A stretch of 64,000 bases of DNA from a virus, in the IMG/VR virus record IMGVR_UViG_3300042889_002533, positions 20,921 to 84,920 of that record; one strand, written 5' to 3'. Under the pieces are notes generated by a model. That model was not told the DNA's origin. It did no database searches and saw only the letters and a program-made list of their open reading frames with translations. Position numbers and translations under genes: made by a program. Positions 1-64,000 of this stretch are shown here, piece by piece (within the stretch, counting starts at the first letter, position 1; every line of letters begins with the position of its first letter).

Positions 1-234
1 CTCTAAATGAGGTTACCGCCTCGGAATGAGAAGCCCTAGTTAAAATCATTGAGGTCATGTTGAGTGACAATCATGTTTGGACCACAACATTTCTTTGACA
101 ACATTTTGATTTTGAAACCCAGGAGCATTCAGTCCCTGGTACCAAACAAGAAGAATGTGATTCCGCTCCTCGCTTTGAGTTGAAGCCGTTCACAAGTAAA
201 ACTTCACTGAAAACACTTTTAGGTGCTCATCCAG

Positions 235-340
235 CTGATCAAGGCGGTGAGTTAAACGTGCGATCAGTACGGCCTTTAAATTTTAATAGCACGTTTGATT
301 ATTGCGGCGAGCGACTGCAAGACCAGTGGTCGCAATAATC
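235..340 (+). ncRNA. Predicted structured RNA with H-type pseudoknot
   Basis: No credible ORF lies in bases 1-367. Two stems interleave: CTGATC (235-240) with GATCAG (262-267), and AAACGTGC (254-261) with GCACGTTT (289-296). The second stem's 5' strand abuts the first stem's 3' strand, as in a coaxially stacked H-type pseudoknot. A 10-bp perfect hairpin, GATTATTGCG (297-306) with CGCAATAATC (331-340), follows at once. Bases 1-234 hold only small hairpins, for example CCAGG/CCTGG near 121-140. Function is unknown. Confidence 0.45.
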
Positions 341-367
341 AAAAGGAATTAGTGTAATACTTTTAAT

Positions 368-442
368 CGCGGGTTAATCGAGTGGTTCAGATAGGTGTCT
401 CATAAGCATCTCACGGGAGTTCGAATCTTCCACCCGCAACCA
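368..442 (+). tRNA. tRNA-Met(CAT), initiator-like
   Basis: Cloverleaf with anticodon CAT and encoded CCA. The acceptor stem is CGCGGGT against ACCCGCA, giving a C1-A72 mismatch, the hallmark of bacterial initiator tRNA. The three G-C pairs usual in the initiator anticodon stem are absent (stem GGTGT/GCATC), so the initiator assignment is an inference. Confidence 0.85.
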
Positions 443-447
443 ATTTT

Positions 448-537
448 GGGACGAAGGCAACTGTTAGATGCGTTGCGGCGGTCTGTAAAACCTCTACTTA
501 AGAAACACCGTGGGTGCAATTCCCTCTCGGCCCACCA
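448..537 (+). tRNA. Class II tRNA-like gene, apparent anticodon GTA (Tyr)
   Basis: Ends in ACCA with acceptor GGGACGA/TCGGCCC (one mismatch), D-stem GCAAC/GTTGC and loop CTGTAAA giving GTA. The anticodon stem and T-stem each carry a mismatch and the T-loop is TGCAATT. A better tRNA-Tyr(GTA) follows at 700, so this copy may be degenerate or misfolded. Confidence 0.5.
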
Positions 538-540
538 TCC

Positions 541-685
541 TTTATTGTTAAAGCATCTTTGGTTTGATGCTGTCCATATCGAGAACGGACTATGCCGGAG
601 CATACGAACGAAGTACAAGTTCTATGGTGCAAACGGAAAATGCGCTCAAAGGCGCGCGAGGTGGTTCAATTCCACAGACAATAAA
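541..685 (+). ncRNA. tRNA-like structured RNA, copy A of a two-copy family
   Basis: Closed by TTTATTGT (541-548) and ACAATAAA (678-685). It has a D-arm-like hairpin GCATC..GATGC with a GG-containing loop and a T-arm-like hairpin (GTGG TTCAATT CCAC) just before the closing strand. No normal anticodon arm and no CCA. The middle holds GTCC..GGAC followed by TATG; the second copy at 3350-3484 changes both strands of this stem together, which supports the RNA fold. Confidence 0.55.
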
Positions 686-699
686 CATTTTTGATTTTT

Positions 700-785
700 G
701 GGTAGGTATACCGTTAAGGAGACGGTTCAGACTGTAAATCTGACGCCGCAAGGCTCGCTGGGATCGTTCCCCAGACTGCCCACCA
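700..785 (+). tRNA. tRNA-Tyr(GTA)
   Basis: Class II tRNA, anticodon loop CTGTAAA, long variable arm, acceptor GGGTAG/CTGCCC, A73 and encoded CCA. The T-loop is ATCGTTC, with A54 and U58 in place of the usual T54 and A58. Bases 786-885 upstream of the next tRNA show no gene. Confidence 0.9.
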
Positions 786-885
786 ATTTGTATGAACAGC
801 CGCTTTTCGTGTCTAGGGAAAAGCTCCACAATATCAAGGTTATGATATGGCGCTGGTGAAATTCCAGAACGGATTCAAATTTTTA

Positions 886-960
886 CCTGATGTAGCTCAG
901 AGGAAGAGCATCCGCTTGATAAGCGGAAGGTCGAGATATCGTAATTCTCCATCAGGACCA
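886..960 (+). tRNA. tRNA-Ile(GAT)
   Basis: Acceptor CCTGATG/CATCAGG, A73, CCA; anticodon stem TCCGC/GCGGA, loop TTGATAA. T-loop ATCGTAA also has the A54/U58 arrangement. Confidence 0.9.
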
Positions 961-962
961 AT

Positions 963-1036
963 TGAGGATTAGCATAATGGTAATGCATCTGACTTTGACT
1001 CAGAACATAGAAGTTCGATTCTTCTATCCTCTACCA
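963..1036 (+). tRNA. tRNA-Gln(TTG)
   Basis: Anticodon stem TCTGA/TCAGA, loop CTTTGAC. Acceptor TGAGGAT/ATCCTCT has a weak U1-U72 end, in line with the weak 1-72 pair favoured by glutaminyl-tRNA synthetase. A73 and CCA are encoded. It starts 2 nt after the tRNA-Ile gene. Confidence 0.88.
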
Positions 1037-1042
1037 ATTTAT

Positions 1043-1131
1043 GGGCTGGTATGATCGAGCTGAGCTGATGATTGCATATTGCAATTGTTCTAAGGAACCT
1101 TAAGTGAGTTTGAATCTCACACTGTCCACCA
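1043..1131 (+). tRNA. Degenerate class II tRNA-like gene
   Basis: Ends in ACCA and has a perfect T-arm (GTGAG TTTGAAT CTCAC) and a variable-arm hairpin (GTTC TAAG GAAC). The anticodon position holds ATTGC ATATT GCAAT, a 5-nt loop without U33, and the acceptor has two mismatches. No amino acid can be assigned. Confidence 0.4.
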
Positions 1132-1144
1132 ATTTCAATGAGAG

Positions 1145-1250
1145 ATTAGAGGTAAGTTGATATACAACACCTTCTATAGCATTATGGTAATGCGCCGACA
1201 TGATATGTTGGAGATTCCCGGGTTCAAATCCCGGAGAAGGGTGCTCTAAT
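1145..1250 (+). ncRNA. Closed RNA element enclosing a CCA-less tRNA-Ile-like domain
   Basis: Outer stem ATTAGAG (1145-1151) with CTCTAAT (1244-1250). Inside are a small hairpin (GTTG ATATA CAAC) and a complete cloverleaf at 1170-1241: acceptor CCTTCT/AGAAGG, anticodon loop ATGATAT (GAT), T-arm CCGGG TTCAAAT CCCGG, G73. CCA is not encoded: the next bases are TGC. It could be an unusual Ile tRNA precursor or a tRNA mimic. Confidence 0.5.
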
Positions 1251-1298
1251 AAACAACGAGGCGTCAGACCACGCCTACAACATTGAGAAAATTTTAAT

Positions 1299-1373
1299 GG
1301 AGGTAAAGCTTTAATGGTGAAGCATCGAGCTTTTAACTCGAAGAACTGGGATCGTTACCCAGTGCCTCTACCA
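1299..1373 (+). tRNA. tRNA-Lys(TTT)
   Basis: Anticodon stem TCGAG/CTCGA, loop CTTTTAA; acceptor GGAGGTA/TGCCTCT, A73, CCA encoded. T-loop ATCGTTA (A54/U58). Confidence 0.9.
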
Positions 1374-1380
1374 ATTTCAT

Positions 1381-1455
1381 GGGGTTGTAGCATAACGGTA
1401 ATGCACCTGCTTTGCAAGTAGTAGATTGTCAGTTCGAATCTGACTAGCTCCACCA
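1381..1455 (+). tRNA. tRNA-Ala(TGC), copy 1
   Basis: Loop TTTGCAA gives anticodon TGC. Acceptor GGGGTTG/TAGCTCC has the G3-U70 wobble that marks alanine tRNAs. CCA encoded. A second tRNA-Ala(TGC) lies at 6691. Confidence 0.92.
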
Positions 1456-1459
1456 ATTT

Positions 1460-1555
1460 CCCTTGGTATCTACCCGCAATTTGGGTATTGCTCACGAGTG
1501 TGAAGCAAGTCAGAAGTTAGGCTGGTCGCGACAGTAATCCTTCTGATGGCCAAGG
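1460..1555 (+). ncRNA. Four-stem closed RNA element between tRNAs
   Basis: Outer stem CCTTGG (1461-1466) with CCAAGG (1550-1555), followed by CTCTTTT. Inside are three hairpins in order: TACCC/GGGTA, TTGCTCAC/GTGAAGCAA, and TCAGAAG/CTTCTGA. The layout is that of a cloverleaf, but there is no anticodon-like loop and no CCA. Confidence 0.5.
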
Positions 1556-1563
1556 CTCTTTTC

Positions 1564-1637
1564 GCGGGATTAGTTTAATGGTAAAATGATAGTCTTCCAA
1601 ACTGAAGTCGAGAGTTCAATTCTCTCATCCCGCACCA
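1564..1637 (+). tRNA. tRNA-Gly(TCC)
   Basis: Acceptor GCGGGAT/ATCCCGC, anticodon loop CTTCCAA, T-stem GAGAG/CTCTC, CCA encoded. The anticodon stem has one terminal mismatch. Confidence 0.88.
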
Positions 1638-1645
1638 ATCACAAT

Positions 1646-1716
1646 GGGCGATCTCTGGCATGGAGGTCTAAAAACCGAAAGGTATCCTCTGGGTTCGATT
1701 CCCAGTCGCTCCACCA
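1646..1716 (+). tRNA. Short tRNA-like gene, anticodon unclear
   Basis: Ends ACCA with a perfect T-arm (CTGGG TTCGATT CCCAG). The acceptor GGGCGA pairs with TCGCTCC only with a bulge. The middle can fold as GGT CTAAAA ACC or as ACC GAAA GGT (a GNRA hairpin), so no anticodon with U33 can be assigned. It may be a decayed tRNA. Confidence 0.4.
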
Positions 1717-1724
1717 ATCATAAC

Positions 1725-1799
1725 GGGCTGTTAGTAGAATGGATATAACGTTGCGCTACGAACGCAAAGATCTAGGTTCAATTCCTGGGCGGCCTACCA
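1725..1799 (+). tRNA. tRNA-Arg(ACG)
   Basis: Anticodon stem TTGCG/CGCAA, loop CTACGAA; acceptor GGGCTGT/GCGGCCT, A73, CCA encoded. A34 would need conversion to inosine by host TadA. Confidence 0.92.
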
Positions 1800-1809
1800 A
1801 TTTTCGCTA

Positions 1810-1918
1810 ATGTATTCGGGTACGATGCATCGGCAACTCTACCAGTGAAGCAAATCATATTTGCGAAGAATTCGTGACCAGTGAAAGTCGGTTTAACGGT
1901 AGAGCAATTTTAATACAT
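1810..1918 (+). ncRNA. Closed RNA element with nested stems
   Basis: Outer stem ATGTATT (1810-1816) with AATACAT (1912-1918). Inner stem CTCTACC/GGTAGAG, a hairpin GCAAAT/ATTTGC and a small CGAT/ATCG palindrome. No ORF, no CCA. Confidence 0.45.
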
Positions 1919-1943
1919 AGTGTAAAGGCATAAGATATAAAAA

Positions 1944-2020
1944 GATGCATTAGGGTAATTGGTTATCCCGCCACGCTTTCACCGTGGAGATTACGAGTTC
2001 AAATCTCGTATGCATTGCCA
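1944..2020 (+). tRNA. tRNA-Glu(TTC)
   Basis: Anticodon stem CCACG/CGTGG, loop CTTTCAC; acceptor GATGCAT/ATGCATT, G73, CCA encoded. Confidence 0.9.
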
Positions 2021-2027
2021 TTCTTTT

Positions 2028-2102
2028 GGGTCGTTCGTTCAACGGATAGGACTGAGGATTTCTACTCCTCCGATGCAGGTTCGATTCCTGCACGACCCAC
2101 CA
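2028..2102 (+). tRNA. tRNA-Arg(TCT)
   Basis: Anticodon stem GAGGA/TCCTC, loop TTTCTAC; acceptor GGGTCGT/ACGACCC, A73, CCA encoded. Confidence 0.93.
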
Positions 2103-2140
2103 TTTTCTGATACTGTGGTGGTATCGCTTACAGGAGTTTT

Positions 2141-2185
2141 CGGTCCCTACACTGTGTCTTTGCTACACGGAACCGATAAATTTTT
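2141..2185 (+). other. Hairpin with T-run between tRNAs
   Basis: CGGTCC (2141-2146) pairs with GGAACCG (2169-2175) around an inner TGTGT/ACACG stem, followed by AAATTTTT. It could be a partial terminator or an RNA processing element. Confidence 0.35.
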
Positions 2186-2262
2186 GAAGATGTAGCTCAG
2201 CTGGTTAGAGCACTTGCCTGTCGAGCAAGACGTCGTGGGTTCGAGCCCCATCATTTTCGCCA
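2186..2262 (+). tRNA. tRNA-Asp(GTC)
   Basis: Anticodon loop CTGTCGA; acceptor GAAGATG/CATTTTC, G73 (aspartate determinant), CCA encoded. Confidence 0.93.
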
Positions 2263-2273
2263 TTCTTTTCATT

Positions 2274-2350
2274 GGCCGTGTAGCCGAATTGGTATAGGCA
2301 GCGAACTTAAAATTCGTAATCTGTCGGTTCGAGTCCGACCATGGCTACCA
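2274..2350 (+). tRNA. tRNA-Leu(TAA) lacking a long variable arm
   Basis: Anticodon stem GCGAA/TTCGT, loop CTTAAAA; acceptor GGCCGTG/CATGGCT, A73, CCA. The D-arm is leucine-like (GCC..GGC), but only about five bases separate the anticodon stem and T-stem, whereas bacterial tRNA-Leu is class II. The tRNA-Leu(TAG) at 8012 shares this feature. Confidence 0.85.
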
Positions 2351-2395
2351 TTTTATAGCTTAAAGGTTAATGCAACAAACTCTGAAATTATGATT
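2351..2395 (+). pseudogene. 5' fragment of a tRNA gene cut by the GIY-YIG gene
   Basis: The stretch begins like a tRNA D-arm (TAGCTTAAAGGTTAATGC) and continues into a CTCTGAAA anticodon-like region. It then runs straight into the late promoter and start codon of the endonuclease gene. No 3' half follows. It looks like a tRNA (perhaps Phe or Ser) whose 3' half was lost when the endonuclease and the next tRNA arrived. Confidence 0.45.
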
Positions 2396-2397
2396 TG

Positions 2398-2405
2398 TAT
2401 AAATA
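2398..2405 (+). promoter_or_regulatory. T4-type late promoter (TATAAATA)
   Basis: Exact TATAAATA 5 bp before the ATG at 2411, which selects that start over an in-frame ATG at 2390. Confidence 0.7.
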
Positions 2406-2410
2406 CTTTT

Positions 2411-3040
2411 ATGTTATATACAATCTATCAAGTAACCAATTTGCTTAACAGCAAGATATACATTGGAAAGCATCAGACAACTAATCCTGATGACTCTTAT
2501 TATGGTTCAGGTGTTGCACTGAAGAAAAGTATTGCTAAACATGGTAAAGATAACTTTAAGAAGGCGGTATTATTTGTATTTCAAACCGAAGAGGAAATGA
2601 ATGCAAAGGAAACAGAATTGATTACTGAAGAATTTGTTGCTCGTAGCGATACATACAACATGGGAGTGGGTGGTGAAGGCGGCGCTCATTTTAAAGGCAA
2701 ATCTCATTCGGCTGAAACTGTTGAACGTATCAAACAATCACTTGGTTCTGATGAGAATAAACAAAAACTCATTGAAGCTGGACGTAAAGCAGGCTCTTTA
2801 TCCAAAGGAAGAAAGTTAAGTGCAACTGCTCGACAGAATATGTCTGACGCTCAGAGAAAAGCTATCTCCGATGAGACCAAGAAAAAAATTTCAGAATCAT
2901 TAAAGAAATTTAATGAAGAAAATCCAGGCCACCTCAAAGGTCTAGTAAAAAGAAAACGCAAACCTTTAAGTGAAGAAACTAAGGAAAAGCTTAGACAAAT
3001 TCAACTTAAACGTTGGCAAAATAAAAGGCTCGTAGCTTAG
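2411..3040 (+). CDS. GIY-YIG homing endonuclease with NUMOD3 repeats
   Basis: Predicted free-standing homing endonuclease of 209 residues that would cut a tRNA-region target and spread itself by recombination. The N-terminus carries the GIY-YIG signature (YTIYQVTN near residue 3, then KIYIG near 15-19). The C-terminal half holds lysine-rich NUMOD3-like DNA-binding repeats (GKSHSAETVERIKQSL and two similar). The start at 2411 is chosen because a late promoter TATAAATA lies at 2398-2405; an upstream in-frame ATG at 2390 would be within the promoter. The last codons and stop lie inside the 5' end of the downstream tRNA gene (3026-3103), and the gene follows a truncated tRNA, so it probably replaced part of a tRNA. 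Confidence 0.88.
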   Translation: MLYTIYQVTNLLNSKIYIGKHQTTNPDDSYYGSGVALKKSIAKHGKDNFKKAVLFVFQTEEEMNAKETELITEEFVARSDTYNMGVGGEGGAHFKGKSHSAETVERIKQSLGSDENKQKLIEAGRKAGSLSKGRKLSATARQNMSDAQRKAISDETKKKISESLKKFNEENPGHLKGLVKRKRKPLSEETKEKLRQIQLKRWQNKRLVA

Positions 3041-3103
3041 CGGTTTTAAAGCGTTCGACTCATAATCGAAGGATCCTCGGTTCGAGTCCGAGCGGGCCCA
3101 CCA
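3026..3103 (+). tRNA. tRNA with CAT anticodon (Met or Ile2)
   Basis: Anticodon stem TTCGA/TCGAA, loop CTCATAA; T-arm CTCGG TTCGAGT CCGAG; CCA encoded. The first bases overlap the final codons and stop of the endonuclease gene. The anticodon arm resembles tRNA-Ile2, in which C34 is modified to lysidine to read ATA, but elongator Met is possible. Confidence 0.88.
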
Positions 3104-3159
3104 TTTTATATACCGTCTCGCGGCGTCACCGCTAGTGTGTTCACGAAAGAACGTAACAA

Positions 3160-3268
3160 AACGGCAAGTTGTTACCCATATGAAAGAAGCTTGTAGCGCA
3201 AGTAAAAATCGTAAGCCAAACGTTGAAGTGATGTTCAACAAAGGGTGCCCCGGCAGTTTGATGCCGTT
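3160..3268 (+). ncRNA. Closed RNA element
   Basis: Outer stem AACGGCA (3160-3166) with TGCCGTT (3262-3268). Inner hairpins are CTTG/CAAG and GTTGAA/TTCAAC. A competing local hairpin CGGCA/TGCCG uses the same 3' strand. Bases 3104-3159 hold two small hairpins (GTTC/GAAC and GTAAC/GTTAC) and no gene. Confidence 0.4.
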
Positions 3269-3269
3269 A

Positions 3270-3339
3270 TCTCGCAATTTGCTGGAGCATGCGTTAAGCA
3301 TTGCGCAGAAGGCAAATGATGCAATTCGTTGCAGCGAGA
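3270..3339 (+). ncRNA. tRNA-sized closed RNA element without CCA
   Basis: Outer stem TCTCGC (3270-3275) with GCGAGA (3334-3339), inner stem ATTTGC (3277-3282) with GCAAAT (3312-3317), and a small TGCA/TGCA hairpin at the T-arm position next to the closing strand. Confidence 0.42.
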
Positions 3340-3349
3340 ATCATTTACT

Positions 3350-3484
3350 TTTATTGTTAAAGCATCTTTGGTTGATGCTGTCTGCCCAGACTATGACAAT
3401 ACACCGAACGCTGATCATGTTCAAGTGTGTAATGTAAAATGTGCTCATAGGCGCGTGAGGTGGTTCAATTCCACAGACAATAAA
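3350..3484 (+). ncRNA. tRNA-like structured RNA, copy B of a two-copy family
   Basis: Same ends and arms as copy A at 541-685: TTTATTGT/ACAATAAA, the D-arm-like GCATC..GATGC, and the T-arm-like GTGG TTCAATT CCAC followed by AGACAATAAACATTTTT. The central stem reads GTCT/AGAC where copy A has GTCC/GGAC, and the next stem GTGC/GCGC where copy A has GCGC/GCGC, so pairing is kept. The interior is otherwise diverged. Confidence 0.55.
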
Positions 3485-3488
3485 CATT

Positions 3489-3577
3489 TTTACAATGGAA
3501 ATCGGTGAGTTAGGTGCATATTAGGTTATGCATACAGGCTTGAAATTCCGTGTGGGTCAATATCCATACATTGTAAA
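3489..3577 (+). ncRNA. Closed RNA element with T-arm-like hairpin
   Basis: Nine-bp outer stem TTTACAATG (3489-3497) with CATTGTAAA (3569-3577). Inside is a perfect TGCATA/TATGCA hairpin at the anticodon position and a GTGG..CCAT hairpin at the T-arm position. No CCA. Confidence 0.48.
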
Positions 3578-3586
3578 TATAAAAAG

Positions 3587-3682
3587 CCATATGAAGGTTA
3601 CGGGCTTCCTTCTCCAGCTATAAGGATTCATATAGCTAGTGCCAGTCCTGCATAACGCATTGAGAGTGCATACTCTATGGAC
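3587..3682 (+). other. Two further hairpins, no gene
   Basis: AGCCATATGAA pairs with TTCATATAGCT (3588-3640), then GTCC..GGAC encloses AGAGT GCAT ACTCT and is followed by AAATTTT, like a weak terminator. No ORF. Confidence 0.35.
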
Positions 3683-3693
3683 AAATTTTCAAT

Positions 3694-3768
3694 GGCTAGA
3701 GGGAATCTGGCGAGTGAATTCATAACGGGGTGCGACTCCCCGAGATTCCACAAACACTCTAGCCACCA
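3694..3768 (+). tRNA. tRNA-length element with CCA but abnormal interior
   Basis: It is 75 nt long, has an 8-bp acceptor GGCTAGAG/CTCTAGCC, A73 and CCA. The interior does not form a cloverleaf: GGAATCT pairs with AGATTCC, enclosing one 5-bp hairpin CGGGG TGCGACT CCCCG whose loop looks like a T-loop. No anticodon with U33 is evident. Confidence 0.42.
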
Positions 3769-3868
3769 TTTTTGGGTATCACTCCTCTGATAGGGAGAAG
3801 AAAAGAACAAGTCCCTGCGCTAGCAATGCAAACCCTAACACCTGAATTGACAGGAACCCACCTTTTTT

Positions 3869-3970
3869 AGAAGAGTAACATAACGGCAGTTATGGTTGAG
3901 GTTCGAATCCCCATTTGTTGGAAACAACAATCTGGCGACTTATATTGGTTCAATTCCAATCTCTTCTGCA
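3869..3970 (+). ncRNA. tRNA-like RNA with two T-arm-like hairpins
   Basis: Acceptor AGAAGAG (3869-3875) with CTCTTCT (3961-3967), 3' end GCA. Then a D-arm CATAAC/GTTATG, a first T-arm-like hairpin (GAGG TTCGAAT CCCC), a hairpin TTGTTG GAAA CAACAA, and a normal T-arm ATTGG TTCAATT CCAAT. At 102 nt it is too long for a class I tRNA and has no clear anticodon arm. The preceding stretch 3775-3862 (closed by TGGGT/ACCCA) has a similar look. Confidence 0.45.
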
Positions 3971-3974
3971 TTTT

Positions 3975-4051
3975 TAGATATGTAAAGGGAAGGACGTTCA
4001 GTTAGTCCTATAGTTTGCAAACTCCCGCAATCAAACTTTATGCCATATCTA
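3975..4051 (+). ncRNA. Closed RNA element, tRNA-sized
   Basis: Eight-bp outer stem TAGATATG (3975-3982) with CATATCTA (4044-4051), followed by TTTTT. Inside are GGAC/GTCC and AGTTTG/CAAACT hairpins only. Confidence 0.45.
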
Positions 4052-4067
4052 TTTTTCAATGCAACAC

Positions 4068-4128
4068 GCAACCGTATAGGTTGCTTCGATATAGGAATAG
4101 TCATAAAAGCTTAATGACGTACCATATC
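4068..4128 (+). ncRNA. Two adjacent hairpin elements
   Basis: GCAACC/GGTTGC (4068-4084), then GATATAGG (4088-4095) with CCATATC (4122-4128) enclosing GTCAT/ATGAC. No ORF. Confidence 0.35.
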
Positions 4129-4618
4129 TGAGAGGTTTTGACACCAGTGCTTGCTCCAATTTTAACATCGGCGTGGAAAGCAGACACGCAGGAAAATGTG
4201 GTTGGTATGAAAGTGCTCTTGGAGATACACCGAGATGAGAGCATGAGTAGGCCGACCTTGACCGAAGAGAAGAGCCGTGTATGGCGAGTAAACAGAATGC
4301 AAACCAACTCCGAATCGAGATTGAGAGGCATGTCCTGTTGGTAGTAATAACTACGTCTAATCAGAGTAGCGCCTGATATGTTAAACATTTTCTACTGCTC
4401 CAGCAGCGACCGTTCGCTACGGAAACTGTAAAGCATGGCTTACAACACTGGAGGAAGGAAGCCACAAAGCACCTGTCTGTTAAATGCGCGGTTCTTCCGC
4501 AATAGGGTGTAAAGATGACAGCCGGAAAGACGGCACAACGTCAGCAGGAAAAGCAGGTTCAATGCCTGTCGCGAATGGCCATAAACCTCAGCGGGCCGGT
4601 AGGGATCGGACTGACACC
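4129..4618 (+). other. Structured non-coding stretch
   Basis: About 490 bases without a credible gene; the ORFs here have no start signals and cross hairpins. Visible stems include GTTGGT/ACCAAC, GTAGT/ACTAC, GCGG/CCGC, GCCG/CGGC within TGAC/GTCA, and a T-arm-like GCAGG TTCAATG CCTGT. A GGGCC stem strand near 4593 pairs with GGCCC near 4702 in the next element. Confidence 0.4.
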
Positions 4619-4775
4619 TTTATCTGTCGAGAATATCTACACACGGCTGTGAAGACCTATGCTGATGATCCGTCTGAGGCGATGTAAATCGCTACAAAGT
4701 GGCCCTTCCATGATTCAGCGAAGATGCTGTATATACGTGAGGGGTATATGCATATACAGGTCTGACAGATAAACA
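4619..4775 (+). ncRNA. Closed RNA element ending AAACAATTTTT
   Basis: Ten-bp outer stem TTTATCTGTC (4619-4628) with GACAGATAAA (4764-4773), then CAATTTTT. The 3' end resembles those of the two-copy family (ACAATAAACATTTTT). Inside are GCGAT/ATCGC and TGTATAT/ATATACA hairpins. Bases 4776-4888 contain a GAGGTT/AACCTC hairpin just before the next gene. Confidence 0.42.
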
Positions 4776-4888
4776 ATTTTTGCGTCCTATGCGTTTTCTC
4801 ACCGTTTTTGCGACGATGCAATTGAAGCGCAATGAGCGGAAAAAACGGATCAGGTTAGAGGTTATCCAGTAAAAACCTCACCAATTTT

Positions 4889-5110
4889 ATGACAAACAAA
4901 CAAGTAACATTATACAAAGGAACTCGTGAAGAGTTTGAAGCAAAATATGAAGATTACAAACCAGTGGGAAAATCATTCAAAGAACAATTGGATGCTATTC
5001 AATCTATTGGAATGGTATTTTATTTTTTAGAAACATCAACTAAGGATGAAGAAGGTAATTATCTAATAAATCGTTTAGTTGAAAATGATTTCATTATAAT
5101 CGCATCATAA
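4889..5110 (+). CDS. Small hypothetical protein inside the RNA array
   Basis: 73 residues, acidic, no signal peptide or membrane segment, family not recognised. It is a clean ORF surrounded by RNA elements, with AT-rich coding sequence unlike the flanking structured RNA. The ATG follows a hairpin and the phrase CACCAATTTT that also ends many tRNA genes. Function unknown. Confidence 0.65.
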   Translation: MTNKQVTLYKGTREEFEAKYEDYKPVGKSFKEQLDAIQSIGMVFYFLETSTKDEEGNYLINRLVENDFIIIAS

Positions 5111-5354
5111 ACAATTTTGCGGTCATTGAGGGGTATTCGTCACTAAGACGTTTGTGCAAGGTAGTCAACATAAAACGCACGATTCAGCGATGAGTTAATG
5201 CAGTTGATAGAAATCGAGTCTTTCGAGGCGATTATTCGGTTGGGAACACATTGCACGATATAGCGACCTGAGCCGCAAACCCATTTCCAATTACCTGACT
5301 GCAAGCGGCTATACCTGATAAAGTAGTGCGCAGTAGGTCAGGAATTGGTCAATT
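5111..5354 (+). other. Non-coding stretch with a long hairpin
   Basis: No ORF. The clearest structure is at 5287-5348: CCAATT-A-CCTGAC pairs with GTCAGG-AATTGG (one bulge) with an inner ACTGC/GCAGT stem. Confidence 0.45.
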
Positions 5355-5425
5355 TTATGAGAGGATCATACGGAGATCGCTAGGCCCATAGTCTAGAGAG
5401 GAGGTTAAATTCCTTCCCCTCATAA
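5355..5425 (+). ncRNA. tRNA-like element without CCA
   Basis: 71 nt closed by TTATGAGAGG and CCCCTCATAA (one mismatch). D-arm-like GATC ATACGGA GATC, an anticodon-position hairpin CTAG..CTAG with a 9-nt loop, and a T-arm GGAGG TTAAATT CCTTC beside the closing stem. No CCA and no standard anticodon loop. Confidence 0.45.
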
Positions 5426-5427
5426 TT

Positions 5428-5727
5428 CGTATTCATACGCGATAAAGTATGACGCTGCTAAGAGTGTATCCTTAGATAGTCCCAGCCCTGGATGAGTCGT
5501 AGGCCGTAATGCTATGGGCACATCATTTTCTATCGTGCGTTTTGATCGCCCGAAGTATTCGAGGAAAACAGACTGGAAGGTAGTCTATATACACATTGAG
5601 TATGTAGGTGTTCGGCGAGACAGTACTTGTAGAAAAGTGAAGAGGGATCAATGAAAAGTGAGAGTCTGCAAAACGACACCACACCTCTTCAGCGATAGAA
5701 AAACTTTCGTATATATAACTATACAAA
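5428..5727 (+). other. Non-coding stretch before tRNA
   Basis: 300 bases without a supported gene. A TCATAC/GTATGA hairpin lies near 5434-5452. The only longer reading frame (minus strand) has no start signal and crosses structured bases. Confidence 0.4.
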
Positions 5728-5814
5728 TCCACTGTACCCTAATGGCAAGGGACCGCACTGTTAATGCGGCGTATATCCGAGAGGATTATGAAGGTTCGAG
5801 TCCTTCTGGTGGAG
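5728..5814 (+). tRNA. Class II tRNA with Asn anticodon GTT
   Basis: Anticodon stem CCGCA/TGCGG, loop CTGTTAA (GTT); T-arm GAAGG TTCGAGT CCTTC; acceptor TCCACTG/TGGTGGA; G73. A variable arm hairpin (ATCC GAGA GGAT) makes it class II, which is not normal for Asn. G73 plus a long variable arm are serine features. CCA is not encoded (GCCC follows). Confidence 0.7.
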
Positions 5815-5843
5815 CCCTTTATTATTAACGACTTATATATAAT

Positions 5844-5918
5844 GGCTCATACGCATAGAAAGCGATGCACCGGATTTGTAACCCGGATAGGAGTGTGCAT
5901 GTCACTCATGAGCCTCCA
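5844..5918 (+). tRNA. tRNA-Thr(TGT)
   Basis: Acceptor GGCTCAT/ATGAGCC, T73, CCA encoded; anticodon loop TTTGTAA; T-stem GAGTG/CACTC with an unusual loop TGCATGT. Confidence 0.85.
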
Positions 5919-5925
5919 CTTTTAT

Positions 5926-6006
5926 GCAGGCGTTAGCGTAGCGGCCGAACGCACCTGATTTACATTCAGGCAATCACCGCAGGTTCGAATCCTGCCGCCT
6001 GTACCA
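5926..6006 (+). tRNA. tRNA-Val(TAC)
   Basis: Anticodon stem CCTGA/TCAGG, loop TTTACAT; acceptor GCAGGCG/CGCCTGT, A73, CCA encoded. Confidence 0.9.
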
Positions 6007-6030
6007 TTTCATAAGATGTATATATACTTT

Positions 6031-6666
6031 ATGAGAAAATTCATTTTGTTTTTAGCGCTGATGGCTGCCGTTCAATCATGCGCACCACAAAAAGAAACGC
6101 TGTTGTTGTCAAACCCACCAGTTGCACAGCTTGTGGCTCCATCGGTTGAAAAAGCAATCAGTGTTAAAAACAAAATCAACAAAACGGTTGACTCACAGCG
6201 TGTTAATATAACAGCGGTTGACTCTGACATCAAACAGTCTATAGCGTATGCAGTGTTGGTCAAACCATACACTGATGTGGATGCAAATGGCACCACGCAT
6301 TATTCAGCCTTGATTCGTTACTTAAATAGTGCCGACACACATATACAACTGCTTACAGCTGCAAACACAGCCTTGATTGCCGATGAGCAATCGCTGCAAA
6401 CTCTTTTGGATGCTAGTTTATCAGCCGCACAAAACAAGGATGCCGAAGCTGCGTCACTGATTGCAGCTGCCGCTAATAAAGACTTAGTGATAGCTGAAGG
6501 TAAGATCAAACTTAATGCCGCGCTTGCTAAAGCTCGTGTGTTAGAGCTTGATCTTGAAAACGCTGCAGCCTATAAGAAAGGCGTGGTTGCATTGGTTGCT
6601 CTAATTTTTCTCTATTTTATTTTCCGAGCAGTTGCTAGCATATGGTCGCCATTCTCTAAATTTTAA
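6031..6666 (+). CDS. Predicted unimolecular spanin (u-spanin)
   Basis: A 211-residue protein with an N-terminal lipoprotein signal (basic MRK, hydrophobic run, lipobox VQSC near residues 15-18) and a single C-terminal membrane segment (GVVALVALIFLYFIF near 185-200) followed by a short basic tail. The middle is Ala/Lys/Asp-rich and likely helical. Lipid anchoring in the outer membrane plus a C-terminal inner-membrane anchor is the architecture of u-spanins such as T1 gp11, which fuse the two membranes at lysis. The ATG at 6031 is preferred over the in-frame ATG at 6016 because it starts the signal peptide. It lies alone between tRNA genes. The function is inferred from topology, not from sequence similarity. 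Confidence 0.7.
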   Translation: MRKFILFLALMAAVQSCAPQKETLLLSNPPVAQLVAPSVEKAISVKNKINKTVDSQRVNITAVDSDIKQSIAYAVLVKPYTDVDANGTTHYSALIRYLNSADTHIQLLTAANTALIADEQSLQTLLDASLSAAQNKDAEAASLIAAAANKDLVIAEGKIKLNAALAKARVLELDLENAAAYKKGVVALVALIFLYFIFRAVASIWSPFSKF

Positions 6667-6671
6667 TATAG

Positions 6672-6679
6672 TATAAATA
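6672..6679 (+). promoter_or_regulatory. T4-type late promoter motif before tRNA genes
   Basis: TATAAATA 11 bp before tRNA-Ala copy 2. It could allow late transcription of the second tRNA block. Confidence 0.5.
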
Positions 6680-6690
6680 CAATTTCTAAA

Positions 6691-6765
6691 GGGGATATAG
6701 CTCAGCGGTAGAGCAGATCACTTGCACTGATAAGGTCTGCAGTTCGATCCTGCATATCTCCACCA
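6691..6765 (+). tRNA. tRNA-Ala(TGC), copy 2
   Basis: Acceptor GGGGATA/TATCTCC with G3-U70, loop CTTGCAC, CCA encoded. Sequence differs clearly from copy 1 at 1381, so it is not a recent duplicate. Confidence 0.9.
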
Positions 6766-6768
6766 AAT

Positions 6769-6842
6769 GCGTTGTTCGTCTAATGGTAAGACTATTGATT
6801 CCAAACCAATAAACGTGGGTTCGATTCCTACACAACGTGCCA
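6769..6842 (+). tRNA. tRNA-Trp(CCA)
   Basis: Loop TTCCAAA in stem ATTG(A)/(C)CAAT; acceptor GCGTTGT/ACAACGT; G73, a Trp determinant; CCA encoded. Confidence 0.85.
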
Positions 6843-6847
6843 TTTTT

Positions 6848-6922
6848 CCCTACTTAGCTGAGGCGGATTAGCGCAAGACTGAAAATCTTGAAAGGTTGGA
6901 TCGTTACCAACAGTAGGGGCCA
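6848..6922 (+). tRNA. tRNA-Phe(GAA)
   Basis: Acceptor CCCTACT/AGTAGGG, anticodon loop CTGAAAA, T-arm GTTGG ATCGTTA CCAAC (A54/U58 again), CCA encoded. Confidence 0.92.
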
Positions 6923-6935
6923 TTTTTTTATATAC

Positions 6936-7007
6936 GGAAGTTGTCCGGTTGGTCGAGGACACTGTCTTGAAAACGGAAGAGGGCGACGAGCTCTCCGTGG
7001 GTTCAAA
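6936..7007 (+). pseudogene. Truncated tRNA-Ser(TGA)
   Basis: The gene begins as a normal class II Ser tRNA (acceptor 5' strand GGAAGTT, anticodon loop CTTGAAA, variable arm GAG..CTC, T-stem 5' strand GTGGG) but stops in the T-loop (TTCAAAG). The 3' T-stem strand, acceptor strand and CCA are missing. The HNH gene and its late promoter begin right after, and an intact tRNA-Ser(TGA) follows that gene. Confidence 0.75.
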
Positions 7008-7018
7008 GGTTCGTTTTG

Positions 7019-7026
7019 TATAAATA
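7019..7026 (+). promoter_or_regulatory. T4-type late promoter (TATAAATA)
   Basis: Exact TATAAATA 5 bp before the HNH start codon at 7032. Confidence 0.7.
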
Positions 7027-7031
7027 AACCC

Positions 7032-7877
7032 ATGGACTATAAGCGAATCTATAATGACCTTATTACATATCGTCAAAATAATGTATTGTCTAATGGTTAT
7101 ATTGAAAAACATCATATAATTCCAAGATCGTTAGGTGGAAGCAATGATAAAGAAAACATTGTTTCATTAAGCGGGAGAGAACATTATATTGCACATTTAT
7201 TACTTGCTCGATTTAATCGTTGTAGTAAAACGGCATATGCTCTTTGGATGATGCAGATGAAAAATTCTAAAGATTGTGATCGCCCTCGTATCAAGAGCGG
7301 CAGAATGTATGAATGGATTCGTAAGGAAATCATTAAGTATACTTCAAGGAATAATAGGATTACATCTAAAGGCGAACGTAATAGCCAACATGGTACACGT
7401 TGGATTTGTAACATCAAATTGCAAGAAAACCGAAAGGTGAGTAAAGACGAACTTATTCTTGATGGATGGATTCTTGGGCGTAATAAATGGGTTGTCAGTA
7501 CTTATGTTCCAAAGAAATATATTAACATATGTAATTTAGTTCTTCAATCAAATTCACGTATTATTTACGGCGAAGATATTCCCGATGGATGGGTAAAAGG
7601 AAAAAATAAATGGTTAACCCGTAAAAGAAAAGATACCAAGACTAGAGTTAAGAAAACTAGAGCCGAACTTAAATTTTTAAGTGATGAAAAACTCAAAGGA
7701 TTGGCAAAAACATTATGGGCTGAATTTTTTATTAGTAATCATGAGTCTCTTAATTCTTTTGCAAAAGAAAAAGGCTTAATAAGAATGACAATAAAAGGAT
7801 GGTTTAAAAAGTATATACCTGAGTATCCATCAGATATTACAACCAAATCATTAAAGAAACATATAACGGGTACTTAA
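7032..7877 (+). CDS. HNH homing endonuclease
   Basis: 281 residues. The HNH motif begins with HHIIPRSLGG near residues 27-36, followed by an ENIVSLSGREHYIAH stretch typical of phage HNH enzymes. The rest is basic and probably binds DNA. The ATG at 7032 is chosen because the frame upstream runs through the truncated tRNA and the late promoter. The stop codon (7875-7877) lies 10 bases inside the following tRNA-Ser gene. Flanked by a truncated and an intact tRNA-Ser with the same anticodon, the gene has probably spread by converting this tRNA locus. Confidence 0.88.
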   Translation: MDYKRIYNDLITYRQNNVLSNGYIEKHHIIPRSLGGSNDKENIVSLSGREHYIAHLLLARFNRCSKTAYALWMMQMKNSKDCDRPRIKSGRMYEWIRKEIIKYTSRNNRITSKGERNSQHGTRWICNIKLQENRKVSKDELILDGWILGRNKWVVSTYVPKKYINICNLVLQSNSRIIYGEDIPDGWVKGKNKWLTRKRKDTKTRVKKTRAELKFLSDEKLKGLAKTLWAEFFISNHESLNSFAKEKGLIRMTIKGWFKKYIPEYPSDITTKSLKKHITGT

Positions 7878-7957
7878 CCAGAACGGCTTCTGGGACCGCC
7901 TTGAAAGCGAATCGTGGGATTATATCTCATGGGGATCGACACCTCAGGTACCCGCCA
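7868..7957 (+). tRNA. tRNA-Ser(TGA)
   Basis: Class II tRNA, acceptor GGGTACT/GGTACCC, G73, CCA encoded, anticodon loop CTTGAAA. The 5' end overlaps the last codons of the HNH gene. The T-loop is ATCGACA. Confidence 0.85.
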
Positions 7958-8011
7958 TTTTAAAACCATATCTTTATAAGAAAAAGGATAATGTTGAATT
8001 TGGCGTTTAAT

Positions 8012-8088
8012 GCAAGTGTAGCCCAATTGGCAGAGGCGACAGATTTAGGATCTGTATAGTGTAGGTTCGAGTCCTATCACTTGTACCA
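8012..8088 (+). tRNA. tRNA-Leu(TAG) lacking a long variable arm
   Basis: Anticodon stem ACAGA/TCTGT, loop TTTAGGA; acceptor GCAAGTG/CACTTGT, A73, CCA. Only a short variable loop, as in tRNA-Leu(TAA) at 2274. Confidence 0.87.
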
Positions 8089-8098
8089 TTTTTTTATA

Positions 8099-8173
8099 CG
8101 CACAGAGGGTGACTGGATAATCGACAGCCTGCAAAACTGTTTTTAGTGAGTTCGATTCTCACCTGTGCGTCCA
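8099..8173 (+). tRNA. tRNA-Cys(GCA)
   Basis: Acceptor CGCACAG/CTGTGCG, U73 (Cys determinant), loop CTGCAAA, CCA encoded. Last tRNA of the array. Confidence 0.92.
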
Positions 8174-8202
8174 TTTTAAACTTATTGTCAAAATCAAAAT
8201 GT

Positions 8203-8210
8203 TATAAATA
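8203..8210 (+). promoter_or_regulatory. T4-type late promoter (TATAAATA)
   Basis: Exact motif 6 bp before the ATG at 8217. Confidence 0.7.
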
Positions 8211-8216
8211 CGGTAT

Positions 8217-8477
8217 ATGAATATATTTTCGTCATCATACATCGACAGCATGATTGAAGACGCCGCGGCCATTCTTGAAGGCAAGACGCCAGCAGAGCGC
8301 AAACAATTCCTGCGAGATCGAGTGCAAAGCTTACGTGATCGCATGGATAAAAATAAACAAAAGATGCGTGACTCTTCACTTGAGCCTGAAGAAAAGAGCC
8401 GCCTTAAATTTCAGAATGATGCTATGACTAAAGAAATCACATGGCTTAATAGCAAACTCAATGCACCAACCGTTTAA
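8217..8477 (+). CDS. Late-type small protein, possible internal head protein
   Basis: 86 residues, strongly charged and likely helical (many Lys, Arg, Glu). The N-terminus (MNIFSS..IEDAAAILEG) resembles those of the next two genes, and each contains an L/I-x-E site of the kind cut by T4 gp21 prohead protease. It has its own late promoter. Packaging in the head is an inference from these features only. Confidence 0.75.
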   Translation: MNIFSSSYIDSMIEDAAAILEGKTPAERKQFLRDRVQSLRDRMDKNKQKMRDSSLEPEEKSRLKFQNDAMTKEITWLNSKLNAPTV

Positions 8478-8485
8478 TATAAATA
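8478..8485 (+). promoter_or_regulatory. T4-type late promoter (TATAAATA)
   Basis: Begins directly after the stop codon of the previous gene, 14 bp before the ATG at 8500. Confidence 0.7.
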
Positions 8486-8499
8486 ACTAACAACCAATT

Positions 8500-9465
8500 A
8501 TGAAACCATTCCATTATCACGAAGATCCAATGTATGCTGCAGCTGCAGCAATTCTCGCTCAAAAAACTGTATCTGAAGAAGCAGTACAACTCGATGAAGG
8601 CGTAGAAGATATTGCAGCTGCTGTTGCCAATTTCAAAAAAGGTGACAAAACAAACTTTGGTGTAGTTACCGATGTTTCTTCCACTAGTATTAGCTTTAAA
8701 GCAAAAGACCTGCCGGTTACAAAGATCGCTTTTAACCAACGCAAGATGGGCAGCAAAGATTTTGTACTTGATAAACTGGTTAAACTTAAAGAAGGCGTTT
8801 CCCTTGAAGAAGGTGTTATTGAATTACAAGAAGCCGTTTCAATCCGTTTCATTGATGACCTAATTGATGCGGCTAACAAAAATCAAAGTAAAAATAAGCA
8901 ATTGCGTCAAGGTCAAAGTATGATGATTGCTTTGAAGGACATGAACTCAAAATTGTATTCTGATGTTACTGGTACCGATTATGATCCGTTTTATAATGAT
9001 AAGAAAATTCCAGCATTACTGAAACATTTAAATCCTAATTGGAAGTTTTCTGATCTGGACGAGATCATGAAAGAAGCTATGGCTATGGGTATGGGTACAG
9101 CAACCATCACTGCTCCAGGCAACAAGTTGCACGGCAAACAAGTTAGCATCTTCCACAAGTTTGACGATGGTCGCCTTAATGTTCAATACGCAAAGAGTGA
9201 CAAGAAGGGCGATGTGATTAATCTCACACTCAACAAAGGTCAATACAAATTGGATGAAGCTGCGCTCAAGCAAAGTTTACCAACTAAAGAAAACAAACAG
9301 CGCCTTGAATCATTTATGAAGAAGTTTAATGCGCTTCGTGACGCATTTCCAGATGTAATATTTCGCGGTACACACGATGAAAAAGTTGAAACAGGTTTAA
9401 TTGATGATGACAATATCGTTCAATATCTTGGATCAAAGATTCCATTAGTTCACAAAGGAAAATAA
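8500..9465 (+). CDS. Late-type protein of 321 residues, possible internal head protein
   Basis: Family not recognised. The N-terminal 32 residues (YAAAAAILAQK then VQLDE/G) look like a helical propeptide ending at an L-x-E site. The body is lysine-rich and contains the phrase NKGQYKLDE near its middle, which recurs in the next gene. The gene is under a late promoter and next to two genes with similar N-termini. Inference: cleaved, packaged internal proteins comparable in concept to T4 IPI-III. Other late structural roles are possible. Confidence 0.8.
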   Translation: MKPFHYHEDPMYAAAAAILAQKTVSEEAVQLDEGVEDIAAAVANFKKGDKTNFGVVTDVSSTSISFKAKDLPVTKIAFNQRKMGSKDFVLDKLVKLKEGVSLEEGVIELQEAVSIRFIDDLIDAANKNQSKNKQLRQGQSMMIALKDMNSKLYSDVTGTDYDPFYNDKKIPALLKHLNPNWKFSDLDEIMKEAMAMGMGTATITAPGNKLHGKQVSIFHKFDDGRLNVQYAKSDKKGDVINLTLNKGQYKLDEAALKQSLPTKENKQRLESFMKKFNALRDAFPDVIFRGTHDEKVETGLIDDDNIVQYLGSKIPLVHKGK

Positions 9466-9473
9466 ATACTAAT

Positions 9474-9893
9474 ATGAATAGTTTTGCATACAATATAAAA
9501 GGTGACGCACTTCTTAAAGCTGCGGAGTCAATTCTTCAAGATTCTTTACAAGAAGCAGATATTAAGAGAGTCAAATATGACTTAGTTATTGCTAAACTTA
9601 AAGACGGAATTTGGGACACATCATATGATGTAAAACCTAGAACGCATCTTGAAGTTATTGACAACAAAGGACAATATAAACTTGATGAATCGCACAAAGT
9701 AGGTTTTCCATTAACTAAAAAAGCAATCACAGCTGTAGCCAATTTAGATCATGACGAATTTGAAGAATTTCTTGGAGGTATCGCTGATTATTTTCATGAA
9801 TTAGATGCCGGAGATGAAGGTATCAGTGTTCGCGTGACTACGCAAATTGCTATACATTTTGAACAGGCATATAAGATCTGGAAAAACCGATAA
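9474..9893 (+). CDS. Late-type protein of 139 residues, paralogue of upstream gene
   Basis: Shares the phrase DNKGQYKLDE with the 321-residue neighbour and has a similar N-terminus (LLKAAESILQDSLQE/A). The start lies 8 bp downstream of the previous stop; AATAAATA at 9461-9468 is a near match to the late promoter. A terminator follows. Function unknown. Confidence 0.78.
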   Translation: MNSFAYNIKGDALLKAAESILQDSLQEADIKRVKYDLVIAKLKDGIWDTSYDVKPRTHLEVIDNKGQYKLDESHKVGFPLTKKAITAVANLDHDEFEEFLGGIADYFHELDAGDEGISVRVTTQIAIHFEQAYKIWKNR

Positions 9894-9910
9894 TAAGTAT
9901 TTTCAAACAA

Positions 9911-9957
9911 ACCTCCCGCGCCTCTGCTTGCATGCGAAATTCGGGAGGTATTTTTTT
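9911..9957 (+). terminator. Rho-independent terminator
   Basis: ACCTCCC (9911-9917) pairs with GGGAGGT (9943-9949), followed by ATTTTTTT. Confidence 0.85.
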
Positions 9958-10026
9958 GTCTTTATATATAAACTGTAATGATTGCATACCGCGACATTAC
10001 AAATTAACACAAACACACAAAAACAA

Positions 10027-10302
10027 ATGAATAAAAACGCATATGAAATTCGCCTTGAACTATTAAATCTTGCGCATGGCGATTGTCAAAATCGCTTCTA
10101 TGAAAAGCTTAACTTGCTTAAAGAAGCTGACAACCGTAACTTTGACTCTTATCTTAGAGCTGTTGAAAAAGACACTCCTGATACTGTAAGATTATCATTC
10201 ATTAGCGAATGCACAGCCGAAAAGATTGACGCATTGCTTCCTAGCAGCGCTGAAATTATTACGCGAGCTGAGGAACTATACCGCTTCATTGAAGGCAAGT
10301 AA
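10027..10302 (+). CDS. Conserved-looking small phage protein
   Basis: 91 residues, helical and acidic, no recognised domain. Start at the ATG at 10027 after an A/C-rich leader; an in-frame ATG at 9982 has no better signal. A strong terminator follows. Confidence 0.75.
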   Translation: MNKNAYEIRLELLNLAHGDCQNRFYEKLNLLKEADNRNFDSYLRAVEKDTPDTVRLSFISECTAEKIDALLPSSAEIITRAEELYRFIEGK

Positions 10303-10321
10303 AGCATTCGCAAACACACAG

Positions 10322-10356
10322 AAGTTTCATAGCAAAACCTGCTATGAAACTTTTTT
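10322..10356 (+). terminator. Rho-independent terminator
   Basis: Perfect 12-bp stem AAGTTTCATAGC/GCTATGAAACTT with a 7-nt loop and a T-run. Confidence 0.92.
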
Positions 10357-10377
10357 CATATCTGCAGCATTTTTCCA

Positions 10378-10406
10378 TTTACAACTTGACCCAAACATGT
10401 TACAAT
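10378..10406 (+). promoter_or_regulatory. Sigma70-type promoter (TTTACA, 17 bp, TACAAT)
   Basis: TTTACA 10378-10383 and TACAAT 10401-10406, same spacing as the repeated phage promoter. Drives the 10416 gene and probably the tmRNA. Confidence 0.75.
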
Positions 10407-10415
10407 AATCTCACA

Positions 10416-10661
10416 ATGAAAATCAACGCAACTAAAAAGTTTGAAGCTGAAATAAGTGAAGCTGAAGTAAAGCGCATTGCAGTTCAATGCATACGTGACG
10501 CTGTCGGCTGGCATACCGATCACTATGTTGAGAACGGCAAACTTTACATTAGCAAAACCATGAATACCTCTCACCGTTGGACCGAAGAAATTGTGGTTGG
10601 TGAAGCTTCGCCCACCGACATTGCAGCTCAACACGTTATCAATCAAATTTTAAAATCTTAG
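10416..10661 (+). CDS. Hypothetical protein upstream of tmRNA
   Basis: 81 residues, no recognised domain. Start at 10416, 9 bp after the -10 box; an upstream in-frame ATG at 10344 lies inside the terminator and promoter. The stop codon TAG (10659-10661) shares its G with the first base of the tmRNA, so the two are cotranscribed and the tmRNA must be released by RNase P or a similar cut. Confidence 0.8.
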   Translation: MKINATKKFEAEISEAEVKRIAVQCIRDAVGWHTDHYVENGKLYISKTMNTSHRWTEEIVVGEASPTDIAAQHVINQILKS

Positions 10662-10983
10662 TGCCTGTTCCGGTTTCGACATGATTCACAGGCGCTGCTT
10701 GCAACCAAAAGTCTGCTCGACTCTAAGAGCACAAAGACAAAAGGCGAAAACACACTCGCATTAGCTGCGTAAGCTACGTCACTTCACAGACTCCTCTATG
10801 TGAATGTGGCGACGACAGAGGATAGCTTGAGTGTGCAAATACACTCTAGATTGAAGCATTCAAATATGTTTCCCAGATTCTTGGATTGAATATAATCAGG
10901 CACCGATGAAAAATGTGTTCTATAGTTGTAGAAGAGTAGCGTTAATGTTTCGTGGACGGGGTTCGACTCCCCCAGGTACACCA
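10661..10983 (+). ncRNA. ssrA: Transfer-messenger RNA (tmRNA)
   Basis: One-piece tmRNA of 323 nt. The 5' end GTGCCTG pairs with CAGGTAC near the 3' end with a G3-U70 wobble, the alanyl-tRNA synthetase determinant. The tRNA-like part has the conserved GGTTTCGAC, a T-arm GGGG TTCGACT CCCC, A73 and encoded CCA. The tag frame near 10742-10772 ends GENTLALAA-stop, a typical degron ending in LAA. Pseudoknot-rich sequence follows. It would rescue stalled ribosomes during infection and mark the products for proteolysis. The exact resume codon (GGC proposed) is an inference. CTTTTT follows the CCA. Confidence 0.95.
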
Positions 10984-11014
10984 TCTTTTTAGGTTCAATT
11001 TTGCTCAGCTCCAG

Positions 11015-11022
11015 TATAAATA
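11015..11022 (+). promoter_or_regulatory. T4-type late promoter (TATAAATA)
   Basis: Exact TATAAATA 5 bp before the ATG at 11028, the same spacing as for the other two homing endonucleases. Confidence 0.7.
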
Positions 11023-11027
11023 CTTAT

Positions 11028-11807
11028 ATGAAAGTATGTAAACATTGTAACAGTGAATTCATTGCTACCGAAATTCATAAGTCATTTGCAAATCATGTTA
11101 GATGGTGTAATAAAAATCCAAATAGCACTGATAGCAAATGGTCTAATGGTGCAGATTCACGATTGGGAATCTTTTCGGACTTTTCAGTTAATTGCTGTAA
11201 ATGTAATAAAGAATTTACCGTTAATGAACGTGAAAAACTTTTTCCCAAAAAAGAAAAATACTTTTGTTCACGTTCATGTGCAAATAGCAGAATATTTACA
11301 GACGAAACTAATTCTCTTAGAAGTCGATCGTGTTCTGCAGCGTCTAAAGTATTATGGCAAAATGCCGACTATCGAAAAATGATGGGGGAGCAAATGTCAA
11401 ATAGCAAAAGATTCACAAGTAAAAACGAAGTTTTAATCAGAACATATTTTATTGAAAATTATGTAAATGATGAATGGACTTTTGGCGGAATAATTTCACA
11501 TAATGGTTATAATCTGTCACGTGATTTATATTCTAACAAATTAAAAGTATGTTTTGAATATGACGGCGTATGGCATTTTAAAGACATACATGGGCAATTG
11601 GAAACTAAACAGATTAAGGACGCCGCTCTTAATGATTGGTGTAAACAAAACAATTATCGTATGATTAGACTCTCTGAAAGTTTTGCTGCTAAAAATAAAG
11701 ATTTTATTTCTATACTTGAAAACTTTATTTACAATGAAAGCGGAAATAAGAATTTTGGGAAAGAATACATTTTTCCTTTACATACACACACCAGTTTGAT
11801 ACAATAA
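11028..11807 (+). CDS. EDxHD/Vsr-like homing endonuclease with zinc-binding motifs
   Basis: 259 residues. The N-terminal half has paired cysteines (CKHCNSEF, CCKCNKEF, CSRSC) suggesting zinc-stabilised DNA-binding modules. The C-terminal half (from about residue 140) reads NEVLIRTYF..FEYDGVWHFKD..DWCKQNNYRMIRL, matching the Vsr-like EDxHD nuclease pattern of I-Bth0305I-type enzymes. The start at 11028 follows the late promoter; an in-frame ATG at 11001 lies before it. Position directly after the tmRNA suggests that the tmRNA gene or this locus is the homing site. Nuclease class is by motif; the target is inferred. Confidence 0.8.
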   Translation: MKVCKHCNSEFIATEIHKSFANHVRWCNKNPNSTDSKWSNGADSRLGIFSDFSVNCCKCNKEFTVNEREKLFPKKEKYFCSRSCANSRIFTDETNSLRSRSCSAASKVLWQNADYRKMMGEQMSNSKRFTSKNEVLIRTYFIENYVNDEWTFGGIISHNGYNLSRDLYSNKLKVCFEYDGVWHFKDIHGQLETKQIKDAALNDWCKQNNYRMIRLSESFAAKNKDFISILENFIYNESGNKNFGKEYIFPLHTHTSLIQ

Positions 11808-11811
11808 CAAC

Positions 11812-12723
11812 ATGAGATTAGGGTTAGTTTGCATCAGTGAGATGCTTAGAGATGAGAAGAAGTTGAGCGCCAAAACAATGACACGCAAAGGATTCAATGC
11901 ACTGCCTCGTGATGCCGCACTAGCGCTGTTGAGCGCTCGTATTTTGCACAATACCACAGTTGTATATGCTACACTTGGCGGCATGGTTGGGCGCGGCATT
12001 TTGCACTATCGTATTAGCAGCTGTATTTTTCCATGTGTTACCGATGCTACACTAAACATCAAGCTCGAAGACTTGCCTGACATTGACGCTATTCGAGCTA
12101 ATCTTCGTGGTGCTGGTGATCTTGCGCGTGCAATGAATATCTCACTAAGTTGTCATCCAGATCAGTTTAATGTATTGTCGAGTTACAATACCGATGTGAT
12201 TGATCGTAGTATCAAGGAATTGAATCATCAAAGCAACGTGTTGGATATGATGGGTTGCGCCCAAGATCTTAGCAGCCCAATGTGTTTGCATCTCAACAAG
12301 ACGCCTGATCTCAAGCGTGAAACGGTGCAGGATTATCGTGAACGTTTCTTGCGCTCATTAAGCCGATGCAATAGTGGAGTGCGCGCACGTCTTGTATTGG
12401 AAAACGAAGACAAAGGCTATTGGACCACTGAACAGCTGCATCGCTGGTTTGGTGCACATCGCGCATTGGTATATGACAACCTGCATGACCGCTGCAATCC
12501 TAGTATTGACCAAAACATTGCGGTATCACTATTCCGACAAACATGGAGTAATCATACGCCAGTGTTTCATTGGAGCGAAGGCACTGACTCAAAACCGCGC
12601 AGCCATGCTGAGCGCGCTAGTCACCTACCGCAGATTGTTTCAGCCAACTCTGACTGCATCTGGGAAGTGGAACTTAAAGACAAGGACTATGCAATTGTTG
12701 AAATCTTAACCAACCTATTATGA
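11812..12723 (+). CDS. uvsE: UV damage endonuclease (UvsE/UVDE family)
   Basis: 303 residues, normal for the family. It nicks DNA 5' to UV photoproducts using a TIM-barrel with divalent metals. Visible family features are the N-terminal RLGLVCIS, YRISSCIFP near 64, SCHPDQF near 115, LHLNK near 164, LENED near 198, YDNLHDR near 223 and a metal-binding FHWSEG near 255. It starts 4 bp after the homing endonuclease and overlaps the next gene by 4 bp. It would provide UV repair independent of host Uvr proteins. Confidence 0.93.
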   Translation: MRLGLVCISEMLRDEKKLSAKTMTRKGFNALPRDAALALLSARILHNTTVVYATLGGMVGRGILHYRISSCIFPCVTDATLNIKLEDLPDIDAIRANLRGAGDLARAMNISLSCHPDQFNVLSSYNTDVIDRSIKELNHQSNVLDMMGCAQDLSSPMCLHLNKTPDLKRETVQDYRERFLRSLSRCNSGVRARLVLENEDKGYWTTEQLHRWFGAHRALVYDNLHDRCNPSIDQNIAVSLFRQTWSNHTPVFHWSEGTDSKPRSHAERASHLPQIVSANSDCIWEVELKDKDYAIVEILTNLL

Positions 12724-12947
12724 AAGAATTATACTACCGCCTCCGTGATCGTTATGACTGGTGGATTTACCGTCGTGCATATCGCTCTCTCGCCCGCATG
12801 AGCGTCAAAAGCCCAGGATTCTCCTATCTGATGCAGTTACATCTTGAAGAATGGAATGGGAAGCGGCCGCTTCCCGATCAACTGAAAACTGCCGCGGAAA
12901 GCTTCCATGCTAGCCTGAAAACTGCAGAAAAAGCCGTAACTCGTTGA
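12720..12947 (+). CDS. Small basic hypothetical protein
   Basis: 75 residues, Tyr/Arg-rich N-terminus, no recognised domain. Its ATG overlaps the uvsE stop by 4 bp, so translation is probably coupled. The last codons (GTAACTCGTTGA) form the start of the conserved 20-bp promoter-upstream element. Confidence 0.75.
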   Translation: MKELYYRLRDRYDWWIYRRAYRSLARMSVKSPGFSYLMQLHLEEWNGKRPLPDQLKTAAESFHASLKTAEKAVTR

Positions 12948-13048
12948 TTTTCAACAAAAACCTTAAAAGATGTAAAAATATGCATTTTTGTTGAAAAAGT
13001 CCTTTACATTCTACTTTTTTTAGTGTATAATAATCCTGTAAGGCAACC
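12936..13048 (+). promoter_or_regulatory. Repeated promoter module, copy at 13.0 kb
   Basis: GTAACTCGTTGATTTTCAAC (12936-12955), a TGCATTTTT tract, then TTTACA (13003-13008), 17 bp, TATAAT (13026-13031) and the leader GTAAGGCAACCACC before the 13052 ATG. Confidence 0.88.
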
Positions 13049-13051
13049 ACC

Positions 13052-13246
13052 ATGAATCACACCACCTACCAAACCCTCGATGCAGTCAAAGCTGCAGTCT
13101 CCGCCGGAGCCACCGTTTACTGGAGCAATCCTTCGTATGTTGTCAAATTGAGCAAGTCAGGTGACTACAACATTATCTGCTCAAACGGGCATGTTGCTTA
13201 TATGGGAAATGCCTATACTGCAAAAGATTTTTACGCCATTGCTTAA
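13052..13246 (+). CDS. Small early protein
   Basis: 64 residues; the predicted fold is beta-rich. First gene of a short operon under the 13.0-kb promoter. No family recognised. Confidence 0.75.
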   Translation: MNHTTYQTLDAVKAAVSAGATVYWSNPSYVVKLSKSGDYNIICSNGHVAYMGNAYTAKDFYAIA

Positions 13247-13268
13247 TTTTTATCTAACCAACACTAAG

Positions 13269-13445
13269 ATGCACTGGAAAACTAAAGAGAAGATCACTCG
13301 GCTTATCAATGAGAAGCTTGAAGCATGCCCACGCAACAAATCAGTGTGGGGCAATTTGACCGCAGAAGAACGGGCGGTCTACAATGAACGCTTTGGTCCG
13401 GCGGACCGTACATATCCAATTGACTGGATTATGAAAAACCGCTAA
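13269..13445 (+). CDS. Small early protein
   Basis: 58 residues, basic N-terminus, no recognised domain. The ATG at 13269 avoids overlap with the previous gene. Confidence 0.7.
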   Translation: MHWKTKEKITRLINEKLEACPRNKSVWGNLTAEERAVYNERFGPADRTYPIDWIMKNR

Positions 13446-13453
13446 TACTTTTT

Positions 13454-13714
13454 ATGAATACCGCCACACAAATTAAAGATCAGGTCATTAGCCTATTTGA
13501 AGTTCAACAACCCAATGGGCATATGTTGAGTACAACTGTAATGAAGAAAGGTAAGAAGCTGATTACAGGAACATCTGTCAAAGGCACTTTTTTTCGCAAT
13601 GAATGGGCTGTCAACCTGAACAATTATGCTTCACTCAGTGAAGCACTTGATGACCTATACGAACAAGTTAAAGATAGCGCTCACGCTATGAACAGCAAAC
13701 ACCAATTGCTTTAA
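13454..13714 (+). CDS. Small early protein
   Basis: 86 residues. No recognised domain; same operon, 8 bp after the previous stop. Confidence 0.72.
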   Translation: MNTATQIKDQVISLFEVQQPNGHMLSTTVMKKGKKLITGTSVKGTFFRNEWAVNLNNYASLSEALDDLYEQVKDSAHAMNSKHQLL

Positions 13715-13726
13715 TATTAAAAAAAT

Positions 13727-13999
13727 ATGAACGCTAAAAAAGAACTCTTAGAGCACGCAGCTGGTCGCACTATACAATATGTGGAAGTCAAACATTGGCA
13801 TTCATATGATGAAGAAGTTGTGATTTCCGGTGAACGGGGCGACGTATTACCGCATCTGAACTTTGAATATGATAACGGCTATGGCTGCCAACATCTAGAA
13901 GGAACCGTTTGGTATGCTGACGGAACATGGTCAGAGCGCGTAGAATATGATGGCTCGGAATGGTGGGAACACCGTGAGCGCCCACCATTGCCAAAGTAA
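13727..13999 (+). CDS. Small acidic early protein
   Basis: 90 residues, rich in Glu, Trp and Tyr (WSERVEYDGSEWWEH near the C-terminus). No recognised domain. Last gene before the 14.0-kb promoter module. Confidence 0.72.
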   Translation: MNAKKELLEHAAGRTIQYVEVKHWHSYDEEVVISGERGDVLPHLNFEYDNGYGCQHLEGTVWYADGTWSERVEYDGSEWWEHRERPPLPK

Positions 14000-14003
14000 T
14001 GCT

Positions 14004-14107
14004 GTAACTCGTTGATTACCAACAAAAATGCAAAAATATGCATTTTTGCTGAAAAAAGTCCTTTACAAGTGGGATTTTTTAGTGTATAATAATCTTGTAA
14101 GGCAAAC
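14004..14107 (+). promoter_or_regulatory. Repeated promoter module, copy at 14.1 kb
   Basis: GTAACTCGTTGATTACCAAC (14004-14023), AAAAATATGCATTTTT palindrome, TTTACA (14062-14067), 17 bp, TATAAT (14085-14090), leader GTAAGGCAAACCACCAC. Confidence 0.9.
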
Positions 14108-14116
14108 CACCACATC

Positions 14117-14410
14117 ATGAGTTTAGAAAAAGCAATCATTCACCGGAAAGAAAATCGCAAACCATATCGCGGCAGCAAGGCATTTGATTGCTCTTGCCGC
14201 AACCACGGCAGCTGCGCCTATTGCGAAAGCAATCGTACGCTCTTCGACAAGAAAGCTCGGATGCGGGTCGAGGGTCAAGTGGATGAATGGTTTGGTTATT
14301 GGAACCTTCCAGACCCGTACGATGCCTCGAGCGATGCATACGATGAGCGTCTCAAGCAAATTGACGTTGACCCTTGGGACTTTGAGACACGTCGAGAATT
14401 AGATATCTAA
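14117..14410 (+). CDS. Cysteine-containing early protein
   Basis: 97 residues with CSCRNHGSCAYC near residues 25-36, a possible zinc-binding knuckle, and an acidic C-terminus. First gene after the 14.1-kb promoter. No family assigned. Confidence 0.75.
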   Translation: MSLEKAIIHRKENRKPYRGSKAFDCSCRNHGSCAYCESNRTLFDKKARMRVEGQVDEWFGYWNLPDPYDASSDAYDERLKQIDVDPWDFETRRELDI

Positions 14411-14429
14411 ACACAAATAAAATAAGCAT

Positions 14430-14891
14430 ATGAAACCACAATACATTGAAATTGATGAAGGCGGCAAAAAGCGTTACTACTCTGACCGACATATGACTAT
14501 TGCACATCGACTAGATGGGCCAGCAGTTGAATATGCTGATGGAAGTAAAGAGTGGTTTGTTAATGGTAAGCTTCATCGTACTGATGGTCCAGCAATTGAA
14601 TGGGCTGATGGAGGTAGAGCATGGTGGCTAGATGGTAAGCTTCATCGTCTTGATGGTCCAGCAATTGAATGGGCTGATGGAGGTAGAGCATGGTGGCTAG
14701 ATGGTAAGCTTCATCGTCTTGATGGTCCAGCAGTTGAATATGCTAATGGAAGTAAAGCATGGTATGTTGATGGTAAACGTCTCACTGAAGAACAATTCAA
14801 TGCTCTCACAGCACCAACACTAGAGTTGACACTTGAAGACATTGCTGCTAAGTTTGGTGTTGATGTTGGTAAGATCAAGATTGTAAAGTGA
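14430..14891 (+). CDS. MORN-like repeat protein, paralogue 1
   Basis: 153 residues made of 23-residue repeats of the type GKLHRxDGPAxEWADGxxAWW (residues about 25-115) and a C-terminal domain ELTLEDIAAKFGVDVGKI. Repeats of this type occur in phage and bacterial proteins of unknown role. The middle repeats are nearly identical at DNA level (69-nt period). Paralogues at 14916, 23340 and 23940 share the repeats or the C-terminal domain. Confidence 0.85.
   Translation: MKPQYIEIDEGGKKRYYSDRHMTIAHRLDGPAVEYADGSKEWFVNGKLHRTDGPAIEWADGGRAWWLDGKLHRLDGPAIEWADGGRAWWLDGKLHRLDGPAVEYANGSKAWYVDGKRLTEEQFNALTAPTLELTLEDIAAKFGVDVGKIKIVK
14566..14772 (+). repeat. 69-bp tandem coding repeats
   Basis: The phrase AAGCTTCATCGT recurs at 14568, 14637 and 14706, exactly 69 bp apart, with near-identical sequence between. 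In frame, so copy number can change by recombination. Confidence 0.9.
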
Positions 14892-14892
14892 C

Positions 14893-14915
14893 AGGAACAA
14901 TAATATAATAAAAGT
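14893..14915 (+). promoter_or_regulatory. GGAAC-N5-TATAATAA promoter, leaderless type
   Basis: GGAAC, AATAA, TATAATAA, then 4 bp to the ATG at 14916. A TTGTAA lies 17 bp upstream of TATAAT. A start site about 7 bp past TATAAT would fall on the ATG. Confidence 0.65.
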
Positions 14916-15350
14916 ATGCAAGAACAATACATCGAGACATTAAAGAACGGTACAAAGAAGTACTACAAAGACAAAGCTAAGACAATTCTTCACCGTGAAG
15001 ACGGTCCAGCAATTGAATATGCTGATGGAGGTAAAGAATGGCTAGTTGATGGTAAGTATCATCGGCTTGATGGTCCAGCAATTGAAAGCGCTAATGGTAA
15101 AGAAGCATGGTGCATCAACGGAGAATCTATTTCTGAGGATGAGTTCTTCAAGCGTACCGATTGGCGTGAAGACCAACACATTGTAGATCTTCAATACCTG
15201 CGTAATTTACTCTCCATTGGCACAGTTGACACAGCTGACACAGCTAGCGAACTTCTCAAGACAAGCCTCATCAAGATGGCCCTAGACAGTGTCAATGAAA
15301 TGCATCGCGTCGCGATGGAGGAGAAGAGGGCTAACGGATTTGTTGGATAA
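14916..15350 (+). CDS. MORN-like repeat protein, paralogue 2
   Basis: 144 residues. Repeat unit EDGPAIEYADGGKEW near residue 28 and one more, then a unique helical C-terminal half. It lacks the DIAAKFGVDVGKI domain of the other paralogues. Confidence 0.8.
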   Translation: MQEQYIETLKNGTKKYYKDKAKTILHREDGPAIEYADGGKEWLVDGKYHRLDGPAIESANGKEAWCINGESISEDEFFKRTDWREDQHIVDLQYLRNLLSIGTVDTADTASELLKTSLIKMALDSVNEMHRVAMEEKRANGFVG

Positions 15351-15354
15351 AGGG

Positions 15355-15373
15355 AACACCGATATAATAAAAA
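15355..15373 (+). promoter_or_regulatory. GGAAC-N5-TATAATAA promoter, leaderless type
   Basis: GGGAAC ACCGA TATAATAA, 5 bp before the ATG at 15376; TTGTTG lies 17 bp upstream of TATAAT. Confidence 0.6.
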
Positions 15374-15375
15374 TT

Positions 15376-15537
15376 ATGATTACAGAAAAAGAAATTGAAC
15401 AAAAAGCAAATGATGCATTAAAAAGTTTGGAAGCTAAGGTTGACAAATTAAATGATGGTAGCAAACAAAGTAAAGTAATCATTTGGGTTATTGCTGCAGT
15501 GATTGCTGTAATCATCATTTACTTTAAGCAACACTAA
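15376..15537 (+). CDS. Small tail-anchored membrane protein
   Basis: 53 residues: a charged N-terminal helix, then one C-terminal membrane segment (VIIWVIAAVIAVIIIYF). The start is set by the promoter just upstream; a longer frame from 15289 overlaps the previous gene. Function unknown. Confidence 0.75.
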   Translation: MITEKEIEQKANDALKSLEAKVDKLNDGSKQSKVIIWVIAAVIAVIIIYFKQH

Positions 15538-15541
15538 ATTT

Positions 15542-15856
15542 ATGGAAAAATTTGCAGTTAATTTTGACCGCTTTAAAGAAGAAGTATTGTTTGAATGTAT
15601 CTTGCACGGCAGCTTAGTTGCATGTCAATATTCATTTGAAGATTTTTATACACACAATGGAGAACCAAAAAATTGGAAGGATGACTTCCTATCGGACGTT
15701 CATGCTTGCCGACGTATAGAATATGGTGAAGAAATTTTCTTTGTGAATCGTGATACGGAGATTGATAGTATCCGTTATATTTTCCACGGGGGCAAAGTAT
15801 ATTCATTCGATTCTTACTATACTGACTGTCCCATCTTACAAAGAATCTTAAAATGA
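15542..15856 (+). CDS. Hypothetical protein
   Basis: 104 residues, acidic and aromatic-rich, no recognised domain. Stop overlaps the next start (ATGA). Confidence 0.75.
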   Translation: MEKFAVNFDRFKEEVLFECILHGSLVACQYSFEDFYTHNGEPKNWKDDFLSDVHACRRIEYGEEIFFVNRDTEIDSIRYIFHGGKVYSFDSYYTDCPILQRILK

Positions 15857-15999
15857 GCATTCTTTGGTTATTGAAATTTTTAATTGCTTTTGGATGCGCA
15901 TGTTGTATTTCGTACTGCACAGATTCTTTACATCGCAAAATTAAAATCATTGCATATCTGACCATCGCTTTATACTTCACATTACGTATTATTGAATAA
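15853..15999 (+). CDS. Very small membrane protein
   Basis: 48 residues starting MSILWLLKFLIAFG, with two hydrophobic stretches. Start overlaps the previous stop by 4 bp (ATGA). Function unknown. Confidence 0.6.
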   Translation: MSILWLLKFLIAFGCACCISYCTDSLHRKIKIIAYLTIALYFTLRIIE

Positions 16000-16015
16000 T
16001 TATGAAACACAATTT

Positions 16016-16312
16016 ATGAAAATCACAGAAGAAATTATTAAAGAGTTAGATGAATTAGCAAGCTGGGACGGTTGCGAAACTGGAGGTTATTGCCATATGC
16101 TACTTGAATTGCGTGAATCATATTTACCTACATATTGCTCTATTGAATTTGCAGAGGCTTTAGATACAGAATTGATTGTTTTGTATAATTCTTTTAAAGA
16201 ATTTAAAGCTGATGAAGATGAGTTGACCGCTGAATTGTCATATGCTGACAAAAGAGAAAACGCTTTAGATAAACTAACTGATGAAGAAAAGAAAATCTTA
16301 GGATTGATTTGA
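16016..16312 (+). CDS. Acidic hypothetical protein
   Basis: 98 residues, Glu/Asp-rich and mostly helical. ATG at 16016 preferred over a TTG at 15992. Confidence 0.72.
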   Translation: MKITEEIIKELDELASWDGCETGGYCHMLLELRESYLPTYCSIEFAEALDTELIVLYNSFKEFKADEDELTAELSYADKRENALDKLTDEEKKILGLI

Positions 16313-16313
16313 T

Positions 16314-16592
16314 ATGAAAACAAAATACAAAATTATTAAAAGTGAGGGATGTACATCATTTGGCACTACGGTGAATGGTCAAAACGTTTATGGCGAATTT
16401 GAACCAATGTGCGAGTCTCAGATCAATGAGTTTGTGGATTATCTCTGCGAGAAATTCAAGGAAGAGTTAAAAGATAATACTGTCAGCCTTGACGATTTGA
16501 TTGGTTGTTTCCAATATGACTCTTGTGAAACTGAGGATGGTTACTGTGAGACATGCGGTGATTCTGTGACAGAAACTACTTGGAATATTTAA
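16314..16592 (+). CDS. Acidic cysteine-containing protein
   Basis: 92 residues with CETEDGYCETC near the C-terminus, a possible metal site. No family assigned. Starts 1 bp after the previous stop. Confidence 0.72.
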   Translation: MKTKYKIIKSEGCTSFGTTVNGQNVYGEFEPMCESQINEFVDYLCEKFKEELKDNTVSLDDLIGCFQYDSCETEDGYCETCGDSVTETTWNI

Positions 16593-16602
16593 CATTTTCT
16601 TG

Positions 16603-16631
16603 TTTACCTTCCGAAGGAACTATGTTAAAAT
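16603..16631 (+). promoter_or_regulatory. Promoter TTTACC-17-TAAAAT with GGAAC, leaderless type
   Basis: TTTACC 16603-16608, GGAAC 16616-16620, TAAAAT 16626-16631, then 6 bp to the ATG at 16638. Confidence 0.65.
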
Positions 16632-16637
16632 AATCAT

Positions 16638-17000
16638 ATGACGAACGAACAATACCTAGATAAACAAAGCAATCGCACTAAAACTATCAAAGAAAAAACC
16701 ATGAATCCTGAAGCACAACGGATCGCCATCGCGAAAGCGTGTGGGTGGGAAAAAATACCATTACCAAAAGACCTTGGATGTGGAGCATCTGCGCCAGAGA
16801 AAAAATGGTATTTAATCCATCAACTCCCCGACTACATCAACGACCTCAACGCGATGGCAGCAGCCGAGTCCATCATCATCAAGGCTGGGGCGCAAACCAT
16901 TCGGCTTTATGAGGACGCACTCCAAAAGTTTGTTGCTAACATCGTATTTGCCACCGCCGCACAACGCGCAGAAGCTTTTCTCCGCACCATTGGCAAATAG
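16638..17000 (+). CDS. Phage ABA sandwich domain protein, paralogue 1
   Basis: 120 residues. The core from residue 22 (NPEAQRIAIAKACGW, PDYINDLNAM, ATAAQRAEAFLRT) matches the small phage ABA sandwich family and its paralogues at 38670 and 39619. Those start at the residue-22 equivalent, so an internal start at 16701 is possible, but the promoter favours 16638. Function unknown. Confidence 0.8.
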   Translation: MTNEQYLDKQSNRTKTIKEKTMNPEAQRIAIAKACGWEKIPLPKDLGCGASAPEKKWYLIHQLPDYINDLNAMAAAESIIIKAGAQTIRLYEDALQKFVANIVFATAAQRAEAFLRTIGK

Positions 17001-17007
17001 AAGATAA

Positions 17008-17026
17008 CGGAACTTTGGTATAATAA
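17008..17026 (+). promoter_or_regulatory. GGAAC-N5-TATAATAA promoter, leaderless type
   Basis: GGAAC TTTGG TATAATAA, TATAAT at 17019-17024, 6 bp before the ATG at 17031. No good -35 box. Confidence 0.6.
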
Positions 17027-17030
17027 TCAT

Positions 17031-17231
17031 ATGAAAGACAGTCTATCACTTATGCAAATCAACGACCTTATTGAATATGAAAAGCTTCATAGTTTCGTTC
17101 GTTTAGTAGCATCTGGTCCTCGTCCAGATGGCACGTACAACTACTGCCGTGACGCTTTGCAGCGACGAGCAGAAAATGTCTTGGCTGACATTAAAAAAGT
17201 AAGAAATGAAACCATAGAAAGTATGGGCTAA
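17031..17231 (+). CDS. Small hypothetical protein
   Basis: 66 residues, no recognised domain. Confidence 0.7.
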   Translation: MKDSLSLMQINDLIEYEKLHSFVRLVASGPRPDGTYNYCRDALQRRAENVLADIKKVRNETIESMG

Positions 17232-17318
17232 ATGATTAACATCGACACATTTGAAATGATTTTCGCTATACCTGTTTTGATCGCAGGTTTTTGGCTTATT
17301 TACGACTCTTTTAAATAA
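17232..17318 (+). CDS. Tiny membrane protein
   Basis: 28 residues, almost wholly one membrane segment (FAIPVLIAGFWLIY). Starts right after the previous stop. Coding status is uncertain because of its size. Confidence 0.45.
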   Translation: MINIDTFEMIFAIPVLIAGFWLIYDSFK

Positions 17319-17328
17319 CAATAAAAAA

Positions 17329-17889
17329 ATGATTCACACATACAAAACCAATCCATTGAGAGTGTTTAAGCACCCCTCACTAATCTTTAACAGTTTCTTC
17401 TGGTGGGATTTGAAATATCAAATTTCTGCATCGTTTAATCCACGACAAAAGTGGTTAACCAAAAGCATTCCAAATACATGGTGTGATAAGACAACACTCA
17501 TACCACATTTGCTTTTTGAGTGTCTTATTCATTATGTAGAAAAGGAAGAGGGTCTTCGGGATCAAACAGACTGGAGTGAGGATCTTAAAGCGGGATACGT
17601 GTCTCAAGAATATATTAATACTTTAAAAACAAGAGACACTCTTCTTCGTGCAGTTTATAACTACGTAAAGACTGAGCGTACAGAACTTGAAGCAGCACAC
17701 GACAACTCTCATCCAATTCCGTTATGCCCCAAAAAAGATTTATTCTCAATGAGAAGTTGTGATGATGTTTATGGAATGCCATACGCAGAAGCATATGCCG
17801 AAACAAATCGTCTCGAAAAACTAATCGAAGAAAAAGACTTGTGGGCCATGAACATCATTGTTCAATATCATCAATACCTTTGGACATAA
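17329..17889 (+). CDS. Conserved phage protein of unknown function
   Basis: 186 residues. The phrase FNPRQKWLTKSIPNTWCDK near residue 36 recalls conserved hypothetical proteins of large myoviruses; I know no function. Alpha-helical with a hydrophobic N-terminal stretch (SLIFNSFFWW). Confidence 0.8.
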   Translation: MIHTYKTNPLRVFKHPSLIFNSFFWWDLKYQISASFNPRQKWLTKSIPNTWCDKTTLIPHLLFECLIHYVEKEEGLRDQTDWSEDLKAGYVSQEYINTLKTRDTLLRAVYNYVKTERTELEAAHDNSHPIPLCPKKDLFSMRSCDDVYGMPYAEAYAETNRLEKLIEEKDLWAMNIIVQYHQYLWT

Positions 17890-17949
17890 TATGTGTTTTA
17901 TAATTATTATAATCCTGCTATGCATCATCATTTACAAAGAAAATAATTC

Positions 17950-18162
17950 ATGACCGTAAAACAACTGATTGAAAAACTAAGCGCTTATGATCCAGAAACG
18001 ATGGTTATTGTTTCTGGATATGAGGATGGAGTCAATGAAGCGGAATATGCAGCTGACGTTAAGATTAAACTTAATGTGTATACCGAATGGTATTATGGTA
18101 AACATGAAGTTGCTGATCGTGATGATGATCCGTTTGACTGTGAAGCAATTTATATTCATTAA
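17950..18162 (+). CDS. Small acidic protein
   Basis: 70 residues beginning MTVKQLIEKLSAYDPETMVIV, a start seen in many small phage proteins of unknown role. Asp-rich C-terminus. Confidence 0.75.
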   Translation: MTVKQLIEKLSAYDPETMVIVSGYEDGVNEAEYAADVKIKLNVYTEWYYGKHEVADRDDDPFDCEAIYIH

Positions 18163-18165
18163 ATT

Positions 18166-18639
18166 ATGACAAACCGAGAAACAATTAAATTCCGAGTCTG
18201 GACTAAAAAATATAAACGATGGTTGAGTGCCGATGACGGAGGTACACACGCTAGTAGTAACTGGGTACTTGATATTTTTACTGGAAAAATCGTAGACTAT
18301 GTAAACTGCAATGGTGAGTATATACCATCACCAGAACCAGATCATTACTTTGATGGACTTACACACATCAATGAATCTCCTCTCGTCATTCAACAATGCA
18401 CTGGTCTAAAAGATAAGAATGGTATAGACATCTACGAAGGCGACATTTTAGAAATTTTTAATCACTCTCATCACGAGGAGGTTGAATATGAACCTGAAGG
18501 GAGCGGTTTTGGATTTTTTGCATATGATAGTGCAAATCGAGATTGCGGTGCATTTCAATTTCTTAGCGATTGGACCACCTCTGAAGGCTATATGATTGTT
18601 GGCAACATCTTTGAGAACAGTGAACTATTAAAAGCATGA
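18166..18639 (+). CDS. YopX-like protein, copy 1
   Basis: 157 residues. KFRVWTKK start, QCTGLKDKNGIDIYEGDIL core and IVGNIFEN end define the YopX family, common in phages, function unknown. Copies 2 and 3 follow directly, each overlapping the previous stop. Confidence 0.88.
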   Translation: MTNRETIKFRVWTKKYKRWLSADDGGTHASSNWVLDIFTGKIVDYVNCNGEYIPSPEPDHYFDGLTHINESPLVIQQCTGLKDKNGIDIYEGDILEIFNHSHHEEVEYEPEGSGFGFFAYDSANRDCGAFQFLSDWTTSEGYMIVGNIFENSELLKA

Positions 18640-19049
18640 GAAAACTAAAATTTAGAGTGTGGTCAAAGACCTCAGAGAAGTTCTTTACAAAAGATGAATG
18701 GTTTTTTGATTTTGATGGTGATTTATATTTTTTAGATATTGTAGAAAATGATATGATTAGAGTCCCTGACAATGAATATCTCGTTCAGCAATATACTGGC
18801 CTAAAAGATAAGAATAATGTTGAGATTTATGAGGGAGATATTGTAAAATATCACGAATGTCCATTGGCTCCTGTTGTGTTCTCCCCATTTGTTGTTGGGT
18901 TTGTCTTAAACACGTCTGGTAGACATGCAATCGGCGACGATAAATATGGTAATTATATTCCCTTGGTGGCTAACTGCCCAAAAGAAGAGAATGTTTATTA
19001 TGAAGTTGTTGGCAACATCTTTGAGAACAGTGAACTATTAGAAGCATGA
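18636..19049 (+). CDS. YopX-like protein, copy 2
   Basis: 137 residues with QYTGLKDKNNVEIYEGDIV. It ends with the same roughly 40-bp DNA sequence as copy 1 (GGCAACATCTTTGAGAACAG and on), showing tandem duplication. Confidence 0.88.
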   Translation: MRKLKFRVWSKTSEKFFTKDEWFFDFDGDLYFLDIVENDMIRVPDNEYLVQQYTGLKDKNNVEIYEGDIVKYHECPLAPVVFSPFVVGFVLNTSGRHAIGDDKYGNYIPLVANCPKEENVYYEVVGNIFENSELLEA

Positions 19050-19327
19050 ACAGAGAAATTAAATTTAGAGTCTGGGATAATCAGAGTGATTTTTATTGGG
19101 GTGAGGGAGAGGGAATGGATTTTAAAAAAATAGCTTTTAATTTTTATGATGCATTGTTTACTGATGAATCAAGATTTGTGTTTGAACAATACACTGGTCT
19201 AAAAGATAAGAATGGCGCTGAGATTTATGAAGGCGATATTGTAAAAGCGACATCTGATCAATACATAAATGAAAACTTTGTTGGCAAAGTGATTTTTGAT
19301 GAAGGGTGTTTTTTTAACTTGGATTAA
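19046..19327 (+). pseudogene. YopX-like copy 3, truncated by frameshift
   Basis: 93 residues: KFRVWDN start and QYTGLKDKNGAEIYEGDIV core, then a stop after CFFNLD at a run of seven T (19309-19317 region). The missing YopX tail (EVIGNIFENTE) is present downstream in another frame (19296-19400). Removing one T restores the family. It is a frameshift mutation, a programmed slip or a sequence error. Confidence 0.75.
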
Positions 19328-19415
19328 TAAAAATGATATTCGGGGAATTTGGGGCGAGGAGGATATTGAGGTAATCGGCAACATCTTTGAAAACACTGAG
19401 CGTATTAGAAAAAGC

Positions 19416-19685
19416 ATGAGCGTATTTGAAAAAGATAAAGAAAGAATGGGACTCCCGAAAGATGGCCAAAAGATTACATTTACTCAACCTTGCACGCACG
19501 CATGGTTTACCAATGTAGTAGACGATCAAAAGTATCTTGTCATTGGACAGGAATATACCGTGCGTAAAACTCAACTTAATTCCTCTTCGTCATATGTTTG
19601 GCTAGAAGAGATCGAGCCTTATGACGCTGAACGTGATGTGCCATTTTTCAATATGTGGAGTTTCGATTGGGAAGGTAAAAAATGA
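19416..19685 (+). CDS. Hypothetical protein after YopX copies
   Basis: 89 residues beginning MSVFEKDKERMGLPKDG. The frame is open upstream to 19296 through the YopX tail, so it could be expressed as a fusion, but the ATG at 19416 is at the usual place for the next gene. Confidence 0.65.
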   Translation: MSVFEKDKERMGLPKDGQKITFTQPCTHAWFTNVVDDQKYLVIGQEYTVRKTQLNSSSSYVWLEEIEPYDAERDVPFFNMWSFDWEGKK

Positions 19686-19753
19686 GCTCATTGGATTCCA
19701 TGAGCCAAAGTATTTTCGCTTTTTATGTAAAAAGATGTGTACAAAGGCCCTGA
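19682..19753 (+). CDS. Possible 23-residue peptide
   Basis: ATG overlaps the previous stop (ATGA). No other support. Confidence 0.2.
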   Translation: MSSLDSMSQSIFAFYVKRCVQRP

Positions 19754-19780
19754 ATACGGTAGGATACCCTTGTAACTGCC

Positions 19781-19825
19781 AAAAATCCTCGGAATCTGCA
19801 AAATCTTGCGGCCCTAGGATTTTTT
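19781..19825 (+). terminator. Rho-independent terminator
   Basis: AAAAATCCT (19781-19789) pairs with AGGATTTTT (19816-19824), followed by T. Ends the 18-19.7 kb operon just before the next promoter module. Confidence 0.75.
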
Positions 19826-19833
19826 ATGCCTCT

Positions 19834-19937
19834 GTAACTCGTTGATTACCAACAAAAATGAAAAAATATGCATTTTTACTGAAAAAAGTCCTTTACATGT
19901 GGGATTTTTTAGTGTATAATAATCTCGTAAGGCAAAC
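19834..19937 (+). promoter_or_regulatory. Repeated promoter module, copy at 19.9 kb
   Basis: GTAACTCGTTGATTACCAAC (19834-19853), AAAAATATGCATTTTT, TTTACA (19892-19897), 17 bp, TATAAT (19915-19920), leader GTAAGGCAAACCACCAC. Almost identical to the 14.1-kb copy. Confidence 0.9.
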
Positions 19938-19946
19938 CACCACATT

Positions 19947-20126
19947 ATGATTACACTCGCTCCAAAATACAAGAAACATTCCCAATATCTCGGAAAGACA
20001 ATTTATAAACGTCTCCCGAACACTGGCACCAGCGGCGGAATGTGGTTGGCAGATTCCACTACGTTTCAATCATTGGCTCGTGTCAAAGCATTTTTGGAAT
20101 ATTACTACGGTTCAACCACAATATGA
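19947..20126 (+). CDS. Small basic protein
   Basis: 59 residues beginning MITLAPKYKKHSQYLGKTIY. First gene after the 19.9-kb promoter; stop overlaps the next ATG (ATGA). Confidence 0.7.
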   Translation: MITLAPKYKKHSQYLGKTIYKRLPNTGTSGGMWLADSTTFQSLARVKAFLEYYYGSTTI

Positions 20127-20278
20127 AAGTCAAGATTCACAAATTCTGGATTCCAACTACTTCCTCTGTAGGAACATCCAAATATAAGAGCTTCGTAGCA
20201 AAAGCTGATTATGATCGTGCAATGAAACAAATCAAAGAGCTCACTGAAATTATTAATCGGCTCGACGGTCTTGATTAA
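20123..20278 (+). CDS. Small hypothetical protein
   Basis: 51 residues beginning MKVKIHKFWIPTTSS with a helical C-terminus. Overlaps the previous stop. Confidence 0.7.
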   Translation: MKVKIHKFWIPTTSSVGTSKYKSFVAKADYDRAMKQIKELTEIINRLDGLD

Positions 20279-20279
20279 G

Positions 20280-20298
20280 GGAACTCCAATATAATAAG
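20280..20298 (+). promoter_or_regulatory. GGAAC-N5-TATAATAA promoter, leaderless type
   Basis: GGGAAC TCCAA TATAATAA ending 3 bp before the ATG at 20301. Confidence 0.6.
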
Positions 20299-20300
20299 AC

Positions 20301-20501
20301 ATGAAAAAGCACACAAAACTTCCAACTGGAAGACTAACTCAGATTCAAAATTACACTCAAGAAGAACAACTTGTATTGCTTACGCATATTTGTCATCAGA
20401 TCTTCATTGCCAGAAATATTAGTATGAATCAAGAAGTAATCCTTGCTAATCTAAAGAAAATTGATACACTCTTCTGTACGGGACCAGAAGACGGAAATTA
20501 A
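20301..20501 (+). CDS. Small hypothetical protein
   Basis: 66 residues, helical, no recognised domain. Confidence 0.7.
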   Translation: MKKHTKLPTGRLTQIQNYTQEEQLVLLTHICHQIFIARNISMNQEVILANLKKIDTLFCTGPEDGN

Positions 20502-20504
20502 AAT

Positions 20505-20870
20505 ATGAAATCAACCGCAGAAATAATACTTGATCGTTTTGAAGAAATTGAAGCCGACAACAGGCATCTTATTAATCAAAATAAAGTATGGAAAATCAAG
20601 TGTGAAAAACTTGAAGCTGTAGTCAAAGGTGATACATATAATATAAAAAGGCTATCTGAAGAAAATGAAAAATTGAAGATTGAACTTGCCGAAGCAAAAG
20701 ATTATGCCGATAGACTTGTAGAGCATAAAGACATGGTATGTCTACCAGCTGACCTAGCTAACCTTCGTGAAGCCAACGCTCGATTTGCCTCTGAGAATGC
20801 AAAACTTAAAGAAGGAATCAAAAGCTTATCAGAAATACTATCTATTGTAAATTACAAAATATACACATGA
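20505..20870 (+). CDS. Coiled-coil protein, paralogue of the 40360 gene
   Basis: 121 residues, mostly coiled coil. The segment AKDYADRLVEHKDMVCLPADL parallels AQDYANRLVAHKNMLCLPKDL in the 40360 protein, so the two are paralogues. Function unknown. Confidence 0.8.
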   Translation: MKSTAEIILDRFEEIEADNRHLINQNKVWKIKCEKLEAVVKGDTYNIKRLSEENEKLKIELAEAKDYADRLVEHKDMVCLPADLANLREANARFASENAKLKEGIKSLSEILSIVNYKIYT

Positions 20871-21370
20871 GCAACACACCAAAAACAGACGCCGCTGCTC
20901 GTCATATCGATGGATTTGCCGATCAATGGGTTCCACGATATATAAGCGAAGAAATTGAAAGAGAAATGATCGAACTGAGAAAAGCAACAACTACGCAGGA
21001 GGAATTAGATAAGTGGGAGCAATTAGCGTATGATAAACTTAGTGAAGTGTGCAAGCAAATCGAGAAAACAAGAATTGTCACCGAGCAACGAGATCAACTT
21101 AAACGTGAATGTGATGCGTGGAAAGCCGCTCACGACAATCAAGTAAAACTAAAGCAAATCATTAGTGACCGCCCTGACTTGAAAGAGCGTGCTAAACTTG
21201 TAGCTGAGTTGATTGAAGAACGTGATGGCTGGAGAGAAGCCGCATACGCACTAGGCGAAGCAATTCCGCCATCATGGGATGAACTACAACCTCCAGCAGC
21301 ACAACTACAAAAATTTAAAGAAATGGTTGCACTTCAAAACGAGAAAACCAAAAAAGAACTTAATTTATGA
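20867..21370 (+). CDS. Coiled-coil protein with TPKTDAA start
   Basis: 167 residues. The N-terminus MSNTPKTDAAARH is typical of small phage proteins of unknown role (compare MNTDTPETD at 38960). Heptad-rich centre. Start overlaps the previous stop. Confidence 0.78.
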   Translation: MSNTPKTDAAARHIDGFADQWVPRYISEEIEREMIELRKATTTQEELDKWEQLAYDKLSEVCKQIEKTRIVTEQRDQLKRECDAWKAAHDNQVKLKQIISDRPDLKERAKLVAELIEERDGWREAAYALGEAIPPSWDELQPPAAQLQKFKEMVALQNEKTKKELNL

Positions 21371-21594
21371 AACAAGATAGCCCGTTAATGTGTTTGGGTG
21401 TTGGTGTTTGTTTAGGAATAGCAATCCTTGCCTTAGTAATATCATTCTTTCCAAAAAATACTATTGCATATCGACAAGCAGTTAAGGATATTCATAAAGA
21501 AGCGTTTGAAAATGGCCTTATGATTAAAGAGATTAATAAAGATGATCAAGTAATTTACCGTTGGATTCACACAGAAAAACTCGGCTACGAATAA
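21367..21594 (+). CDS. Small membrane protein
   Basis: 75 residues with one N-terminal membrane segment (CLGIAILALVISFF) and a soluble C-terminus. Confidence 0.75.
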   Translation: MKQDSPLMCLGVGVCLGIAILALVISFFPKNTIAYRQAVKDIHKEAFENGLMIKEINKDDQVIYRWIHTEKLGYE

Positions 21595-21595
21595 T

Positions 21596-22201
21596 ATGAA
21601 AAAATGCAAAGACTGCAATGACACCCTCTTCACGGATCGTTATGAAACATGTATGACCTGTTATGAAAAATATCACACCAAATTACTTATGAAAAAATGC
21701 CCTAATTGCGAAACCCACGCTAAAAATAGCGAGACGAAAAGCGACATCATTGGAGACTTGTGGAGCGTCTTAGACAAAACACTCTATGAACTGCCTGTAG
21801 GCTATATTCCTGCACATACCTATGAAAGTATTCCTGAGCGAGTAGCTTATTATGTTAATGAATATACGAAACTAGTCAATGATGTCATGAACACCGCCGA
21901 TTATATCGAAAATGTGATACCTGATTTTTATCAGGATACTGAAGACATTACAATGTATAATACCACCAGAAAGTTATTCGCTATACTCAATAAGGCTGAT
22001 CTTGAGTCTCGGGTAGATAGAGAAGCATTAGAAGCCCTACAAGGAGAGATTAAAATGACCTATAAGTATTATGCTGGCTTTGGAGCAAAGAAAGATCTTA
22101 CGACTACTCAGATGTTGAATCATATCTTGAAGAACGTGGCAAACTATAAACCGACCAAAGAGGAGCACGATCTGGAAGATATGAAGCAAACATCGAACTG
22201 A
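21596..22201 (+). CDS. Protein with two N-terminal zinc knuckles
   Basis: 201 residues. CKDCNDTLF..CMTCYEKY and a further CPNCETH lie in the first 40 residues; the rest is helical with no known domain. Confidence 0.75.
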   Translation: MKKCKDCNDTLFTDRYETCMTCYEKYHTKLLMKKCPNCETHAKNSETKSDIIGDLWSVLDKTLYELPVGYIPAHTYESIPERVAYYVNEYTKLVNDVMNTADYIENVIPDFYQDTEDITMYNTTRKLFAILNKADLESRVDREALEALQGEIKMTYKYYAGFGAKKDLTTTQMLNHILKNVANYKPTKEEHDLEDMKQTSN

Positions 22202-22213
22202 AAGAAAAATAAC

Positions 22214-22630
22214 ATGAAATGGGAAGACTTTAAAGACAAATTAAAAAGGGGAATGGGCATTCCAAATGCTTATATTGTTGTTGATTATAATTGGACTGCC
22301 GATATACTACATTCTTACAGAAACGCTATGGAAAAATTAATTCGTAATACAGATGCTACTGATCTTAATTTAGACGAGATGAGTATTGATAAAGCAATTG
22401 AATATCTTAAATCACTACAAGAAAAATATTCAAAGGATTGGACCGATTTACAAATCTATGAAGATTATTGCTATGAAGGCGGGTATCATCTCAAGCTTCG
22501 TGGTAAACGATTTGAAACTGATCTTGAATACGCAAATCGATTAAAGTATGAAAAAGAACGTGACGAGGAAAAAATGATCAGAGCTCGTTCTGAATATGAG
22601 AGATTAAAAGCTTTATTTGAAAAGCAATAA
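22214..22630 (+). CDS. Hypothetical helical protein
   Basis: 138 residues, charged, C-terminal coiled coil. No family recognised. Confidence 0.75.
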   Translation: MKWEDFKDKLKRGMGIPNAYIVVDYNWTADILHSYRNAMEKLIRNTDATDLNLDEMSIDKAIEYLKSLQEKYSKDWTDLQIYEDYCYEGGYHLKLRGKRFETDLEYANRLKYEKERDEEKMIRARSEYERLKALFEKQ

Positions 22631-22634
22631 TAAT

Positions 22635-23327
22635 ATGAAAACTAAAACCGTGAAAGAACTAAAAGAAAAAATCGAAGCAGAAGTCAAAGAAGATTTCGAC
22701 TTTGAGCAACATCTGTTTAAAAAGTATCCGAGTCTTTTTTATACAGGAGAAGACGGCGAACTACTACCACAGTTTCAAAGATGCTGGAATGATTGCCCTA
22801 AAGGTTGGGAGACTCTCGTAGACAATCTTTGTGGAGCAATTGTAGACTATACCAAAAATACTTCTCGTTCGATTCCTAATCCAAATAAGAAAACTATGCG
22901 CTTTTTCCAAAAAGCTTGGACACCTATTCGGATAAAAATTGATCAATGGTTTAACCCATATAAAAACTGTAAAATTGCTTTTACTTTGGAACAAAAACAA
23001 AAACTTAAAAATTCATTTGCTAGTAAAGTAAGAGCTGCAACCAGTAAGATTAGTCAATACTTTTACAATAAAGAGCTTTATGTCTATCAGAAACCACCAG
23101 CAGTAAAGGTTGACCAATATAAAGAAAAGTTTGGCACACTGAGATTTTATATTGATGGGGGTGATGAAACTGTTGAAGGTATGATTCGATTTGCGGAATA
23201 TCTTAGTGGAAAGACCTGTCAGGAGACGGGTGAAGCAGGATCTACTGTTAGCAAAGGTGGCTGGTGGGCAACACTATCACCGAAAGTAGCCAAGCGATTG
23301 GGTTACTCTTCAAAGAAGGAACAATAA
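22635..23327 (+). CDS. Conserved phage protein of unknown function
   Basis: 230 residues. The centre (DQYKEKFGTLRFYIDGG and AEYLSGKTCQETGEAG) resembles proteins found in many phages, in which Cys/Gly pairs suggest a lost or minimal zinc site. ATG at 22635 preferred to TTG at 22617. Confidence 0.78.
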   Translation: MKTKTVKELKEKIEAEVKEDFDFEQHLFKKYPSLFYTGEDGELLPQFQRCWNDCPKGWETLVDNLCGAIVDYTKNTSRSIPNPNKKTMRFFQKAWTPIRIKIDQWFNPYKNCKIAFTLEQKQKLKNSFASKVRAATSKISQYFYNKELYVYQKPPAVKVDQYKEKFGTLRFYIDGGDETVEGMIRFAEYLSGKTCQETGEAGSTVSKGGWWATLSPKVAKRLGYSSKKEQ

Positions 23328-23337
23328 TATAATAAAA
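23317..23337 (+). promoter_or_regulatory. GGAAC-N5-TATAATAA promoter, leaderless type
   Basis: GGAAC AATAA TATAATAA then 4 bp to the ATG at 23340, overlapping the end of the previous gene. Confidence 0.6.
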
Positions 23338-23339
23338 GT

Positions 23340-23660
23340 ATGCAAGAACAATACATTCACATTGGCAAATATGGTAGTAAGATTTTCTACAAAGACCGAG
23401 AAATGAAAATATGTCATCGTCTTGATGGTCCAGCAGTTGAAGATGGTGATGGATATAAAGCTTGGTATGTTGATGGTAAACTTCATCGTCTTGATGGTCC
23501 AGCAATTGAATGGGCTGATGGAAGTAAAGCATGGTATGTTGATGGTAAACTTCTATCAGAAGAAGCATTCAATGCTCTTACCAAGCCAATTGAGTTGACA
23601 CTTGAAGACATTGCTGCTAAGTTTGGTGTTGATGTTGGTAAGATCAAGATTGTAAAGTGA
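23340..23660 (+). CDS. MORN-like repeat protein, paralogue 3
   Basis: 106 residues: two repeats (HRLDGPAxE..DGxxAWYVDGKL) and the C-terminal domain ELTLEDIAAKFGVDVGKI, nearly identical to that at 14430, including at DNA level. Confidence 0.85.
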   Translation: MQEQYIHIGKYGSKIFYKDREMKICHRLDGPAVEDGDGYKAWYVDGKLHRLDGPAIEWADGSKAWYVDGKLLSEEAFNALTKPIELTLEDIAAKFGVDVGKIKIVK

Positions 23661-23662
23661 CA

Positions 23663-23682
23663 GGAACAATAATATAATAATA
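23663..23682 (+). promoter_or_regulatory. GGAAC-N5-TATAATAA promoter, leaderless type
   Basis: GGAAC AATAA TATAATAA then 4 bp to the ATG at 23685; TTGTAA lies 17 bp upstream of TATAAT. Confidence 0.62.
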
Positions 23683-23684
23683 GT

Positions 23685-23921
23685 ATGCTGAACAACACTA
23701 TGAAAACCAAAATCTTTGACACTCTCATCTTGATCTCGATGATCATCCTCTTCGCCCTCGCTCATGTCTCACCACTGGTCGGCATCATCATGATGTCACT
23801 AGCAGGTAATATGGTGTATCAAATCCTAGGAGCGATCTTACAAGTAGTATCTATTGCTGGACTTGTATACATTCATTACTGGAACGGCACATTCCGCTCC
23901 GATAAGAAAGACCTCGACTAA
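23685..23921 (+). CDS. Small membrane protein with two or three membrane segments
   Basis: 78 residues: hydrophobic runs ILISMIILFALA, GIIMMSLAG and VVSIAGLVYI, then a charged tail. Function unknown. Confidence 0.75.
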   Translation: MLNNTMKTKIFDTLILISMIILFALAHVSPLVGIIMMSLAGNMVYQILGAILQVVSIAGLVYIHYWNGTFRSDKKDLD

Positions 23922-23939
23922 CACTAATATAATAATAAT

Positions 23940-24320
23940 ATGAAAACAACAATCGCACAACAATTAAAAATCAAAGACTTTCCATTCGTCATCAAGGATA
24001 AAGATGGCAATACAATCTATCTCGAAAAATCCACTGGTTATTGGGACAAAAGTGAACGTGATGCACATGGCAATGAAATCCGTTTCGAAAACTTCACTGG
24101 TTATTGGAGCAAAAGAGAATATGATGCCAATGGCAATGAAATTTATTACGAAAACTCCAATGGTTATTGGAGCAAAAGAGAATATGATGCCAATGAAATT
24201 TATTGGGAAAACTCCAATGGAAAAATCATTGACAAACGCCCAAAAGTGGTGGAGCTAACACTCCAAGACATTGCTGCTAAGTTTGGTGTTGATGTTGGTA
24301 AGATCAAAATTGTAAAGTGA
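23940..24320 (+). CDS. Repeat protein with DIAAKFGVDVGKI domain, paralogue 4
   Basis: 126 residues. Repeats here read YDANGNEIYYENSNGYWSKRE (about 20 residues), different from the HRLDGPA type, but the C-terminal domain is the same as at 14430 and 23340. So the C-terminal domain is shared with different repeat types. Confidence 0.82.
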   Translation: MKTTIAQQLKIKDFPFVIKDKDGNTIYLEKSTGYWDKSERDAHGNEIRFENFTGYWSKREYDANGNEIYYENSNGYWSKREYDANEIYWENSNGKIIDKRPKVVELTLQDIAAKFGVDVGKIKIVK

Positions 24321-24338
24321 CGGGAACAATAATATAAT
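24321..24338 (+). promoter_or_regulatory. GGAAC-N5-TATAAT promoter touching the start codon
   Basis: GGGAAC AATAA TATAAT, with the ATG at 24339 directly after the -10 box. Transcription from it would miss this ATG, so either it serves a later start or the gene is read from upstream. Confidence 0.4.
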
Positions 24339-24530
24339 ATGCGATACTATATTGAAGGTAACAATGTGTTTTTTCCAAAACATGGCTTTGTTTTTCATTG
24401 TAGTTTCGCAGAAGTATATCGAAATTATTCCACTATAAACGCTAGACGAAAGCTGAAAAAGAGTTACACAAAATCACAACAGGATGACATCATCCACTAT
24501 TTAAAAGATCAAAAATATATTACAATATGA
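24339..24530 (+). CDS. Small basic protein, paralogue of the 44898 gene
   Basis: 63 residues. NARRKLKKSYTKSQQDDIIHYLK matches EARRKLKKYYTKGEQNDILHYLK in the 44898 protein. Function unknown. Confidence 0.78.
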   Translation: MRYYIEGNNVFFPKHGFVFHCSFAEVYRNYSTINARRKLKKSYTKSQQDDIIHYLKDQKYITI

Positions 24531-25213
24531 GCAATCCAATTTACATTATCGGAGACATCCACGGCGCATTTAATCGTCTAATGAAGAAAGTTACTGACCT
24601 CGATTTGCGCGACTGCACATTGATTTGTGTTGGTGATCTTGGTATGGGATTTAACTATTCACCAGAGGGCGAACGTAAAGGTTGCTTCCTTATGAATGAA
24701 TTTTTTGAAGAGCGAAATATGATATTTATGTCGATTCGCGGCAATCATGATGATCCACAATATTTTAATGGTTCTGATCGAATTGACCTGAGCCACTTTA
24801 AATTGCTGCCTGACTATCATACCGAAACGATCAACGGAGAAAAATTCTTGTTTGTCGGCGGAGCAGTAAGCATTGATCGAGTCTTTCGAAAAGAAGGTTT
24901 AAGTTACTGGAGTGATGAAGTATTCGTACTAAAACCAGAACTGGTTGAGAAGTGTGACGTTCTTATTACGCATTCTACGCCAAGTTGGATCGGCCCCTTT
25001 GATAAGGAAGGTCTTAGCGGTTGGTGCGAAAAAGATCCTACGCTCTGGGACTTATGCTATAAAGAGCGTATTGAACATAGCGAATTGATTAAACTCTGTC
25101 AGCCATCAAAATCATATCATGGCCATTTTCACGAAAGTCATTGGGTTGACTTTGCTGAATGTTATTCTACAATTTTAGCGATTGAGGAAATAAAAGAGCA
25201 TCGAAAAGCTTAA
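24527..25213 (+). CDS. Calcineurin-like metallophosphoesterase
   Basis: 228 residues. The di-metal motifs are in order: GDIHG (residues 8-12), GDLG near 36, GNHDD near 75, HSTPS near 148 and GHFH near 202. Such phage enzymes act on phosphoproteins or nucleotides; the substrate is unknown. Start overlaps the previous stop by 4 bp. Confidence 0.9.
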   Translation: MSNPIYIIGDIHGAFNRLMKKVTDLDLRDCTLICVGDLGMGFNYSPEGERKGCFLMNEFFEERNMIFMSIRGNHDDPQYFNGSDRIDLSHFKLLPDYHTETINGEKFLFVGGAVSIDRVFRKEGLSYWSDEVFVLKPELVEKCDVLITHSTPSWIGPFDKEGLSGWCEKDPTLWDLCYKERIEHSELIKLCQPSKSYHGHFHESHWVDFAECYSTILAIEEIKEHRKA

Positions 25214-25236
25214 CAACTAACATATATTTTACACAC

Positions 25237-26055
25237 ATGATTACATCACAAATTGTTGCTGACAGCATTGCTCCTAACGGCAAACGTATTACTACGTTTG
25301 AACTTGAATACCCGCGATTCATTCACAGTGAATTTATGACGCATCGTGCATTAAGCCGCAATGCAGCTAGCAGCAGAGCAATACCTGTAAGTGCTATGTT
25401 GTCGCGCATCTGGGAAGAACCGGCAGTTCCTGTACATTGGGGACGCAACGCGAGTGGCATGCAAGCCGCTGAAGAATTGCAAGGATGGCGGAAAGCATGC
25501 GCAGAATGTCTATGGGACTTGAGCGGGCGTGTGACATGCGGCTTTGCATGGCTTCTATCTAAAATTGGTGCACACAAACAAATTGTGAATCGTATAGTTG
25601 AGCCGTGGAGCCACATCAAGGTTGTTGCTACCGCAACCGAATGGGATAACTTTTTTTACTTGCGCAATCATCCAGATGCACAGCCTGAGATTCATGAACT
25701 TGCGGTATATATGTATGATGACTATCTGCACAGCAAACCCAAGTTGTTAAAAGCTGGTGAATGGCACCTGCCGTATGTTCCTGATTATACTAACTCTGAC
25801 ATATCACTTGAAGATGCGTTGAAACTTAGTGCTAGCTTGTGTGCTCAGGTGTCATATCGTAAAGCAGATCAAAGCGTAAAGAAGGCGCTGTTCATTTATG
25901 ACCGATTGGTTGCTAGCAAACCAGTTCATGCATCGCCATTTGAGCATCAAGCATCTCCTGCTCCTAAGAAAGGTGACCGTAGTGGTAATTTTGTGGGATG
26001 GCTGCAGTACCGTCAACAGATTGCTGACAATGTTTGCTCCTCATACAAGTCCTAA
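25237..26055 (+). CDS. thyX: Flavin-dependent thymidylate synthase ThyX
   Basis: 272 residues. The ThyX signature RHRxxSxNxxSxR appears as THRALSRNAASSR near residues 38-50, with FELEYPRFIHSEFMTH before it and a C-terminal FEHQA. It makes dTMP from dUMP using methylene-tetrahydrofolate and FAD, supporting phage DNA synthesis. The first Arg of the signature is Thr here. Confidence 0.93.
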   Translation: MITSQIVADSIAPNGKRITTFELEYPRFIHSEFMTHRALSRNAASSRAIPVSAMLSRIWEEPAVPVHWGRNASGMQAAEELQGWRKACAECLWDLSGRVTCGFAWLLSKIGAHKQIVNRIVEPWSHIKVVATATEWDNFFYLRNHPDAQPEIHELAVYMYDDYLHSKPKLLKAGEWHLPYVPDYTNSDISLEDALKLSASLCAQVSYRKADQSVKKALFIYDRLVASKPVHASPFEHQASPAPKKGDRSGNFVGWLQYRQQIADNVCSSYKS

Positions 26056-26083
26056 AATACGCCTCGGTTTTTAAGAAAAAGCC

Positions 26084-26236
26084 GTAACTAGTTGACAGTC
26101 AACGTGCATTAAAATGCCGATTTATTTGTGTAACTTGTTGATTTTCAACGGTTAGTAAATAAATCCCATTTTAATGCATTTTTTATTTACATTCTCGGTA
26201 GTTTGTGGTACAATAATCCTGTAAGGAAACCACAAT
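26084..26236 (+). promoter_or_regulatory. Repeated promoter module with two upstream elements, 26.2 kb
   Basis: Two copies of the 20-bp element, GTAACTAGTTGACAGTCAAC (26084-26103) and GTAACTTGTTGATTTTCAAC (26130-26149), then TTTACA (26186-26191), 17 bp, TACAAT (26209-26214), leader GTAAGGAAACCAC. Confidence 0.88.
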
Positions 26237-26443
26237 ATGAAAGATTCTCAACAACTACTCGCTGACATTAAGGACGCTGAACGTGCCTTTGATGATGCCG
26301 CAACACACCTGTGCAGGTTGCTGTTTGCAGTCTCAACAAGTGAGCAGCTTAAAGATCGCTCACTACTATACGGCGAATTTCTTGACAGCATCCATGCCGA
26401 TATTAAAAAAGCATTTCCGAACAATTACTTTCCAAACTTCTAA
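26237..26443 (+). CDS. Small helical protein
   Basis: 68 residues, first gene after the 26.2-kb promoter. No recognised domain. Confidence 0.72.
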   Translation: MKDSQQLLADIKDAERAFDDAATHLCRLLFAVSTSEQLKDRSLLYGEFLDSIHADIKKAFPNNYFPNF

Positions 26444-26444
26444 T

Positions 26445-26588
26445 ATGAATCCATACGACACCATTATTGCGCGCTACTATGAATTGCTCAACAGCAAAAC
26501 TCCACTCATCATGAGTGAAGAAGCAGAATTCCGTGACATTTGCACAACGCTTCTGGGCTTCTTCTTGGAACAAAACAAGAATCGTTAA
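26445..26588 (+). CDS. Small acidic protein
   Basis: 47 residues beginning MNPYDTIIARYYELLNSK. Starts 1 bp after the previous stop. Confidence 0.65.
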   Translation: MNPYDTIIARYYELLNSKTPLIMSEEAEFRDICTTLLGFFLEQNKNR

Positions 26589-26589
26589 T

Positions 26590-26667
26590 ATGCCTCTTGA
26601 TTATGACTCGCTATCCGAAGCTGACCTTTGGGATCTAACTGACTACTATTACTCTATAACACAATAA
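26590..26667 (+). CDS. Possible 25-residue acidic peptide
   Basis: MPLDYDSLSEADLWDLTDYY start; fits tightly between neighbours. Too short for confidence. Confidence 0.4.
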   Translation: MPLDYDSLSEADLWDLTDYYYSITQ

Positions 26668-26671
26668 ACAT

Positions 26672-27055
26672 ATGGGACTTGACATGTACTTTACGCGGGA
26701 GCCAAAAGCAAAGAGCTCTAAGGATAGCCGCCGCTATACAAGCGAGGTTGGATATTTCCGCAAACACAATGCGCTTCATGGCTGGCTAGTTGACAATGCA
26801 CAAGGTGGCCTTGACGAATGTCAGCGAGTCGAACTCTCACATGAACTCCTAACCAAACTGTCCAGCTTGGTGGAAACTGCTCTGCAAACGCGAGAAGACA
26901 CATTGTTTCCACCAGTCGCTGGTTTCTTCTTTGGACACAATACTGTTGATGAATGGTATTGGTCAAAGATGGCTGACACAGATGAAACTCTAAAAACCAT
27001 CATCAACACAACTGACTTTGAAACTGAAAGCGTATACTATCAAAGTAGTTGGTAA
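26672..27055 (+). CDS. Hypothetical protein with MGLDMY start
   Basis: 127 residues. MGLDMYFTREP, a Trp-rich centre (EVGYFRKHNALHGWL) and ending are typical of a small phage/bacterial family of unknown function. Confidence 0.78.
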   Translation: MGLDMYFTREPKAKSSKDSRRYTSEVGYFRKHNALHGWLVDNAQGGLDECQRVELSHELLTKLSSLVETALQTREDTLFPPVAGFFFGHNTVDEWYWSKMADTDETLKTIINTTDFETESVYYQSSW

Positions 27056-27073
27056 ACACAGATATATAAAAAT

Positions 27074-28192
27074 ATGAGATTTCACCTGTTAGGATTACCG
27101 CACACGGTATCAAATAAAGATTATGTTGCGTGCGCATATACGCAAAAAGTTGTCAAGTTTGGCAAGATGATGAAAGCACTTGGCCATACAATTATTCATT
27201 ATGGTCATGAAGATAGCGATCTTGAATGCGATGAACATGTTACAGTAACTACCAATCGTGACCTTGAAATTGCTTATGGCAATTATGATTGGCGTGCTAA
27301 CTTCTTTAAGTATGATCCCGAAGATCATGCATATCAAACATTTTATGGCAATGCTATTCGAGAAATTTCTGCGCGCAAACAGAAGAATGATTTCTTGCTT
27401 CCATTTTGGGGCAGCGGTGTTAGACCAATTTGTGATGCGCATAGTGATATGATTGTAGTTGAGCCTGGTATTGGTTATGGTGACGGACATTGGGCTAAGT
27501 TTAAGATCTTTGAAAGTTATGCAATTTATCATGCATATTGTGGTTTGCAGAGTGCAGTAGAATGTAAACAAAGTTGGAGAGAAGTAGTTATTCCAAACTA
27601 CTTTGATGTCAATGACTTTAAGTATAACGCAAAGAAAGAAGATTACTTTCTTTATCTTGGGCGTGTATATGATGGCAAAGGTGTTAACATTGCTATTGAT
27701 GCTACTCAACGTGCTGGTGTTAAACTTGTGATTGCGGGGCAAAAAGAAAAAGGTTATAAGTTGCCTGCTCATGTTGAATATGTTGGTTATGCTGATACTG
27801 AAAAGCGCAAAGAACTTATGAGTAAAGCAAAAGCTAGTTTCTTACCTAGCATTTATCTTGAGCCGTTTGGTGGAGTTCAAATCGAAAACCTGTTAAGTGG
27901 CACACCAACCATTACCACCGACTGGGGAGCTTTTGCCGAAAATAATTTGCATGGCATTACTGGTTATCGTTGCAGAGTAATGCAAGACTTTATTGACGCT
28001 ATTCATCGTATCGACGAAATTAAACCTAAAGATTGTCGTGTATGGGGTGAAAACTTTAGTCTTGAAAAGGTTGCTCTTATGTATGAAAAGTATTTTGTTG
28101 ATGTTCTTAATATGTACACAGGCAAAGGTTTTTATGATGAGAAAACCAAAGGCATCGATTGGCTTACTAAAAAATATCCTAAGAGCAAATGA
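27074..28192 (+). CDS. Glycosyltransferase family 4-like
   Basis: 372 residues. The C-terminal Rossmann domain has YLGRVYDGKGVNIAIDA near 193, VKLVIAGQ near 217 and the nucleotide-sugar binding stretch SIYLEPFGGVQIENLLSGTP near 257-276, a GT4 pattern. The N-terminal acceptor domain is less typical. It heads a tightly overlapping four-gene cluster for sugar handling, which may decorate DNA, a virion protein or the host surface. Confidence 0.85.
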   Translation: MRFHLLGLPHTVSNKDYVACAYTQKVVKFGKMMKALGHTIIHYGHEDSDLECDEHVTVTTNRDLEIAYGNYDWRANFFKYDPEDHAYQTFYGNAIREISARKQKNDFLLPFWGSGVRPICDAHSDMIVVEPGIGYGDGHWAKFKIFESYAIYHAYCGLQSAVECKQSWREVVIPNYFDVNDFKYNAKKEDYFLYLGRVYDGKGVNIAIDATQRAGVKLVIAGQKEKGYKLPAHVEYVGYADTEKRKELMSKAKASFLPSIYLEPFGGVQIENLLSGTPTITTDWGAFAENNLHGITGYRCRVMQDFIDAIHRIDEIKPKDCRVWGENFSLEKVALMYEKYFVDVLNMYTGKGFYDEKTKGIDWLTKKYPKSK

Positions 28193-28899
28193 AGAAGAAT
28201 GTAGCGTTATGTTATAGCGGTCAAATCCGCAATTTTAAAGAGTGTTGGCCAACACACCTTAAACATATTATTCAATGCAATCGAGACCGCTATAACTTTT
28301 ATATTTTTGGCCACTTTTGGAATGACAACTCTTTGCATGGCCAAAATTATTGGCCTGAGATTGCTGATCGTGATGGTTATAGTTTAGCCAACGTATTATC
28401 ATTTATTGATTGCAATCCCGACTCTTACATTTGCGAAAAACCTATAGACTTTAAAAGTACCTTGATACCCGACTCAAGGTTTCCTCATCCAATACAAAAT
28501 ACGCTGTCGATGTTTTCTTCAATGAATGGAGTTAATCTCGTCAAAAATGCTTTTGCATATAAACGCAATTTAAAGTTTGATATTACATTACGCTTAAGAA
28601 CAGATTTGTATTTTTCGCAAAATTTAGATTTTAATAAATTTGATGAAAAATATGTATATGTAAATGCAGACTATTATTATCAACATACTGAATATAGCGT
28701 GAATGATATTTTTGCAATTGGTAATGATGTGAATATGTGTAAGTACTTTTCAGTGTTTCAAAACATCAATCAGTTGGTAGCTGAAGGTTGTGCAATCAAT
28801 CCTGAATGCTTTTTGGGTTTTAACTTGCAGAGACACGGCGTGCCAATACATAAAATTGAGATGCAGGACATTGCATATAAATTGTTTAGACATGTATGA
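28189..28899 (+). CDS. Predicted glycosyltransferase-like protein, copy 1
   Basis: 236 residues. ALCYSGQIRNFKECWPTH start and RLRTDLYFS near 127 (a DxD-like metal site) resemble surface-glycan transferases. The similar layout at 30248 (FFGQPRFIENA, RYDGYIHALPRLDHP) suggests distant paralogues. Overlaps its neighbours by 4 bp on both sides. Confidence 0.68.
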   Translation: MKKNVALCYSGQIRNFKECWPTHLKHIIQCNRDRYNFYIFGHFWNDNSLHGQNYWPEIADRDGYSLANVLSFIDCNPDSYICEKPIDFKSTLIPDSRFPHPIQNTLSMFSSMNGVNLVKNAFAYKRNLKFDITLRLRTDLYFSQNLDFNKFDEKYVYVNADYYYQHTEYSVNDIFAIGNDVNMCKYFSVFQNINQLVAEGCAINPECFLGFNLQRHGVPIHKIEMQDIAYKLFRHV

Positions 28900-30251
28900 T
28901 TAAACTTATTATTTTTGACCTGGATGGCGTATTGGTAGATGCAAAGAAAATACATTATGATACGCTTAACCAAGCTCTTTACCAAATAGGTAAGCAGTAT
29001 ATTATAAGTGAAGCTGAACATTTGGCTGTTTATGATGGTCTTAAAACATTTGAAAAGTTAAACATACTTTCACAACGAAAAGCATTACCTATAGGAACGC
29101 ACCAAACGGTTTGGGAAGAAAAACAAAGATTAACAATTGAAGCAATTTCACAATTGCAGTCTGACGCTAAACTTATTGGGATGTGTAGGCAGTTACGTGA
29201 TGATGGTTTTAAACTTGCGTGTTGCAGCAACAGTATTCGCCGTAGTGTATTTGTAATGCTATCACGCCTTGGTATAGCTGAACATATGGATTTGATATAT
29301 TCCAACGAAGATGTAAGACATGGCAAGCCTCATCCTGAAATATATTGGGCTGCAATGAGTGCTCTTGGATTGTTGCCTGAAGATACTCTTGTGGTTGAAG
29401 ATAGCCCGCACGGATTGTTGGCTGCACAGCGTTGTGGTGCTGATGTATTGCGCGTTAAGAATTCCCAGGATCTCACATTGCAAAAAATACAAACACACCT
29501 AAAAAGAAAAGACACTCTTATGAATACAACATGGCAAGATAAAAATTTAAATGTACTTATACCTATGGCTGGTGCAGGCAGTCGATTTGAAAAGGCTGGC
29601 TATACATTCCCAAAACCATTGATTAGTGTACATGGTTCACCTATGATTAAAGTGGTTGTTGATAACTTAAACTTTGATGCACACCACATTTTCATTGCAC
29701 AACGAGAGCATCGCGAAAAATACAATCTTACTTCATTGCTAGGTTTAATCTCTAAGGATTGCGACATTATTGATGTTGATGGATTGACTGAAGGAGCATG
29801 TTGTACTACATTGCTAGCCAAGCATCTTATTGACAACGACTCTCCATTACTTATTGCTAACAGTGATCAGTATCTTGATTGGAACACAAGTGAGTTTATG
29901 TACAAGATGCAAGAACAGGATGTTGATGCTGGTATGGTTACATTCCGCTCAACACATCCAAAATGGAGTTTTGCACGAATTGATAGCGATGGATATGTAA
30001 CAGAGGTTGCCGAAAAGAATCCTATTAGTGATATTGCTACTGCTGGAATTTACTACTGGAAACATGGACGCGACTATGTACGATATGCGGAACAAATGAT
30101 TGCGAAAGAGATTCGTTTTAACAATGAATTTTATGTATGTCCAGTATTCAATCAGGCCGTTGCAGATGGTAAGAGAATTAAAACATATGATATTGATGGT
30201 ATGTGGGGGATTGGAACACCTGAAGACTTAAACACATTTTTAACACGATGA
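28896..30251 (+). CDS. HAD phosphatase - sugar nucleotidyltransferase fusion
   Basis: 451 residues in two domains. Residues 1-200: HAD hydrolase with FDLDGVLVD (motif I), CSNS near 109, KPHPEIY near 146 and VVEDSPHG near 168. Residues 210-451: nucleotidyltransferase with IPMAGAGSRF near 220, FPKPLISV, NSDQYLDW near 325 and a C-terminal WGIGTPEDL. It probably makes an NDP-sugar and removes a sugar phosphate for the adjacent transferases. An internal ATG at 29520 could start a separate nucleotidyltransferase. Confidence 0.88.
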   Translation: MIKLIIFDLDGVLVDAKKIHYDTLNQALYQIGKQYIISEAEHLAVYDGLKTFEKLNILSQRKALPIGTHQTVWEEKQRLTIEAISQLQSDAKLIGMCRQLRDDGFKLACCSNSIRRSVFVMLSRLGIAEHMDLIYSNEDVRHGKPHPEIYWAAMSALGLLPEDTLVVEDSPHGLLAAQRCGADVLRVKNSQDLTLQKIQTHLKRKDTLMNTTWQDKNLNVLIPMAGAGSRFEKAGYTFPKPLISVHGSPMIKVVVDNLNFDAHHIFIAQREHREKYNLTSLLGLISKDCDIIDVDGLTEGACCTTLLAKHLIDNDSPLLIANSDQYLDWNTSEFMYKMQEQDVDAGMVTFRSTHPKWSFARIDSDGYVTEVAEKNPISDIATAGIYYWKHGRDYVRYAEQMIAKEIRFNNEFYVCPVFNQAVADGKRIKTYDIDGMWGIGTPEDLNTFLTR

Positions 30252-30964
30252 AGGTAGCAATATTATTTTTTGGCCAACCGCGTTTTATTGAAAATGCTCA
30301 GGTATTACATACATATAAAAATCTTATAAAAAGATATGATGCTGATGTATTTTGTCATGTGTGGTGGGAAGAATCTGGCATTTACGAAACAGCAACATGT
30401 AGTACATTAAATGGATGCCGCATTCACAAAAATGCAATAGATATAATTAAAGAAAATTATAGGCCAAAAGTTATTGATGTAGAACAGTCTCGTAAATTTT
30501 TTATGCCTATTCAAGTTAAACAGTTTCTTGATGCAAAATTTACGAATAGATTTGAACATTGGAATGAGCGTAATTATGGATGTGTGTTATCACAATTGTA
30601 TAGTATTCAAAGTGTTTCACGATTGTTTGAGCAGTATGAAAAAGAAAATAATCAGAAGTATGATTGGATCTTCTTGGTACGATATGATGGCTATATTCAC
30701 GCATTACCTAGATTAGATCATCCAAAATTGCCACAAGATAAATTTTATATTTCAGATCATCATCCTAATTTTCCTGATTTGGTTTTTTGTTACTCACGAC
30801 GTTTTTGTGATTGGTCGTCAAATGTGTTCGACGACATATCTAGTGTATATCATACAATATGGGAACCATCTGCTGAAGCGTTTAAGAGTGGTAGCTTTTA
30901 CAAAAGATTTACTGCACATGATATAATGCCTACACATATGAAGTGCGATATCATAAGAAATTAG
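30248..30964 (+). CDS. Predicted glycosyltransferase-like protein, copy 2
   Basis: 238 residues. AILFFGQPRFIENAQ start, DVFCHVWW, and RYDGYIHAL near 152. Resembles the 28189 protein in layout. Last gene of the cluster. Confidence 0.68.
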   Translation: MKVAILFFGQPRFIENAQVLHTYKNLIKRYDADVFCHVWWEESGIYETATCSTLNGCRIHKNAIDIIKENYRPKVIDVEQSRKFFMPIQVKQFLDAKFTNRFEHWNERNYGCVLSQLYSIQSVSRLFEQYEKENNQKYDWIFLVRYDGYIHALPRLDHPKLPQDKFYISDHHPNFPDLVFCYSRRFCDWSSNVFDDISSVYHTIWEPSAEAFKSGSFYKRFTAHDIMPTHMKCDIIRN

Positions 30965-30975
30965 AGCCGCATTAT

Positions 30976-30983
30976 TATAAATA
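30976..30983 (+). promoter_or_regulatory. T4-type late promoter (TATAAATA)
   Basis: Lies 12 bp after the glycosyltransferase stop, upstream of the 31042 gene. Confidence 0.6.
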
Positions 30984-30994
30984 AACTCGATTAC

Positions 30995-31014
30995 GCATGT
31001 TCTAGTGAACATGC
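30995..31014 (+). other. Perfect inverted repeat in 5' leader
   Basis: GCATGTTC TAGT GAACATGC: 8-bp stem and 4-nt loop, between the late promoter and the ATG at 31042. No T-run follows, so it is more likely an mRNA stabiliser or translation control hairpin than a terminator. Confidence 0.6.
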
Positions 31015-31041
31015 AACTAATCACAACCAAAATATAAAAAT

Positions 31042-31224
31042 ATGGAAGTAATTATCTCACTGATCGAAAACCAACCATGGTTTGTCATTGTTTCCGCTGT
31101 AGTCACACTTGCAAGTGCAATTGCTGCAGCAACACCAACTCCACAAGCTGGTACGGTATTAGCCAAAATTTATAGTGTTATCGACCTGTTAGCACTTAAC
31201 ATTGGAAAAGCAAAGCAAAAATAA
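31042..31224 (+). CDS. Small late membrane protein, holin candidate
   Basis: 60 residues: membrane segment WFVIVSAVVTLASAIAAA near 13-30, a short turn (TPTPQAG), an amphipathic second segment and a Lys-rich end. Late promoter and hairpin leader upstream. Size and topology would fit a small holin or other membrane protein; there is no endolysin beside it, so the role is open. Confidence 0.6.
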   Translation: MEVIISLIENQPWFVIVSAVVTLASAIAAATPTPQAGTVLAKIYSVIDLLALNIGKAKQK

Positions 31225-31288
31225 TTTGATCTGCTCTTGCAGATACTTTATTTTAATTTACATATGATGCAGTACGCATCCGAAAAAT

Positions 31289-31350
31289 TGCCGATGCATC
31301 TTCTTAGGGTACCCCGCCCTGGGTTCCGATGCATCGGCAGTTTAGTTTTA
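31289..31350 (+). ncRNA. Strong long hairpin between 31042 gene and phoH
   Basis: TGCCGATGCATC (31289-31300) pairs perfectly with GATGCATCGGCA (31328-31339), enclosing AGGG/CCCT. GTTTAGTTTTAT follows. It may be an imperfect terminator or a structured leader of phoH. Confidence 0.65.
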
Positions 31351-31384
31351 TAAGACAATCTCATTAAACAAACAACCAAACAAT

Positions 31385-32155
31385 ATGCCAATCAACCCAA
31401 TCGCACACCGTAGAGAAAAGAAACGTAAGGCCGCCGAAGCAGCAATGTATCATGATGATGCGTTGGCTGGAATTGAAAATGGAATGGCCGCTACCTTTTC
31501 ATACAACTTTAAAATTAAAAAGCCATTTCACTTTAATGAAAATCACAAAGGGTTTTATGATAGTATCAAGTGCGATGACTCCAACATGACTTTTGTTGAT
31601 GGCCCTGCTGGCAGTGCTAAAAGTTATATTGCAGTACTCGCCGCGCTTGAGCTGTTCAAGGAAAAAAAGATTAAGAACGTCATCTATATTCGTAGTGTAA
31701 TTGAGAGCGCTTCACGCAGTATTGGTTCACTACCTGGGGAAGTTGATGACAAGTTCTTGCCATATGCAATGCCACTACTTGAAAAAGTTAAGGAGATTAC
31801 AGATGATGCAACATGCTTGCAACTAAAAACAGCCAACATCATTAGTGCTATTCCCGTCAACTTTTGCCGCGGCTTGACATTTAATGATAGTATAGTAATT
31901 ATTGATGAAGCCCAAAACTTAACCAAAAGTGAGATTGTAACCATCCTTACACGCTTCGGTAAGAACAGCCGTTATGTTGTTTGTGGTGACCTTAAGCAAA
32001 GCGATATTGGCAAGCTTAGCGGCTATAAGGAAATCTACAATAAATTTGATACGCCAGAAGCGGCACAAAACCATATTCATGTATATAAATTTGGACAAAA
32101 CGAAATTGTTCGCAGTAAGATCTTGCGCTTCATTGTTAGCGTTCTTGAAGCATAA
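31385..32155 (+). CDS. phoH: PhoH-like ATPase
   Basis: 256 residues. Walker A GPAGSAKS near residues 76-83, SRSIGSLPGEVDDK near 112, Walker B VIIDEAQN near 174, and GDLKQSDI near 202: the PhoH helicase-like ATPase core, common in marine and T4-like phages. The cellular role is uncertain (RNA metabolism or phosphate stress). Confidence 0.92.
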   Translation: MPINPIAHRREKKRKAAEAAMYHDDALAGIENGMAATFSYNFKIKKPFHFNENHKGFYDSIKCDDSNMTFVDGPAGSAKSYIAVLAALELFKEKKIKNVIYIRSVIESASRSIGSLPGEVDDKFLPYAMPLLEKVKEITDDATCLQLKTANIISAIPVNFCRGLTFNDSIVIIDEAQNLTKSEIVTILTRFGKNSRYVVCGDLKQSDIGKLSGYKEIYNKFDTPEAAQNHIHVYKFGQNEIVRSKILRFIVSVLEA

Positions 32156-32167
32156 TGCATTTTTTCC

Positions 32168-32195
32168 TTTACAATATAATATAACTTGTTATAAT
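32168..32195 (+). promoter_or_regulatory. Sigma70-type promoter without a downstream ORF
   Basis: TTTACA (32168-32173), 16 bp, TATAAT (32190-32195), preceded by TGCATTTTTTCC as in other copies of the module. Confidence 0.75.
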
Positions 32196-32201
32196 AATAT
32201 A

Positions 32202-32345
32202 AGATTCCATTCCGCAACGGCTTCGCATTATACCTTAACAAATCTGGTGTTACCGTAGGTTCCCGCAGGGATGATTGAGAATCGGAGAAAGAGCAGTTAG
32301 ACTCTAATCCCATGGCCGATATGATTCAGCCATGGGATTTTTTTA
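32202..32345 (+). ncRNA. Predicted small RNA of about 140 nt
   Basis: A promoter (32168-32195) and a strong terminator (32306-32345) enclose about 140 bases with no ORF or known RNA. The segment GCAGTTAGACTCTAATCC looks like a tRNA anticodon arm, but no cloverleaf forms. It lies between the converging phoH and helicase genes. Confidence 0.65.
32306..32345 (+). terminator. Rho-independent terminator
   Basis: AATCCCATGGC (32306-32316) with GCCATGGGATT (32329-32339), perfect 11 bp, then a T-run. The T-run is on the + strand only, so it ends the small RNA and phoH transcripts. Confidence 0.92.
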
Positions 32346-34058
32346 TAATACACGAGCTAAGAAGCTGTCGCTGAAGTATCGCTTGTTGCCTTTTATAAAC
32401 TTTGCAGCACGATCATCGAGTATATAAGTTGTGCTCCAATCGTCAGCGTGACGAGTGCTGCGCCCTGCACTTTGTTCAAGTACAGCAGCCGTTTCTCCAA
32501 AGTAAACGTCTTTCTGAAATTTATAGCGGCGACTCCACAATTGGCTGCTTACATTTGGAAAGCTTAATTTGAATATGATGTTGAATCGTGCCAGCTCGTC
32601 ACTCAAGTCGATTCCTGTGAATAGTGATGGCCCGCACAATACAGCATTGCTAGGCAATTCACGAATGCGCTTTAACAGCTCAAGCTTTTCAGCAGTCCCA
32701 TTGTAAGTGTATAGTCGAGCTGCATGTCGTGAGCGGTCAAGTAAACTATTCATAATGACATTTGTTGTTGTATGAATAATGCCGCGTTCACTGCTGTGTG
32801 AGTCAAGCAAGCGATCAATCTTTTTGATTGCAGAGTCGACACTTGCCCGCCCATTGCTATATGACATGTTACTTGTTGCACAACAAACAATTGGACTTTT
32901 TAGCGGATCCCAATCGCTTTGAATATCAATTATGTGTGTTGTAGCTGGGTTTAAGTTCCAGCGCTGTATCAACAATTCAGGCTGCAGCGTAGCGCTCATG
33001 TATATACGCACACCTGCATGTCGCCGAAAATGCTTGTGAAAAAGGTTGTAATCGGAAAGATTATGATATGACCGATCTCCGCCGTCGCCATTGCAAGCAA
33101 CAAGATTGCGAAGCCCATGCACTTCAATCATTTGTGTATAGTCTTCAACTTTACAATGTTGATCTTTAACGTCATCAGCCAGCACAAATAATGCACGTGC
33201 TTCGCGAGGAAGTTTAGCGCTATATTGTTTTAGTGCTTCAGGTGATAAGTTGGCTGGCAAGTATTTTGCAGTCACAGCGGCCTTAACAGTATGAATGTCG
33301 TGAAGAAGATCTGTATAAGCTTTATAAACTCGTTTGAGCGCATCGTGATGTAATGCTGGTGAAACACCTTCGGCATGACTTAATGCATGCTGTAATGCGG
33401 TTTGCAGTGCTTTTGTTGATACCGTAAAAGTAAAGCCGCAATTGTTTAGTGCACCTATTACAGCGTCAATTCTATTAACGACCTTTTCATTAAGGCGACA
33501 CGCAAAGTGACTTTCAATGATGTCAGGTATTTTGTGCGCCTCATCGCATATAACAACGTCACGCCGACAAAACGGCGGGCTCTTATACATTTTGGGCAAG
33601 ACATAATTCATTTGAATTAGCCAATAAGAATAATTCATTAAGACGCGATCGCTTTGGCGTGCAGTGTCCCATCGGGTCAAATAGCCGCATGTAGCAGCGC
33701 AAGGCATTGAAGCAATTGCTTCTTTATTGCTAAGGCCTAAATTGCGGCAAACACCCAATGAGAATTTTTCGCCATTCACGTCGCACGTGTATGTGTCAAT
33801 GCCAGAAATACTTGTCACGTCGGAATGAAGTGAAGAAAATTTTCCTTTGCAGTCAACTTCATACTGTTGCTGTAAACTTTTTTCGCTTGTTAGTATATAT
33901 GACTTTTGCCCGTTTGCTTTAAGCAGCCGCGAAAGTTCAAGAGCAATAAGACTTTTTCCAGTGCCTGTTGGCGCTTGAATAAAAATGTCATGTTTCCCAT
34001 TTTCTATGGCTGCTTGAATTTCAAGCAGCGCCTCTTTTTGTGCTTCTCGTAATTGCAT
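32343..34058 (-). CDS. DinG/XPD-type superfamily 2 helicase
   Basis: 571 residues. Walker A APTGTGKS (29-36), DEAH box VVICDEAHKIP near 175, ATLQPE-type motif near 354 and motif VI QSAGRSTRH near 537. Four cysteines (YTC, GVC, MPC, ATC) lie between Walker A and the DEAH box, where XPD and DinG hold a 4Fe-4S cluster. It should unwind DNA 5' to 3' and may act in replication or repair. It is the only leftward gene in this part and has its own promoter. Confidence 0.9.
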   Translation of the reverse strand: MQLREAQKEALLEIQAAIENGKHDIFIQAPTGTGKSLIALELSRLLKANGQKSYILTSEKSLQQQYEVDCKGKFSSLHSDVTSISGIDTYTCDVNGEKFSLGVCRNLGLSNKEAIASMPCAATCGYLTRWDTARQSDRVLMNYSYWLIQMNYVLPKMYKSPPFCRRDVVICDEAHKIPDIIESHFACRLNEKVVNRIDAVIGALNNCGFTFTVSTKALQTALQHALSHAEGVSPALHHDALKRVYKAYTDLLHDIHTVKAAVTAKYLPANLSPEALKQYSAKLPREARALFVLADDVKDQHCKVEDYTQMIEVHGLRNLVACNGDGGDRSYHNLSDYNLFHKHFRRHAGVRIYMSATLQPELLIQRWNLNPATTHIIDIQSDWDPLKSPIVCCATSNMSYSNGRASVDSAIKKIDRLLDSHSSERGIIHTTTNVIMNSLLDRSRHAARLYTYNGTAEKLELLKRIRELPSNAVLCGPSLFTGIDLSDELARFNIIFKLSFPNVSSQLWSRRYKFQKDVYFGETAAVLEQSAGRSTRHADDWSTTYILDDRAAKFIKGNKRYFSDSFLARVL

Positions 34059-34066
34059 CAGGTATT

Positions 34067-34131
34067 ATTATAATCAAAAAATAGGCATATGTAAACAAAA
34101 AAAATGACTCCGTTGAATATCAACGAGTTAC
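34067..34131 (-). promoter_or_regulatory. Promoter module for the helicase, minus strand
   Basis: On the minus strand: GTAACTCGTTGATATTCAAC (34131-34112), TTTACA (34095-34090), 17 bp, TATAAT (34072-34067). The element has the same orientation to the promoter as in the + strand copies, and lies back to back with the 34.2-kb promoter. Confidence 0.85.
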
Positions 34132-34162
34132 GGCAAAAAATACATTTCACTAAAAAAAGTCC

Positions 34163-34204
34163 TTTACAAGTGGGCATTTTTAGAGTACAATGATCACGTA
34201 AGCA
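34163..34204 (+). promoter_or_regulatory. Repeated promoter, copy at 34.2 kb
   Basis: TTTACA (34163-34168), 17 bp, TACAAT (34186-34191), leader CGTAAGCA. Divergent from the helicase promoter. Confidence 0.8.
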
Positions 34205-34444
34205 ATGGCAACCACCTACCTCACCGAACCTCAAATGGATCAGCTGATTATTCAAGTTCAGCGACTCCGAAAAGGACATAAGCTGAATTCTTTGCGTAAA
34301 AGATACACCGTAATTGTTGATGATGCGCATCACTATTTCCGCAGCACAACCACTTTAAGGAAGTTCTTAAACTCCTGTGTTTTTCCTGAAAACTTTCGGA
34401 TTTTCCGCAATTTTGACAAGGGCGTCAGCATAAATCTTGACTAA
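34205..34444 (+). CDS. Small basic protein
   Basis: 79 residues, Arg/Lys-rich, no recognised domain. The ATG lies within the conserved leader, unlike other copies; a further promoter starts right after the gene. Confidence 0.6.
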   Translation: MATTYLTEPQMDQLIIQVQRLRKGHKLNSLRKRYTVIVDDAHHYFRSTTTLRKFLNSCVFPENFRIFRNFDKGVSINLD

Positions 34445-34467
34445 ATGCATTTTTCTGAAAAAAGTCC

Positions 34468-34512
34468 TTTACAAGTGGGATTTTTTAGTGTATAATAATC
34501 TCGTAAGGAACC
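34468..34512 (+). promoter_or_regulatory. Repeated promoter, copy at 34.5 kb
   Basis: TTTACA (34468-34473), 17 bp, TATAAT (34491-34496), leader GTAAGGAACCAC before the ATG at 34518. Confidence 0.88.
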
Positions 34513-34517
34513 ACAAT

Positions 34518-34739
34518 ATGTATAAATTCACTAAAACCGAATACTGCCATACACCAATATCCATGGGCGGAGGGACTGGAGTCGAAACCAAAGTTTCATT
34601 CAGCCGCTCGCCCAAGTTGGCTGCATCACTGCAAGGAGTAATTGTTCGCACTGTTCGCGGTGATTGTGAATGTCCTCAACTAACCTACATCCGCTTTGAG
34701 CGCGATGGTATGATTCTTAGCGAAGGCTGGATTGACTAA
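34518..34739 (+). CDS. Small hypothetical protein
   Basis: 73 residues beginning MYKFTKTEYCHTPISMGGG. Start fixed by the promoter and leader; a longer frame from 34437 crosses the promoter. Confidence 0.72.
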   Translation: MYKFTKTEYCHTPISMGGGTGVETKVSFSRSPKLAASLQGVIVRTVRGDCECPQLTYIRFERDGMILSEGWID

Positions 34740-34750
34740 ACTACACTCAT

Positions 34751-35089
34751 ATGAAATTGATTGAAACCACCTCTTTTGGATATAAGTTTGAAACTAGCAA
34801 CGGGTGCACTTTTACACGTGAGCGCTTGAAGCCGTGCCACATTGCATATGAACTTGATGGCTGGTATGGCTCACGTTCGCTATATGAACTTACTGAGCAT
34901 GACCTCATAACTTTTCCTGAAGCTACTCACCGCATTGCATTGACACAAGATCGCTCGCAAGATGATCCATTTTTTATTACTGTTCCTTGCTGGATTAAGA
35001 ACGGAACCAAACATCAGCTGCAATACATTTCCGACGATGATCAAAACTTTGATCAAGTAAAAATCAAAAAAGTATACGACTTCTCCTAA
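34751..35089 (+). CDS. Hypothetical protein
   Basis: 112 residues, beta-rich, no recognised domain. Confidence 0.75.
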   Translation: MKLIETTSFGYKFETSNGCTFTRERLKPCHIAYELDGWYGSRSLYELTEHDLITFPEATHRIALTQDRSQDDPFFITVPCWIKNGTKHQLQYISDDDQNFDQVKIKKVYDFS

Positions 35090-35092
35090 ATT

Positions 35093-35386
35093 ATGACAAA
35101 ACTTGAAGAACTAAACATCGATCTTGAAATTCACGAAGCATCGTACGCAAAGCTGTTTGACCCAGCATACGTTGCGTATTGGCTTAAATTTAAAAAACTT
35201 GATGTGAATCTTTTAATCCCATCTTATATTAAAATCATCAAAAGTATCAAGGATGAAATTGCAATGATTGAAAGCAAAAAGAAACCGAAGGCTGAGTCAA
35301 CAGCTAAGGTGAAGAAAGCTACTAAAACAGCTGTAAAGACAAAGAAAACAGCTAAAACCGCGACAAAGAAAACACCTAAAAAATGA
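35093..35386 (+). CDS. Protein with lysine/alanine/threonine-rich tail
   Basis: 97 residues. The last 35 residues are repeats of KKATKTAVKTKK type, like histone H1 tails, and probably bind nucleic acid. N-terminal 60 residues are a helical domain of unknown type. Confidence 0.78.
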   Translation: MTKLEELNIDLEIHEASYAKLFDPAYVAYWLKFKKLDVNLLIPSYIKIIKSIKDEIAMIESKKKPKAESTAKVKKATKTAVKTKKTAKTATKKTPKK

Positions 35387-35574
35387 GTGAAATAAAACTT
35401 ACTAAAGAAGAAGACGTATTGCTGCGAAGCATGCTAAGAGGAATCATCGCTATTGCGGCTGGTGAGCAACAAGCAGCTGCTCTGTTTGACAATCAACAAC
35501 TACAAAGTGGAAATGTTCAAACCGTCAATCGTATGGTTGACTATACCAAAAATTTTATCAGAGAAAACGCTTAA
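35383..35574 (+). CDS. Small helical protein
   Basis: 63 residues, overlaps the previous stop by 4 bp. No recognised domain. Confidence 0.72.
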   Translation: MSEIKLTKEEDVLLRSMLRGIIAIAAGEQQAAALFDNQQLQSGNVQTVNRMVDYTKNFIRENA

Positions 35575-35575
35575 A

Positions 35576-36574
35576 ATGAAACTAGCAACAATTGAACGCA
35601 TTCAAAGCATCACTGCACATCCTAATGCAGACAAGCTTGATCTTGCCACCGTAAGCGGCTATACTTGTATTGTAGGTCGCGATCAATATGCCGTCGGAGA
35701 AGCTGTTGTGCTGATTCAACCAGATACACTATTGCCTGAAGCGCCGTGGAGCGAGATGTTCCGCAAGCGCAGTAATCGTGTTCGTGCTATGAAGTTGAGA
35801 GGCGAATGGAGCTTTGGTATTGTGATGCCATTTTCTACATTCTTTGATGGCATACTGCCAGTGCATTCACTAGCTCCTGGCTGTGAAGTAAGTCATCTGA
35901 TTGGAGTCGCCAAGTATGAGCAGCCACAACCGCAGCAACTTGATGCAATGGGTTACCCACCATCTGGATTGCCAAAGACTGATGAAGAGCGCTATCAGAA
36001 CCTTGACGGAACTCTTCCTTATGGCGAACGCGTTGACATCACTCTTAAGATTGATGGCTCAAGTGCAACCTATTTCTGCAAGATGAATGCAGAGACTGGC
36101 GAATATGAAACTGGAATCTGCAGCCGTTCATTGCGCCTCAAACCAGAGTGTGAAAATAACTATACGCGAGCAGAAGCACGCTACAACATTTTAGCTAAGC
36201 TTAAAGAATATTGCGTCAACAACGGCGTTAGTCTTGCGGTGCGAGGAGAGGTATATGGCGCCGGCATTCAAGCGTTTAGTACCAATCCGCATGCCGGAGG
36301 AGAAGTAAATTTTGCATTGTTTAGCGTATGGGATTTTGAGAAACATGAATACGCTAAACCGTCAGATCTTCACTATTATGCTAACCTAGGCTATGCACTC
36401 AGCATTCCTTGCGTGCCTTGCATTGAAAAGGATGTGGTGTTGACTCCCGAGATTGTCAAGTATTACGCACAGGGGATTGATCGCATTGCTGACAAGCCGT
36501 TTGAAGGAGTTGTAGTCAAGCACCACTCTGGTTCTTTTAAAGTTTTGAGCCTATCATACGATGAGCGCAAATAA
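35576..36574 (+). CDS. RNA ligase, DRB0094 (Rnl5) type
   Basis: 332 residues. An N-terminal OB-like module (IERIQSITAHPNADKLDLA) precedes the nucleotidyltransferase core with the adenylation lysine in TLKIDGSS (K158). Later motifs include RGEVYGAG near 222, FALFSVWDF and FEGVVVKHHSGSFKVLS at the end. An N-terminal OB domain is the layout of Deinococcus DraRnl. It could repair tRNAs cut by host defences, which fits the large tRNA array. Start at 35576; a frame from 35453 overlaps the previous gene. Confidence 0.9.
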   Translation: MKLATIERIQSITAHPNADKLDLATVSGYTCIVGRDQYAVGEAVVLIQPDTLLPEAPWSEMFRKRSNRVRAMKLRGEWSFGIVMPFSTFFDGILPVHSLAPGCEVSHLIGVAKYEQPQPQQLDAMGYPPSGLPKTDEERYQNLDGTLPYGERVDITLKIDGSSATYFCKMNAETGEYETGICSRSLRLKPECENNYTRAEARYNILAKLKEYCVNNGVSLAVRGEVYGAGIQAFSTNPHAGGEVNFALFSVWDFEKHEYAKPSDLHYYANLGYALSIPCVPCIEKDVVLTPEIVKYYAQGIDRIADKPFEGVVVKHHSGSFKVLSLSYDERK

Positions 36575-37016
36575 AAACATTGACCTGAGCAAATACCGCT
36601 ATGTCTATTATGTAGATTCTGGAGAATTGTATGAAGTTGATGGATGGCATAACCTAGGGCGTTACTCTGATGTAGGCGGTCTTGTGGCCTATGAAGTAAA
36701 GAGCTGGAAACCGTTTCGAGTACGCCGTCTTATTGACGGATTGGTGGTTGACAATAAAGCTGACAATAAAGCTGCATTTCTCGGTTTTCTCCGCATTCTC
36801 CAGCCATGCATTATCAACGAGTTACAACTTTTTTCACAATTTATGCATTTTTTCCTTTACAAGCCGCTTTTTTTAGTGTATAATAATCTCGTAAGGCAAA
36901 CCACCACACCATATGACCAACACCACACTATCATCCCACATCGTCAGTCTCAATGCCGCAACTCTCGCTTGGGTTGCAGAAGATCCGACAAACCGCGGTG
37001 CGTGCACCTACACTGA
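36561..37016 (+). CDS. Hypothetical protein with doubtful C-terminus
   Basis: 151 residues as read. The first 75 residues look like a normal protein (YRYVYYVDSGELYEVDG). From about 36790 the frame runs through the promoter module and 100 bases into the next gene, and composition changes. The true gene may have lost its stop. Start overlaps the ligase end by 14 bp. Confidence 0.55.
   Translation: MSANKNIDLSKYRYVYYVDSGELYEVDGWHNLGRYSDVGGLVAYEVKSWKPFRVRRLIDGLVVDNKADNKAAFLGFLRILQPCIINELQLFSQFMHFFLYKPLFLVYNNLVRQTTTPYDQHHTIIPHRQSQCRNSRLGCRRSDKPRCVHLH
36811..36900 (+). promoter_or_regulatory. Repeated promoter module, copy at 36.9 kb
   Basis: TTTACA (36856-36861), 17 bp, TATAAT (36879-36884), leader GTAAGGCAAACCACCAC. 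The upstream element here is inverted and partial (TTATCAACGAGTTAC, 36811-36825). Confidence 0.88.
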
Positions 37017-37344
37017 GGATATGTCCTATTGGAATGAGATGGGCGTTTGCACAGTGGAAGACTTTCAACGCAACGAGCTGGAATCCACAATTTGGGATTT
37101 GTACAAAAGCGTGCATGGAATCCGCCCTCGTTGGGTAAACTTCAAGGAAATGTCAATCGAGGATCTTGAGAAAACCATTACAAGTCTCCACGAGACGGCC
37201 GCATGGCATGCCGAAATGGAGGAGAAATATGCCGCTCAACAAAAGATTGAGGACGCATGGCGTGCCGAAGTGGATGCACACGAAGTCACTCTTTGCATTC
37301 CAGGTGAATTGCAATTCGTCCGTGGAACCTGGGCTGTCGCTTAA
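36913..37344 (+). CDS. Acidic hypothetical protein
   Basis: 143 residues, Glu/Trp-rich, mostly helical; no family recognised. First gene after the promoter. Confidence 0.78.
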   Translation: MTNTTLSSHIVSLNAATLAWVAEDPTNRGACTYTEDMSYWNEMGVCTVEDFQRNELESTIWDLYKSVHGIRPRWVNFKEMSIEDLEKTITSLHETAAWHAEMEEKYAAQQKIEDAWRAEVDAHEVTLCIPGELQFVRGTWAVA

Positions 37345-37361
37345 TATTTAAATCTAACATT

Positions 37362-37685
37362 ATGAAAAAACAAGAAGTTAAAAAAACATTGGACAGCAAT
37401 TGCCTGTATGAATTGGACGGTCTCACTCTTCGTGAAGCTGCAGCTTATTTGCTTAAGCGTTCTACTGAATATGAAGCAGAAGGCTATACCTACATTTCGT
37501 TTGATACCGACACGGATTATGACAATACATGCTTGATGATCAATGGCTCTCGCCCTGAAACGACTGAAGAAGCAATTGCACGATCTGAAGCTGAAGCACG
37601 TAGAGCAAGAGTAAGTCATGAACACGATCTGAAGGTCTTTAAGGCTACTGCGGAACGTCTGGGAATTAACATTGAAAACATCTAA
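37362..37685 (+). CDS. Hypothetical protein
   Basis: 107 residues with a mixed N-terminal fold and a helical C-terminus rich in Ala, Glu and Arg. Confidence 0.78.
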   Translation: MKKQEVKKTLDSNCLYELDGLTLREAAAYLLKRSTEYEAEGYTYISFDTDTDYDNTCLMINGSRPETTEEAIARSEAEARRARVSHEHDLKVFKATAERLGINIENI

Positions 37686-37689
37686 CAGT

Positions 37690-37914
37690 ATGAAACATAT
37701 TAAACATCTATTGGTGCTGCTCGCTTGCGGCATATCTTTTACCAGTTGTGCTGTAAGCTATGACGCTTATGGCGTGACTGTTGCCGCTCCGGTTATATAC
37801 ACTCCTCAGTACTATACATACCGCTGTCGCCCTAGCGTATACTCACATTATGATTATTCCATTGCACGTGCGCATGGCATTCAGAATCGTTATATGCGGC
37901 GCTGTCATTATTAA
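37690..37914 (+). CDS. Small lipoprotein
   Basis: 74 residues. Signal peptide MKHIKHLLVLLACGISFTSC with a lipobox ending in the cysteine at residue 20, then a Tyr/Arg-rich mature part. Predicted to be anchored in the cell envelope; it could act in superinfection exclusion or lysis. No partner gene is evident. Confidence 0.72.
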   Translation: MKHIKHLLVLLACGISFTSCAVSYDAYGVTVAAPVIYTPQYYTYRCRPSVYSHYDYSIARAHGIQNRYMRRCHY

Positions 37915-37929
37915 GACCAAAATTTTTCC

Positions 37930-37964
37930 TTTACAACTCTTGTTTTTTATTGTATAATAATCTT
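37930..37964 (+). promoter_or_regulatory. Promoter TTTACA-17-TATAAT, leaderless type
   Basis: TTTACA (37930-37935), TATAAT (37953-37958), then 6 bp to the ATG at 37965, so transcription should begin at or next to the start codon. Confidence 0.8.
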
Positions 37965-38306
37965 ATGGAAGTAGAATATACATGTACTGAAGATGGAATG
38001 ATTCAATTTCATTGCACTGACTCTGATGGCGCAGTGTATGGTGTTGCAGACACCGTTAGCGATGGGCTGATCACCGATACACTCGTCATTAATATGGAAA
38101 CATATGATGAAGTTGAAGATAGCGAGCTGTTTAAGCGTATTGTGATTGCGCGCGCGGCTTTTATGAATGACAATTACTTTGTGCAGGAAGCACTCACCGT
38201 AAAAACCACGGAACGCGCCAAACGTGCCTTGGGACGTGCCGCATTTTCTTCGCTGAACGTCCAAGGTGACGGATCGTCCGTCACTAACACTCAACCAACA
38301 AAATAA
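37965..38306 (+). CDS. Acidic hypothetical protein
   Basis: 113 residues; a beta-rich acidic N-terminus and a basic tail. Begins the compositionally distinct block that runs to about 40.7 kb. Confidence 0.75.
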   Translation: MEVEYTCTEDGMIQFHCTDSDGAVYGVADTVSDGLITDTLVINMETYDEVEDSELFKRIVIARAAFMNDNYFVQEALTVKTTERAKRALGRAAFSSLNVQGDGSSVTNTQPTK

Positions 38307-38680
38307 TGCCACTACCACCAACACCCGCCGACAGCCCAGTCATCTATGGTGCATCGCTTGTGATCCCAACAAACCCATCGTGGGCAAACAGTCCGATCCA
38401 TCAAGAGGTTCAGGAGTGGGAGAAGGAGTCGATCCATTCCCAGTATGTGAACAAACCAAGTGAGACATTGGTCGCCGCGCTCGATGAGCTGGACGATCAA
38501 CTGGATCAAATAATACTCCGACTTGGCGAAACGCAAGAACGCATGATTGATGCGGAGAGGCAGCGGGACAGGCTGGCTGAGGCTTTGAATAGAGCGTGTG
38601 CCAATCCAACGACTGGCACCTGGTATCGAGAAGCCCAAGACGCTTTAGCTGCATGGAAGGTGGCGCGCTGTGAATCCTGA
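38306..38680 (+). CDS. Coiled-coil protein
   Basis: 124 residues: Pro-rich N-terminus, then coiled coil QERMIDAERQRDRLAEALN that recurs in the 38951 protein through a DNA repeat. Overlaps both neighbours. Confidence 0.72.
   Translation: MPLPPTPADSPVIYGASLVIPTNPSWANSPIHQEVQEWEKESIHSQYVNKPSETLVAALDELDDQLDQIILRLGETQERMIDAERQRDRLAEALNRACANPTTGTWYREAQDALAAWKVARCES
38534..38591 (+). repeat. 58-bp direct repeat, copy 1
   Basis: CAAGAACGCATGATTGATGC and the following 38 bases recur at 39467-39524 with about one difference. Confidence 0.9.
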
Positions 38681-38963
38681 ACAACAAAGAATCGCCATAG
38701 CGGAAGCGTGTGGGTTTGCTAAAGACTGGGATTTTAAAAGGGCGCAACCTTGCCGTGGATGGTGTGTCACTAGCCTTCCCGACTACCTCAACGACCTCAA
38801 CGCGATGCACGAGGCGGAGAATGTGCTGACGAACGAACAATGGTGGTTGTTTGTGGAGTTTCTTACTGAAATCCGTGGTGGTGGTGTAGCTCTTTGTATT
38901 TCAGCCACCGCTGCTCAACGCGCTGAAGCCTTTTTGAAAACACTGAACCTATGGAAACCATGA
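38670..38963 (+). CDS. Phage ABA sandwich domain protein, paralogue 2
   Basis: 97 residues, GTG start overlapping the previous stop (GTGA). Core phrases EQQRIAIAEACGF, PDYLNDLNAMHEAE and ATAAQRAEAFLKTL match the paralogues at 16638 and 39619. Confidence 0.82.
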   Translation: MNPEQQRIAIAEACGFAKDWDFKRAQPCRGWCVTSLPDYLNDLNAMHEAENVLTNEQWWLFVEFLTEIRGGGVALCISATAAQRAEAFLKTLNLWKP

Positions 38964-39021
38964 ATACAGACACACCAGAAACAGACGGAGAATGGAACCG
39001 CCTAGCTTGCCAAGACCACCC
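38907..39021 (+). repeat. 115-bp direct repeat, copy 1
   Basis: Spans the end of one gene and the start of the next. Copy 2 at 39868-39982 is nearly identical. Confidence 0.9.
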
Positions 39022-39622
39022 GGAATTTGAACGGAACCTAGCTGACTTCGCCCGTAAGCTCGAACGCGAGCGCGATGAGGTGCTGGAGCAGGTGCAACAA
39101 CTGAACCACCAACTCGATAGATCGCAAGCAGCCGGAACAATCTGGTATCGCCGCTGTTTCAGCGAGGATGCGGAATGGAATCTAGGAGAGTTGACCAAGC
39201 TGACTGAGGAGCGCGATGAACTCCGCGACATGCTACAAGAAGAACAACGGCTGCACATCCAGACGCTTAATGAGCGCGACGAGGCGCGGGAGGAGACGAT
39301 CCGAACCCGCGAGTTCATGGGTCGCGGATTTGCTAAGGCTAAAGAGGAACTCGCGACAATGGAAACCCGCCATGCCGCCACGATGATGCACACTCAGAGC
39401 GTTGTCGAAGATGCTAAACAATTACGGGAGCAGCGGGATGCTGTAACACTCAGATTAGGCAATACTCAAGAACGCATGATTGATGCGGAGAGGCAGCGGG
39501 ACAGGCTGGCGGAGGCTTTGAATAAAATACAATTAGTTATGGTAGATGGCTTCGACAAACTAAAAAGAATTGATGAGATTGCAACCGAAGCACTCCAATC
39601 CCTAACCCCGAAGGAACTATGA
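38951..39622 (+). CDS. Long coiled-coil protein with TPETD start
   Basis: 223 residues, almost all heptad repeats (Glu, Arg, Gln rich). N-terminus METMNTDTPETDGEWNR. Function unknown; related small phage proteins are thought to be accessory. Confidence 0.78.
   Translation: METMNTDTPETDGEWNRLACQDHPEFERNLADFARKLERERDEVLEQVQQLNHQLDRSQAAGTIWYRRCFSEDAEWNLGELTKLTEERDELRDMLQEEQRLHIQTLNERDEAREETIRTREFMGRGFAKAKEELATMETRHAATMMHTQSVVEDAKQLREQRDAVTLRLGNTQERMIDAERQRDRLAEALNKIQLVMVDGFDKLKRIDEIATEALQSLTPKEL
39467..39524 (+). repeat. 58-bp direct repeat, copy 2
   Basis: Second copy of the repeat at 38534-38591, encoding the same coiled-coil peptide. Confidence 0.9.
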
Positions 39623-39924
39623 ACAAAGAACAACAAAGAATCACCATCGCGGAAGCGTGTGGATGGACGAAAATTTCCGATTGGAAAGCGGCAGGAATTA
39701 ACGGGCAACACCCAACTGAACCGTGGATAGAAGTAATTCCCGACTACCTCAACGACCTCAACGCGATGCACAAAGCGGAGGACACAATGTATGATGGTCA
39801 ACTGTGGATTGAATATGAAATCGAACTCACCACTGCAATGGACCATGTTGGATGGCAATTTCACGCTACCGCCGCTCAACGCGCTGAAGCCTTCCTGAAA
39901 ACACTGAACCTATGGAAACCATGA
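39619..39924 (+). CDS. Phage ABA sandwich domain protein, paralogue 3
   Basis: 101 residues, EQQRITIAEACGW, PDYLNDLNAMHKAE, ATAAQRAEAFLKTL. Close relative of the 38670 protein with a diverged centre. Confidence 0.82.
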   Translation: MNKEQQRITIAEACGWTKISDWKAAGINGQHPTEPWIEVIPDYLNDLNAMHKAEDTMYDGQLWIEYEIELTTAMDHVGWQFHATAAQRAEAFLKTLNLWKP

Positions 39925-39982
39925 AGACAGACACACCAGAGACAGACGGAGAATGGAACCGCCTAGCTTGCCAAGACCACCC
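39868..39982 (+). repeat. 115-bp direct repeat, copy 2
   Basis: Second copy of the 38907-39021 repeat, about 961 bp downstream. Confidence 0.9.
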
Positions 39983-40355
39983 CGCAACTGGATGGGGCTT
40001 CGCCAGAAAGTCACCCGACACCACTAACCACGAAAATACTATGCAAACCGAAAATGATACATCGAAGCTGGAAGACTCACCCGAACAAGAGGATGGTGAG
40101 GGTTGCTCAGGAGCGTCTTGTTCGCGGTCTTTGTTGACCGATAGACTGCGATCTGAGTTGCACGAATCGAACGCCCCTCAAGTGGTGTGCTACAATCAAA
40201 TGATGCTGCTGGCACGCAAACTGGAATCAGCATTGCGAGACATGATTGATGCGGAGGATAGACACGGATACGGGGCGAGCATGAGTCATCCGCGCGTCAC
40301 GAGGGCGCGTTCCGCTGCGGTCAAAATTCTTTCCGCGAAGCCCTCAACCAACTAA
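39912..40355 (+). CDS. Chimeric small protein
   Basis: 147 residues. The first 24 residues copy the start of the 38951 protein through the 115-bp repeat, then the sequence is unrelated. It may be a recombination product; an internal ATG at 40041 could be the original start. Confidence 0.6.
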   Translation: METMKTDTPETDGEWNRLACQDHPATGWGFARKSPDTTNHENTMQTENDTSKLEDSPEQEDGEGCSGASCSRSLLTDRLRSELHESNAPQVVCYNQMMLLARKLESALRDMIDAEDRHGYGASMSHPRVTRARSAAVKILSAKPSTN

Positions 40356-40359
40356 ATCT

Positions 40360-40731
40360 ATGAACACTGACACACCGAGAACGAATGAAGCCCTTGTCGC
40401 CATACTTGAGAGGGACGGCGAGCTGTCCGAAAAGAATGCGCCCGAGGCACTAGTGAAACTTTGCAGAGCGATGGAATGCAAAGTAAAGGAACTGAACCAC
40501 CAACTCGCCAGATCGCAAGAAGCCGCGGATCGGCTTGAAGAGTTGCAGGCACAGCTGCAGGAAGCACAGGACTATGCGAACCGATTGGTAGCGCATAAAA
40601 ATATGCTGTGTCTGCCAAAGGATTTGCAAAATCTCCGTAGCGTGAATTCACAGTTTGCGGCGGAAAATCACATCTTAAAAGAACAGATGAGAATACTAGA
40701 GAGTTCTAAAAACCAAATAACATGGACATAA
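40360..40731 (+). CDS. Coiled-coil protein, paralogue of the 20505 gene
   Basis: 123 residues, MNTDTPRTNEA start, coiled coil, and the segment AQDYANRLVAHKNMLCLPKDL shared with the 20505 protein. Confidence 0.78.
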   Translation: MNTDTPRTNEALVAILERDGELSEKNAPEALVKLCRAMECKVKELNHQLARSQEAADRLEELQAQLQEAQDYANRLVAHKNMLCLPKDLQNLRSVNSQFAAENHILKEQMRILESSKNQITWT

Positions 40732-40922
40732 AAGATAAACGAATAACTGTTACTGTTGTGAATCATAATAAGTTCAACAGCGAATTGCAATTAACGATGA
40801 ACTGGGATGCCAATCTCGATGATTGGATCGGTGCATTCAAGACGATCTTGATTCATCAGACGTTTGCAGAAGATAGCGTCAAAGAATTATTTGAAGACGC
40901 TATCCAATACACACTATTATGA
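40722..40922 (+). CDS. Small acidic protein
   Basis: 66 residues, no recognised domain; overlaps both neighbours. Confidence 0.72.
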   Translation: MDIKDKRITVTVVNHNKFNSELQLTMNWDANLDDWIGAFKTILIHQTFAEDSVKELFEDAIQYTLL

Positions 40923-41524
40923 GCAGCACTGCATACAATGGATACAAGCACTTCTTTCTTGATGTTGAAACCACTGGCACTGATCGGTCATTACACAACA
41001 TTTTTCAGATTAGTGGAATCCTTACAGACGAGAACTTTAATATTCTAGAAGAATGTGACCTTAAGTTTAAGCCGTTTAGTCTTGAACATTGGGAGCAGGG
41101 CGCATTGGACAAGACGGGCATGACATTAAAATCACTTGCCGAACTAGAGTTGAATAGCGCCGGTGCTTACCTGCAATTCTCACAGTTGCTATCACGTCAT
41201 TGCAATAAGTTTGACAAGAAAGACAAGATTCATTTTGTTGCCTATAATGCAAGCTTTGATGCAGACTTTATTCGTGAATGGTTTGCCAAACATGGAGACA
41301 ACTATTTCGGCAGCTGGTTTTGGCATCCGCAGATTTGCGTAATGCAAGCCGCGGCATGGATGACCCAACGAGTACGTGGCGCATTGCCCAATTTTCAGCT
41401 GGGAACGCTCTGTCAATGTGCTGACCTGGGATGGGATGAAACACAAGCACATGATGCAAAATATGACATTCTGAAGACTCTGCAGCTGTTCCGATACATT
41501 CAGGCAAATGTGCCTACGCTGTAA
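40919..41524 (+). CDS. DnaQ-like 3'-5' exonuclease
   Basis: 201 residues. DEDD superfamily motifs: Exo I FLDVETTGTD near residues 13-22, Exo II YNASFDADFI near 110, and a final AHDAKYDIL near 180 (Exo III, H-x4-D type). Probably degrades DNA or RNA ends in phage nucleotide turnover or proofreading. Start overlaps the previous stop by 4 bp. Confidence 0.9.
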   Translation: MSSTAYNGYKHFFLDVETTGTDRSLHNIFQISGILTDENFNILEECDLKFKPFSLEHWEQGALDKTGMTLKSLAELELNSAGAYLQFSQLLSRHCNKFDKKDKIHFVAYNASFDADFIREWFAKHGDNYFGSWFWHPQICVMQAAAWMTQRVRGALPNFQLGTLCQCADLGWDETQAHDAKYDILKTLQLFRYIQANVPTL

Positions 41525-41635
41525 CTCATTGAAAATCAACGGAAACCCAAAAAATGCATATTTTTGAAGATTTATGTATTTTTTCCTTTACAAGTCCTCA
41601 AAAATGTTGTATAATAATTCTGTAAGGAAACCACC
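41521..41635 (+). promoter_or_regulatory. Repeated promoter module, copy at 41.6 kb
   Basis: GTAACTCATTGAAAATCAAC (41521-41540) overlaps the exonuclease stop; TTTACA (41587-41592), 17 bp, TATAAT (41610-41615), leader GTAAGGAAACCACCAC. Confidence 0.9.
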
Positions 41636-41642
41636 ACAAAAT

Positions 41643-41930
41643 ATGTCAAAACCAACTGTTGCTACCCTCAAGTCGTTTATCGCTAAAAACCGAGCAAACC
41701 TATTCGTTCAACAAAAAAGTGCATTTGACGGCATGCATGATTGCGTGATGCAAAATGAGCATGCTGGCTTTACTCCTGCAACCGCAAGTGACGGTTATAA
41801 AAATACTCTAGGCATCAACGGAGTGTGGGTTGTGGGCCGAGACGCAATCTCGCCTTTTGAAGCTAAAGGTTTTAAAGGCTATAGCGTCTACAATTGCTGC
41901 GGCTCGTTTGTCCTTGCTGTCCGTGCCTAA
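41643..41930 (+). CDS. Small early protein
   Basis: 95 residues beginning MSKPTVATLKSFIAKN, no recognised domain. Start fixed by the leader. Confidence 0.75.
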   Translation: MSKPTVATLKSFIAKNRANLFVQQKSAFDGMHDCVMQNEHAGFTPATASDGYKNTLGINGVWVVGRDAISPFEAKGFKGYSVYNCCGSFVLAVRA

Positions 41931-41964
41931 TTTCTAAAACTAACCTCTACCTATAAATTATATT

Positions 41965-42222
41965 ATGAAAGACCAAAACTACATTGTACTTGATAAGAAT
42001 GGAAACGAAGTGATTGTGCCAGCGCGCACAGCATCTGAAGCATTAGGTATCTTCCTTAAGCGCGGCCGATTCGGTTTGGGCGCTGGCTGGACGCTTACTC
42101 GCCAACCAGACGGTTGGATTGTGGCTAGCAATAAGACTGGCAGGACGCTTGAGCGTACCTACCACAAGCTGCGCGAAGCAGACTACAGCCGCGCGCACAA
42201 GCGCTATTCCAACATTGCCTAA
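41965..42222 (+). CDS. Small basic protein
   Basis: 85 residues, Arg/Lys-rich C-terminus. The 19 bases before the ATG (CCTATAAATTATATT) recur before the 44154 gene. Confidence 0.75.
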   Translation: MKDQNYIVLDKNGNEVIVPARTASEALGIFLKRGRFGLGAGWTLTRQPDGWIVASNKTGRTLERTYHKLREADYSRAHKRYSNIA

Positions 42223-42250
42223 TCTCCTAATACACACCAACTACTATATC

Positions 42251-42454
42251 ATGAAACTAAAATTTAATTCGCAAACATCTTTTAATACCGCTTACAATGC
42301 ACTTAGTGGCAATAACTTTAAGTTTGACAACTATCGCGATGAACTCGCACTAAAGTTCTTTACTACAGAATGTGTCGGCAATGCAATTCTCGACTTGACC
42401 TCAAAAGGATTGATTGAAGGTACTGACTTTAATTTTTATCGTTATGCTGCTTAA
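42251..42454 (+). CDS. Small hypothetical protein
   Basis: 67 residues beginning MKLKFNSQTSFNTAYNAL. Followed by a terminator. Confidence 0.72.
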   Translation: MKLKFNSQTSFNTAYNALSGNNFKFDNYRDELALKFFTTECVGNAILDLTSKGLIEGTDFNFYRYAA

Positions 42455-42456
42455 TG

Positions 42457-42483
42457 AATCGGGCGGTTACGCAGCCCGATTTG
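42457..42483 (+). terminator. Probable terminator
   Basis: AATCGGGC (42457-42464) with GCCCGATT (42474-42481); only a weak T-run. Confidence 0.6.
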
Positions 42484-42499
42484 ATTATATCACTAAATT

Positions 42500-43615
42500 A
42501 TGAAATTACCTACCCTTTATAGTCGCACGAGCACGGGAGCCATTCAAGTATGGACCGTCGAAATTCAAGAAAACGCTTACCGCACATTGCATGGTCAATA
42601 CGGTGGCAAGATTGTCACCACCGAATGGTTTACGGCGTCTCCTACTAATGTGGGGCGAAGCAATGAGCGTGACGGCGTTGCACAAGCTCTGTTTGAGGCT
42701 CAGGCATGCTGGAAGAAAAAGTGTGACAGCGGAATGTTTGAAGACATTCTTGCAGTTGACACCTTTACATTCGTCGAGCCGATGTTGGCAAAAAAGTGGG
42801 AAGATCGCCGCAGTAAGGTTTCGTTTCCGCTCTATTGTCAACCCAAGCTGGATGGCATGCGCGCAGTCATTACTCGACATGGTGCAACAAGCCGCAACGG
42901 CAAGCCATGGGTAACCATCCCGCACATTCTCAAAGCATTGGAACCAGTGTTCGCAGCATACCCAGATTTGATTCTGGATGGTGAATTGTATTGCCACGGG
43001 CTACACGATGACTTTAACAAGATCAGTTCGCTTATCAAAAAGACTAAGCCTACCACTGCAGATCTTGAGGAAAGCGCTGCAACCATTCAATATCACTGGT
43101 ATGATATTGCGGACAACAAGCTAAAGTTTGTTGATCGTAACCAAAAGATTGGGAGCATTTGCGCAACATATGATTTTAACGAAAAGTCTGTGGTTGTTCC
43201 AGTACCAACATATGTTGCATGTGATGAGCTGCATCTTGATGAGCTGTATGGTATTCTTCTTGAAGATGGTTATGAAGGTCAAATGGTTCGCACCAATGAG
43301 CCTTATGAATTTAAGCGCAGCAACACACTGCTTAAGCGCAAGGAGTTTCAAGATGATGAATATCGTATTGTGGAAATTTGTGAAGGTAATGGCAACAAGA
43401 CTGGAATGGCTGGTTATGCTGTTCTTGAGCGCGAAGATGGTGTTCGTTTCCGTAGCAATATCAAAGGCAATCATACGTTCCTAAAAGCGCTGCTGCCACA
43501 GGCTGCAAGTTATGTTGGGCAATATGCAACCTGCAAGTACTTTAATCTTACACCTGACGGGATCCCAAGATTCCCTTATGTGATTGGATTCCGTGCTGGA
43601 CGTGGAATGGACTAA
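42500..43615 (+). CDS. ATP-dependent DNA ligase
   Basis: 371 residues. An N-terminal WGR-like module (LYSRTSTGAIQVWTVEI) precedes the adenylation domain with motif I QPKLDGMR (K116), motif III DGELYCHG near 156, motif IV GYEGQMVR near 258 and motif V LLKRKEF near 275, then an OB domain. It seals nicks in replicated DNA. The fused WGR-type domain is unlike T4 gp30. Confidence 0.92.
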   Translation: MKLPTLYSRTSTGAIQVWTVEIQENAYRTLHGQYGGKIVTTEWFTASPTNVGRSNERDGVAQALFEAQACWKKKCDSGMFEDILAVDTFTFVEPMLAKKWEDRRSKVSFPLYCQPKLDGMRAVITRHGATSRNGKPWVTIPHILKALEPVFAAYPDLILDGELYCHGLHDDFNKISSLIKKTKPTTADLEESAATIQYHWYDIADNKLKFVDRNQKIGSICATYDFNEKSVVVPVPTYVACDELHLDELYGILLEDGYEGQMVRTNEPYEFKRSNTLLKRKEFQDDEYRIVEICEGNGNKTGMAGYAVLEREDGVRFRSNIKGNHTFLKALLPQAASYVGQYATCKYFNLTPDGIPRFPYVIGFRAGRGMD

Positions 43616-43618
43616 CAT

Positions 43619-43738
43619 ATGAAACGATTTTACTGCATAAAACACTCCGCTATGATGATTAGCGTGATTGTAGCTAACTTTGCTGCATGGATACTAATCG
43701 TGTATGCATTCGCCGCCTTAATTAAGCATTATCTCTGA
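43619..43738 (+). CDS. Small membrane protein
   Basis: 39 residues with one membrane segment (SVIVANFAAWILIVYAFAA). Starts 3 bp after the ligase stop; followed by a terminator. Confidence 0.6.
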   Translation: MKRFYCIKHSAMMISVIVANFAAWILIVYAFAALIKHYL

Positions 43739-43751
43739 TTCCGCATCAGTT

Positions 43752-43791
43752 ATGCCGCAAATCTGGATTTTTCTGGATTTGCGGCATTTCT
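43752..43791 (+). terminator. Terminator-like hairpin
   Basis: Perfect 12-bp stem ATGCCGCAAATC/GATTTGCGGCAT, followed by TTCTAT. Confidence 0.75.
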
Positions 43792-43793
43792 AT

Positions 43794-43896
43794 GTAACTT
43801 GTTGGTAGTCTGTAGCGGAAAAATATGCATTTTTCTTCATTTTTTCCTTTACAAAGCCGATTTTTTGTTGTATAATAATTCTGTAAGGAAACCACC
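43794..43896 (+). promoter_or_regulatory. Repeated promoter module, copy at 43.9 kb
   Basis: A diverged upstream element GTAACTTGTTGGTAGTCTGT (43794-43813), AAAATATGCATTTTT, TTTACA (43848-43853), 17 bp, TATAAT (43871-43876), leader GTAAGGAAACCACCAC. Confidence 0.9.
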
Positions 43897-43903
43897 ACAA
43901 AAT

Positions 43904-44110
43904 ATGACTACTCCAACCGTAATTAAGACCACCACCTCCGATATTGACAGCCAAAACCGCCAGTTTATCTGGACGCAATATTCCGATGGCAGCGCGCTTA
44001 GTTGCGAAATTACTCGCTGCACCGGCGATGCCGCACGCCCCGCCAAAGAAACTTGGCGGGAGTTTCACGAAGCTGGCAGCACCATGGCGCTCATGATTTG
44101 CGCTTGGTAA
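43904..44110 (+). CDS. Small early protein
   Basis: 68 residues beginning MTTPTVIKTTTSDIDSQN. No recognised domain. Confidence 0.72.
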   Translation: MTTPTVIKTTTSDIDSQNRQFIWTQYSDGSALSCEITRCTGDAARPAKETWREFHEAGSTMALMICAW

Positions 44111-44153
44111 TTGCTGGTGTGCCTAAAATTAAACTTTACCTATAAATTATATT

Positions 44154-44411
44154 ATGAAAAACTATACTATGTACGAAACCTATAAAACCGAAGCTGAAGC
44201 ACTCGCGGCAGCTGAAAAGTACGCTACTGAAAACTGTGGTGTTGATACATTCGACGGTATGAACTGCAATGATTACAAAGAGGATCATGAGCCTGAATGC
44301 ACTGGTTGGGACGGCTTTGATCGTCGATGTGACTGCGGTAACCGTCGCGTATCATGGGACATTGAGAAGAACCTCGATGGTACCTTCGCCGCCTGGGCCC
44401 GAGCCTACTGA
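44154..44411 (+). CDS. Small cysteine-containing acidic protein
   Basis: 85 residues with CTGWDGFDRRCDCGNRR near 50-66. Shares its upstream 19 bp with the 41965 gene. Confidence 0.75.
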   Translation: MKNYTMYETYKTEAEALAAAEKYATENCGVDTFDGMNCNDYKEDHEPECTGWDGFDRRCDCGNRRVSWDIEKNLDGTFAAWARAY

Positions 44412-44441
44412 AAAATAAATGAAAATCACAGCATTTTATCC

Positions 44442-44490
44442 TTTACAAGCTTCCCACATTTTGTTATAATAATTCTGTAAGGCAATCAAT
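44442..44490 (+). promoter_or_regulatory. Repeated promoter, copy at 44.5 kb
   Basis: TTTACA (44442-44447), 17 bp, TATAAT (44465-44470), leader GTAAGGCAATCA. No 20-bp element upstream. Confidence 0.85.
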
Positions 44491-44506
44491 TAACCACAAG
44501 ACAAAT

Positions 44507-44890
44507 ATGAATACCAATCGTTCCACTAATTACCTCAAGACAATTGTCAATGACCAATCTGCAACAGCTGAAATCCGAAGGGTGCAGGCATCTGCACGAA
44601 TCTTCAATCTCGAGCAAAAACTGATGCAGGAAAAAAATCCAGCTCACATTCGCCTTGTTCAACGTGTTGACCGTTTTGGTCGACTTGGGAAGAATAATCC
44701 TGCAGCTGTCGGTTACCGCGAGCGTGCAGAGAAGCAGAGGCGCAATTATAACTATGGTGCCAACCCTTATCAGCGCATTGCAATCTCTGATGCTGCAACG
44801 GTTGACATTTACATTCGCACAATTCATCATGAGTCATGCGCACGTCGGCAATTTGTTAATATGACCACAGGTGAACTCTATTACGCTTAA
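44507..44890 (+). CDS. Basic hypothetical protein
   Basis: 127 residues, Arg/Asn-rich, no recognised domain. First gene after the promoter. Confidence 0.77.
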   Translation: MNTNRSTNYLKTIVNDQSATAEIRRVQASARIFNLEQKLMQEKNPAHIRLVQRVDRFGRLGKNNPAAVGYRERAEKQRRNYNYGANPYQRIAISDAATVDIYIRTIHHESCARRQFVNMTTGELYYA

Positions 44891-44897
44891 TCTTTAT

Positions 44898-45149
44898 ATG
44901 AATGAAACACCGCTAATACCAACCGCAGCTTTCGATAGGAGTGCAGCACTCCCAGACTCTAGGTATATTTTTAGCGGCAACTATGTGATATTTACGCGCC
45001 GCCGATTTGTTTTTCACATCACCTTTGGCCGAAGTTATGCTAACATGACTCTGATTGAAGCACGGCGTAAACTTAAAAAATACTATACCAAAGGTGAACA
45101 GAATGACATCCTGCATTATCTCAAAACCAACAACATTTTAAAAGCATGA
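44898..45149 (+). CDS. Small basic protein, paralogue of the 24339 gene
   Basis: 83 residues. The C-terminal 55 residues (FVFHITFGRSYANMTLIEA.. and ARRKLKKYYTKGEQNDIL) match the whole 24339 protein. Confidence 0.78.
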   Translation: MNETPLIPTAAFDRSAALPDSRYIFSGNYVIFTRRRFVFHITFGRSYANMTLIEARRKLKKYYTKGEQNDILHYLKTNNILKA

Positions 45150-45361
45150 CCAATGGGATTCAGGTGGTAGCAAACTACAAAGCGTCCATGATGGGTGGAA
45201 TGGAAATCGTTCAAGTTTATCTTAAAACTGATGAAGGTGAAATTACCTTGAGTAAGAAGCAATGGGATGAAATCAAAACAACTATGGCTGGGCATCGCAA
45301 GAGTGGATATTCAGAAGAGTTTGATGGTTATACTCCACACACAGCAGCTTTTTGGAATTAA
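45146..45361 (+). CDS. Small hypothetical protein
   Basis: 71 residues; overlaps the previous stop by 4 bp. No recognised domain. Confidence 0.72.
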   Translation: MTNGIQVVANYKASMMGGMEIVQVYLKTDEGEITLSKKQWDEIKTTMAGHRKSGYSEEFDGYTPHTAAFWN

Positions 45362-45373
45362 GAAAATATACAT

Positions 45374-45679
45374 ATGACAGAAGTAGAAATTTATTTTAAC
45401 GTAGACAAGCAGCATCGCTTTACTGAAACAGAGGATGCAGATCGTGAGTTTGCATTGTGGTACTATAGCGACAAAACTGGAGAGGCTGCTGCGGAAGAAG
45501 CCTTTCACATTTCAAATGCTCCAGATGAATTGCTGACTGATAAGCAAAAACACATCAGACTCCGTTGGAAAGGTCGTTCACTATCCATTGGTGATGTTGT
45601 CGGTCTAATTGAAAAATCAGATGATCAAATAGTCACTCAACGGTACCTGTGCTGCAGCTGTGGATGGAAACAAATTTAA
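45374..45679 (+). CDS. Hypothetical protein
   Basis: 101 residues, acidic, ends CCSCGWKQI. No recognised domain. Confidence 0.75.
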   Translation: MTEVEIYFNVDKQHRFTETEDADREFALWYYSDKTGEAAAEEAFHISNAPDELLTDKQKHIRLRWKGRSLSIGDVVGLIEKSDDQIVTQRYLCCSCGWKQI

Positions 45680-45680
45680 T

Positions 45681-45938
45681 ATGACAGACACTATTAGAAA
45701 AGCAATTTTATCTTCAGGATTTTTGATATGCCCGGGATGCAATGGCGAAGGAGAAATTGGTTGTTGGAGCGGCCATGAATCATTTTCAACATGTTATTTT
45801 TGTGCAGGACATGGAATGATTCGATCCTTAAAGAAAGTAAAACAAAGGAAAGAATGTATAATTTGTCAAGGGAAAGGATGTCTGGGCGGTTGCAACCACA
45901 GAGGATATCACGAATGGGAAAGTTACGAATTGGTATGA
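45681..45938 (+). CDS. Zinc-finger protein, DnaJ-type cysteines
   Basis: 85 residues with CPGCNGEGEIGC, CYFCAGHG and CIICQGKGCLGGC: CxxCxGxG units like those of the DnaJ central domain. Probably binds two zinc ions. Role unknown. Confidence 0.78.
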   Translation: MTDTIRKAILSSGFLICPGCNGEGEIGCWSGHESFSTCYFCAGHGMIRSLKKVKQRKECIICQGKGCLGGCNHRGYHEWESYELV

Positions 45939-46114
45939 AACATTACACAGCAGAATGGTTACTAGTACTTGCACTAATTACATTGCTTATTACAGCATTT
46001 TTAGTTGCTCAACAAAGAGATGATCTTAAAGCCGAAGCGGTAAAGCGTGGAGCCGCAGAATGGGTTGCCGATTATAATGGCATCACCACATTTAAATGGA
46101 AAGAAAAACAATGA
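45935..46114 (+). CDS. Small single-pass membrane protein
   Basis: 59 residues with one membrane segment (WLLVLALITLLITAFLVA) and a charged C-terminus. Overlaps neighbours by 4 bp on both sides. Confidence 0.72.
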   Translation: MKHYTAEWLLVLALITLLITAFLVAQQRDDLKAEAVKRGAAEWVADYNGITTFKWKEKQ

Positions 46115-46704
46115 AACCGATTACACTATACCTAATTCGCCATGGGCAGAGCGAAGGCAATGTTAATACTCAAGTCTATTATGATAAGAATGATTGTGAT
46201 ATCGAATTGACTGCGCTGGGTCACTCTCAAAGTTTAGGCGCCGGTGCAGAGCTAGCACGCATGATTGACCACACTGCACCAAGGATCATTTGCAGCGCAT
46301 ACATGCGTGCTAAGCAAACTGCAAGCGGTATATACAGTGTATTGGCAGAAGATCATCAACCAAGCCTACAAGAGGATGTATTGCTACGAGAACGAGAGTG
46401 GGGTAGCCTGCGAACAGTTGTAGATAATCGACACCTCAAGCGTGAAGAACACTTTAACTTTTATTATCGTGCACAAGGTGGAGAAAGCTTTGCTGATGCC
46501 TATACACGTGTAGTGTTATTTTTCCAATGGCTGGAGCTCCGTCGGCTGCGCAATCCACACGATGACAGCCCAATCGTCATTGTTTCACATGGTGAATGGA
46601 TCCGCCTTGCATTGATGTATCTGGATGGAAATACTGTTGAGTACTTTACAGTCAACCGTAAGAATCCAAAAAATTGTGTTATTCACACGCGCACACTATC
46701 ATAA
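46111..46704 (+). CDS. Histidine phosphatase superfamily protein
   Basis: 197 residues. LIRHGQSEGN near residues 8-17 with the phospho-acceptor His, CSAYMRAKQTA near 61, and VSHGEWIRL near 155 with the second His. Phosphoglycerate mutase-like fold; the substrate is unknown. Confidence 0.88.
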   Translation: MKPITLYLIRHGQSEGNVNTQVYYDKNDCDIELTALGHSQSLGAGAELARMIDHTAPRIICSAYMRAKQTASGIYSVLAEDHQPSLQEDVLLREREWGSLRTVVDNRHLKREEHFNFYYRAQGGESFADAYTRVVLFFQWLELRRLRNPHDDSPIVIVSHGEWIRLALMYLDGNTVEYFTVNRKNPKNCVIHTRTLS

Positions 46705-46709
46705 AGTCC

Positions 46710-46746
46710 TTTACATTCTCAAGAAAATATATTATAATAAATCGTA
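46710..46746 (+). promoter_or_regulatory. Promoter TTTACA-17-TATAAT, near-leaderless
   Basis: TTTACA (46710-46715), TATAAT (46733-46738), then 8 bp to the ATG at 46747. Confidence 0.78.
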
Positions 46747-47016
46747 ATGAAAATTAAACATACAAAAGAAACTCTAAAAACCGCACTGCAAGCCGGTGCG
46801 CACTCTGTAACCTTTACTAAGCTGGATGGTTCTGTTCGCGAAATGATTGCTTCACTGCATGCATCGGATATCCCAGCTGAGCATACACCCAAAGGAACTG
46901 GTATGGCCAGTGATGGTGCAGACGCTCCATTGCGTGCATATGATATTCCAAATGCTGGATGGCGCAGTATCAATGTTAGCACAGTTACCAGCGTGATTCC
47001 ATTCAATAACGCATGA
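46747..47016 (+). CDS. SH3-like beta-barrel (WYL_2-type) protein
   Basis: 89 residues. VTFTKLDGSVREMIASLH, IPAEHTP, and AYDIPNAGWRSINVSTV match a small Sm/SH3-like barrel family (WYL_2) frequent in phages, function unknown. Confidence 0.75.
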   Translation: MKIKHTKETLKTALQAGAHSVTFTKLDGSVREMIASLHASDIPAEHTPKGTGMASDGADAPLRAYDIPNAGWRSINVSTVTSVIPFNNA

Positions 47017-48233
47017 GCATTCAATTTAAAGCAGGGCGCGTATTAGCGCCTGACAGCAAATGGACTGGAGAAGAACCGGATTGGCATGGGTGGGAAAAGT
47101 GGGACACTGAAAAGTTCTATCGTACTCGTCAACGTGCATTGCAATTCTATAACTATTATCTTGATGCGACATCAATGAAGCCGATGGTGTTAGGGTGGAT
47201 GAAGAAGGAAGGTTACTCCCAAACCGAGATCAGTACAATTAAAGACGCCAGTCCAAATGTATTGCCAAGTACTGTCGGCAAACTTGTACGCTGTCTTGAG
47301 CACGGTATGCCAAGCCTTCATCCTGAAGCGCACCAATACTTTGCGGCATTGCCTTTTCATGAACATCCACCAACCGCTAAGGATGACCGTATCATAGCAA
47401 AAAGTGAAATTAACAATGCTCTTGCCGTATTGAGTAATGCCAAGTATGTTGCTGCTCAAGAAAACAATACACCTAAAGCATATGTACCGTCTCCATTGGA
47501 GCGTATTAAAAATAAAGTTGAAAAGGAAATTGTTGGCGCACTACTTGATCCGCTGCTTGATGCATGGTGCGATACAAGTGTTGAGGTTGCAACTGTTAAT
47601 CTTGTAAGTTACTTGCGTGATGGCAAGGTACCAACCCAAGGCTGCAAGTTTATCCTTGAATGGTTGAACGCAGTACATGCTGAGTATAATGGTGCTTATA
47701 CCAAAGAAGACGCACAACTGGTTGAAGGGTATAGTTACCTGTCACGCGCCGATTTGCGCAAGATTGTCAAGAACCTTGAAGTTATGATTGGAGATGTCAA
47801 TGCGCATGCCAAGATTAAGGTTAGCATGCGCAAGCCGCGCGTTAAGAAGGTTAAGGATGCAAGCAAACAAGTTGCTAAACTTAAGTACCAAACCAACAGC
47901 AGCGAATATAACATTGACAGCATCAATCCATCACGTATCCCTACAGCTCAGCGATTGTATGTGTTCAATACCAAGACGCGTCAACTAGGTGTATACTTTG
48001 CAAAAGGAAGTGCTGGTTTTGAAGTTAAAGGCACTAGCATCAATGGTTATGACGCTGCTGCTAGTTATATTGCCACTCTGCGCAAACCTAAAGACCTGCT
48101 AAATGCGGTACTAAGCAATGCACCAAAGGCACTTGATAAAACGATTGAAGCCGCTAAGTTGAAAAAGAGGCCTGCAAATGGCCGATTCAACCAACACACT
48201 GTCCTACTTAAAGTAGTTGAAAACAAGCTATAA
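47013..48233 (+). CDS. Conserved protein upstream of gp33
   Basis: 406 residues, unknown family. The N-terminal half is helical with a charged linker (residues about 265-300, Lys-rich, MRKPRVKKVKDASKQVAK). The C-terminal part (RLYVFNTKTRQLGVYFAKG) is beta-rich. It lies directly before gp33, gp59 and gp32 genes, so a role in replication or transcription is plausible but unproven. Confidence 0.75.
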   Translation: MSIQFKAGRVLAPDSKWTGEEPDWHGWEKWDTEKFYRTRQRALQFYNYYLDATSMKPMVLGWMKKEGYSQTEISTIKDASPNVLPSTVGKLVRCLEHGMPSLHPEAHQYFAALPFHEHPPTAKDDRIIAKSEINNALAVLSNAKYVAAQENNTPKAYVPSPLERIKNKVEKEIVGALLDPLLDAWCDTSVEVATVNLVSYLRDGKVPTQGCKFILEWLNAVHAEYNGAYTKEDAQLVEGYSYLSRADLRKIVKNLEVMIGDVNAHAKIKVSMRKPRVKKVKDASKQVAKLKYQTNSSEYNIDSINPSRIPTAQRLYVFNTKTRQLGVYFAKGSAGFEVKGTSINGYDAAASYIATLRKPKDLLNAVLSNAPKALDKTIEAAKLKKRPANGRFNQHTVLLKVVENKL

Positions 48234-48472
48234 TGACTGAAGAACTACATATTAAAGTATTAAGCAAGCAAGAATTTGCATTGCAAATTGAGAGCCGTGT
48301 CAAGCGCAAAGAAATGGGTTACCTAGAAGCCATCATTGACTATTGTGACTCCAACGGATTGGAAGCCGCTGATGTACACAAGTTGGTGGTTGGCAGTCTT
48401 AAGGACAAACTTGAAGCAGAAGCACAGCGCAATAATTTATTACCCAAATCATCTACTGGAATCTTTGCGTGA
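48233..48472 (+). CDS. 33: T4 gp33-like late transcription co-activator
   Basis: 79 residues. MGYLEAIIDYCDSNGLEAADVHKLV, LKDKLEAEAQRNNLLP and the S-S/T-x-I end match the gp33 family, which links the sliding clamp to RNA polymerase at late promoters. Its presence fits the TATAAATA promoters seen here. Overlaps the 406-residue gene by 1 bp. Confidence 0.82.
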   Translation: MTEELHIKVLSKQEFALQIESRVKRKEMGYLEAIIDYCDSNGLEAADVHKLVVGSLKDKLEAEAQRNNLLPKSSTGIFA

Positions 48473-49116
48473 TTTGTTTGTCTACTGAAACTGGAGTTGC
48501 ACCGTTTGATGTGTGGAGTATCTATACAGCAATCAACCTGCATTTTAAAAAAGGTGGGAGCTATGATGCATTCAAGTTTAACTTTAAAGGCCCGCGACTA
48601 AAGCGCGAAACCTTTATGACTAATCGTAACCGCTACTCCTTTGAAAAATTAGCACGTGCTTATCCCAAAAAGAATGACTTGATTTGCTACTTTACGAGCA
48701 ATGTGATAGCTGGCAATGTATGGATCAACAACATGAATGATAGCGTTTATGCTGAATGGTCTTCACGCATTCAATCATTGGACTATCGCTTTAACTCTGA
48801 AATGAGCGATGCAGCATTGCTTGCTGAGCGCAATGGTTATTTGTTTGACCAACTCTTTAAGCCGCGTGATAAGAGCGAGGTGCCTGCAATCTATAAACTA
48901 TATCAAGCTGAAAAAGTAAGCCTTGAATCATTGGTAATACTAGACAATCTACTCAACTATACTAAGAGTATAAATAACAATCTTAGTGATCCGCTCGAAA
49001 TATCAAGTGATATTTCACACCGCGTCATTAAGTATAAACCTTTTCTACGTTCAGAAATGAATGTAGAAAAACACAAAAAGGTTGTAATTAATTTGTTTAC
49101 AAGTGTAAGCAAATAG
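48469..49116 (+). CDS. 59: T4 gp59-like helicase loader
   Basis: 215 residues (T4 gp59 has 217). APFDVWSIYTAINLHFKKGGSYDAFKFNFKG at the start, then NRYSFEKLARAYPKK, is the family pattern. It loads the replicative helicase on gp32-coated forks. GTG start overlapping the previous stop (GTGA). Position between gp33 and gp32 genes supports the call. Confidence 0.82.
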   Translation: MICLSTETGVAPFDVWSIYTAINLHFKKGGSYDAFKFNFKGPRLKRETFMTNRNRYSFEKLARAYPKKNDLICYFTSNVIAGNVWINNMNDSVYAEWSSRIQSLDYRFNSEMSDAALLAERNGYLFDQLFKPRDKSEVPAIYKLYQAEKVSLESLVILDNLLNYTKSINNNLSDPLEISSDISHRVIKYKPFLRSEMNVEKHKKVVINLFTSVSK

Positions 49117-49124
49117 ATTATAAT
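49096..49124 (+). promoter_or_regulatory. Promoter for gp32 (TTTACA-17-TATAAT)
   Basis: TTTACA (49096-49101) inside the end of gp59 gene, TATAAT (49119-49124), about 40 bp before the ATG at 49164. Confidence 0.78.
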
Positions 49125-49163
49125 AAAACACAACGCAATACAAAACAACACACTGTAAATAAT

Positions 49164-50099
49164 ATGTCATTTGAACAACTAAAACAAAATCGTTCCGCCG
49201 CAATTAGCAAACTTGTTAATGCAGCAGAAAAAGTCGGTGGTGCAACCAAAACATATGGCGATGATCGTCTATGGGCACCAGCAGTTGATAAAGCAGGCAA
49301 TGGTTATGCAATCATTCGTTTCCTTCCAGCCAAAGAAGGTGATGACCTGCCATGGGCACGTTTCTGGGATCACGGATTCAAGGGGCCAACCGGTCGTTGG
49401 TATATTGAAAACAGTTTGACTAGCATTGGTCAACCTGATCCCGTTAGCGAAATCAATAGCATTCTATGGAATAGCGGTAATGAAAAGGACAAGGAAATTG
49501 CACGTGACCGCAAGCGTCGCCTGCATTATGTATCCAACATTCTGGTGATTAGTGATCCTGCAAATCCAGCCAATGAAGGCAAGGTTTTCCTCTATAAGTA
49601 TGGAAAGAAAATCTTTGATAAAATCATGGATATTATGCAGCCGCAATTCCAAGACGAGACACCAGTCAATCCATTTGACTTTTGGGCGGGAGCAAACTTC
49701 CGTTTGAAGATTCGCAACTTTGAAGGTTATCGTAACTATGATAAGAGTGAATTTGACAAGGCGAGCGAATTGTATAATGGTGATGAAGCGCAACTTGAGG
49801 AAACCTATGGGCAACTATACACTTTGAGTGACTTTACCGATCCAAGCAATTACAAGTCATATGCTGAATTGAAGCGTAAGCTTGTTGAAGTTCTTGGTGC
49901 AGAAGCAGCTGGCACATCACATGAAAGTGAAAGTGTCGAAGCTCCAGCACGAAGCGTTGTTGGTCGCACTGTTGAAGCAGCTGAACCACAACGTACTGTT
50001 CAAAGCAGCTATGAAACAACTGAAACTGTTACCAGCTCAGCATCTGATGATGACGACGATGACAGCCTTAGCTACTTTGCTAAATTGGCTCAAAGCTAA
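49164..50099 (+). CDS. 32: T4 gp32-like single-stranded DNA-binding protein
   Basis: 311 residues. Basic N-terminal cooperativity arm (FEQLKQNRSAAISKL), OB core with GYAIIRFLPAK, HGFKGPTGRWYIENSL and EGKVFLYKYGKKI, and an acidic C-terminal tail (ASDDDDDDSL), all as in T4 gp32. The zinc-site cysteines of T4 gp32 are absent: the region after WYIE reads NSLTSIGQPDPVSEIN. It coats ssDNA and coordinates replication proteins. A strong terminator follows. Confidence 0.92.
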   Translation: MSFEQLKQNRSAAISKLVNAAEKVGGATKTYGDDRLWAPAVDKAGNGYAIIRFLPAKEGDDLPWARFWDHGFKGPTGRWYIENSLTSIGQPDPVSEINSILWNSGNEKDKEIARDRKRRLHYVSNILVISDPANPANEGKVFLYKYGKKIFDKIMDIMQPQFQDETPVNPFDFWAGANFRLKIRNFEGYRNYDKSEFDKASELYNGDEAQLEETYGQLYTLSDFTDPSNYKSYAELKRKLVEVLGAEAAGTSHESESVEAPARSVVGRTVEAAEPQRTVQSSYETTETVTSSASDDDDDDSLSYFAKLAQS

Positions 50100-50113
50100 T
50101 CTATAAAAAATCT

Positions 50114-50150
50114 AAAATGCGCAAAGGGTTTGTTATCCTTTGCGCATTTT
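50114..50150 (+). terminator. Rho-independent terminator after gp32
   Basis: Perfect 14-bp stem AAAATGCGCAAAGG/CCTTTGCGCATTTT. Confidence 0.92.
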
Positions 50151-50152
50151 AG

Positions 50153-50160
50153 TATAAATA
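50153..50160 (+). promoter_or_regulatory. T4-type late promoter (TATAAATA)
   Basis: Immediately after the gp32 terminator, 12 bp before the ATG at 50173. Confidence 0.65.
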
Positions 50161-50172
50161 TGATGAGACTGT

Positions 50173-50436
50173 ATGAAACCGTATATTAGAGTATTTAGCA
50201 TTGGTACATGCAAAGATTGTGCAGCTTATCATCAGATCGTACATGAGTTTGCAATGCAATATGACATTGAATATGCTATAGTTGATGTTGACCGTGAAGA
50301 AAATTTGCATGAAATATTGCAACGAAAACTGCAATATATTCCTTCTACTCTGATATTCAAAGATGGCGTTTTATCCCACCAAGCTGGAGAAATATTAACA
50401 AAAGAATCACTATATAAACTTGTGTATGATATTTGA
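50173..50436 (+). CDS. Glutaredoxin/thioredoxin-like protein
   Basis: 87 residues. Active site TCKDC near residues 11-15, and the cis-proline loop YIPSTLIFKDG near 56, as in thioredoxin-fold proteins. May reduce phage ribonucleotide reductase or other targets. Confidence 0.85.
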   Translation: MKPYIRVFSIGTCKDCAAYHQIVHEFAMQYDIEYAIVDVDREENLHEILQRKLQYIPSTLIFKDGVLSHQAGEILTKESLYKLVYDI

Positions 50437-50674
50437 AGAAGGCTCTTTTGATTTTGGTTTTACTGCGGTTCATGAACTTGAACTTGAAAGTGTTCAGGCT
50501 GCAGCAAATAGCAATGCGGTTGCTCAAAACAAATTAGAGAAAATGTATAAGGCAATACTCCCACTGTTGGATAATCTTAAAAAGAATCCAGAAAAGGACT
50601 ATATTTTTTGGCCACAACGAATGGACAAAATAGAAAAGTTTGAGCGGATGATTGAAGAGATATACAACGGCTAG
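50426..50674 (+). CDS. Conserved T4-like hypothetical protein
   Basis: 82 residues beginning MIFEEGSFDFGFTAV, with a helical C-terminus LDNLKKNPEKDYIFWPQRMDK. Proteins of this pattern are found beside gp33/gp32 regions of T4-like phages; function unknown. Overlaps the glutaredoxin gene by 11 bp and the leftward PAAR gene by 4 bp. Confidence 0.75.
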   Translation: MIFEEGSFDFGFTAVHELELESVQAAANSNAVAQNKLEKMYKAILPLLDNLKKNPEKDYIFWPQRMDKIEKFERMIEEIYNG

Positions 50675-50970
50675 CCTGCATATACATTGCTACTTGCTAC
50701 GCATAGAGAAGGAGTAAAAGTACCAGTGTGACTATCAAGTGCATCACCATTACAATGTGCAGGGCGTCCATTTATGAATACACTCCCACTGCCAACTATA
50801 GCAATTTCTCCGCATAGTGTAGTGTCACCAATTGCTACAGCTTGATAGCCATCAATGTATACCGTATTTCCATTACCGGCATATGGTGAATTGATATGAG
50901 GAGTACCGCCACTAAGCGGCGTATGCGTTGTAGCATAATCAGCACCAACTCTTGCAATACTCTTTCCCAT
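50671..50970 (-). CDS. PAAR-domain spike tip protein
   Basis: 99 residues. GKSIARVGADYATTH at the start, repeated short beta strands with VYIDGYQAVAIGDTT, VFINGRPAHCNGDALDSH: the PAAR cone that caps contractile-tail spikes using a metal held by His/Cys. Last gene of the leftward tail operon, 2 bp after the tape measure gene. Confidence 0.9.
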   Translation of the reverse strand: MGKSIARVGADYATTHTPLSGGTPHINSPYAGNGNTVYIDGYQAVAIGDTTLCGEIAIVGSGSVFINGRPAHCNGDALDSHTGTFTPSLCVASSNVYAG

Positions 50971-50972
50971 AA

Positions 50973-52985
50973 TTATATGCTAGCAAATCCCATAGCACTG
51001 CCAGTCATTATAGGGTCATATGAACTGTTGCTGTTGTTTACTGAACTTTGAGTTGTATTGTTTGTATTGCCACCGTAATTATTAACAATCACAGGAGACA
51101 CTGATATGTTGTTGCTGCTATTCATCAGTTCGGCACCGGTAGTATTGCTTATAGGAGATACCGTTGGCATTTTATATTTCCATCCTGATGACCTGTAATC
51201 ATCCCATGACTCATAGCCAGCTTCTTTAGCTTTAAGTGATTTTTGATCTTCCGTTAACGAATCAGCAGCTGGCATGGTACTGCTGCTAGTTGCTTCGCCT
51301 TCCTTTGCTTTTGCTTTAAGACCAGCATATTCGTAGATACTGTCTGGTATTGCTTTTGCAACCCAAGTCATTGGATTGAGTACGCCGGCAGCTGCCGGAT
51401 CTGGCAATACATCTCGCAATACACTTTTTGCAAACCCTTCGGCAAGATTACCAGCACCGCTTACAGCATTGTTAATGGCCTCGCCCATCTTAGCCGTCAA
51501 TTCGGTTATAAGAGTTGGAATATTCATTACCCAATCAATGAGGCCGTCTATTGCTTTGCCAATCGCATCAAATACAAACGCTAAAGCTTTATTGAGGGTA
51601 TCGGTAAAAGAAAAATTATCCAATGCAACTGCAAGATCAAACGCTCCAAACATAGTAGCAATCCATGATACTGCTCCTTTAAGAGTATCCAATATACCAC
51701 CAACAAGAGTTGCCCATATGCCAGCTAGCCCAAAATTTTCAAAGGCTTTAGAGAATTTTTCAAATGAAAAGATTGATTTAAACCAGTCAAATGCGTATAT
51801 GACTGTATCAAAGATTGCATCTACGCCATCCTTAAGAAGCTGTGAGAATGAGAAACTGTCAAGTAATTTTGAAAAATTTTGAAAGCCTAATTTGTTAGCA
51901 ACCCATGATACTATATCCTTTGCGAGGTCTGCTATACCACCAACAAGACCAATTAACAATCCACTGATAGCGCCTTTAACAGCACCTAGTACGCCACCTT
52001 GTTTGTAGCCTTCGATAGCACCCATTACCGTTTCATATAGTGCGGTAATAAAAACTAACGGCTTAGCTAATACTTTCAATACACCAAATAATGCTGGTAA
52101 AATGCGAGCTATTCCTTTACCTATCGATACACCAGTTTTAAAGCCTGTTACAAATGCTCTAAGTATACCACCTAAACTTGTAAAAAATTTCGCAATATTT
52201 GGAAACATTTTAGCTAGGCGGCCGCCTATAGTCAGGCCTTCATCGGCCGCTCCAAACAATGGACGAATCATATCGCCTACAGCGCGCACTGCACCTGTGA
52301 ATTTGCCCCAGGCTTCGGTTATTTTGGTAATTGTATTTGTTACATATTTGGCGATTGCAGATTCTCTTACAAAAGCAACAGCACTTTCTCCAACTAGTTT
52401 TATGGTATTGAAAAAAGAAGTTAGTGCAGCGCGTATAGGGTTGAACGCCTTGGCTATAGCTGTTCCGAGTTTAGAAATGCCTAAACTTATTTTTTGATAT
52501 ATTGCAGTGTCTTTAATTAGAGCGCTAAACATCGCAGCCGTTTCGGTAACAAATCCTACAACAGTACCGCCAATTAAAGCTGCAGCAAAAGCAAGAATGC
52601 CACCTAAACCAGATGGTGCCTCGCCTGCGCGTGGTGACGGGCGTCGTCTCTCAGTGTCAGGCGGTGGCTCGTTGCGTGCACGCAATGCGGCAAGAAGATC
52701 TCGACGATTTTCTTCTTGCTGCATATCATTGCTGGTAAAGAATTCCAACAACTCTTTATTGCTGCGACTGATATCAGATATCAGTCGGCGCATACTAGTG
52801 ACAACCGCTAACAGCTGACCACCATTATCAACGCGTTCGCCTTCGGCTTGTGAGTTGATTAAAAGACCGCGAGTAACCAATTGGTTGGTATTGTCTATCG
52901 CGTCCATAATAACATCGCCTGAGAAGTTTAAACTTTTCAGTTGTGCGATTACTTCGACTAATTGACTACTTTCTGTATTGGCCAT
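50973..52985 (-). CDS. Predicted tail tape measure protein
   Basis: 670 residues. A helical N-terminus (about 1-130), many glycine- and alanine-rich hydrophobic segments (for example GGILAFAAALIGGTVVGFV near 128 and a cluster near 300-350), amphipathic repeats with FSFSQLL/FSFTDTL phrases, and an Asn/Ser-rich tail. Size and position after gp26-like and frameshift ORFs fit a tape measure (T4 gp29 has 590 residues). It would set tail length and pass through the membrane at infection. Confidence 0.8.
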   Translation of the reverse strand: MANTESSQLVEVIAQLKSLNFSGDVIMDAIDNTNQLVTRGLLINSQAEGERVDNGGQLLAVVTSMRRLISDISRSNKELLEFFTSNDMQQEENRRDLLAALRARNEPPPDTERRRPSPRAGEAPSGLGGILAFAAALIGGTVVGFVTETAAMFSALIKDTAIYQKISLGISKLGTAIAKAFNPIRAALTSFFNTIKLVGESAVAFVRESAIAKYVTNTITKITEAWGKFTGAVRAVGDMIRPLFGAADEGLTIGGRLAKMFPNIAKFFTSLGGILRAFVTGFKTGVSIGKGIARILPALFGVLKVLAKPLVFITALYETVMGAIEGYKQGGVLGAVKGAISGLLIGLVGGIADLAKDIVSWVANKLGFQNFSKLLDSFSFSQLLKDGVDAIFDTVIYAFDWFKSIFSFEKFSKAFENFGLAGIWATLVGGILDTLKGAVSWIATMFGAFDLAVALDNFSFTDTLNKALAFVFDAIGKAIDGLIDWVMNIPTLITELTAKMGEAINNAVSGAGNLAEGFAKSVLRDVLPDPAAAGVLNPMTWVAKAIPDSIYEYAGLKAKAKEGEATSSSTMPAADSLTEDQKSLKAKEAGYESWDDYRSSGWKYKMPTVSPISNTTGAELMNSSNNISVSPVIVNNYGGNTNNTTQSSVNNSNSSYDPIMTGSAMGFASI

Positions 52986-52994
52986 TGTGATGGT

Positions 52995-53183
52995 TTAGTT
53001 GCTATTTTTACGTTTTTGTTCTTCTTCTTTAAGGTGTGAAACAAGCAGTGAAATGTATATTTCCCTCTCCCATGGTATCATCATATCCAATTCGCTTAAT
53101 GAGTATTTGTGGTGCTGCATCAATGCAAAGTTAGTTTGGAAATAATTTACTAATGATTCATGTGAGAGGGCTAATCGAAAAAA
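52995..53183 (-). CDS. gp26 frameshift extension (tail assembly chaperone-like)
   Basis: Frame -1 relative to the end of the gp26 homologue, open from the run GCTTTTTTC at 53185-53177 to TAA at 52997-52995. It reads RLALSHESLVNYF, then MQHHKYSLSELDMM IPWEREIYISLL and a charged end, a plausible chaperone tail. An internal ATG at 53120 would give 41 residues alone but has no ribosome site. Slippage on TTTTTTC would fuse it to gp26 just before the tape measure gene, as for lambda G/GT-type proteins. Confidence 0.6.
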   Translation of the reverse strand, partial: FFRLALSHESLVNYFQTNFALMQHHKYSLSELDMMIPWEREIYISLLVSHLKEEEQKRKNSN

Positions 53184-53878
53184 GCTTTAGTGCCTACCAG
53201 TTCCAACGAGTTGTCATGGCCGCAGCCTTTGCATTTGAATTGAACAGTTTGTTTGAGCGCAGGAACTGCTGCAATGAACGCTTCAATTTTTTGCATCTGT
53301 GAGCGGTTAAGACTGTTGATGAAAACGATCAATTCAGCTTTTGATGAATTCTCAGCTGGATATACCTTCTCAGCATCAAAGATACTTTCAATACTTGCAA
53401 TAACAACTTCATTGATAAGATCACCTTGTGTCTTTTTGTCATCAGTCAATCCGCTCATATCTTTAACTCGAATGTAACGCATATTGACGCCAACAGTATC
53501 AGTAATCATAATTGTCTTTGATACCGAGTCATCAAATTTTACTGCTATTTCATCAAGGTTAATTTCAACTGGGTTTGGAGCTTCGCACGAGCTGCACTTG
53601 ACGTTGACGTTGCTAATCTCTCCAACGCTTTTGCTGCGCAACTTAAGGAAAACATATTCAAGGTCAAATGATGTTAATGCATTAACATCAACTTTTTCAA
53701 ATGTGCATGCACGAATAATATCTTTCATTGCGCCTAACATCTCGCGTGAATCTTGTGACTCTTGAGCCATCAGCAAGATCTTTTCTTCTTTTACGAGAAA
53801 TGGGCGATATTCAATAGCCTTCTTTGTGGAAGGAATTTCAACGGTATACTTTGGGGATTCTAGGATTGGTAATGCCAT
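53171..53878 (-). CDS. 26: T4 gp26-like baseplate hub protein
   Basis: 235 residues of the T4 base plate protein family. N-terminal LPILESPKYTVEIPSTKKAIEYRPFLVKEEK, two zinc-ribbon cysteine pairs (CSSCEAP near 94 and CKGCGHD near 218). Expected role in hub assembly. It lies upstream of the frameshift extension and tape measure genes. A late-like TATAAATT lies at 53891-53884 on the minus strand. Confidence 0.85.
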   Translation of the reverse strand: MALPILESPKYTVEIPSTKKAIEYRPFLVKEEKILLMAQESQDSREMLGAMKDIIRACTFEKVDVNALTSFDLEYVFLKLRSKSVGEISNVNVKCSSCEAPNPVEINLDEIAVKFDDSVSKTIMITDTVGVNMRYIRVKDMSGLTDDKKTQGDLINEVVIASIESIFDAEKVYPAENSSKAELIVFINSLNRSQMQKIEAFIAAVPALKQTVQFKCKGCGHDNSLELVGTKAFFD

Positions 53879-53899
53879 AATTTAATTTATAATATATTT

Positions 53900-54415
53900 T
53901 TAAGTTAGTTTTCGTGATGACCACGTGTTGTATGTAAACACTATTGTTAATTTTTGAACGCTATTTTCTGAAGAGTTGTCTAGTTCGATAGAATTAACTC
54001 CAACAGGCCATGCATATGGAAGTGTGACTTCATATATTGGTTTGTCTGTTTCATCCAACTGTTGTATTATAACTGTTGTTGCAAATTTTTTAGTATACTC
54101 AACCAAGTATGATACTGGATTTATTATCTTAACAAGCCATTGGTCAAAAAGGTTTTTAACATAATAGTCATTTGTTAAATAAAACACACAAGTAACATCC
54201 TCATCGCTATAACCAGTTGGTACTTTGTTTTCATTACGCCAAACAGAAAAGTCCGTTGTAAGTATTTGTCTCCCTGGCAGCGTACAGCTTTCGCACAATA
54301 GGTTAAGATCTTTTCCATCATCAATTGGATTGGAAATGATAATATTAAAGCGATTACCACGTGATAAACCGGATCGTTTTATAATGGTACTTTGTAAGTC
54401 TTGTATAGATCCCAT
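53900..54415 (-). CDS. Tail tube protein, gp19 family
   Basis: 171 residues. CESCTLPGRQILTTDFSV, VPTGYSDEDVTCVFYLTNDYY and the end ITLPYAWPVGV-type strand VNSIELDNSSENSVQKLTI resemble the T4 gp19 tube fold (compare T4 LWPTNVGELQLDW). It may be the main tube protein or the tube initiator (gp54-type). Confidence 0.75.
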   Translation of the reverse strand: MGSIQDLQSTIIKRSGLSRGNRFNIIISNPIDDGKDLNLLCESCTLPGRQILTTDFSVWRNENKVPTGYSDEDVTCVFYLTNDYYVKNLFDQWLVKIINPVSYLVEYTKKFATTVIIQQLDETDKPIYEVTLPYAWPVGVNSIELDNSSENSVQKLTIVFTYNTWSSRKLT

Positions 54416-54417
54416 GG

Positions 54418-55029
54418 TTAAAATTGTTTAAGAGATTCTTTCCATACACCTGCTTTATCAGAACCAACAAATTTCCATGTTGGCAAACATACAGCAATTT
54501 CCCAATCCGTTGATGGTACCTCTACAGGCACACTGCGTAAGTGAGCGAAAAGATAGTGTTTAAAACATGGCGCAAAGTATTTAAGAACTTGCACACTGCT
54601 CAACATATTGTATGTTAGCTTGAACTTTGTGCTTTCATCATACTTATCATTGTTGGTAAATGATAGCAGCTTATCAAAAAATAGTGCACGCAACTTATTG
54701 GGAAGGTAGTGTAGGTTGAGTCCATAGAATCCACCTTTGGCTTTTCCTACCATTATAACAAGTGGAAAATTATCGTAATATGGCAATTCTTCCTTTCCTT
54801 TTGGATCATAAAAGAACATAAACATGCGACCGGCTAATGGTCGAGCCATAGGATTGAGCGCCTGATCTTTAAGAAGTGTTTTGCGATCTATGTTGCTAAG
54901 TCCTTTTAGCTTTCTAAAAAACCATGCACGTGACTCATCAGTTTTAGCTTCAATTCCGCTAGCAGACAATTTTTCATGATACTTTTGAAATGAAAAACCT
55001 GTTCTTGTAGTTGGACGTTTAGATGCCAT
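54418..55029 (-). CDS. T4-like conserved protein, possibly gp2 (DNA end protector)
   Basis: 203 residues. FFRKLKGLSNIDRKTLLKD, FMFFYDPKGKEELPYYDNFPL, GLNLHYLPNKLRALFFDKL are conserved-looking in T4-like phages. The order gp4 then this gene on the same strand parallels T4 genes 4 and 2, so gp2 is the best guess. A late promoter lies at 55048-55041. Confidence 0.6.
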   Translation of the reverse strand: MASKRPTTRTGFSFQKYHEKLSASGIEAKTDESRAWFFRKLKGLSNIDRKTLLKDQALNPMARPLAGRMFMFFYDPKGKEELPYYDNFPLVIMVGKAKGGFYGLNLHYLPNKLRALFFDKLLSFTNNDKYDESTKFKLTYNMLSSVQVLKYFAPCFKHYLFAHLRSVPVEVPSTDWEIAVCLPTWKFVGSDKAGVWKESLKQF

Positions 55030-55040
55030 AAGCGCAAGTA

Positions 55041-55048
55041 TATTTATA
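55041..55048 (-). promoter_or_regulatory. T4-type late promoter, minus strand
   Basis: TATAAATA on the minus strand, 11 bp before the ATG at 55029. Confidence 0.65.
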
Positions 55049-55051
55049 CAC

Positions 55052-55495
55052 TTATGTTAGCAGCTTGATTCCCATACCACGAATTGTCTCTTCTGTCCAA
55101 ACCTCAAATTTCCAGCCACGCTGCTTTGCATATTCATCAGCGCTTTCCCACTTGCTTATATTCTTAACATACTTTAATACCTCAGTAAGATATCCTTTGC
55201 TTTTGGTAGCTCTTTTCTTTGGCTCAACTGTTTCTTTCTTTGGCTTTATTTCAACAAGATATGTGTCGCCATTCTTAAATGTAATTTTAAGATCAACAAA
55301 ATATCTGTGTACACGGTTGTCTGTTTTACAACGGTAAGGAACAACTACTTCTTCGCTGCTCCATCGCACAATTGCGTCATTGTCATCGCAAAAACGAAAA
55401 ACCTGTCGCTCCCAAAGGCTGCGATACTCTATGCGACGCCAATCTCCTTCATACTTGTTGAGATTCTTAGGGTTAAATTTGCCACGATAAGCCAT
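55052..55495 (-). CDS. 4: T4 gp4-like head completion protein
   Basis: 147 residues (T4 gp4 has 150). MAYRGKFNPKNLNKYEGD, IEYRSLWERQVFRFCDDN, VVPYRCKTDNRVHRYF, YLVEIKPKKET and GYLTEVLKYVKN match closely. The fold resembles TnsA-type nucleases. It acts at the head portal before tail joining. Start at 55495 rather than 55528, matching T4 MGYRGKF. Confidence 0.93.
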   Translation of the reverse strand: MAYRGKFNPKNLNKYEGDWRRIEYRSLWERQVFRFCDDNDAIVRWSSEEVVVPYRCKTDNRVHRYFVDLKITFKNGDTYLVEIKPKKETVEPKKRATKSKGYLTEVLKYVKNISKWESADEYAKQRGWKFEVWTEETIRGMGIKLLT

Positions 55496-55517
55496 ATAAA
55501 TAGTTATAGTATTTATA
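55495..55517. promoter_or_regulatory. Divergent late promoter pair in a 21-bp intergenic region
   Basis: TATAAATA on the + strand at 55495-55502 (for gp48) and on the - strand at 55517-55510 (for gp4). Each core touches the start codon of the opposite gene (ATG at 55495-55493 minus; ATG at 55517 plus). Leaders would be about 9 nt. Confidence 0.75.
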
Positions 55518-56425
55518 TGCCCGCACAAATATTAGTATACCCACTTGAATTGAATAGCGTTGCAACCTCGGCTGTTGGCGCACAGGCAGGTCGCCCAATG
55601 ATTCGGTTTCAAAGCTTTGGTGCTGAACCTGGTTCTAGTGTTGCTATATGTATGCCAATACCACAAAATATATCTTTTGCTGATGCAGCCACATATAATG
55701 ATGCTGAGCTTGGATTTGCTGGCGGAGCTGGTATGGCCGCAGCACGGGCTGGACTTGGTGCAGGTGGTAATATAGAAGCTGGTGTAAATGCTGGATTGGG
55801 CGCAATTGGTGGCGGTATACCAAAAAGTTTGGGTAACTTGGTGCAAGGTCTGACAGCTAGCTTTACTTCGGCTGGTGCCACAGTACAATCAGCCGTAAGT
55901 ATTGGTGTAGGAGCTACACTAAATAAAAACATAACTACACAATTTACTGGAACTGGCACTCGGCGCTTTTCATTTGTATTTAAATTCATTTCGGTATCTT
56001 CGGCAGAATCTAACCAAATAAATAAAATTTCAAAAGCATTTCGTTTGGGATTATATCCTAAGGGCAATGCTTATCAATTGCAATATCCAGCTACATGGAC
56101 TATTCAATTTGTTAATGGTGTAACTGGAAATGATATTGAATACTTACCCAAATTGTTTGAATGCTATTTGGAAAGTATGACAAGTACATACAATAGCATT
56201 GCAAATATATGGAGAACGGATGGCAGTCCATTGGACAGTGAAATAACATTAACGTTTATTGAGTCACGCGCACTTACTAAAGATGATATTAAATTTCTTG
56301 AAGACAAACCTTATGATAAGAGTCGCTTCCTTGCAAATTATAATGTTCCAGACGCAACGGTAAGCGATGTAAACAGCAATTCGGCTAATACTACACCAAC
56401 TCCTGTTGCAAACACACCAGCTTAA
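55517..56425 (+). CDS. 48: T4 gp48-like baseplate tail tube cap
   Basis: 302 residues. YPLELNSVATSAVGAQAGRPMIRFQ, a Gly/Ala-rich stretch (75-150), RRFSFVFKFISVSSAESNQI and YPATWTIQFVNG resemble the gp48/gp54 cap proteins. It caps the baseplate and starts the tube. Start at 55517 set by the late promoter. Confidence 0.78.
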   Translation: MPAQILVYPLELNSVATSAVGAQAGRPMIRFQSFGAEPGSSVAICMPIPQNISFADAATYNDAELGFAGGAGMAAARAGLGAGGNIEAGVNAGLGAIGGGIPKSLGNLVQGLTASFTSAGATVQSAVSIGVGATLNKNITTQFTGTGTRRFSFVFKFISVSSAESNQINKISKAFRLGLYPKGNAYQLQYPATWTIQFVNGVTGNDIEYLPKLFECYLESMTSTYNSIANIWRTDGSPLDSEITLTFIESRALTKDDIKFLEDKPYDKSRFLANYNVPDATVSDVNSNSANTTPTPVANTPA

Positions 56426-56428
56426 TTT

Positions 56429-57895
56429 ATGGCAACAAATTTCTTTTCACAATTTCCAAAATTATCATATGACATTGATGGAGAAGGATCATATGTAAAT
56501 TTAACTGATATATCACGAAATGTTGATATATCAAATCTTAACGAAGATAAAGGTAGTTACTATACATACTATGATATTATGGATGGAGATCGTCCAGATA
56601 CAATATCACAATTGTTATATCAAACTCCTCAATACTATTGGAGCATTTTCATATTAAATGATTCTCTTAAAGCTGGCCTTAATAATGCATGGCCGCTGTC
56701 TGCATTGGATTTTGAAACAATGATCGGCAATGAATATGACAAATATAGTTCATTTGCGGTAAGTCCACAATTAACGGTACCTGGCTCTATTCAACAACAA
56801 CGCAGCGACTTTTCAGTTGTTCCTTTGAATGAAAAATATTTACCTTATTTGTTTTTGTCTTCAAACGAAACCGAATTGCGTGCTAATATTTTAAAGTATG
56901 ACCGCCGTTTGTTACAAGCTGTAGTGTATAATATAACACCGCATGAGCATGCAACCCAATCATATGCAAACACAGCATCTTTTGAGCTGCGCAATACATT
57001 TTTAAGTAGTAGCGAATATGTTTTGGAATGGATCAACCCGTTCAATTCTGTTACACAAGCCGCTGCATATGCTGCTTGTGAAGCATTAAAAGAAGAATGG
57101 ATTGACATTGCAATAGAGCCATTTAAAACCATAGACATTGCTATACCCAATGCTGGCTATAATACTGTTGCAAATGGCACATATGCAAAGGAATCATATA
57201 TGTTCAATAAAAAATATTTGACGGCCGGTGAAGGATTCACTTGGCCATTATATAGAAATGCAGTATATCAATATTTTAAGTATGACACACTAGATTCTTC
57301 AATTACATATCCAGTAAGCGCATTTAATATACTTGAAGAAAAAGCAAATACGATTTATATATCCGGTGATACAAGCCCAAACGTAAACGGCGCATTAACT
57401 TATGTAATGACTAGCGATGGGCAAAACGGTTTATGGACAAATGCTGATATTCAATTTGTTGATGTCTGGTTTAGCGAAGATCCAAACATAAGCTTCCCAC
57501 TGCGACCATATGATGTTACTGTATTAAGTTATTTAGATTATCAAGACCCTCCTCATTGGCGTATTAATACATATGCAGCAAATAGTGAGACTATTATATT
57601 TGCAGCTAAATCGGAGTCAACTGATAATTCGTTTTCGCCATTAAATTTAACATACACAACCGAGCTCAGCAGTACTACAGTATGTATTGGTAGCGATCCT
57701 CCTGTTTGCACAACCACAATACTTAGGTATGGCACCGGAACCCCAATAGTTAGCACTAAATTTATTGGTAATCCAAGTATTAGTAATTATGAAAAAGAAC
57801 AGCTTGAGAACGACACCAAAAGAAAGATAAAAGTTGTCAGACCCGATATAGTGCGGGACTTCACCAGAACATATTTTACACTTTTAAACTCTTAA
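56429..57895 (+). CDS. 53: T4 gp53-like baseplate wedge protein, long form
   Basis: 488 residues, against about 196 in T4. The N-terminal 120 residues carry the gp53 pattern YYDIMDGDRPDTISQLLY, YWSIFILNDSLKAGLNNAWPLS. The remaining 370 residues are extra and end ENDTKRKIKVVRPDIVRDF, which resembles the normal gp53 C-terminus, so a large domain is inserted. Confidence 0.82.
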   Translation: MATNFFSQFPKLSYDIDGEGSYVNLTDISRNVDISNLNEDKGSYYTYYDIMDGDRPDTISQLLYQTPQYYWSIFILNDSLKAGLNNAWPLSALDFETMIGNEYDKYSSFAVSPQLTVPGSIQQQRSDFSVVPLNEKYLPYLFLSSNETELRANILKYDRRLLQAVVYNITPHEHATQSYANTASFELRNTFLSSSEYVLEWINPFNSVTQAAAYAACEALKEEWIDIAIEPFKTIDIAIPNAGYNTVANGTYAKESYMFNKKYLTAGEGFTWPLYRNAVYQYFKYDTLDSSITYPVSAFNILEEKANTIYISGDTSPNVNGALTYVMTSDGQNGLWTNADIQFVDVWFSEDPNISFPLRPYDVTVLSYLDYQDPPHWRINTYAANSETIIFAAKSESTDNSFSPLNLTYTTELSSTTVCIGSDPPVCTTTILRYGTGTPIVSTKFIGNPSISNYEKEQLENDTKRKIKVVRPDIVRDFTRTYFTLLNS

Positions 57896-57901
57896 TTTGT
57901 T

Positions 57902-59302
57902 ATGGCTAATAGTTTAAATTCGCCGGTGTCAAGAAATACTCCCAAGGGAATTGGCGCGGATGGTAATGTTGCTCTTATACCATCTGCATATACTGTCAAG
58001 TCGTTAAGCATACAAAATTCCAAAGGGGAAGTGCGTGACATACAAACTATAATTACTGCCTTTACCATCACAGAAGAATTGTTTTCTCCAGTGGTAGTTT
58101 TTAATGCACGCATAAGAGATACAATCAATTTCTTTGAAGATTTTGCAATTAGTGGGCAGGAAATTATAAATGTAAAATTGCAAAAAGTTGATGTTGCTCA
58201 ACAAAAACGAGATCCTGCAAATACATCACAACGCGATGTTGAAATCAATTTTATTGTAAAGGAATATCCAAATTATGAAAAGACTGTTACCAATATAGGT
58301 ACACAAGAATACAATTTGATTGCTGTTAGCGACTATGGATACCTAAGCATGCTTAAACGAATTAGCAGAAGCGTCAAAGGTAACGTAGCAGAAAATATAC
58401 GAAAGATTTTTGAAAATGATTTGAATGTAACTAAAGTAATTGTGCGCGGCTCATGCAGTACAGCATTTGATGGCATACTAACAATTCAAAGCCCACTTAA
58501 AGCGGTTGAATGGTTGCGTAAAAAAGCATATGATGTTAATGGTGCGCCATTCTTTGTGTATGTTACCATATCAAGTGGAGTTGTGTTGATCAGTTCGCTA
58601 ACAACGCTACTCAAAGGACCATTATATTCAACATACCGCTATCATCAGTTTTTAAAAAATACTGCAGCAACACCAGAGTCATATGCTGAATCAATGAGTA
58701 GAGTGCTCAACATGAAAAGCAATATCAAGTTGGACAAGCTCAAGCAGGCTACTGAAGGTGGATTTGCAAATCGTACCGATGTCACCGATTATGCTAAGAA
58801 AAGTTTTATTAGTAAGATATTTGATTATAGCAAAGATGATACAGTTGCAAAAAATAGATTGCTTGCGAATACTACATATGGGCAAGCCATGAATTTTTTT
58901 TCAAAAGGAAAGACTAGCCCAGGCGCAAACTTAACAGGTAGCCCAGATGCTAGTCGCAGTTTGTTGTCAGTAAACACCGATGCAAACAGTAATGGCGCTC
59001 CCAATTCAAGTGGACCGCTGGCAGAGAATATTGGGCGTGCCAAATCATACTTAGCAAATCTTGAAAGTATGAATCATGAAATTGAAGTGTATGGCGACTT
59101 TCGACTTAATCCTGGGCGTAAAATTAAAATAGAAGTTCCTAAGAGTAGTGATCCTACGGAATACAATACAAATATCAACAAGTCCAATACTGAAGAATTG
59201 GATCTGTCTCTTAGTGGCGAATATTTGGTAGCGGTAGCCGTTCATTCATTTAAAGAAGGCGTATATACTTCACGTTTAAAAATAATTAAAGATAGTGCAT
59301 AA
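57902..59302 (+). CDS. gp27-like baseplate hub protein
   Basis: 466 residues. VKSLSIQNSKGEVRDIQTI, ARIRDTINFFEDFAISGQEIINVKL, and GSCSTAFDGILTIQSPLKAVEWLRKKAY fit hub proteins of the gp27 type (tube-like domains). C-terminal half has PGRKIKIEVPKSSD. It would hold the gp5-like trimer. Stop overlaps the next ATG. Confidence 0.72.
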   Translation: MANSLNSPVSRNTPKGIGADGNVALIPSAYTVKSLSIQNSKGEVRDIQTIITAFTITEELFSPVVVFNARIRDTINFFEDFAISGQEIINVKLQKVDVAQQKRDPANTSQRDVEINFIVKEYPNYEKTVTNIGTQEYNLIAVSDYGYLSMLKRISRSVKGNVAENIRKIFENDLNVTKVIVRGSCSTAFDGILTIQSPLKAVEWLRKKAYDVNGAPFFVYVTISSGVVLISSLTTLLKGPLYSTYRYHQFLKNTAATPESYAESMSRVLNMKSNIKLDKLKQATEGGFANRTDVTDYAKKSFISKIFDYSKDDTVAKNRLLANTTYGQAMNFFSKGKTSPGANLTGSPDASRSLLSVNTDANSNGAPNSSGPLAENIGRAKSYLANLESMNHEIEVYGDFRLNPGRKIKIEVPKSSDPTEYNTNINKSNTEELDLSLSGEYLVAVAVHSFKEGVYTSRLKIIKDSA

Positions 59303-60306
59303 TGAATATTAGCAATTGGTTTACTGCTGTAGTTGAAGATGTAAGCGATCCTTTACAGCAAGGTCGTGTGCGAGTGCGATGCCTTGGGTATCATACTGAT
59401 GACACATCCGAATTGCCTAAAGAAGATCTTCCATGGGCTACATGCATTATGCCAGTAACAAGTCCATGCGTAAGCGGCGTTGGGCAAAGTGCTACTGGTC
59501 TTGTCCCAGGGTCATGGGTATTTGGTTTCTTTAGAGATGGATTAGAATTGCAGGATCCAGTTGTAACTGGCAGTATACCAAGTGCTGTTGGTTATGATAA
59601 TGGCTTAGGTACGGTTGGGCAAGGGTTTGGTGACCCGCATGGAGTATTTCCATATAGAGCTGGCAGTGATACTCCAAGCGGTGCAGGAATATATTCTGGA
59701 ACTAGTGCTGGCTATGCAACTCAAGCTAGCGGCGCGCAAAATTTTGGAGGATGTGCAGTAGGCACTGGTAGCCCATGCTCAACACTTGAAAATCCACAAA
59801 CTCCTATTGTAGTAAACAGTGCAGCTAAAACAAAAATTATTCAAGCCGCTCAAAGTAAAGTAGGCAACACATACGAGGTTAGTCAAAATCAAGGACCTGG
59901 GATAGCTGAGATGTGGAAAGCTACAGATTATTCTGATGGCTACAATGCACGAGCTCCATGGTGCGCAGCATTTGTTAGTTGGTGTGTGCAACAGAGTGGT
60001 GTATTTAGTGAAGCAGATCGCCCAAAAAGCGCGGCTGCATTTAAAGGTGGTGGCTATGAAGCATGGGCACGCAGCAAAAGCAATGCTGTTAGATTGACAA
60101 CAAATCCATCTAAGGTGTATGCTGGTGATCTTGTTATATTTTCATTTAGTCATATTGGTATAGCTACAAGTGATAGCGATGCTAACGGTAAATTTAATAC
60201 CATTGAAGGAAATACAAATGCTGCTGGCAGTCGTGAAGGAAATGGTTGTTATGCAAAGACGCGTAGTTTATCTGTTGTTCGTAGTACTTGTACCATAATT
60301 GCTTAA
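59302..60306 (+). CDS. gp5-like hub OB protein with CHAP-type peptidoglycan hydrolase domain
   Basis: 334 residues. The N-terminal OB domain (ISNWFTAVVEDVSDPLQQGRV, GYHTDDTSE, PWATCIMPVTS, PGSWVFGFF) is that of T4 gp5. The C-terminal 165 residues form a CHAP/NlpC-like amidase of the TIGR02594 type: APWCAAFVSWC (catalytic Cys), FSHIGIA (His) and IEGNTN. It thus replaces the lysozyme domain of T4 gp5. The needle domain is in the next gene. Confidence 0.85.
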   Translation: MNISNWFTAVVEDVSDPLQQGRVRVRCLGYHTDDTSELPKEDLPWATCIMPVTSPCVSGVGQSATGLVPGSWVFGFFRDGLELQDPVVTGSIPSAVGYDNGLGTVGQGFGDPHGVFPYRAGSDTPSGAGIYSGTSAGYATQASGAQNFGGCAVGTGSPCSTLENPQTPIVVNSAAKTKIIQAAQSKVGNTYEVSQNQGPGIAEMWKATDYSDGYNARAPWCAAFVSWCVQQSGVFSEADRPKSAAAFKGGGYEAWARSKSNAVRLTTNPSKVYAGDLVIFSFSHIGIATSDSDANGKFNTIEGNTNAAGSREGNGCYAKTRSLSVVRSTCTIIA

Positions 60307-60317
60307 TAAATACAATT

Positions 60318-61100
60318 ATGGCAAACAATGAAACATGGAGTGCATCTTTACCAACCGATGGTGCTGTATATCCATTCAATAACGTTACTCAAACACGCAG
60401 TGGCCACGTTTTTGAAGTTGATGATACTCTTGGTCACGAGCGTTTGCTAAGACAACATAAGAGTGGTACACGTGAAGAGATTAACCCCACTGGTGATCGT
60501 ACCATTACTGTATATGGCAATGGTTATAAAGTTGTTCATGGTGAAGACAACATTACGGTTGAAGGAAATGTTAATATAACAGTGCTTGGCAATTGCAATA
60601 CTGTCGTGAATGGAAATTATAATGTTGAAATCAATGGAGACTATAATGAAACTGTAAAAGGAACACGCCGTACTAAAGTTGGTGGTCAATATGTAATGGA
60701 AATATCTGATGAATATGCAATGAACATTGGTGCTGGCGCCAAAGTAACGGTGCATGATGACTATTCATTGCATGCAAGCGGCAAATATACTCTTTATGTT
60801 GGTGGAGAAAGTAAGACTGATGTGTATAGCACCAATACAAGTACGGTTCACGGTATGAACTTAACAACTGTTCTTGGCGAAAATAAAACAGTATCAACTG
60901 GCAAAAGTATAACTGTTGCGGCAACCATTGAAATTGCATCAAGCGGTACAACAAGTATCAATGCAAAAGGAATAAGTGTAACATCAACTGCTGGCGCGAA
61001 ATACTCTTCAGAAAGCACTACAAGTATCAGAGGAAAAGGTATTAATGTTGTAAGCATCCGTGATGTGGTAATCATAGGTAATAAAATTAAACTAAACTAA
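60318..61100 (+). CDS. Separate gp5 C-terminal-like beta-helix needle
   Basis: 260 residues. From residue 55 the chain is a run of short strands with V-x-G-N repeats (VEGNVNITVLGNCNTVVNG, VEINGDYNETVKG), as in the gp5 C-terminal triple beta-helix. N-terminal 50 residues resemble the connector (RSGHVFEVDDTLGHERL). With the PAAR protein it should form the puncturing spike. Confidence 0.82.
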   Translation: MANNETWSASLPTDGAVYPFNNVTQTRSGHVFEVDDTLGHERLLRQHKSGTREEINPTGDRTITVYGNGYKVVHGEDNITVEGNVNITVLGNCNTVVNGNYNVEINGDYNETVKGTRRTKVGGQYVMEISDEYAMNIGAGAKVTVHDDYSLHASGKYTLYVGGESKTDVYSTNTSTVHGMNLTTVLGENKTVSTGKSITVAATIEIASSGTTSINAKGISVTSTAGAKYSSESTTSIRGKGINVVSIRDVVIIGNKIKLN

Positions 61101-61101
61101 T

Positions 61102-63078
61102 ATGCCATCATCCAATGCAAATCTTTCGGCTTTAACCACAAGCGCTGGAGCTTTAACTCCTTTTCCTTTTAATGCATCCACAACGGCATATACAGTTTAT
61201 ATGCCATACACAGCATATGAAACTCCTACACGAACAGTAACACCAACCGTAGCGGATACTGGATTAGCTACAGTTAAAGTTAATGGTGTTAGCGTAACTT
61301 CAGGATCAGCTAGTGCGGCAACTTTTATAAATGTAGGCAGTAATGTTTTTACAATAGTTGTTACCGCAGAAGATGCAACTACAAAAACATATACCGTTAA
61401 TGTTATACGGGCTGCAGCGTCAACGGTCAGTTCATTATCAGCAATCGGTTTATCAGCTGGACAATTATCTCCAGCCTTTTCTGCTGAAAACAATTCATAC
61501 AGCGTTGATGTATCAACCGAAACTACTACATTGGCTATCACTCCAACTAGCACGTCTGCCAATTCAAAGATTGATGTAGAAGGAAGTGATGTAACCTCAG
61601 GAGCATCTAGTATAGCATTAAATCTTATTATTGGTACAAACATATTGGTAATTACATGTACTGCTGAAGATGGCGTCAGCGCATCAACATACACTCTTAC
61701 CGTTATGCGCGCAGATTTTTCTGATAGCATTTCAACTTTTGAATCAAAATCAAATGCGCTTGGGTACGGTGTATCGGACGTTTCAATACTTGATACTTTT
61801 AATGTAAACGACTTGCAACTTGTTAATCAGGTACAAAGTTTAGCAGATTGTGCTAAGAATTTGCCACATCGCTTGATGGAAATGGGTATCAAGAAAGCTA
61901 CAGAATTGGTACTCAATAATCCAACAGCCACTTCTTTACTATTACAACTTGATGCTCTTGCAAAAAAATATGATGCTATCAAAAAAATAGCTGATCTAGC
62001 AAATCCCAAAAAGACTAAACCCGAAACTCTTATTGAAGCATTGCTTGCATCGCAAGGATTGACTGGAATAGCATTGGTAAATAAAATTAATGCCATAGTA
62101 AACAACTTTTCTGATGTCTCTGGGCTATCAGATATACTCAATAATTTAAACAATCTTGATGTTTGTCAAACCGCTAACTATTTACCAGGAGGCGCATCCG
62201 TTCCCAACCCTACAAACATACCATTAGCAAATCCTCCACCAGCTGTAGGAGGTGTCATATCTCCAGTAGCAAATGCTTCTTATGATCCTAAACCTAAAGA
62301 TGAGTATGATGCATTTATCTTCCAATTAAAAGAATATCTTGATAAAGACCCTCAAAGAGTAGCAGCATTAGGTGGCACAGATTTGCAAAATTACATACGC
62401 ATGCTAGCAGTATTAAACACGCTTGCATATTCATATCATGATAATATTAGTCGAACAACCGATGATGGTAAAGACCTTGAATATAAAGCAACATATCTTA
62501 AATTGGTATCAGACGAATTGAGTAAACATCCTGAATGGGACGCTGCAACAAAACTTGATTATAAAGGGCGGAGCGCTGCAATTGAAAATGAAATAACACG
62601 CAATACCAATGCAATTCGTTCTTATTACGCGCGTAATTCTGCAGCTACTGGAGAATGGATAACTATGTATATGACAGTGTATGGATCTGCTGCCATAGAT
62701 AAGACTACCGCACAGGATCAGATTAAAGCTGATAGTGGAGTTGGTGGATATGAAGGTTTTAGTCAAAGCAAAGGAGCATATGGTGCAACTCTGGTGGAAG
62801 GAGTTAGTGTGGCATCCAACTATTGGACTGGTAAAACTGTTCTTGAAATACGTTATGCCGAAGATCAAACACCCGTTGGGAGTGGGCGCGTAACCGTTCA
62901 TGACACTGGCGGTATGTCAAACAATGTGATTGATTATTATTGCGGCTCCAATCTGTCTCTATACAAATCAATTCAAAATAAAGGCATCAATACTGGTGGA
63001 AAAACAAAACCATCATATGCTGTACCAATCCAAGTTCGTGTTGTAAGCGGTGCGCCAAAAGCAGGCAAGACGCTTTGA
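61102..63078 (+). CDS. Baseplate-associated protein with cadherin-like beta-sandwich domains
   Basis: 658 residues. Two N-terminal domains of about 95 residues (each with ALxxSxGxLxPxF, YxVxVxxxTxxxxxTP, GxNxxxVxxTAEDxxxxxYTxxVxR) are cadherin-like beta-sandwiches (PF12733 type). A helical centre (residues about 220-340), then a C-terminal beta-rich domain ending GSGRVTVHDTGG..YAVPIQVRVV. Located between spike and wedge genes, so probably a baseplate or short-fibre component. Confidence 0.72.
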   Translation: MPSSNANLSALTTSAGALTPFPFNASTTAYTVYMPYTAYETPTRTVTPTVADTGLATVKVNGVSVTSGSASAATFINVGSNVFTIVVTAEDATTKTYTVNVIRAAASTVSSLSAIGLSAGQLSPAFSAENNSYSVDVSTETTTLAITPTSTSANSKIDVEGSDVTSGASSIALNLIIGTNILVITCTAEDGVSASTYTLTVMRADFSDSISTFESKSNALGYGVSDVSILDTFNVNDLQLVNQVQSLADCAKNLPHRLMEMGIKKATELVLNNPTATSLLLQLDALAKKYDAIKKIADLANPKKTKPETLIEALLASQGLTGIALVNKINAIVNNFSDVSGLSDILNNLNNLDVCQTANYLPGGASVPNPTNIPLANPPPAVGGVISPVANASYDPKPKDEYDAFIFQLKEYLDKDPQRVAALGGTDLQNYIRMLAVLNTLAYSYHDNISRTTDDGKDLEYKATYLKLVSDELSKHPEWDAATKLDYKGRSAAIENEITRNTNAIRSYYARNSAATGEWITMYMTVYGSAAIDKTTAQDQIKADSGVGGYEGFSQSKGAYGATLVEGVSVASNYWTGKTVLEIRYAEDQTPVGSGRVTVHDTGGMSNNVIDYYCGSNLSLYKSIQNKGINTGGKTKPSYAVPIQVRVVSGAPKAGKTL

Positions 63079-63086
63079 TATAAATA
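63079..63086 (+). promoter_or_regulatory. T4-type late promoter (TATAAATA)
   Basis: Overlaps the previous stop, 7 bp before the ATG at 63094. Confidence 0.7.
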
Positions 63087-63093
63087 GAATGTA

Positions 63094-63531
63094 ATGAGTA
63101 ATATCTTATCGGATTACAATTCTTCAACCATCACTTCAAGTAATGTTGCAAAGAAGTACATATATTCCGATTTAGATTTATCATTTATCGTTCATCCGGT
63201 TCTTAAAGATATCAGGCCAATTACAGATATTGATGCTGTAAAGAACAGCATAAAAAATATAGTCCTGACAAGTTTTTATGATCATCCGTTTCATCCTGAA
63301 ATTGGAAGTGGTGTTCGCGCTTTACTGTTTGAGCCAGCTAGTATTTTTACTGCTCTTTCGTTAAAGGATGAAATCTTGCGATGCCTTGGTCAGTTTGAAC
63401 CAAGAATAAACAATGTGACCGTTCAAATATATGATGATAGCGACAACAATGCATACCGCATAACCATAGGATTTGTTGTACTATACGATCAAGAAGAAGA
63501 AGTTCAATTTTATTTAACCCGTTTAAGATAA
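63094..63531 (+). CDS. 25: T4 gp25-like baseplate wedge protein
   Basis: 145 residues (T4 gp25 has 132). VKNSIKNIVLTSFYDHPFHPEIGSGVRALLFEP and the end YRITIGFVVLYDQEEEVQF are the family core, shared with type VI secretion TssE. Confidence 0.93.
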   Translation: MSNILSDYNSSTITSSNVAKKYIYSDLDLSFIVHPVLKDIRPITDIDAVKNSIKNIVLTSFYDHPFHPEIGSGVRALLFEPASIFTALSLKDEILRCLGQFEPRINNVTVQIYDDSDNNAYRITIGFVVLYDQEEEVQFYLTRLR

Positions 63532-63538
63532 TCAATAT

Positions 63539-64000
63539 ATGTCAATTTCTAGACAAACACTAAATGTAACCGAATTGGATTTTGATGCAATCAAACAAAA
63601 TCTAATTGATTATTTTACAACAAGCGATTCACCATTTAGTGATTGGAATTATGCTGGCAGCGGATTAAACCAACTGCTAGATGTATTAGCATACAACACA
63701 CACTATAATGCAATTTTGGCGCATATGGCACTAAATGAAACATTTATTGACAGCGCCCAATTGCGCAGCAGTGTAGTTTCAAATGCAAAACTTGTTGGCT
63801 ATATTCCTCGCAGTAAAGCTAGTGCTTCTGCTTCAATAAATGTTTCATTTGTTGGTGACGGGCGATCAGCCATTACTTTACCACGCGGAAGCAATTTTAA
63901 AACAAGTATCAATGGAAAAACTTATGTGTTTCTAAACCTCGATGAATTGGTTATAAACAAAGACTCTGGGCAAAATTTATATACCGAAACAATTAAAGTT
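63539..64000 (+). CDS. 6: T4 gp6-like baseplate wedge protein, 5' part
   Basis: The first 154 codons, cut by the window end. NVTELDFDAIKQNLIDYFT, DWNYAGSGLNQLLDVLAYNTHYNA, NETFIDSAQLRSSVVSNAKLVGYIPRSK match gp6/J-type wedge proteins. Directly follows gp25, as in other T4-like phages. Confidence 0.9.
   Translation, partial: MSISRQTLNVTELDFDAIKQNLIDYFTTSDSPFSDWNYAGSGLNQLLDVLAYNTHYNAILAHMALNETFIDSAQLRSSVVSNAKLVGYIPRSKASASASINVSFVGDGRSAITLPRGSNFKTSINGKTYVFLNLDELVINKDSGQNLYTETIKV

Follow-up and report, generated by a model that had tools for sequence, protein, structure and literature searches.

A T4-like tail assembly chaperone locus of an uncultured phage with a conserved poly-T site for a predicted −1 frameshift

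The locus described here occupies part of a 64,000-nucleotide stretch of phage DNA (the window), in which a gp26 homologue, an open −1 extension of that gene and a tape-measure-like open reading frame follow one another on the minus strand. The features of the locus are as follows.

53900..54415, minus strand: gp54/gp19-like tail tube or tube-initiator protein, upstream (phrog_3629, E 7e-35; phrog_45, E 7e-30)
53878..53171, minus strand: gp26 homologue, short form of the tail assembly chaperone, 235 residues with two CxxC pairs (PF12322, phrog_150, AlphaFold model)
53186..53198, minus strand: weak Shine-Dalgarno-like GGTAGG region 5' of the slip site (anti-Shine-Dalgarno duplex, −5.5 kcal/mol)
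53183..53177, minus strand: predicted slippery heptamer T TTT TTC (sequence; T6-T8 in the same phase in all relatives examined)
53171..53173, minus strand: 0-frame stop codon TAG of gp26, 10 nt past the first base of the heptamer
52995..53177, minus strand: −1 extension, 60 codons plus TAA, gp51 C-terminal part of the predicted 294-residue long form (phrog_634, identity, pN/pS)
50973..52985, minus strand: putative tape measure protein, 670 residues (weak phrog_5448 match, E 1e-5, and position)

The gp26 homologue ends with GGC ACT AAA GCT TTT TTC GAT TAG, in which T TTT TTC has the X XXY YYZ phasing that two tRNAs need to slip by −1. Beyond it, 60 codons can be read in the −1 frame, from CGA at 53177 to AAC at 52998, before TAA at 52997..52995; both the gene end and the open frame are as the original prediction described them. 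The predicted fusion product is 294 residues long, with a gp26-gp51 junction peptide spanning GTKAFFRLALSH. The extension adjoins the tape-measure-like frame as had been proposed, the gap between its stop codon and the ATG at 52985 being 9 bp rather than 10. Its first ATG, GTG or TTG codons, TTG at 53123 and ATG at 53120, lie about 20 codons in and by inspection no Shine-Dalgarno sequence is seen before them, which agrees with the earlier claim that the extension has no good start of its own. We tested 95 gene ends in the window, and no other combines a T6 heptamer with a −1 extension of at least 30 codons, and in shuffled sequence 61 codons stay open in 0.9% of trials. A TTTAAAA at the end of the open reading frame 44871-45149 (window positions 44871-45361) was considered as a second slip site and rejected as an ordinary gene overlap: the −1 frame after it enters the next open reading frame, whose own ATG overlaps the stop codon.

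The gp26 homologue matches the T4_baseplate family PF12322 (E 2.4e-57) and positions 5-232 of phrog_150 (E 1.3e-63); in the collection searched, no phage record exceeds about 42% identity to it. Its AlphaFold model (pLDDT 88) matches gp26-type proteins; solved-structure and fold searches returned no significant structural relative in the PDB, the HK97 chaperone 2ob9 appearing at rank 15 with a non-significant E-value of 2.1 and a TM-score of 0.36 normalized by target length. The extension matches phrog_634, 'baseplate hub assembly catalyst' (E 9.9e-28), as well as the last 50 positions of phrog_150. Identity reaches 69% with proteins annotated under that same name in cyanophages and in pelagiphage Mosig, among them the gp51 proteins of Synechococcus phage S-T4 and Mosig. 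HIV gp41 helices also surfaced as possible relatives of the extension and were rejected, the sequence matches reflecting chance similarity of helix composition.

We compared the junction across two sets of loci: a first set of 89, made up of 80 IMG/VR relatives, the window and eight phage records, and a second set of 78 IMG/VR loci drawn partly from the same contigs. A T6-T8 run phased for the slip precedes a homologous −1 extension in 89/89 loci of the first set and in 78/78 of the second; the T-run is thus retained at all 167 loci. The original prediction had proposed checking the conservation of slip site and frame in relatives, and both are kept in the 158 IMG/VR relatives examined and in 14 phage genomes in all, belonging to the Kyanoviridae, the Pootjesviridae and the non-T4 Straboviridae or being phages DLP6 and ACP17. 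The six phages examined beyond the first set (DLP6, ACP17, RHph_I46, phiAS5, S-CRM01 and V07) keep both the T-run and the extension. It had also named, as evidence that would speak against a frameshift, relatives that lack the slippery run and whose extension starts on a codon of its own; none of the 167 loci in this lineage (0/167) is of this kind.

The two sets combined comprise 135 distinct junctions, which read TTTTTTC, TTTTTTT or, rarely, TTTTTTG or TTTTTTA. The first set contains 75 distinct junctions. Every one has T as the last base of the codon that precedes the two Phe codons, and every one spells the first Phe as TTT, although TTT accounts for 66% of Phe codons in the gene bodies. 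If junctions were independent, the chance of an invariant T would be 1e-19 and that of an invariant TTT 1e-13, values that are only indicative since the junctions are related. These bases lie ahead of the slip, where the product is not yet read in the −1 frame; their invariance is therefore not accounted for by the coding of the extension.

The extension itself evolves as a protein in the −1 frame. Comparison with the four nearest relatives gave pS values of 0.27-0.48 and pN values of 0.007-0.021, and the resulting pN/pS of 0.02-0.07 indicates strong purifying selection, bearing out the earlier impression that the peptide looks selected; the other two frames hold stop codons. The gene sequence, the homology of both parts, the conservation of slip site and frame and the selection on the extension are all direct observations. 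Together with the comparative evidence, which strongly supports the original call of a probable −1 programmed frameshift, they make it very probable that the locus encodes a T4-like tail assembly chaperone with a −1 frameshift, producing a 235-residue short form and a 294-residue long form.

Most database records, including those of many cyanophages and of rhizobial and Vibrio phages, annotate gp51 as a separate small gene, which would have its own start and be translated by coupling after the gp26 stop codon. A start codon does occur near the beginning of the extension at 60 of the 135 distinct junctions, but the other 75 have no ATG, GTG or TTG in extension codons 3-12, and in the window, where none occurs before codon 20-21, the conserved residues FRLALSHESLVNYFQTNFAL would be lost from such a product. 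A separate gp51 would have no need for an invariant T6 run in slip phase, and in T4 the extension region is fused to a gp26-like N-terminus. We therefore regard a separately started gp51 as very improbable for this locus. In S-WAM1 (L082), S-CAM1 (L083) and Aeromonas phage CC2 (L087), no gene is annotated on the conserved −1 extension.

A frameshift could also arise during transcription, if RNA polymerase slipped on the T run and generated a mixed mRNA population. Runs of 7-8 T in about half of the relatives would suit this mechanism; the window and half of the relatives, however, have six T followed by C, and transcriptional slippage usually needs longer runs. Judged from the aligned junctions, the smallest unit that is conserved throughout is precisely the two-codon heptamer, in the phase expected of a ribosomal slip, and transcriptional slippage accordingly appears to us extremely improbable. 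The homopolymer at the junction might, alternatively, have attracted a sequencing error, or the gene might have decayed so as to mimic a frameshift. The chance of this is negligible, as the reading is already refuted by the conserved arrangement: the same architecture recurs in 135 distinct junctions and in many isolate genomes, and the extension is under purifying selection. Frameshifting by the ribosome is thus the reading that we carry forward.

We also looked for elements that could stimulate ribosomal slippage. Downstream of the slip site, the window holds no stable RNA structure (z +0.5 for 60 nt and −1.0 for 100 nt), and the family mean is modest (z −1.5 versus −0.5 in a control region), so downstream structure was rejected as a general requirement. 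A long AT-rich hairpin, TTCTATAATAAT...ATTATTATAGAA, lies directly downstream of the slip site in S-PM2 (L084, about 3214-3255; z −4.0) and is a candidate frameshift stimulator that is absent from the window. Upstream, the anti-Shine-Dalgarno energy dips just 5' of the slip site across the family (positional z −9.6). In relatives, a GAGGG-like sequence is often seen about 8-14 nt ahead of the run. Likeness to a Shine-Dalgarno sequence exceeds the mean of the synonymous alternatives in 75% of junctions, and Gly and Glu codons are biased toward GGA/GGG and GAG. The GGTAGG of the window is a possible, unproven stimulator of this type. The near neighbor L001, whose gp26 is 89% identical, has no such element, which indicates that an upstream stimulator is not essential in this clade. 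The T-run itself is the only universal element of the slip signal.

The comparison with T4 clarifies the relationship between the two parts of the product. T4 gp26 and gp51 both belong to phrog_150, as short form and long form: gp26 matches positions 14-235 only, and the 249-residue gp51 matches positions 13-280 of 282 (E 2.6e-84), close to the positions 5-281 covered by the predicted fusion. T4 gp51 is hence a full-length gp26 paralogue carrying the same C-terminal extension, so that in T4 an ordinary gene specifies the fusion product. Indeed, the fusion aligns directly with T4 gp51 (E 4e-8), and profile alignments place both the gp26 part and the extension on it. In T4 the two forms are encoded by two genes on opposite strands and the T-run is broken at the end of gp26 (GAG TTC TTT GAG); Aeromonas phage 44RR is arranged like T4. 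With its two separate genes, T4 is the exception.

At the edge of the family, Det7 and related Ackermannviridae (Det7 being L093, 3283-3340; L189-L203) keep the −1 extension, with the same end motif GYSIFEISESMPWHL, after their gp26 homologue. An invariant GATTTTCATTTAATTTTTGAAATTG stands where the T6 run would be, the candidate site reading GATTTTCATTTAATTTTTG. Substitutions upstream of the first ATG leave the −1-frame peptide unchanged, a pattern that suggests a different slip site or start. Vibrio phage K444 likewise keeps the −1 extension, lacks the T6 run and has a stop-start overlap, TAATG. These phages are the only ones that approach the combination of an own start and a missing run, and they are distant from the window phage. 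It is unlikely, though by no means negligible as a possibility, that several independent routes lead to a long chaperone, part of the family making a free gp51 from an internal start in addition to the fusion and the T6-less edge using another slip site or stop-start coupling.

Our model for the window is one of ribosomal frameshifting. Most ribosomes would terminate at the TAG and release the 235-residue gp26 short form; a minority would slip by −1 on U UUU UUC, with both tRNAs re-pairing, and continue into the 294-residue fusion that carries the gp51 C-terminal domain. If the system works as lambda gpG/gpGT do, the long form would be the minor product and the short form the major one, and the two would together coat the tape measure protein encoded by the next gene, and this coating would last until the tube polymerizes around it. 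The chaperone locus lies directly upstream of the tape-measure-like frame, whose assignment is itself weak (phrog_5448, E 1e-5). We infer the slippage itself, its rate and the binding to the tape measure protein. On the comparative sequence evidence, this marine T4-like phage almost certainly makes its long form by a ribosomal slip on six T's.

The frameshift reading of gp26/gp51 resolves a widespread annotation problem. Moreover, the TTTTTTY site is deeply conserved and unusually simple, so that these phages offer a well-suited natural series in which to study bacterial frameshift signals.

T4 gp26 and gp51 have been listed as hub assembly chaperones, gp51 being required for assembly and absent from the final particle (PMC3004832). 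As cited in PMC10885494 and PMC12846349, Vladimirov, Gautam and Davidson (Virology 2022, 566:9-15) identified gp26/gp51 as the chaperones of T4-like phages; the 'baseplate hub' name notwithstanding, it is thus the gp26 family that serves these phages as tail assembly chaperone. The original prediction had seen a chaperone arrangement that uses a T4-type hub protein: the arrangement stands, the separate hub protein does not, and the supposed oddity disappears because gp26/gp51 are the T4-like tail assembly chaperone. PMC12846349 credits Vladimirov et al. 2022 with poly-T slip signals in the chaperone genes of T4-like phages, and PMC10885494 states that in some T4-like phages one short gene and one long fusion gene replace frameshifting. 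The window shares with T4-like gp26/gp51 the PF12322/phrog_150 and phrog_634 families and the short and long forms with a common N-terminal part, and we found no difference in kind from these systems as the citing papers describe them. The locus, in an uncultured phage and unannotated, belongs to a phenomenon already described, the gp26/gp51 chaperone with its poly-T slip, since the slip site is conserved across T4-like phages.

Phage Adele (Vandenendeviridae/Andersonviridae; GTTTTT motif, PMC12846349) has in common with the window a conserved poly-T −1 shift at the end of the short form, in phage families other than that of the window. With lambda gpG/gpGT the likeness is one of gene position and layout, without sequence similarity as its basis. 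Lambda gpG/gpGT and other programmed-frameshift tail assembly chaperones were reportedly treated by Xu, Hendrix and Duda in 2004. The window differs from lambda in its larger N-terminal protein (235 residues), in the two CxxC pairs and in its heptamer, TTTTTTC, the lambda heptamer being GGGAAAG. Both loci lie just upstream of the tape measure gene, have their slip heptamer close to where the short form ends and extend the long form at its C-terminus.
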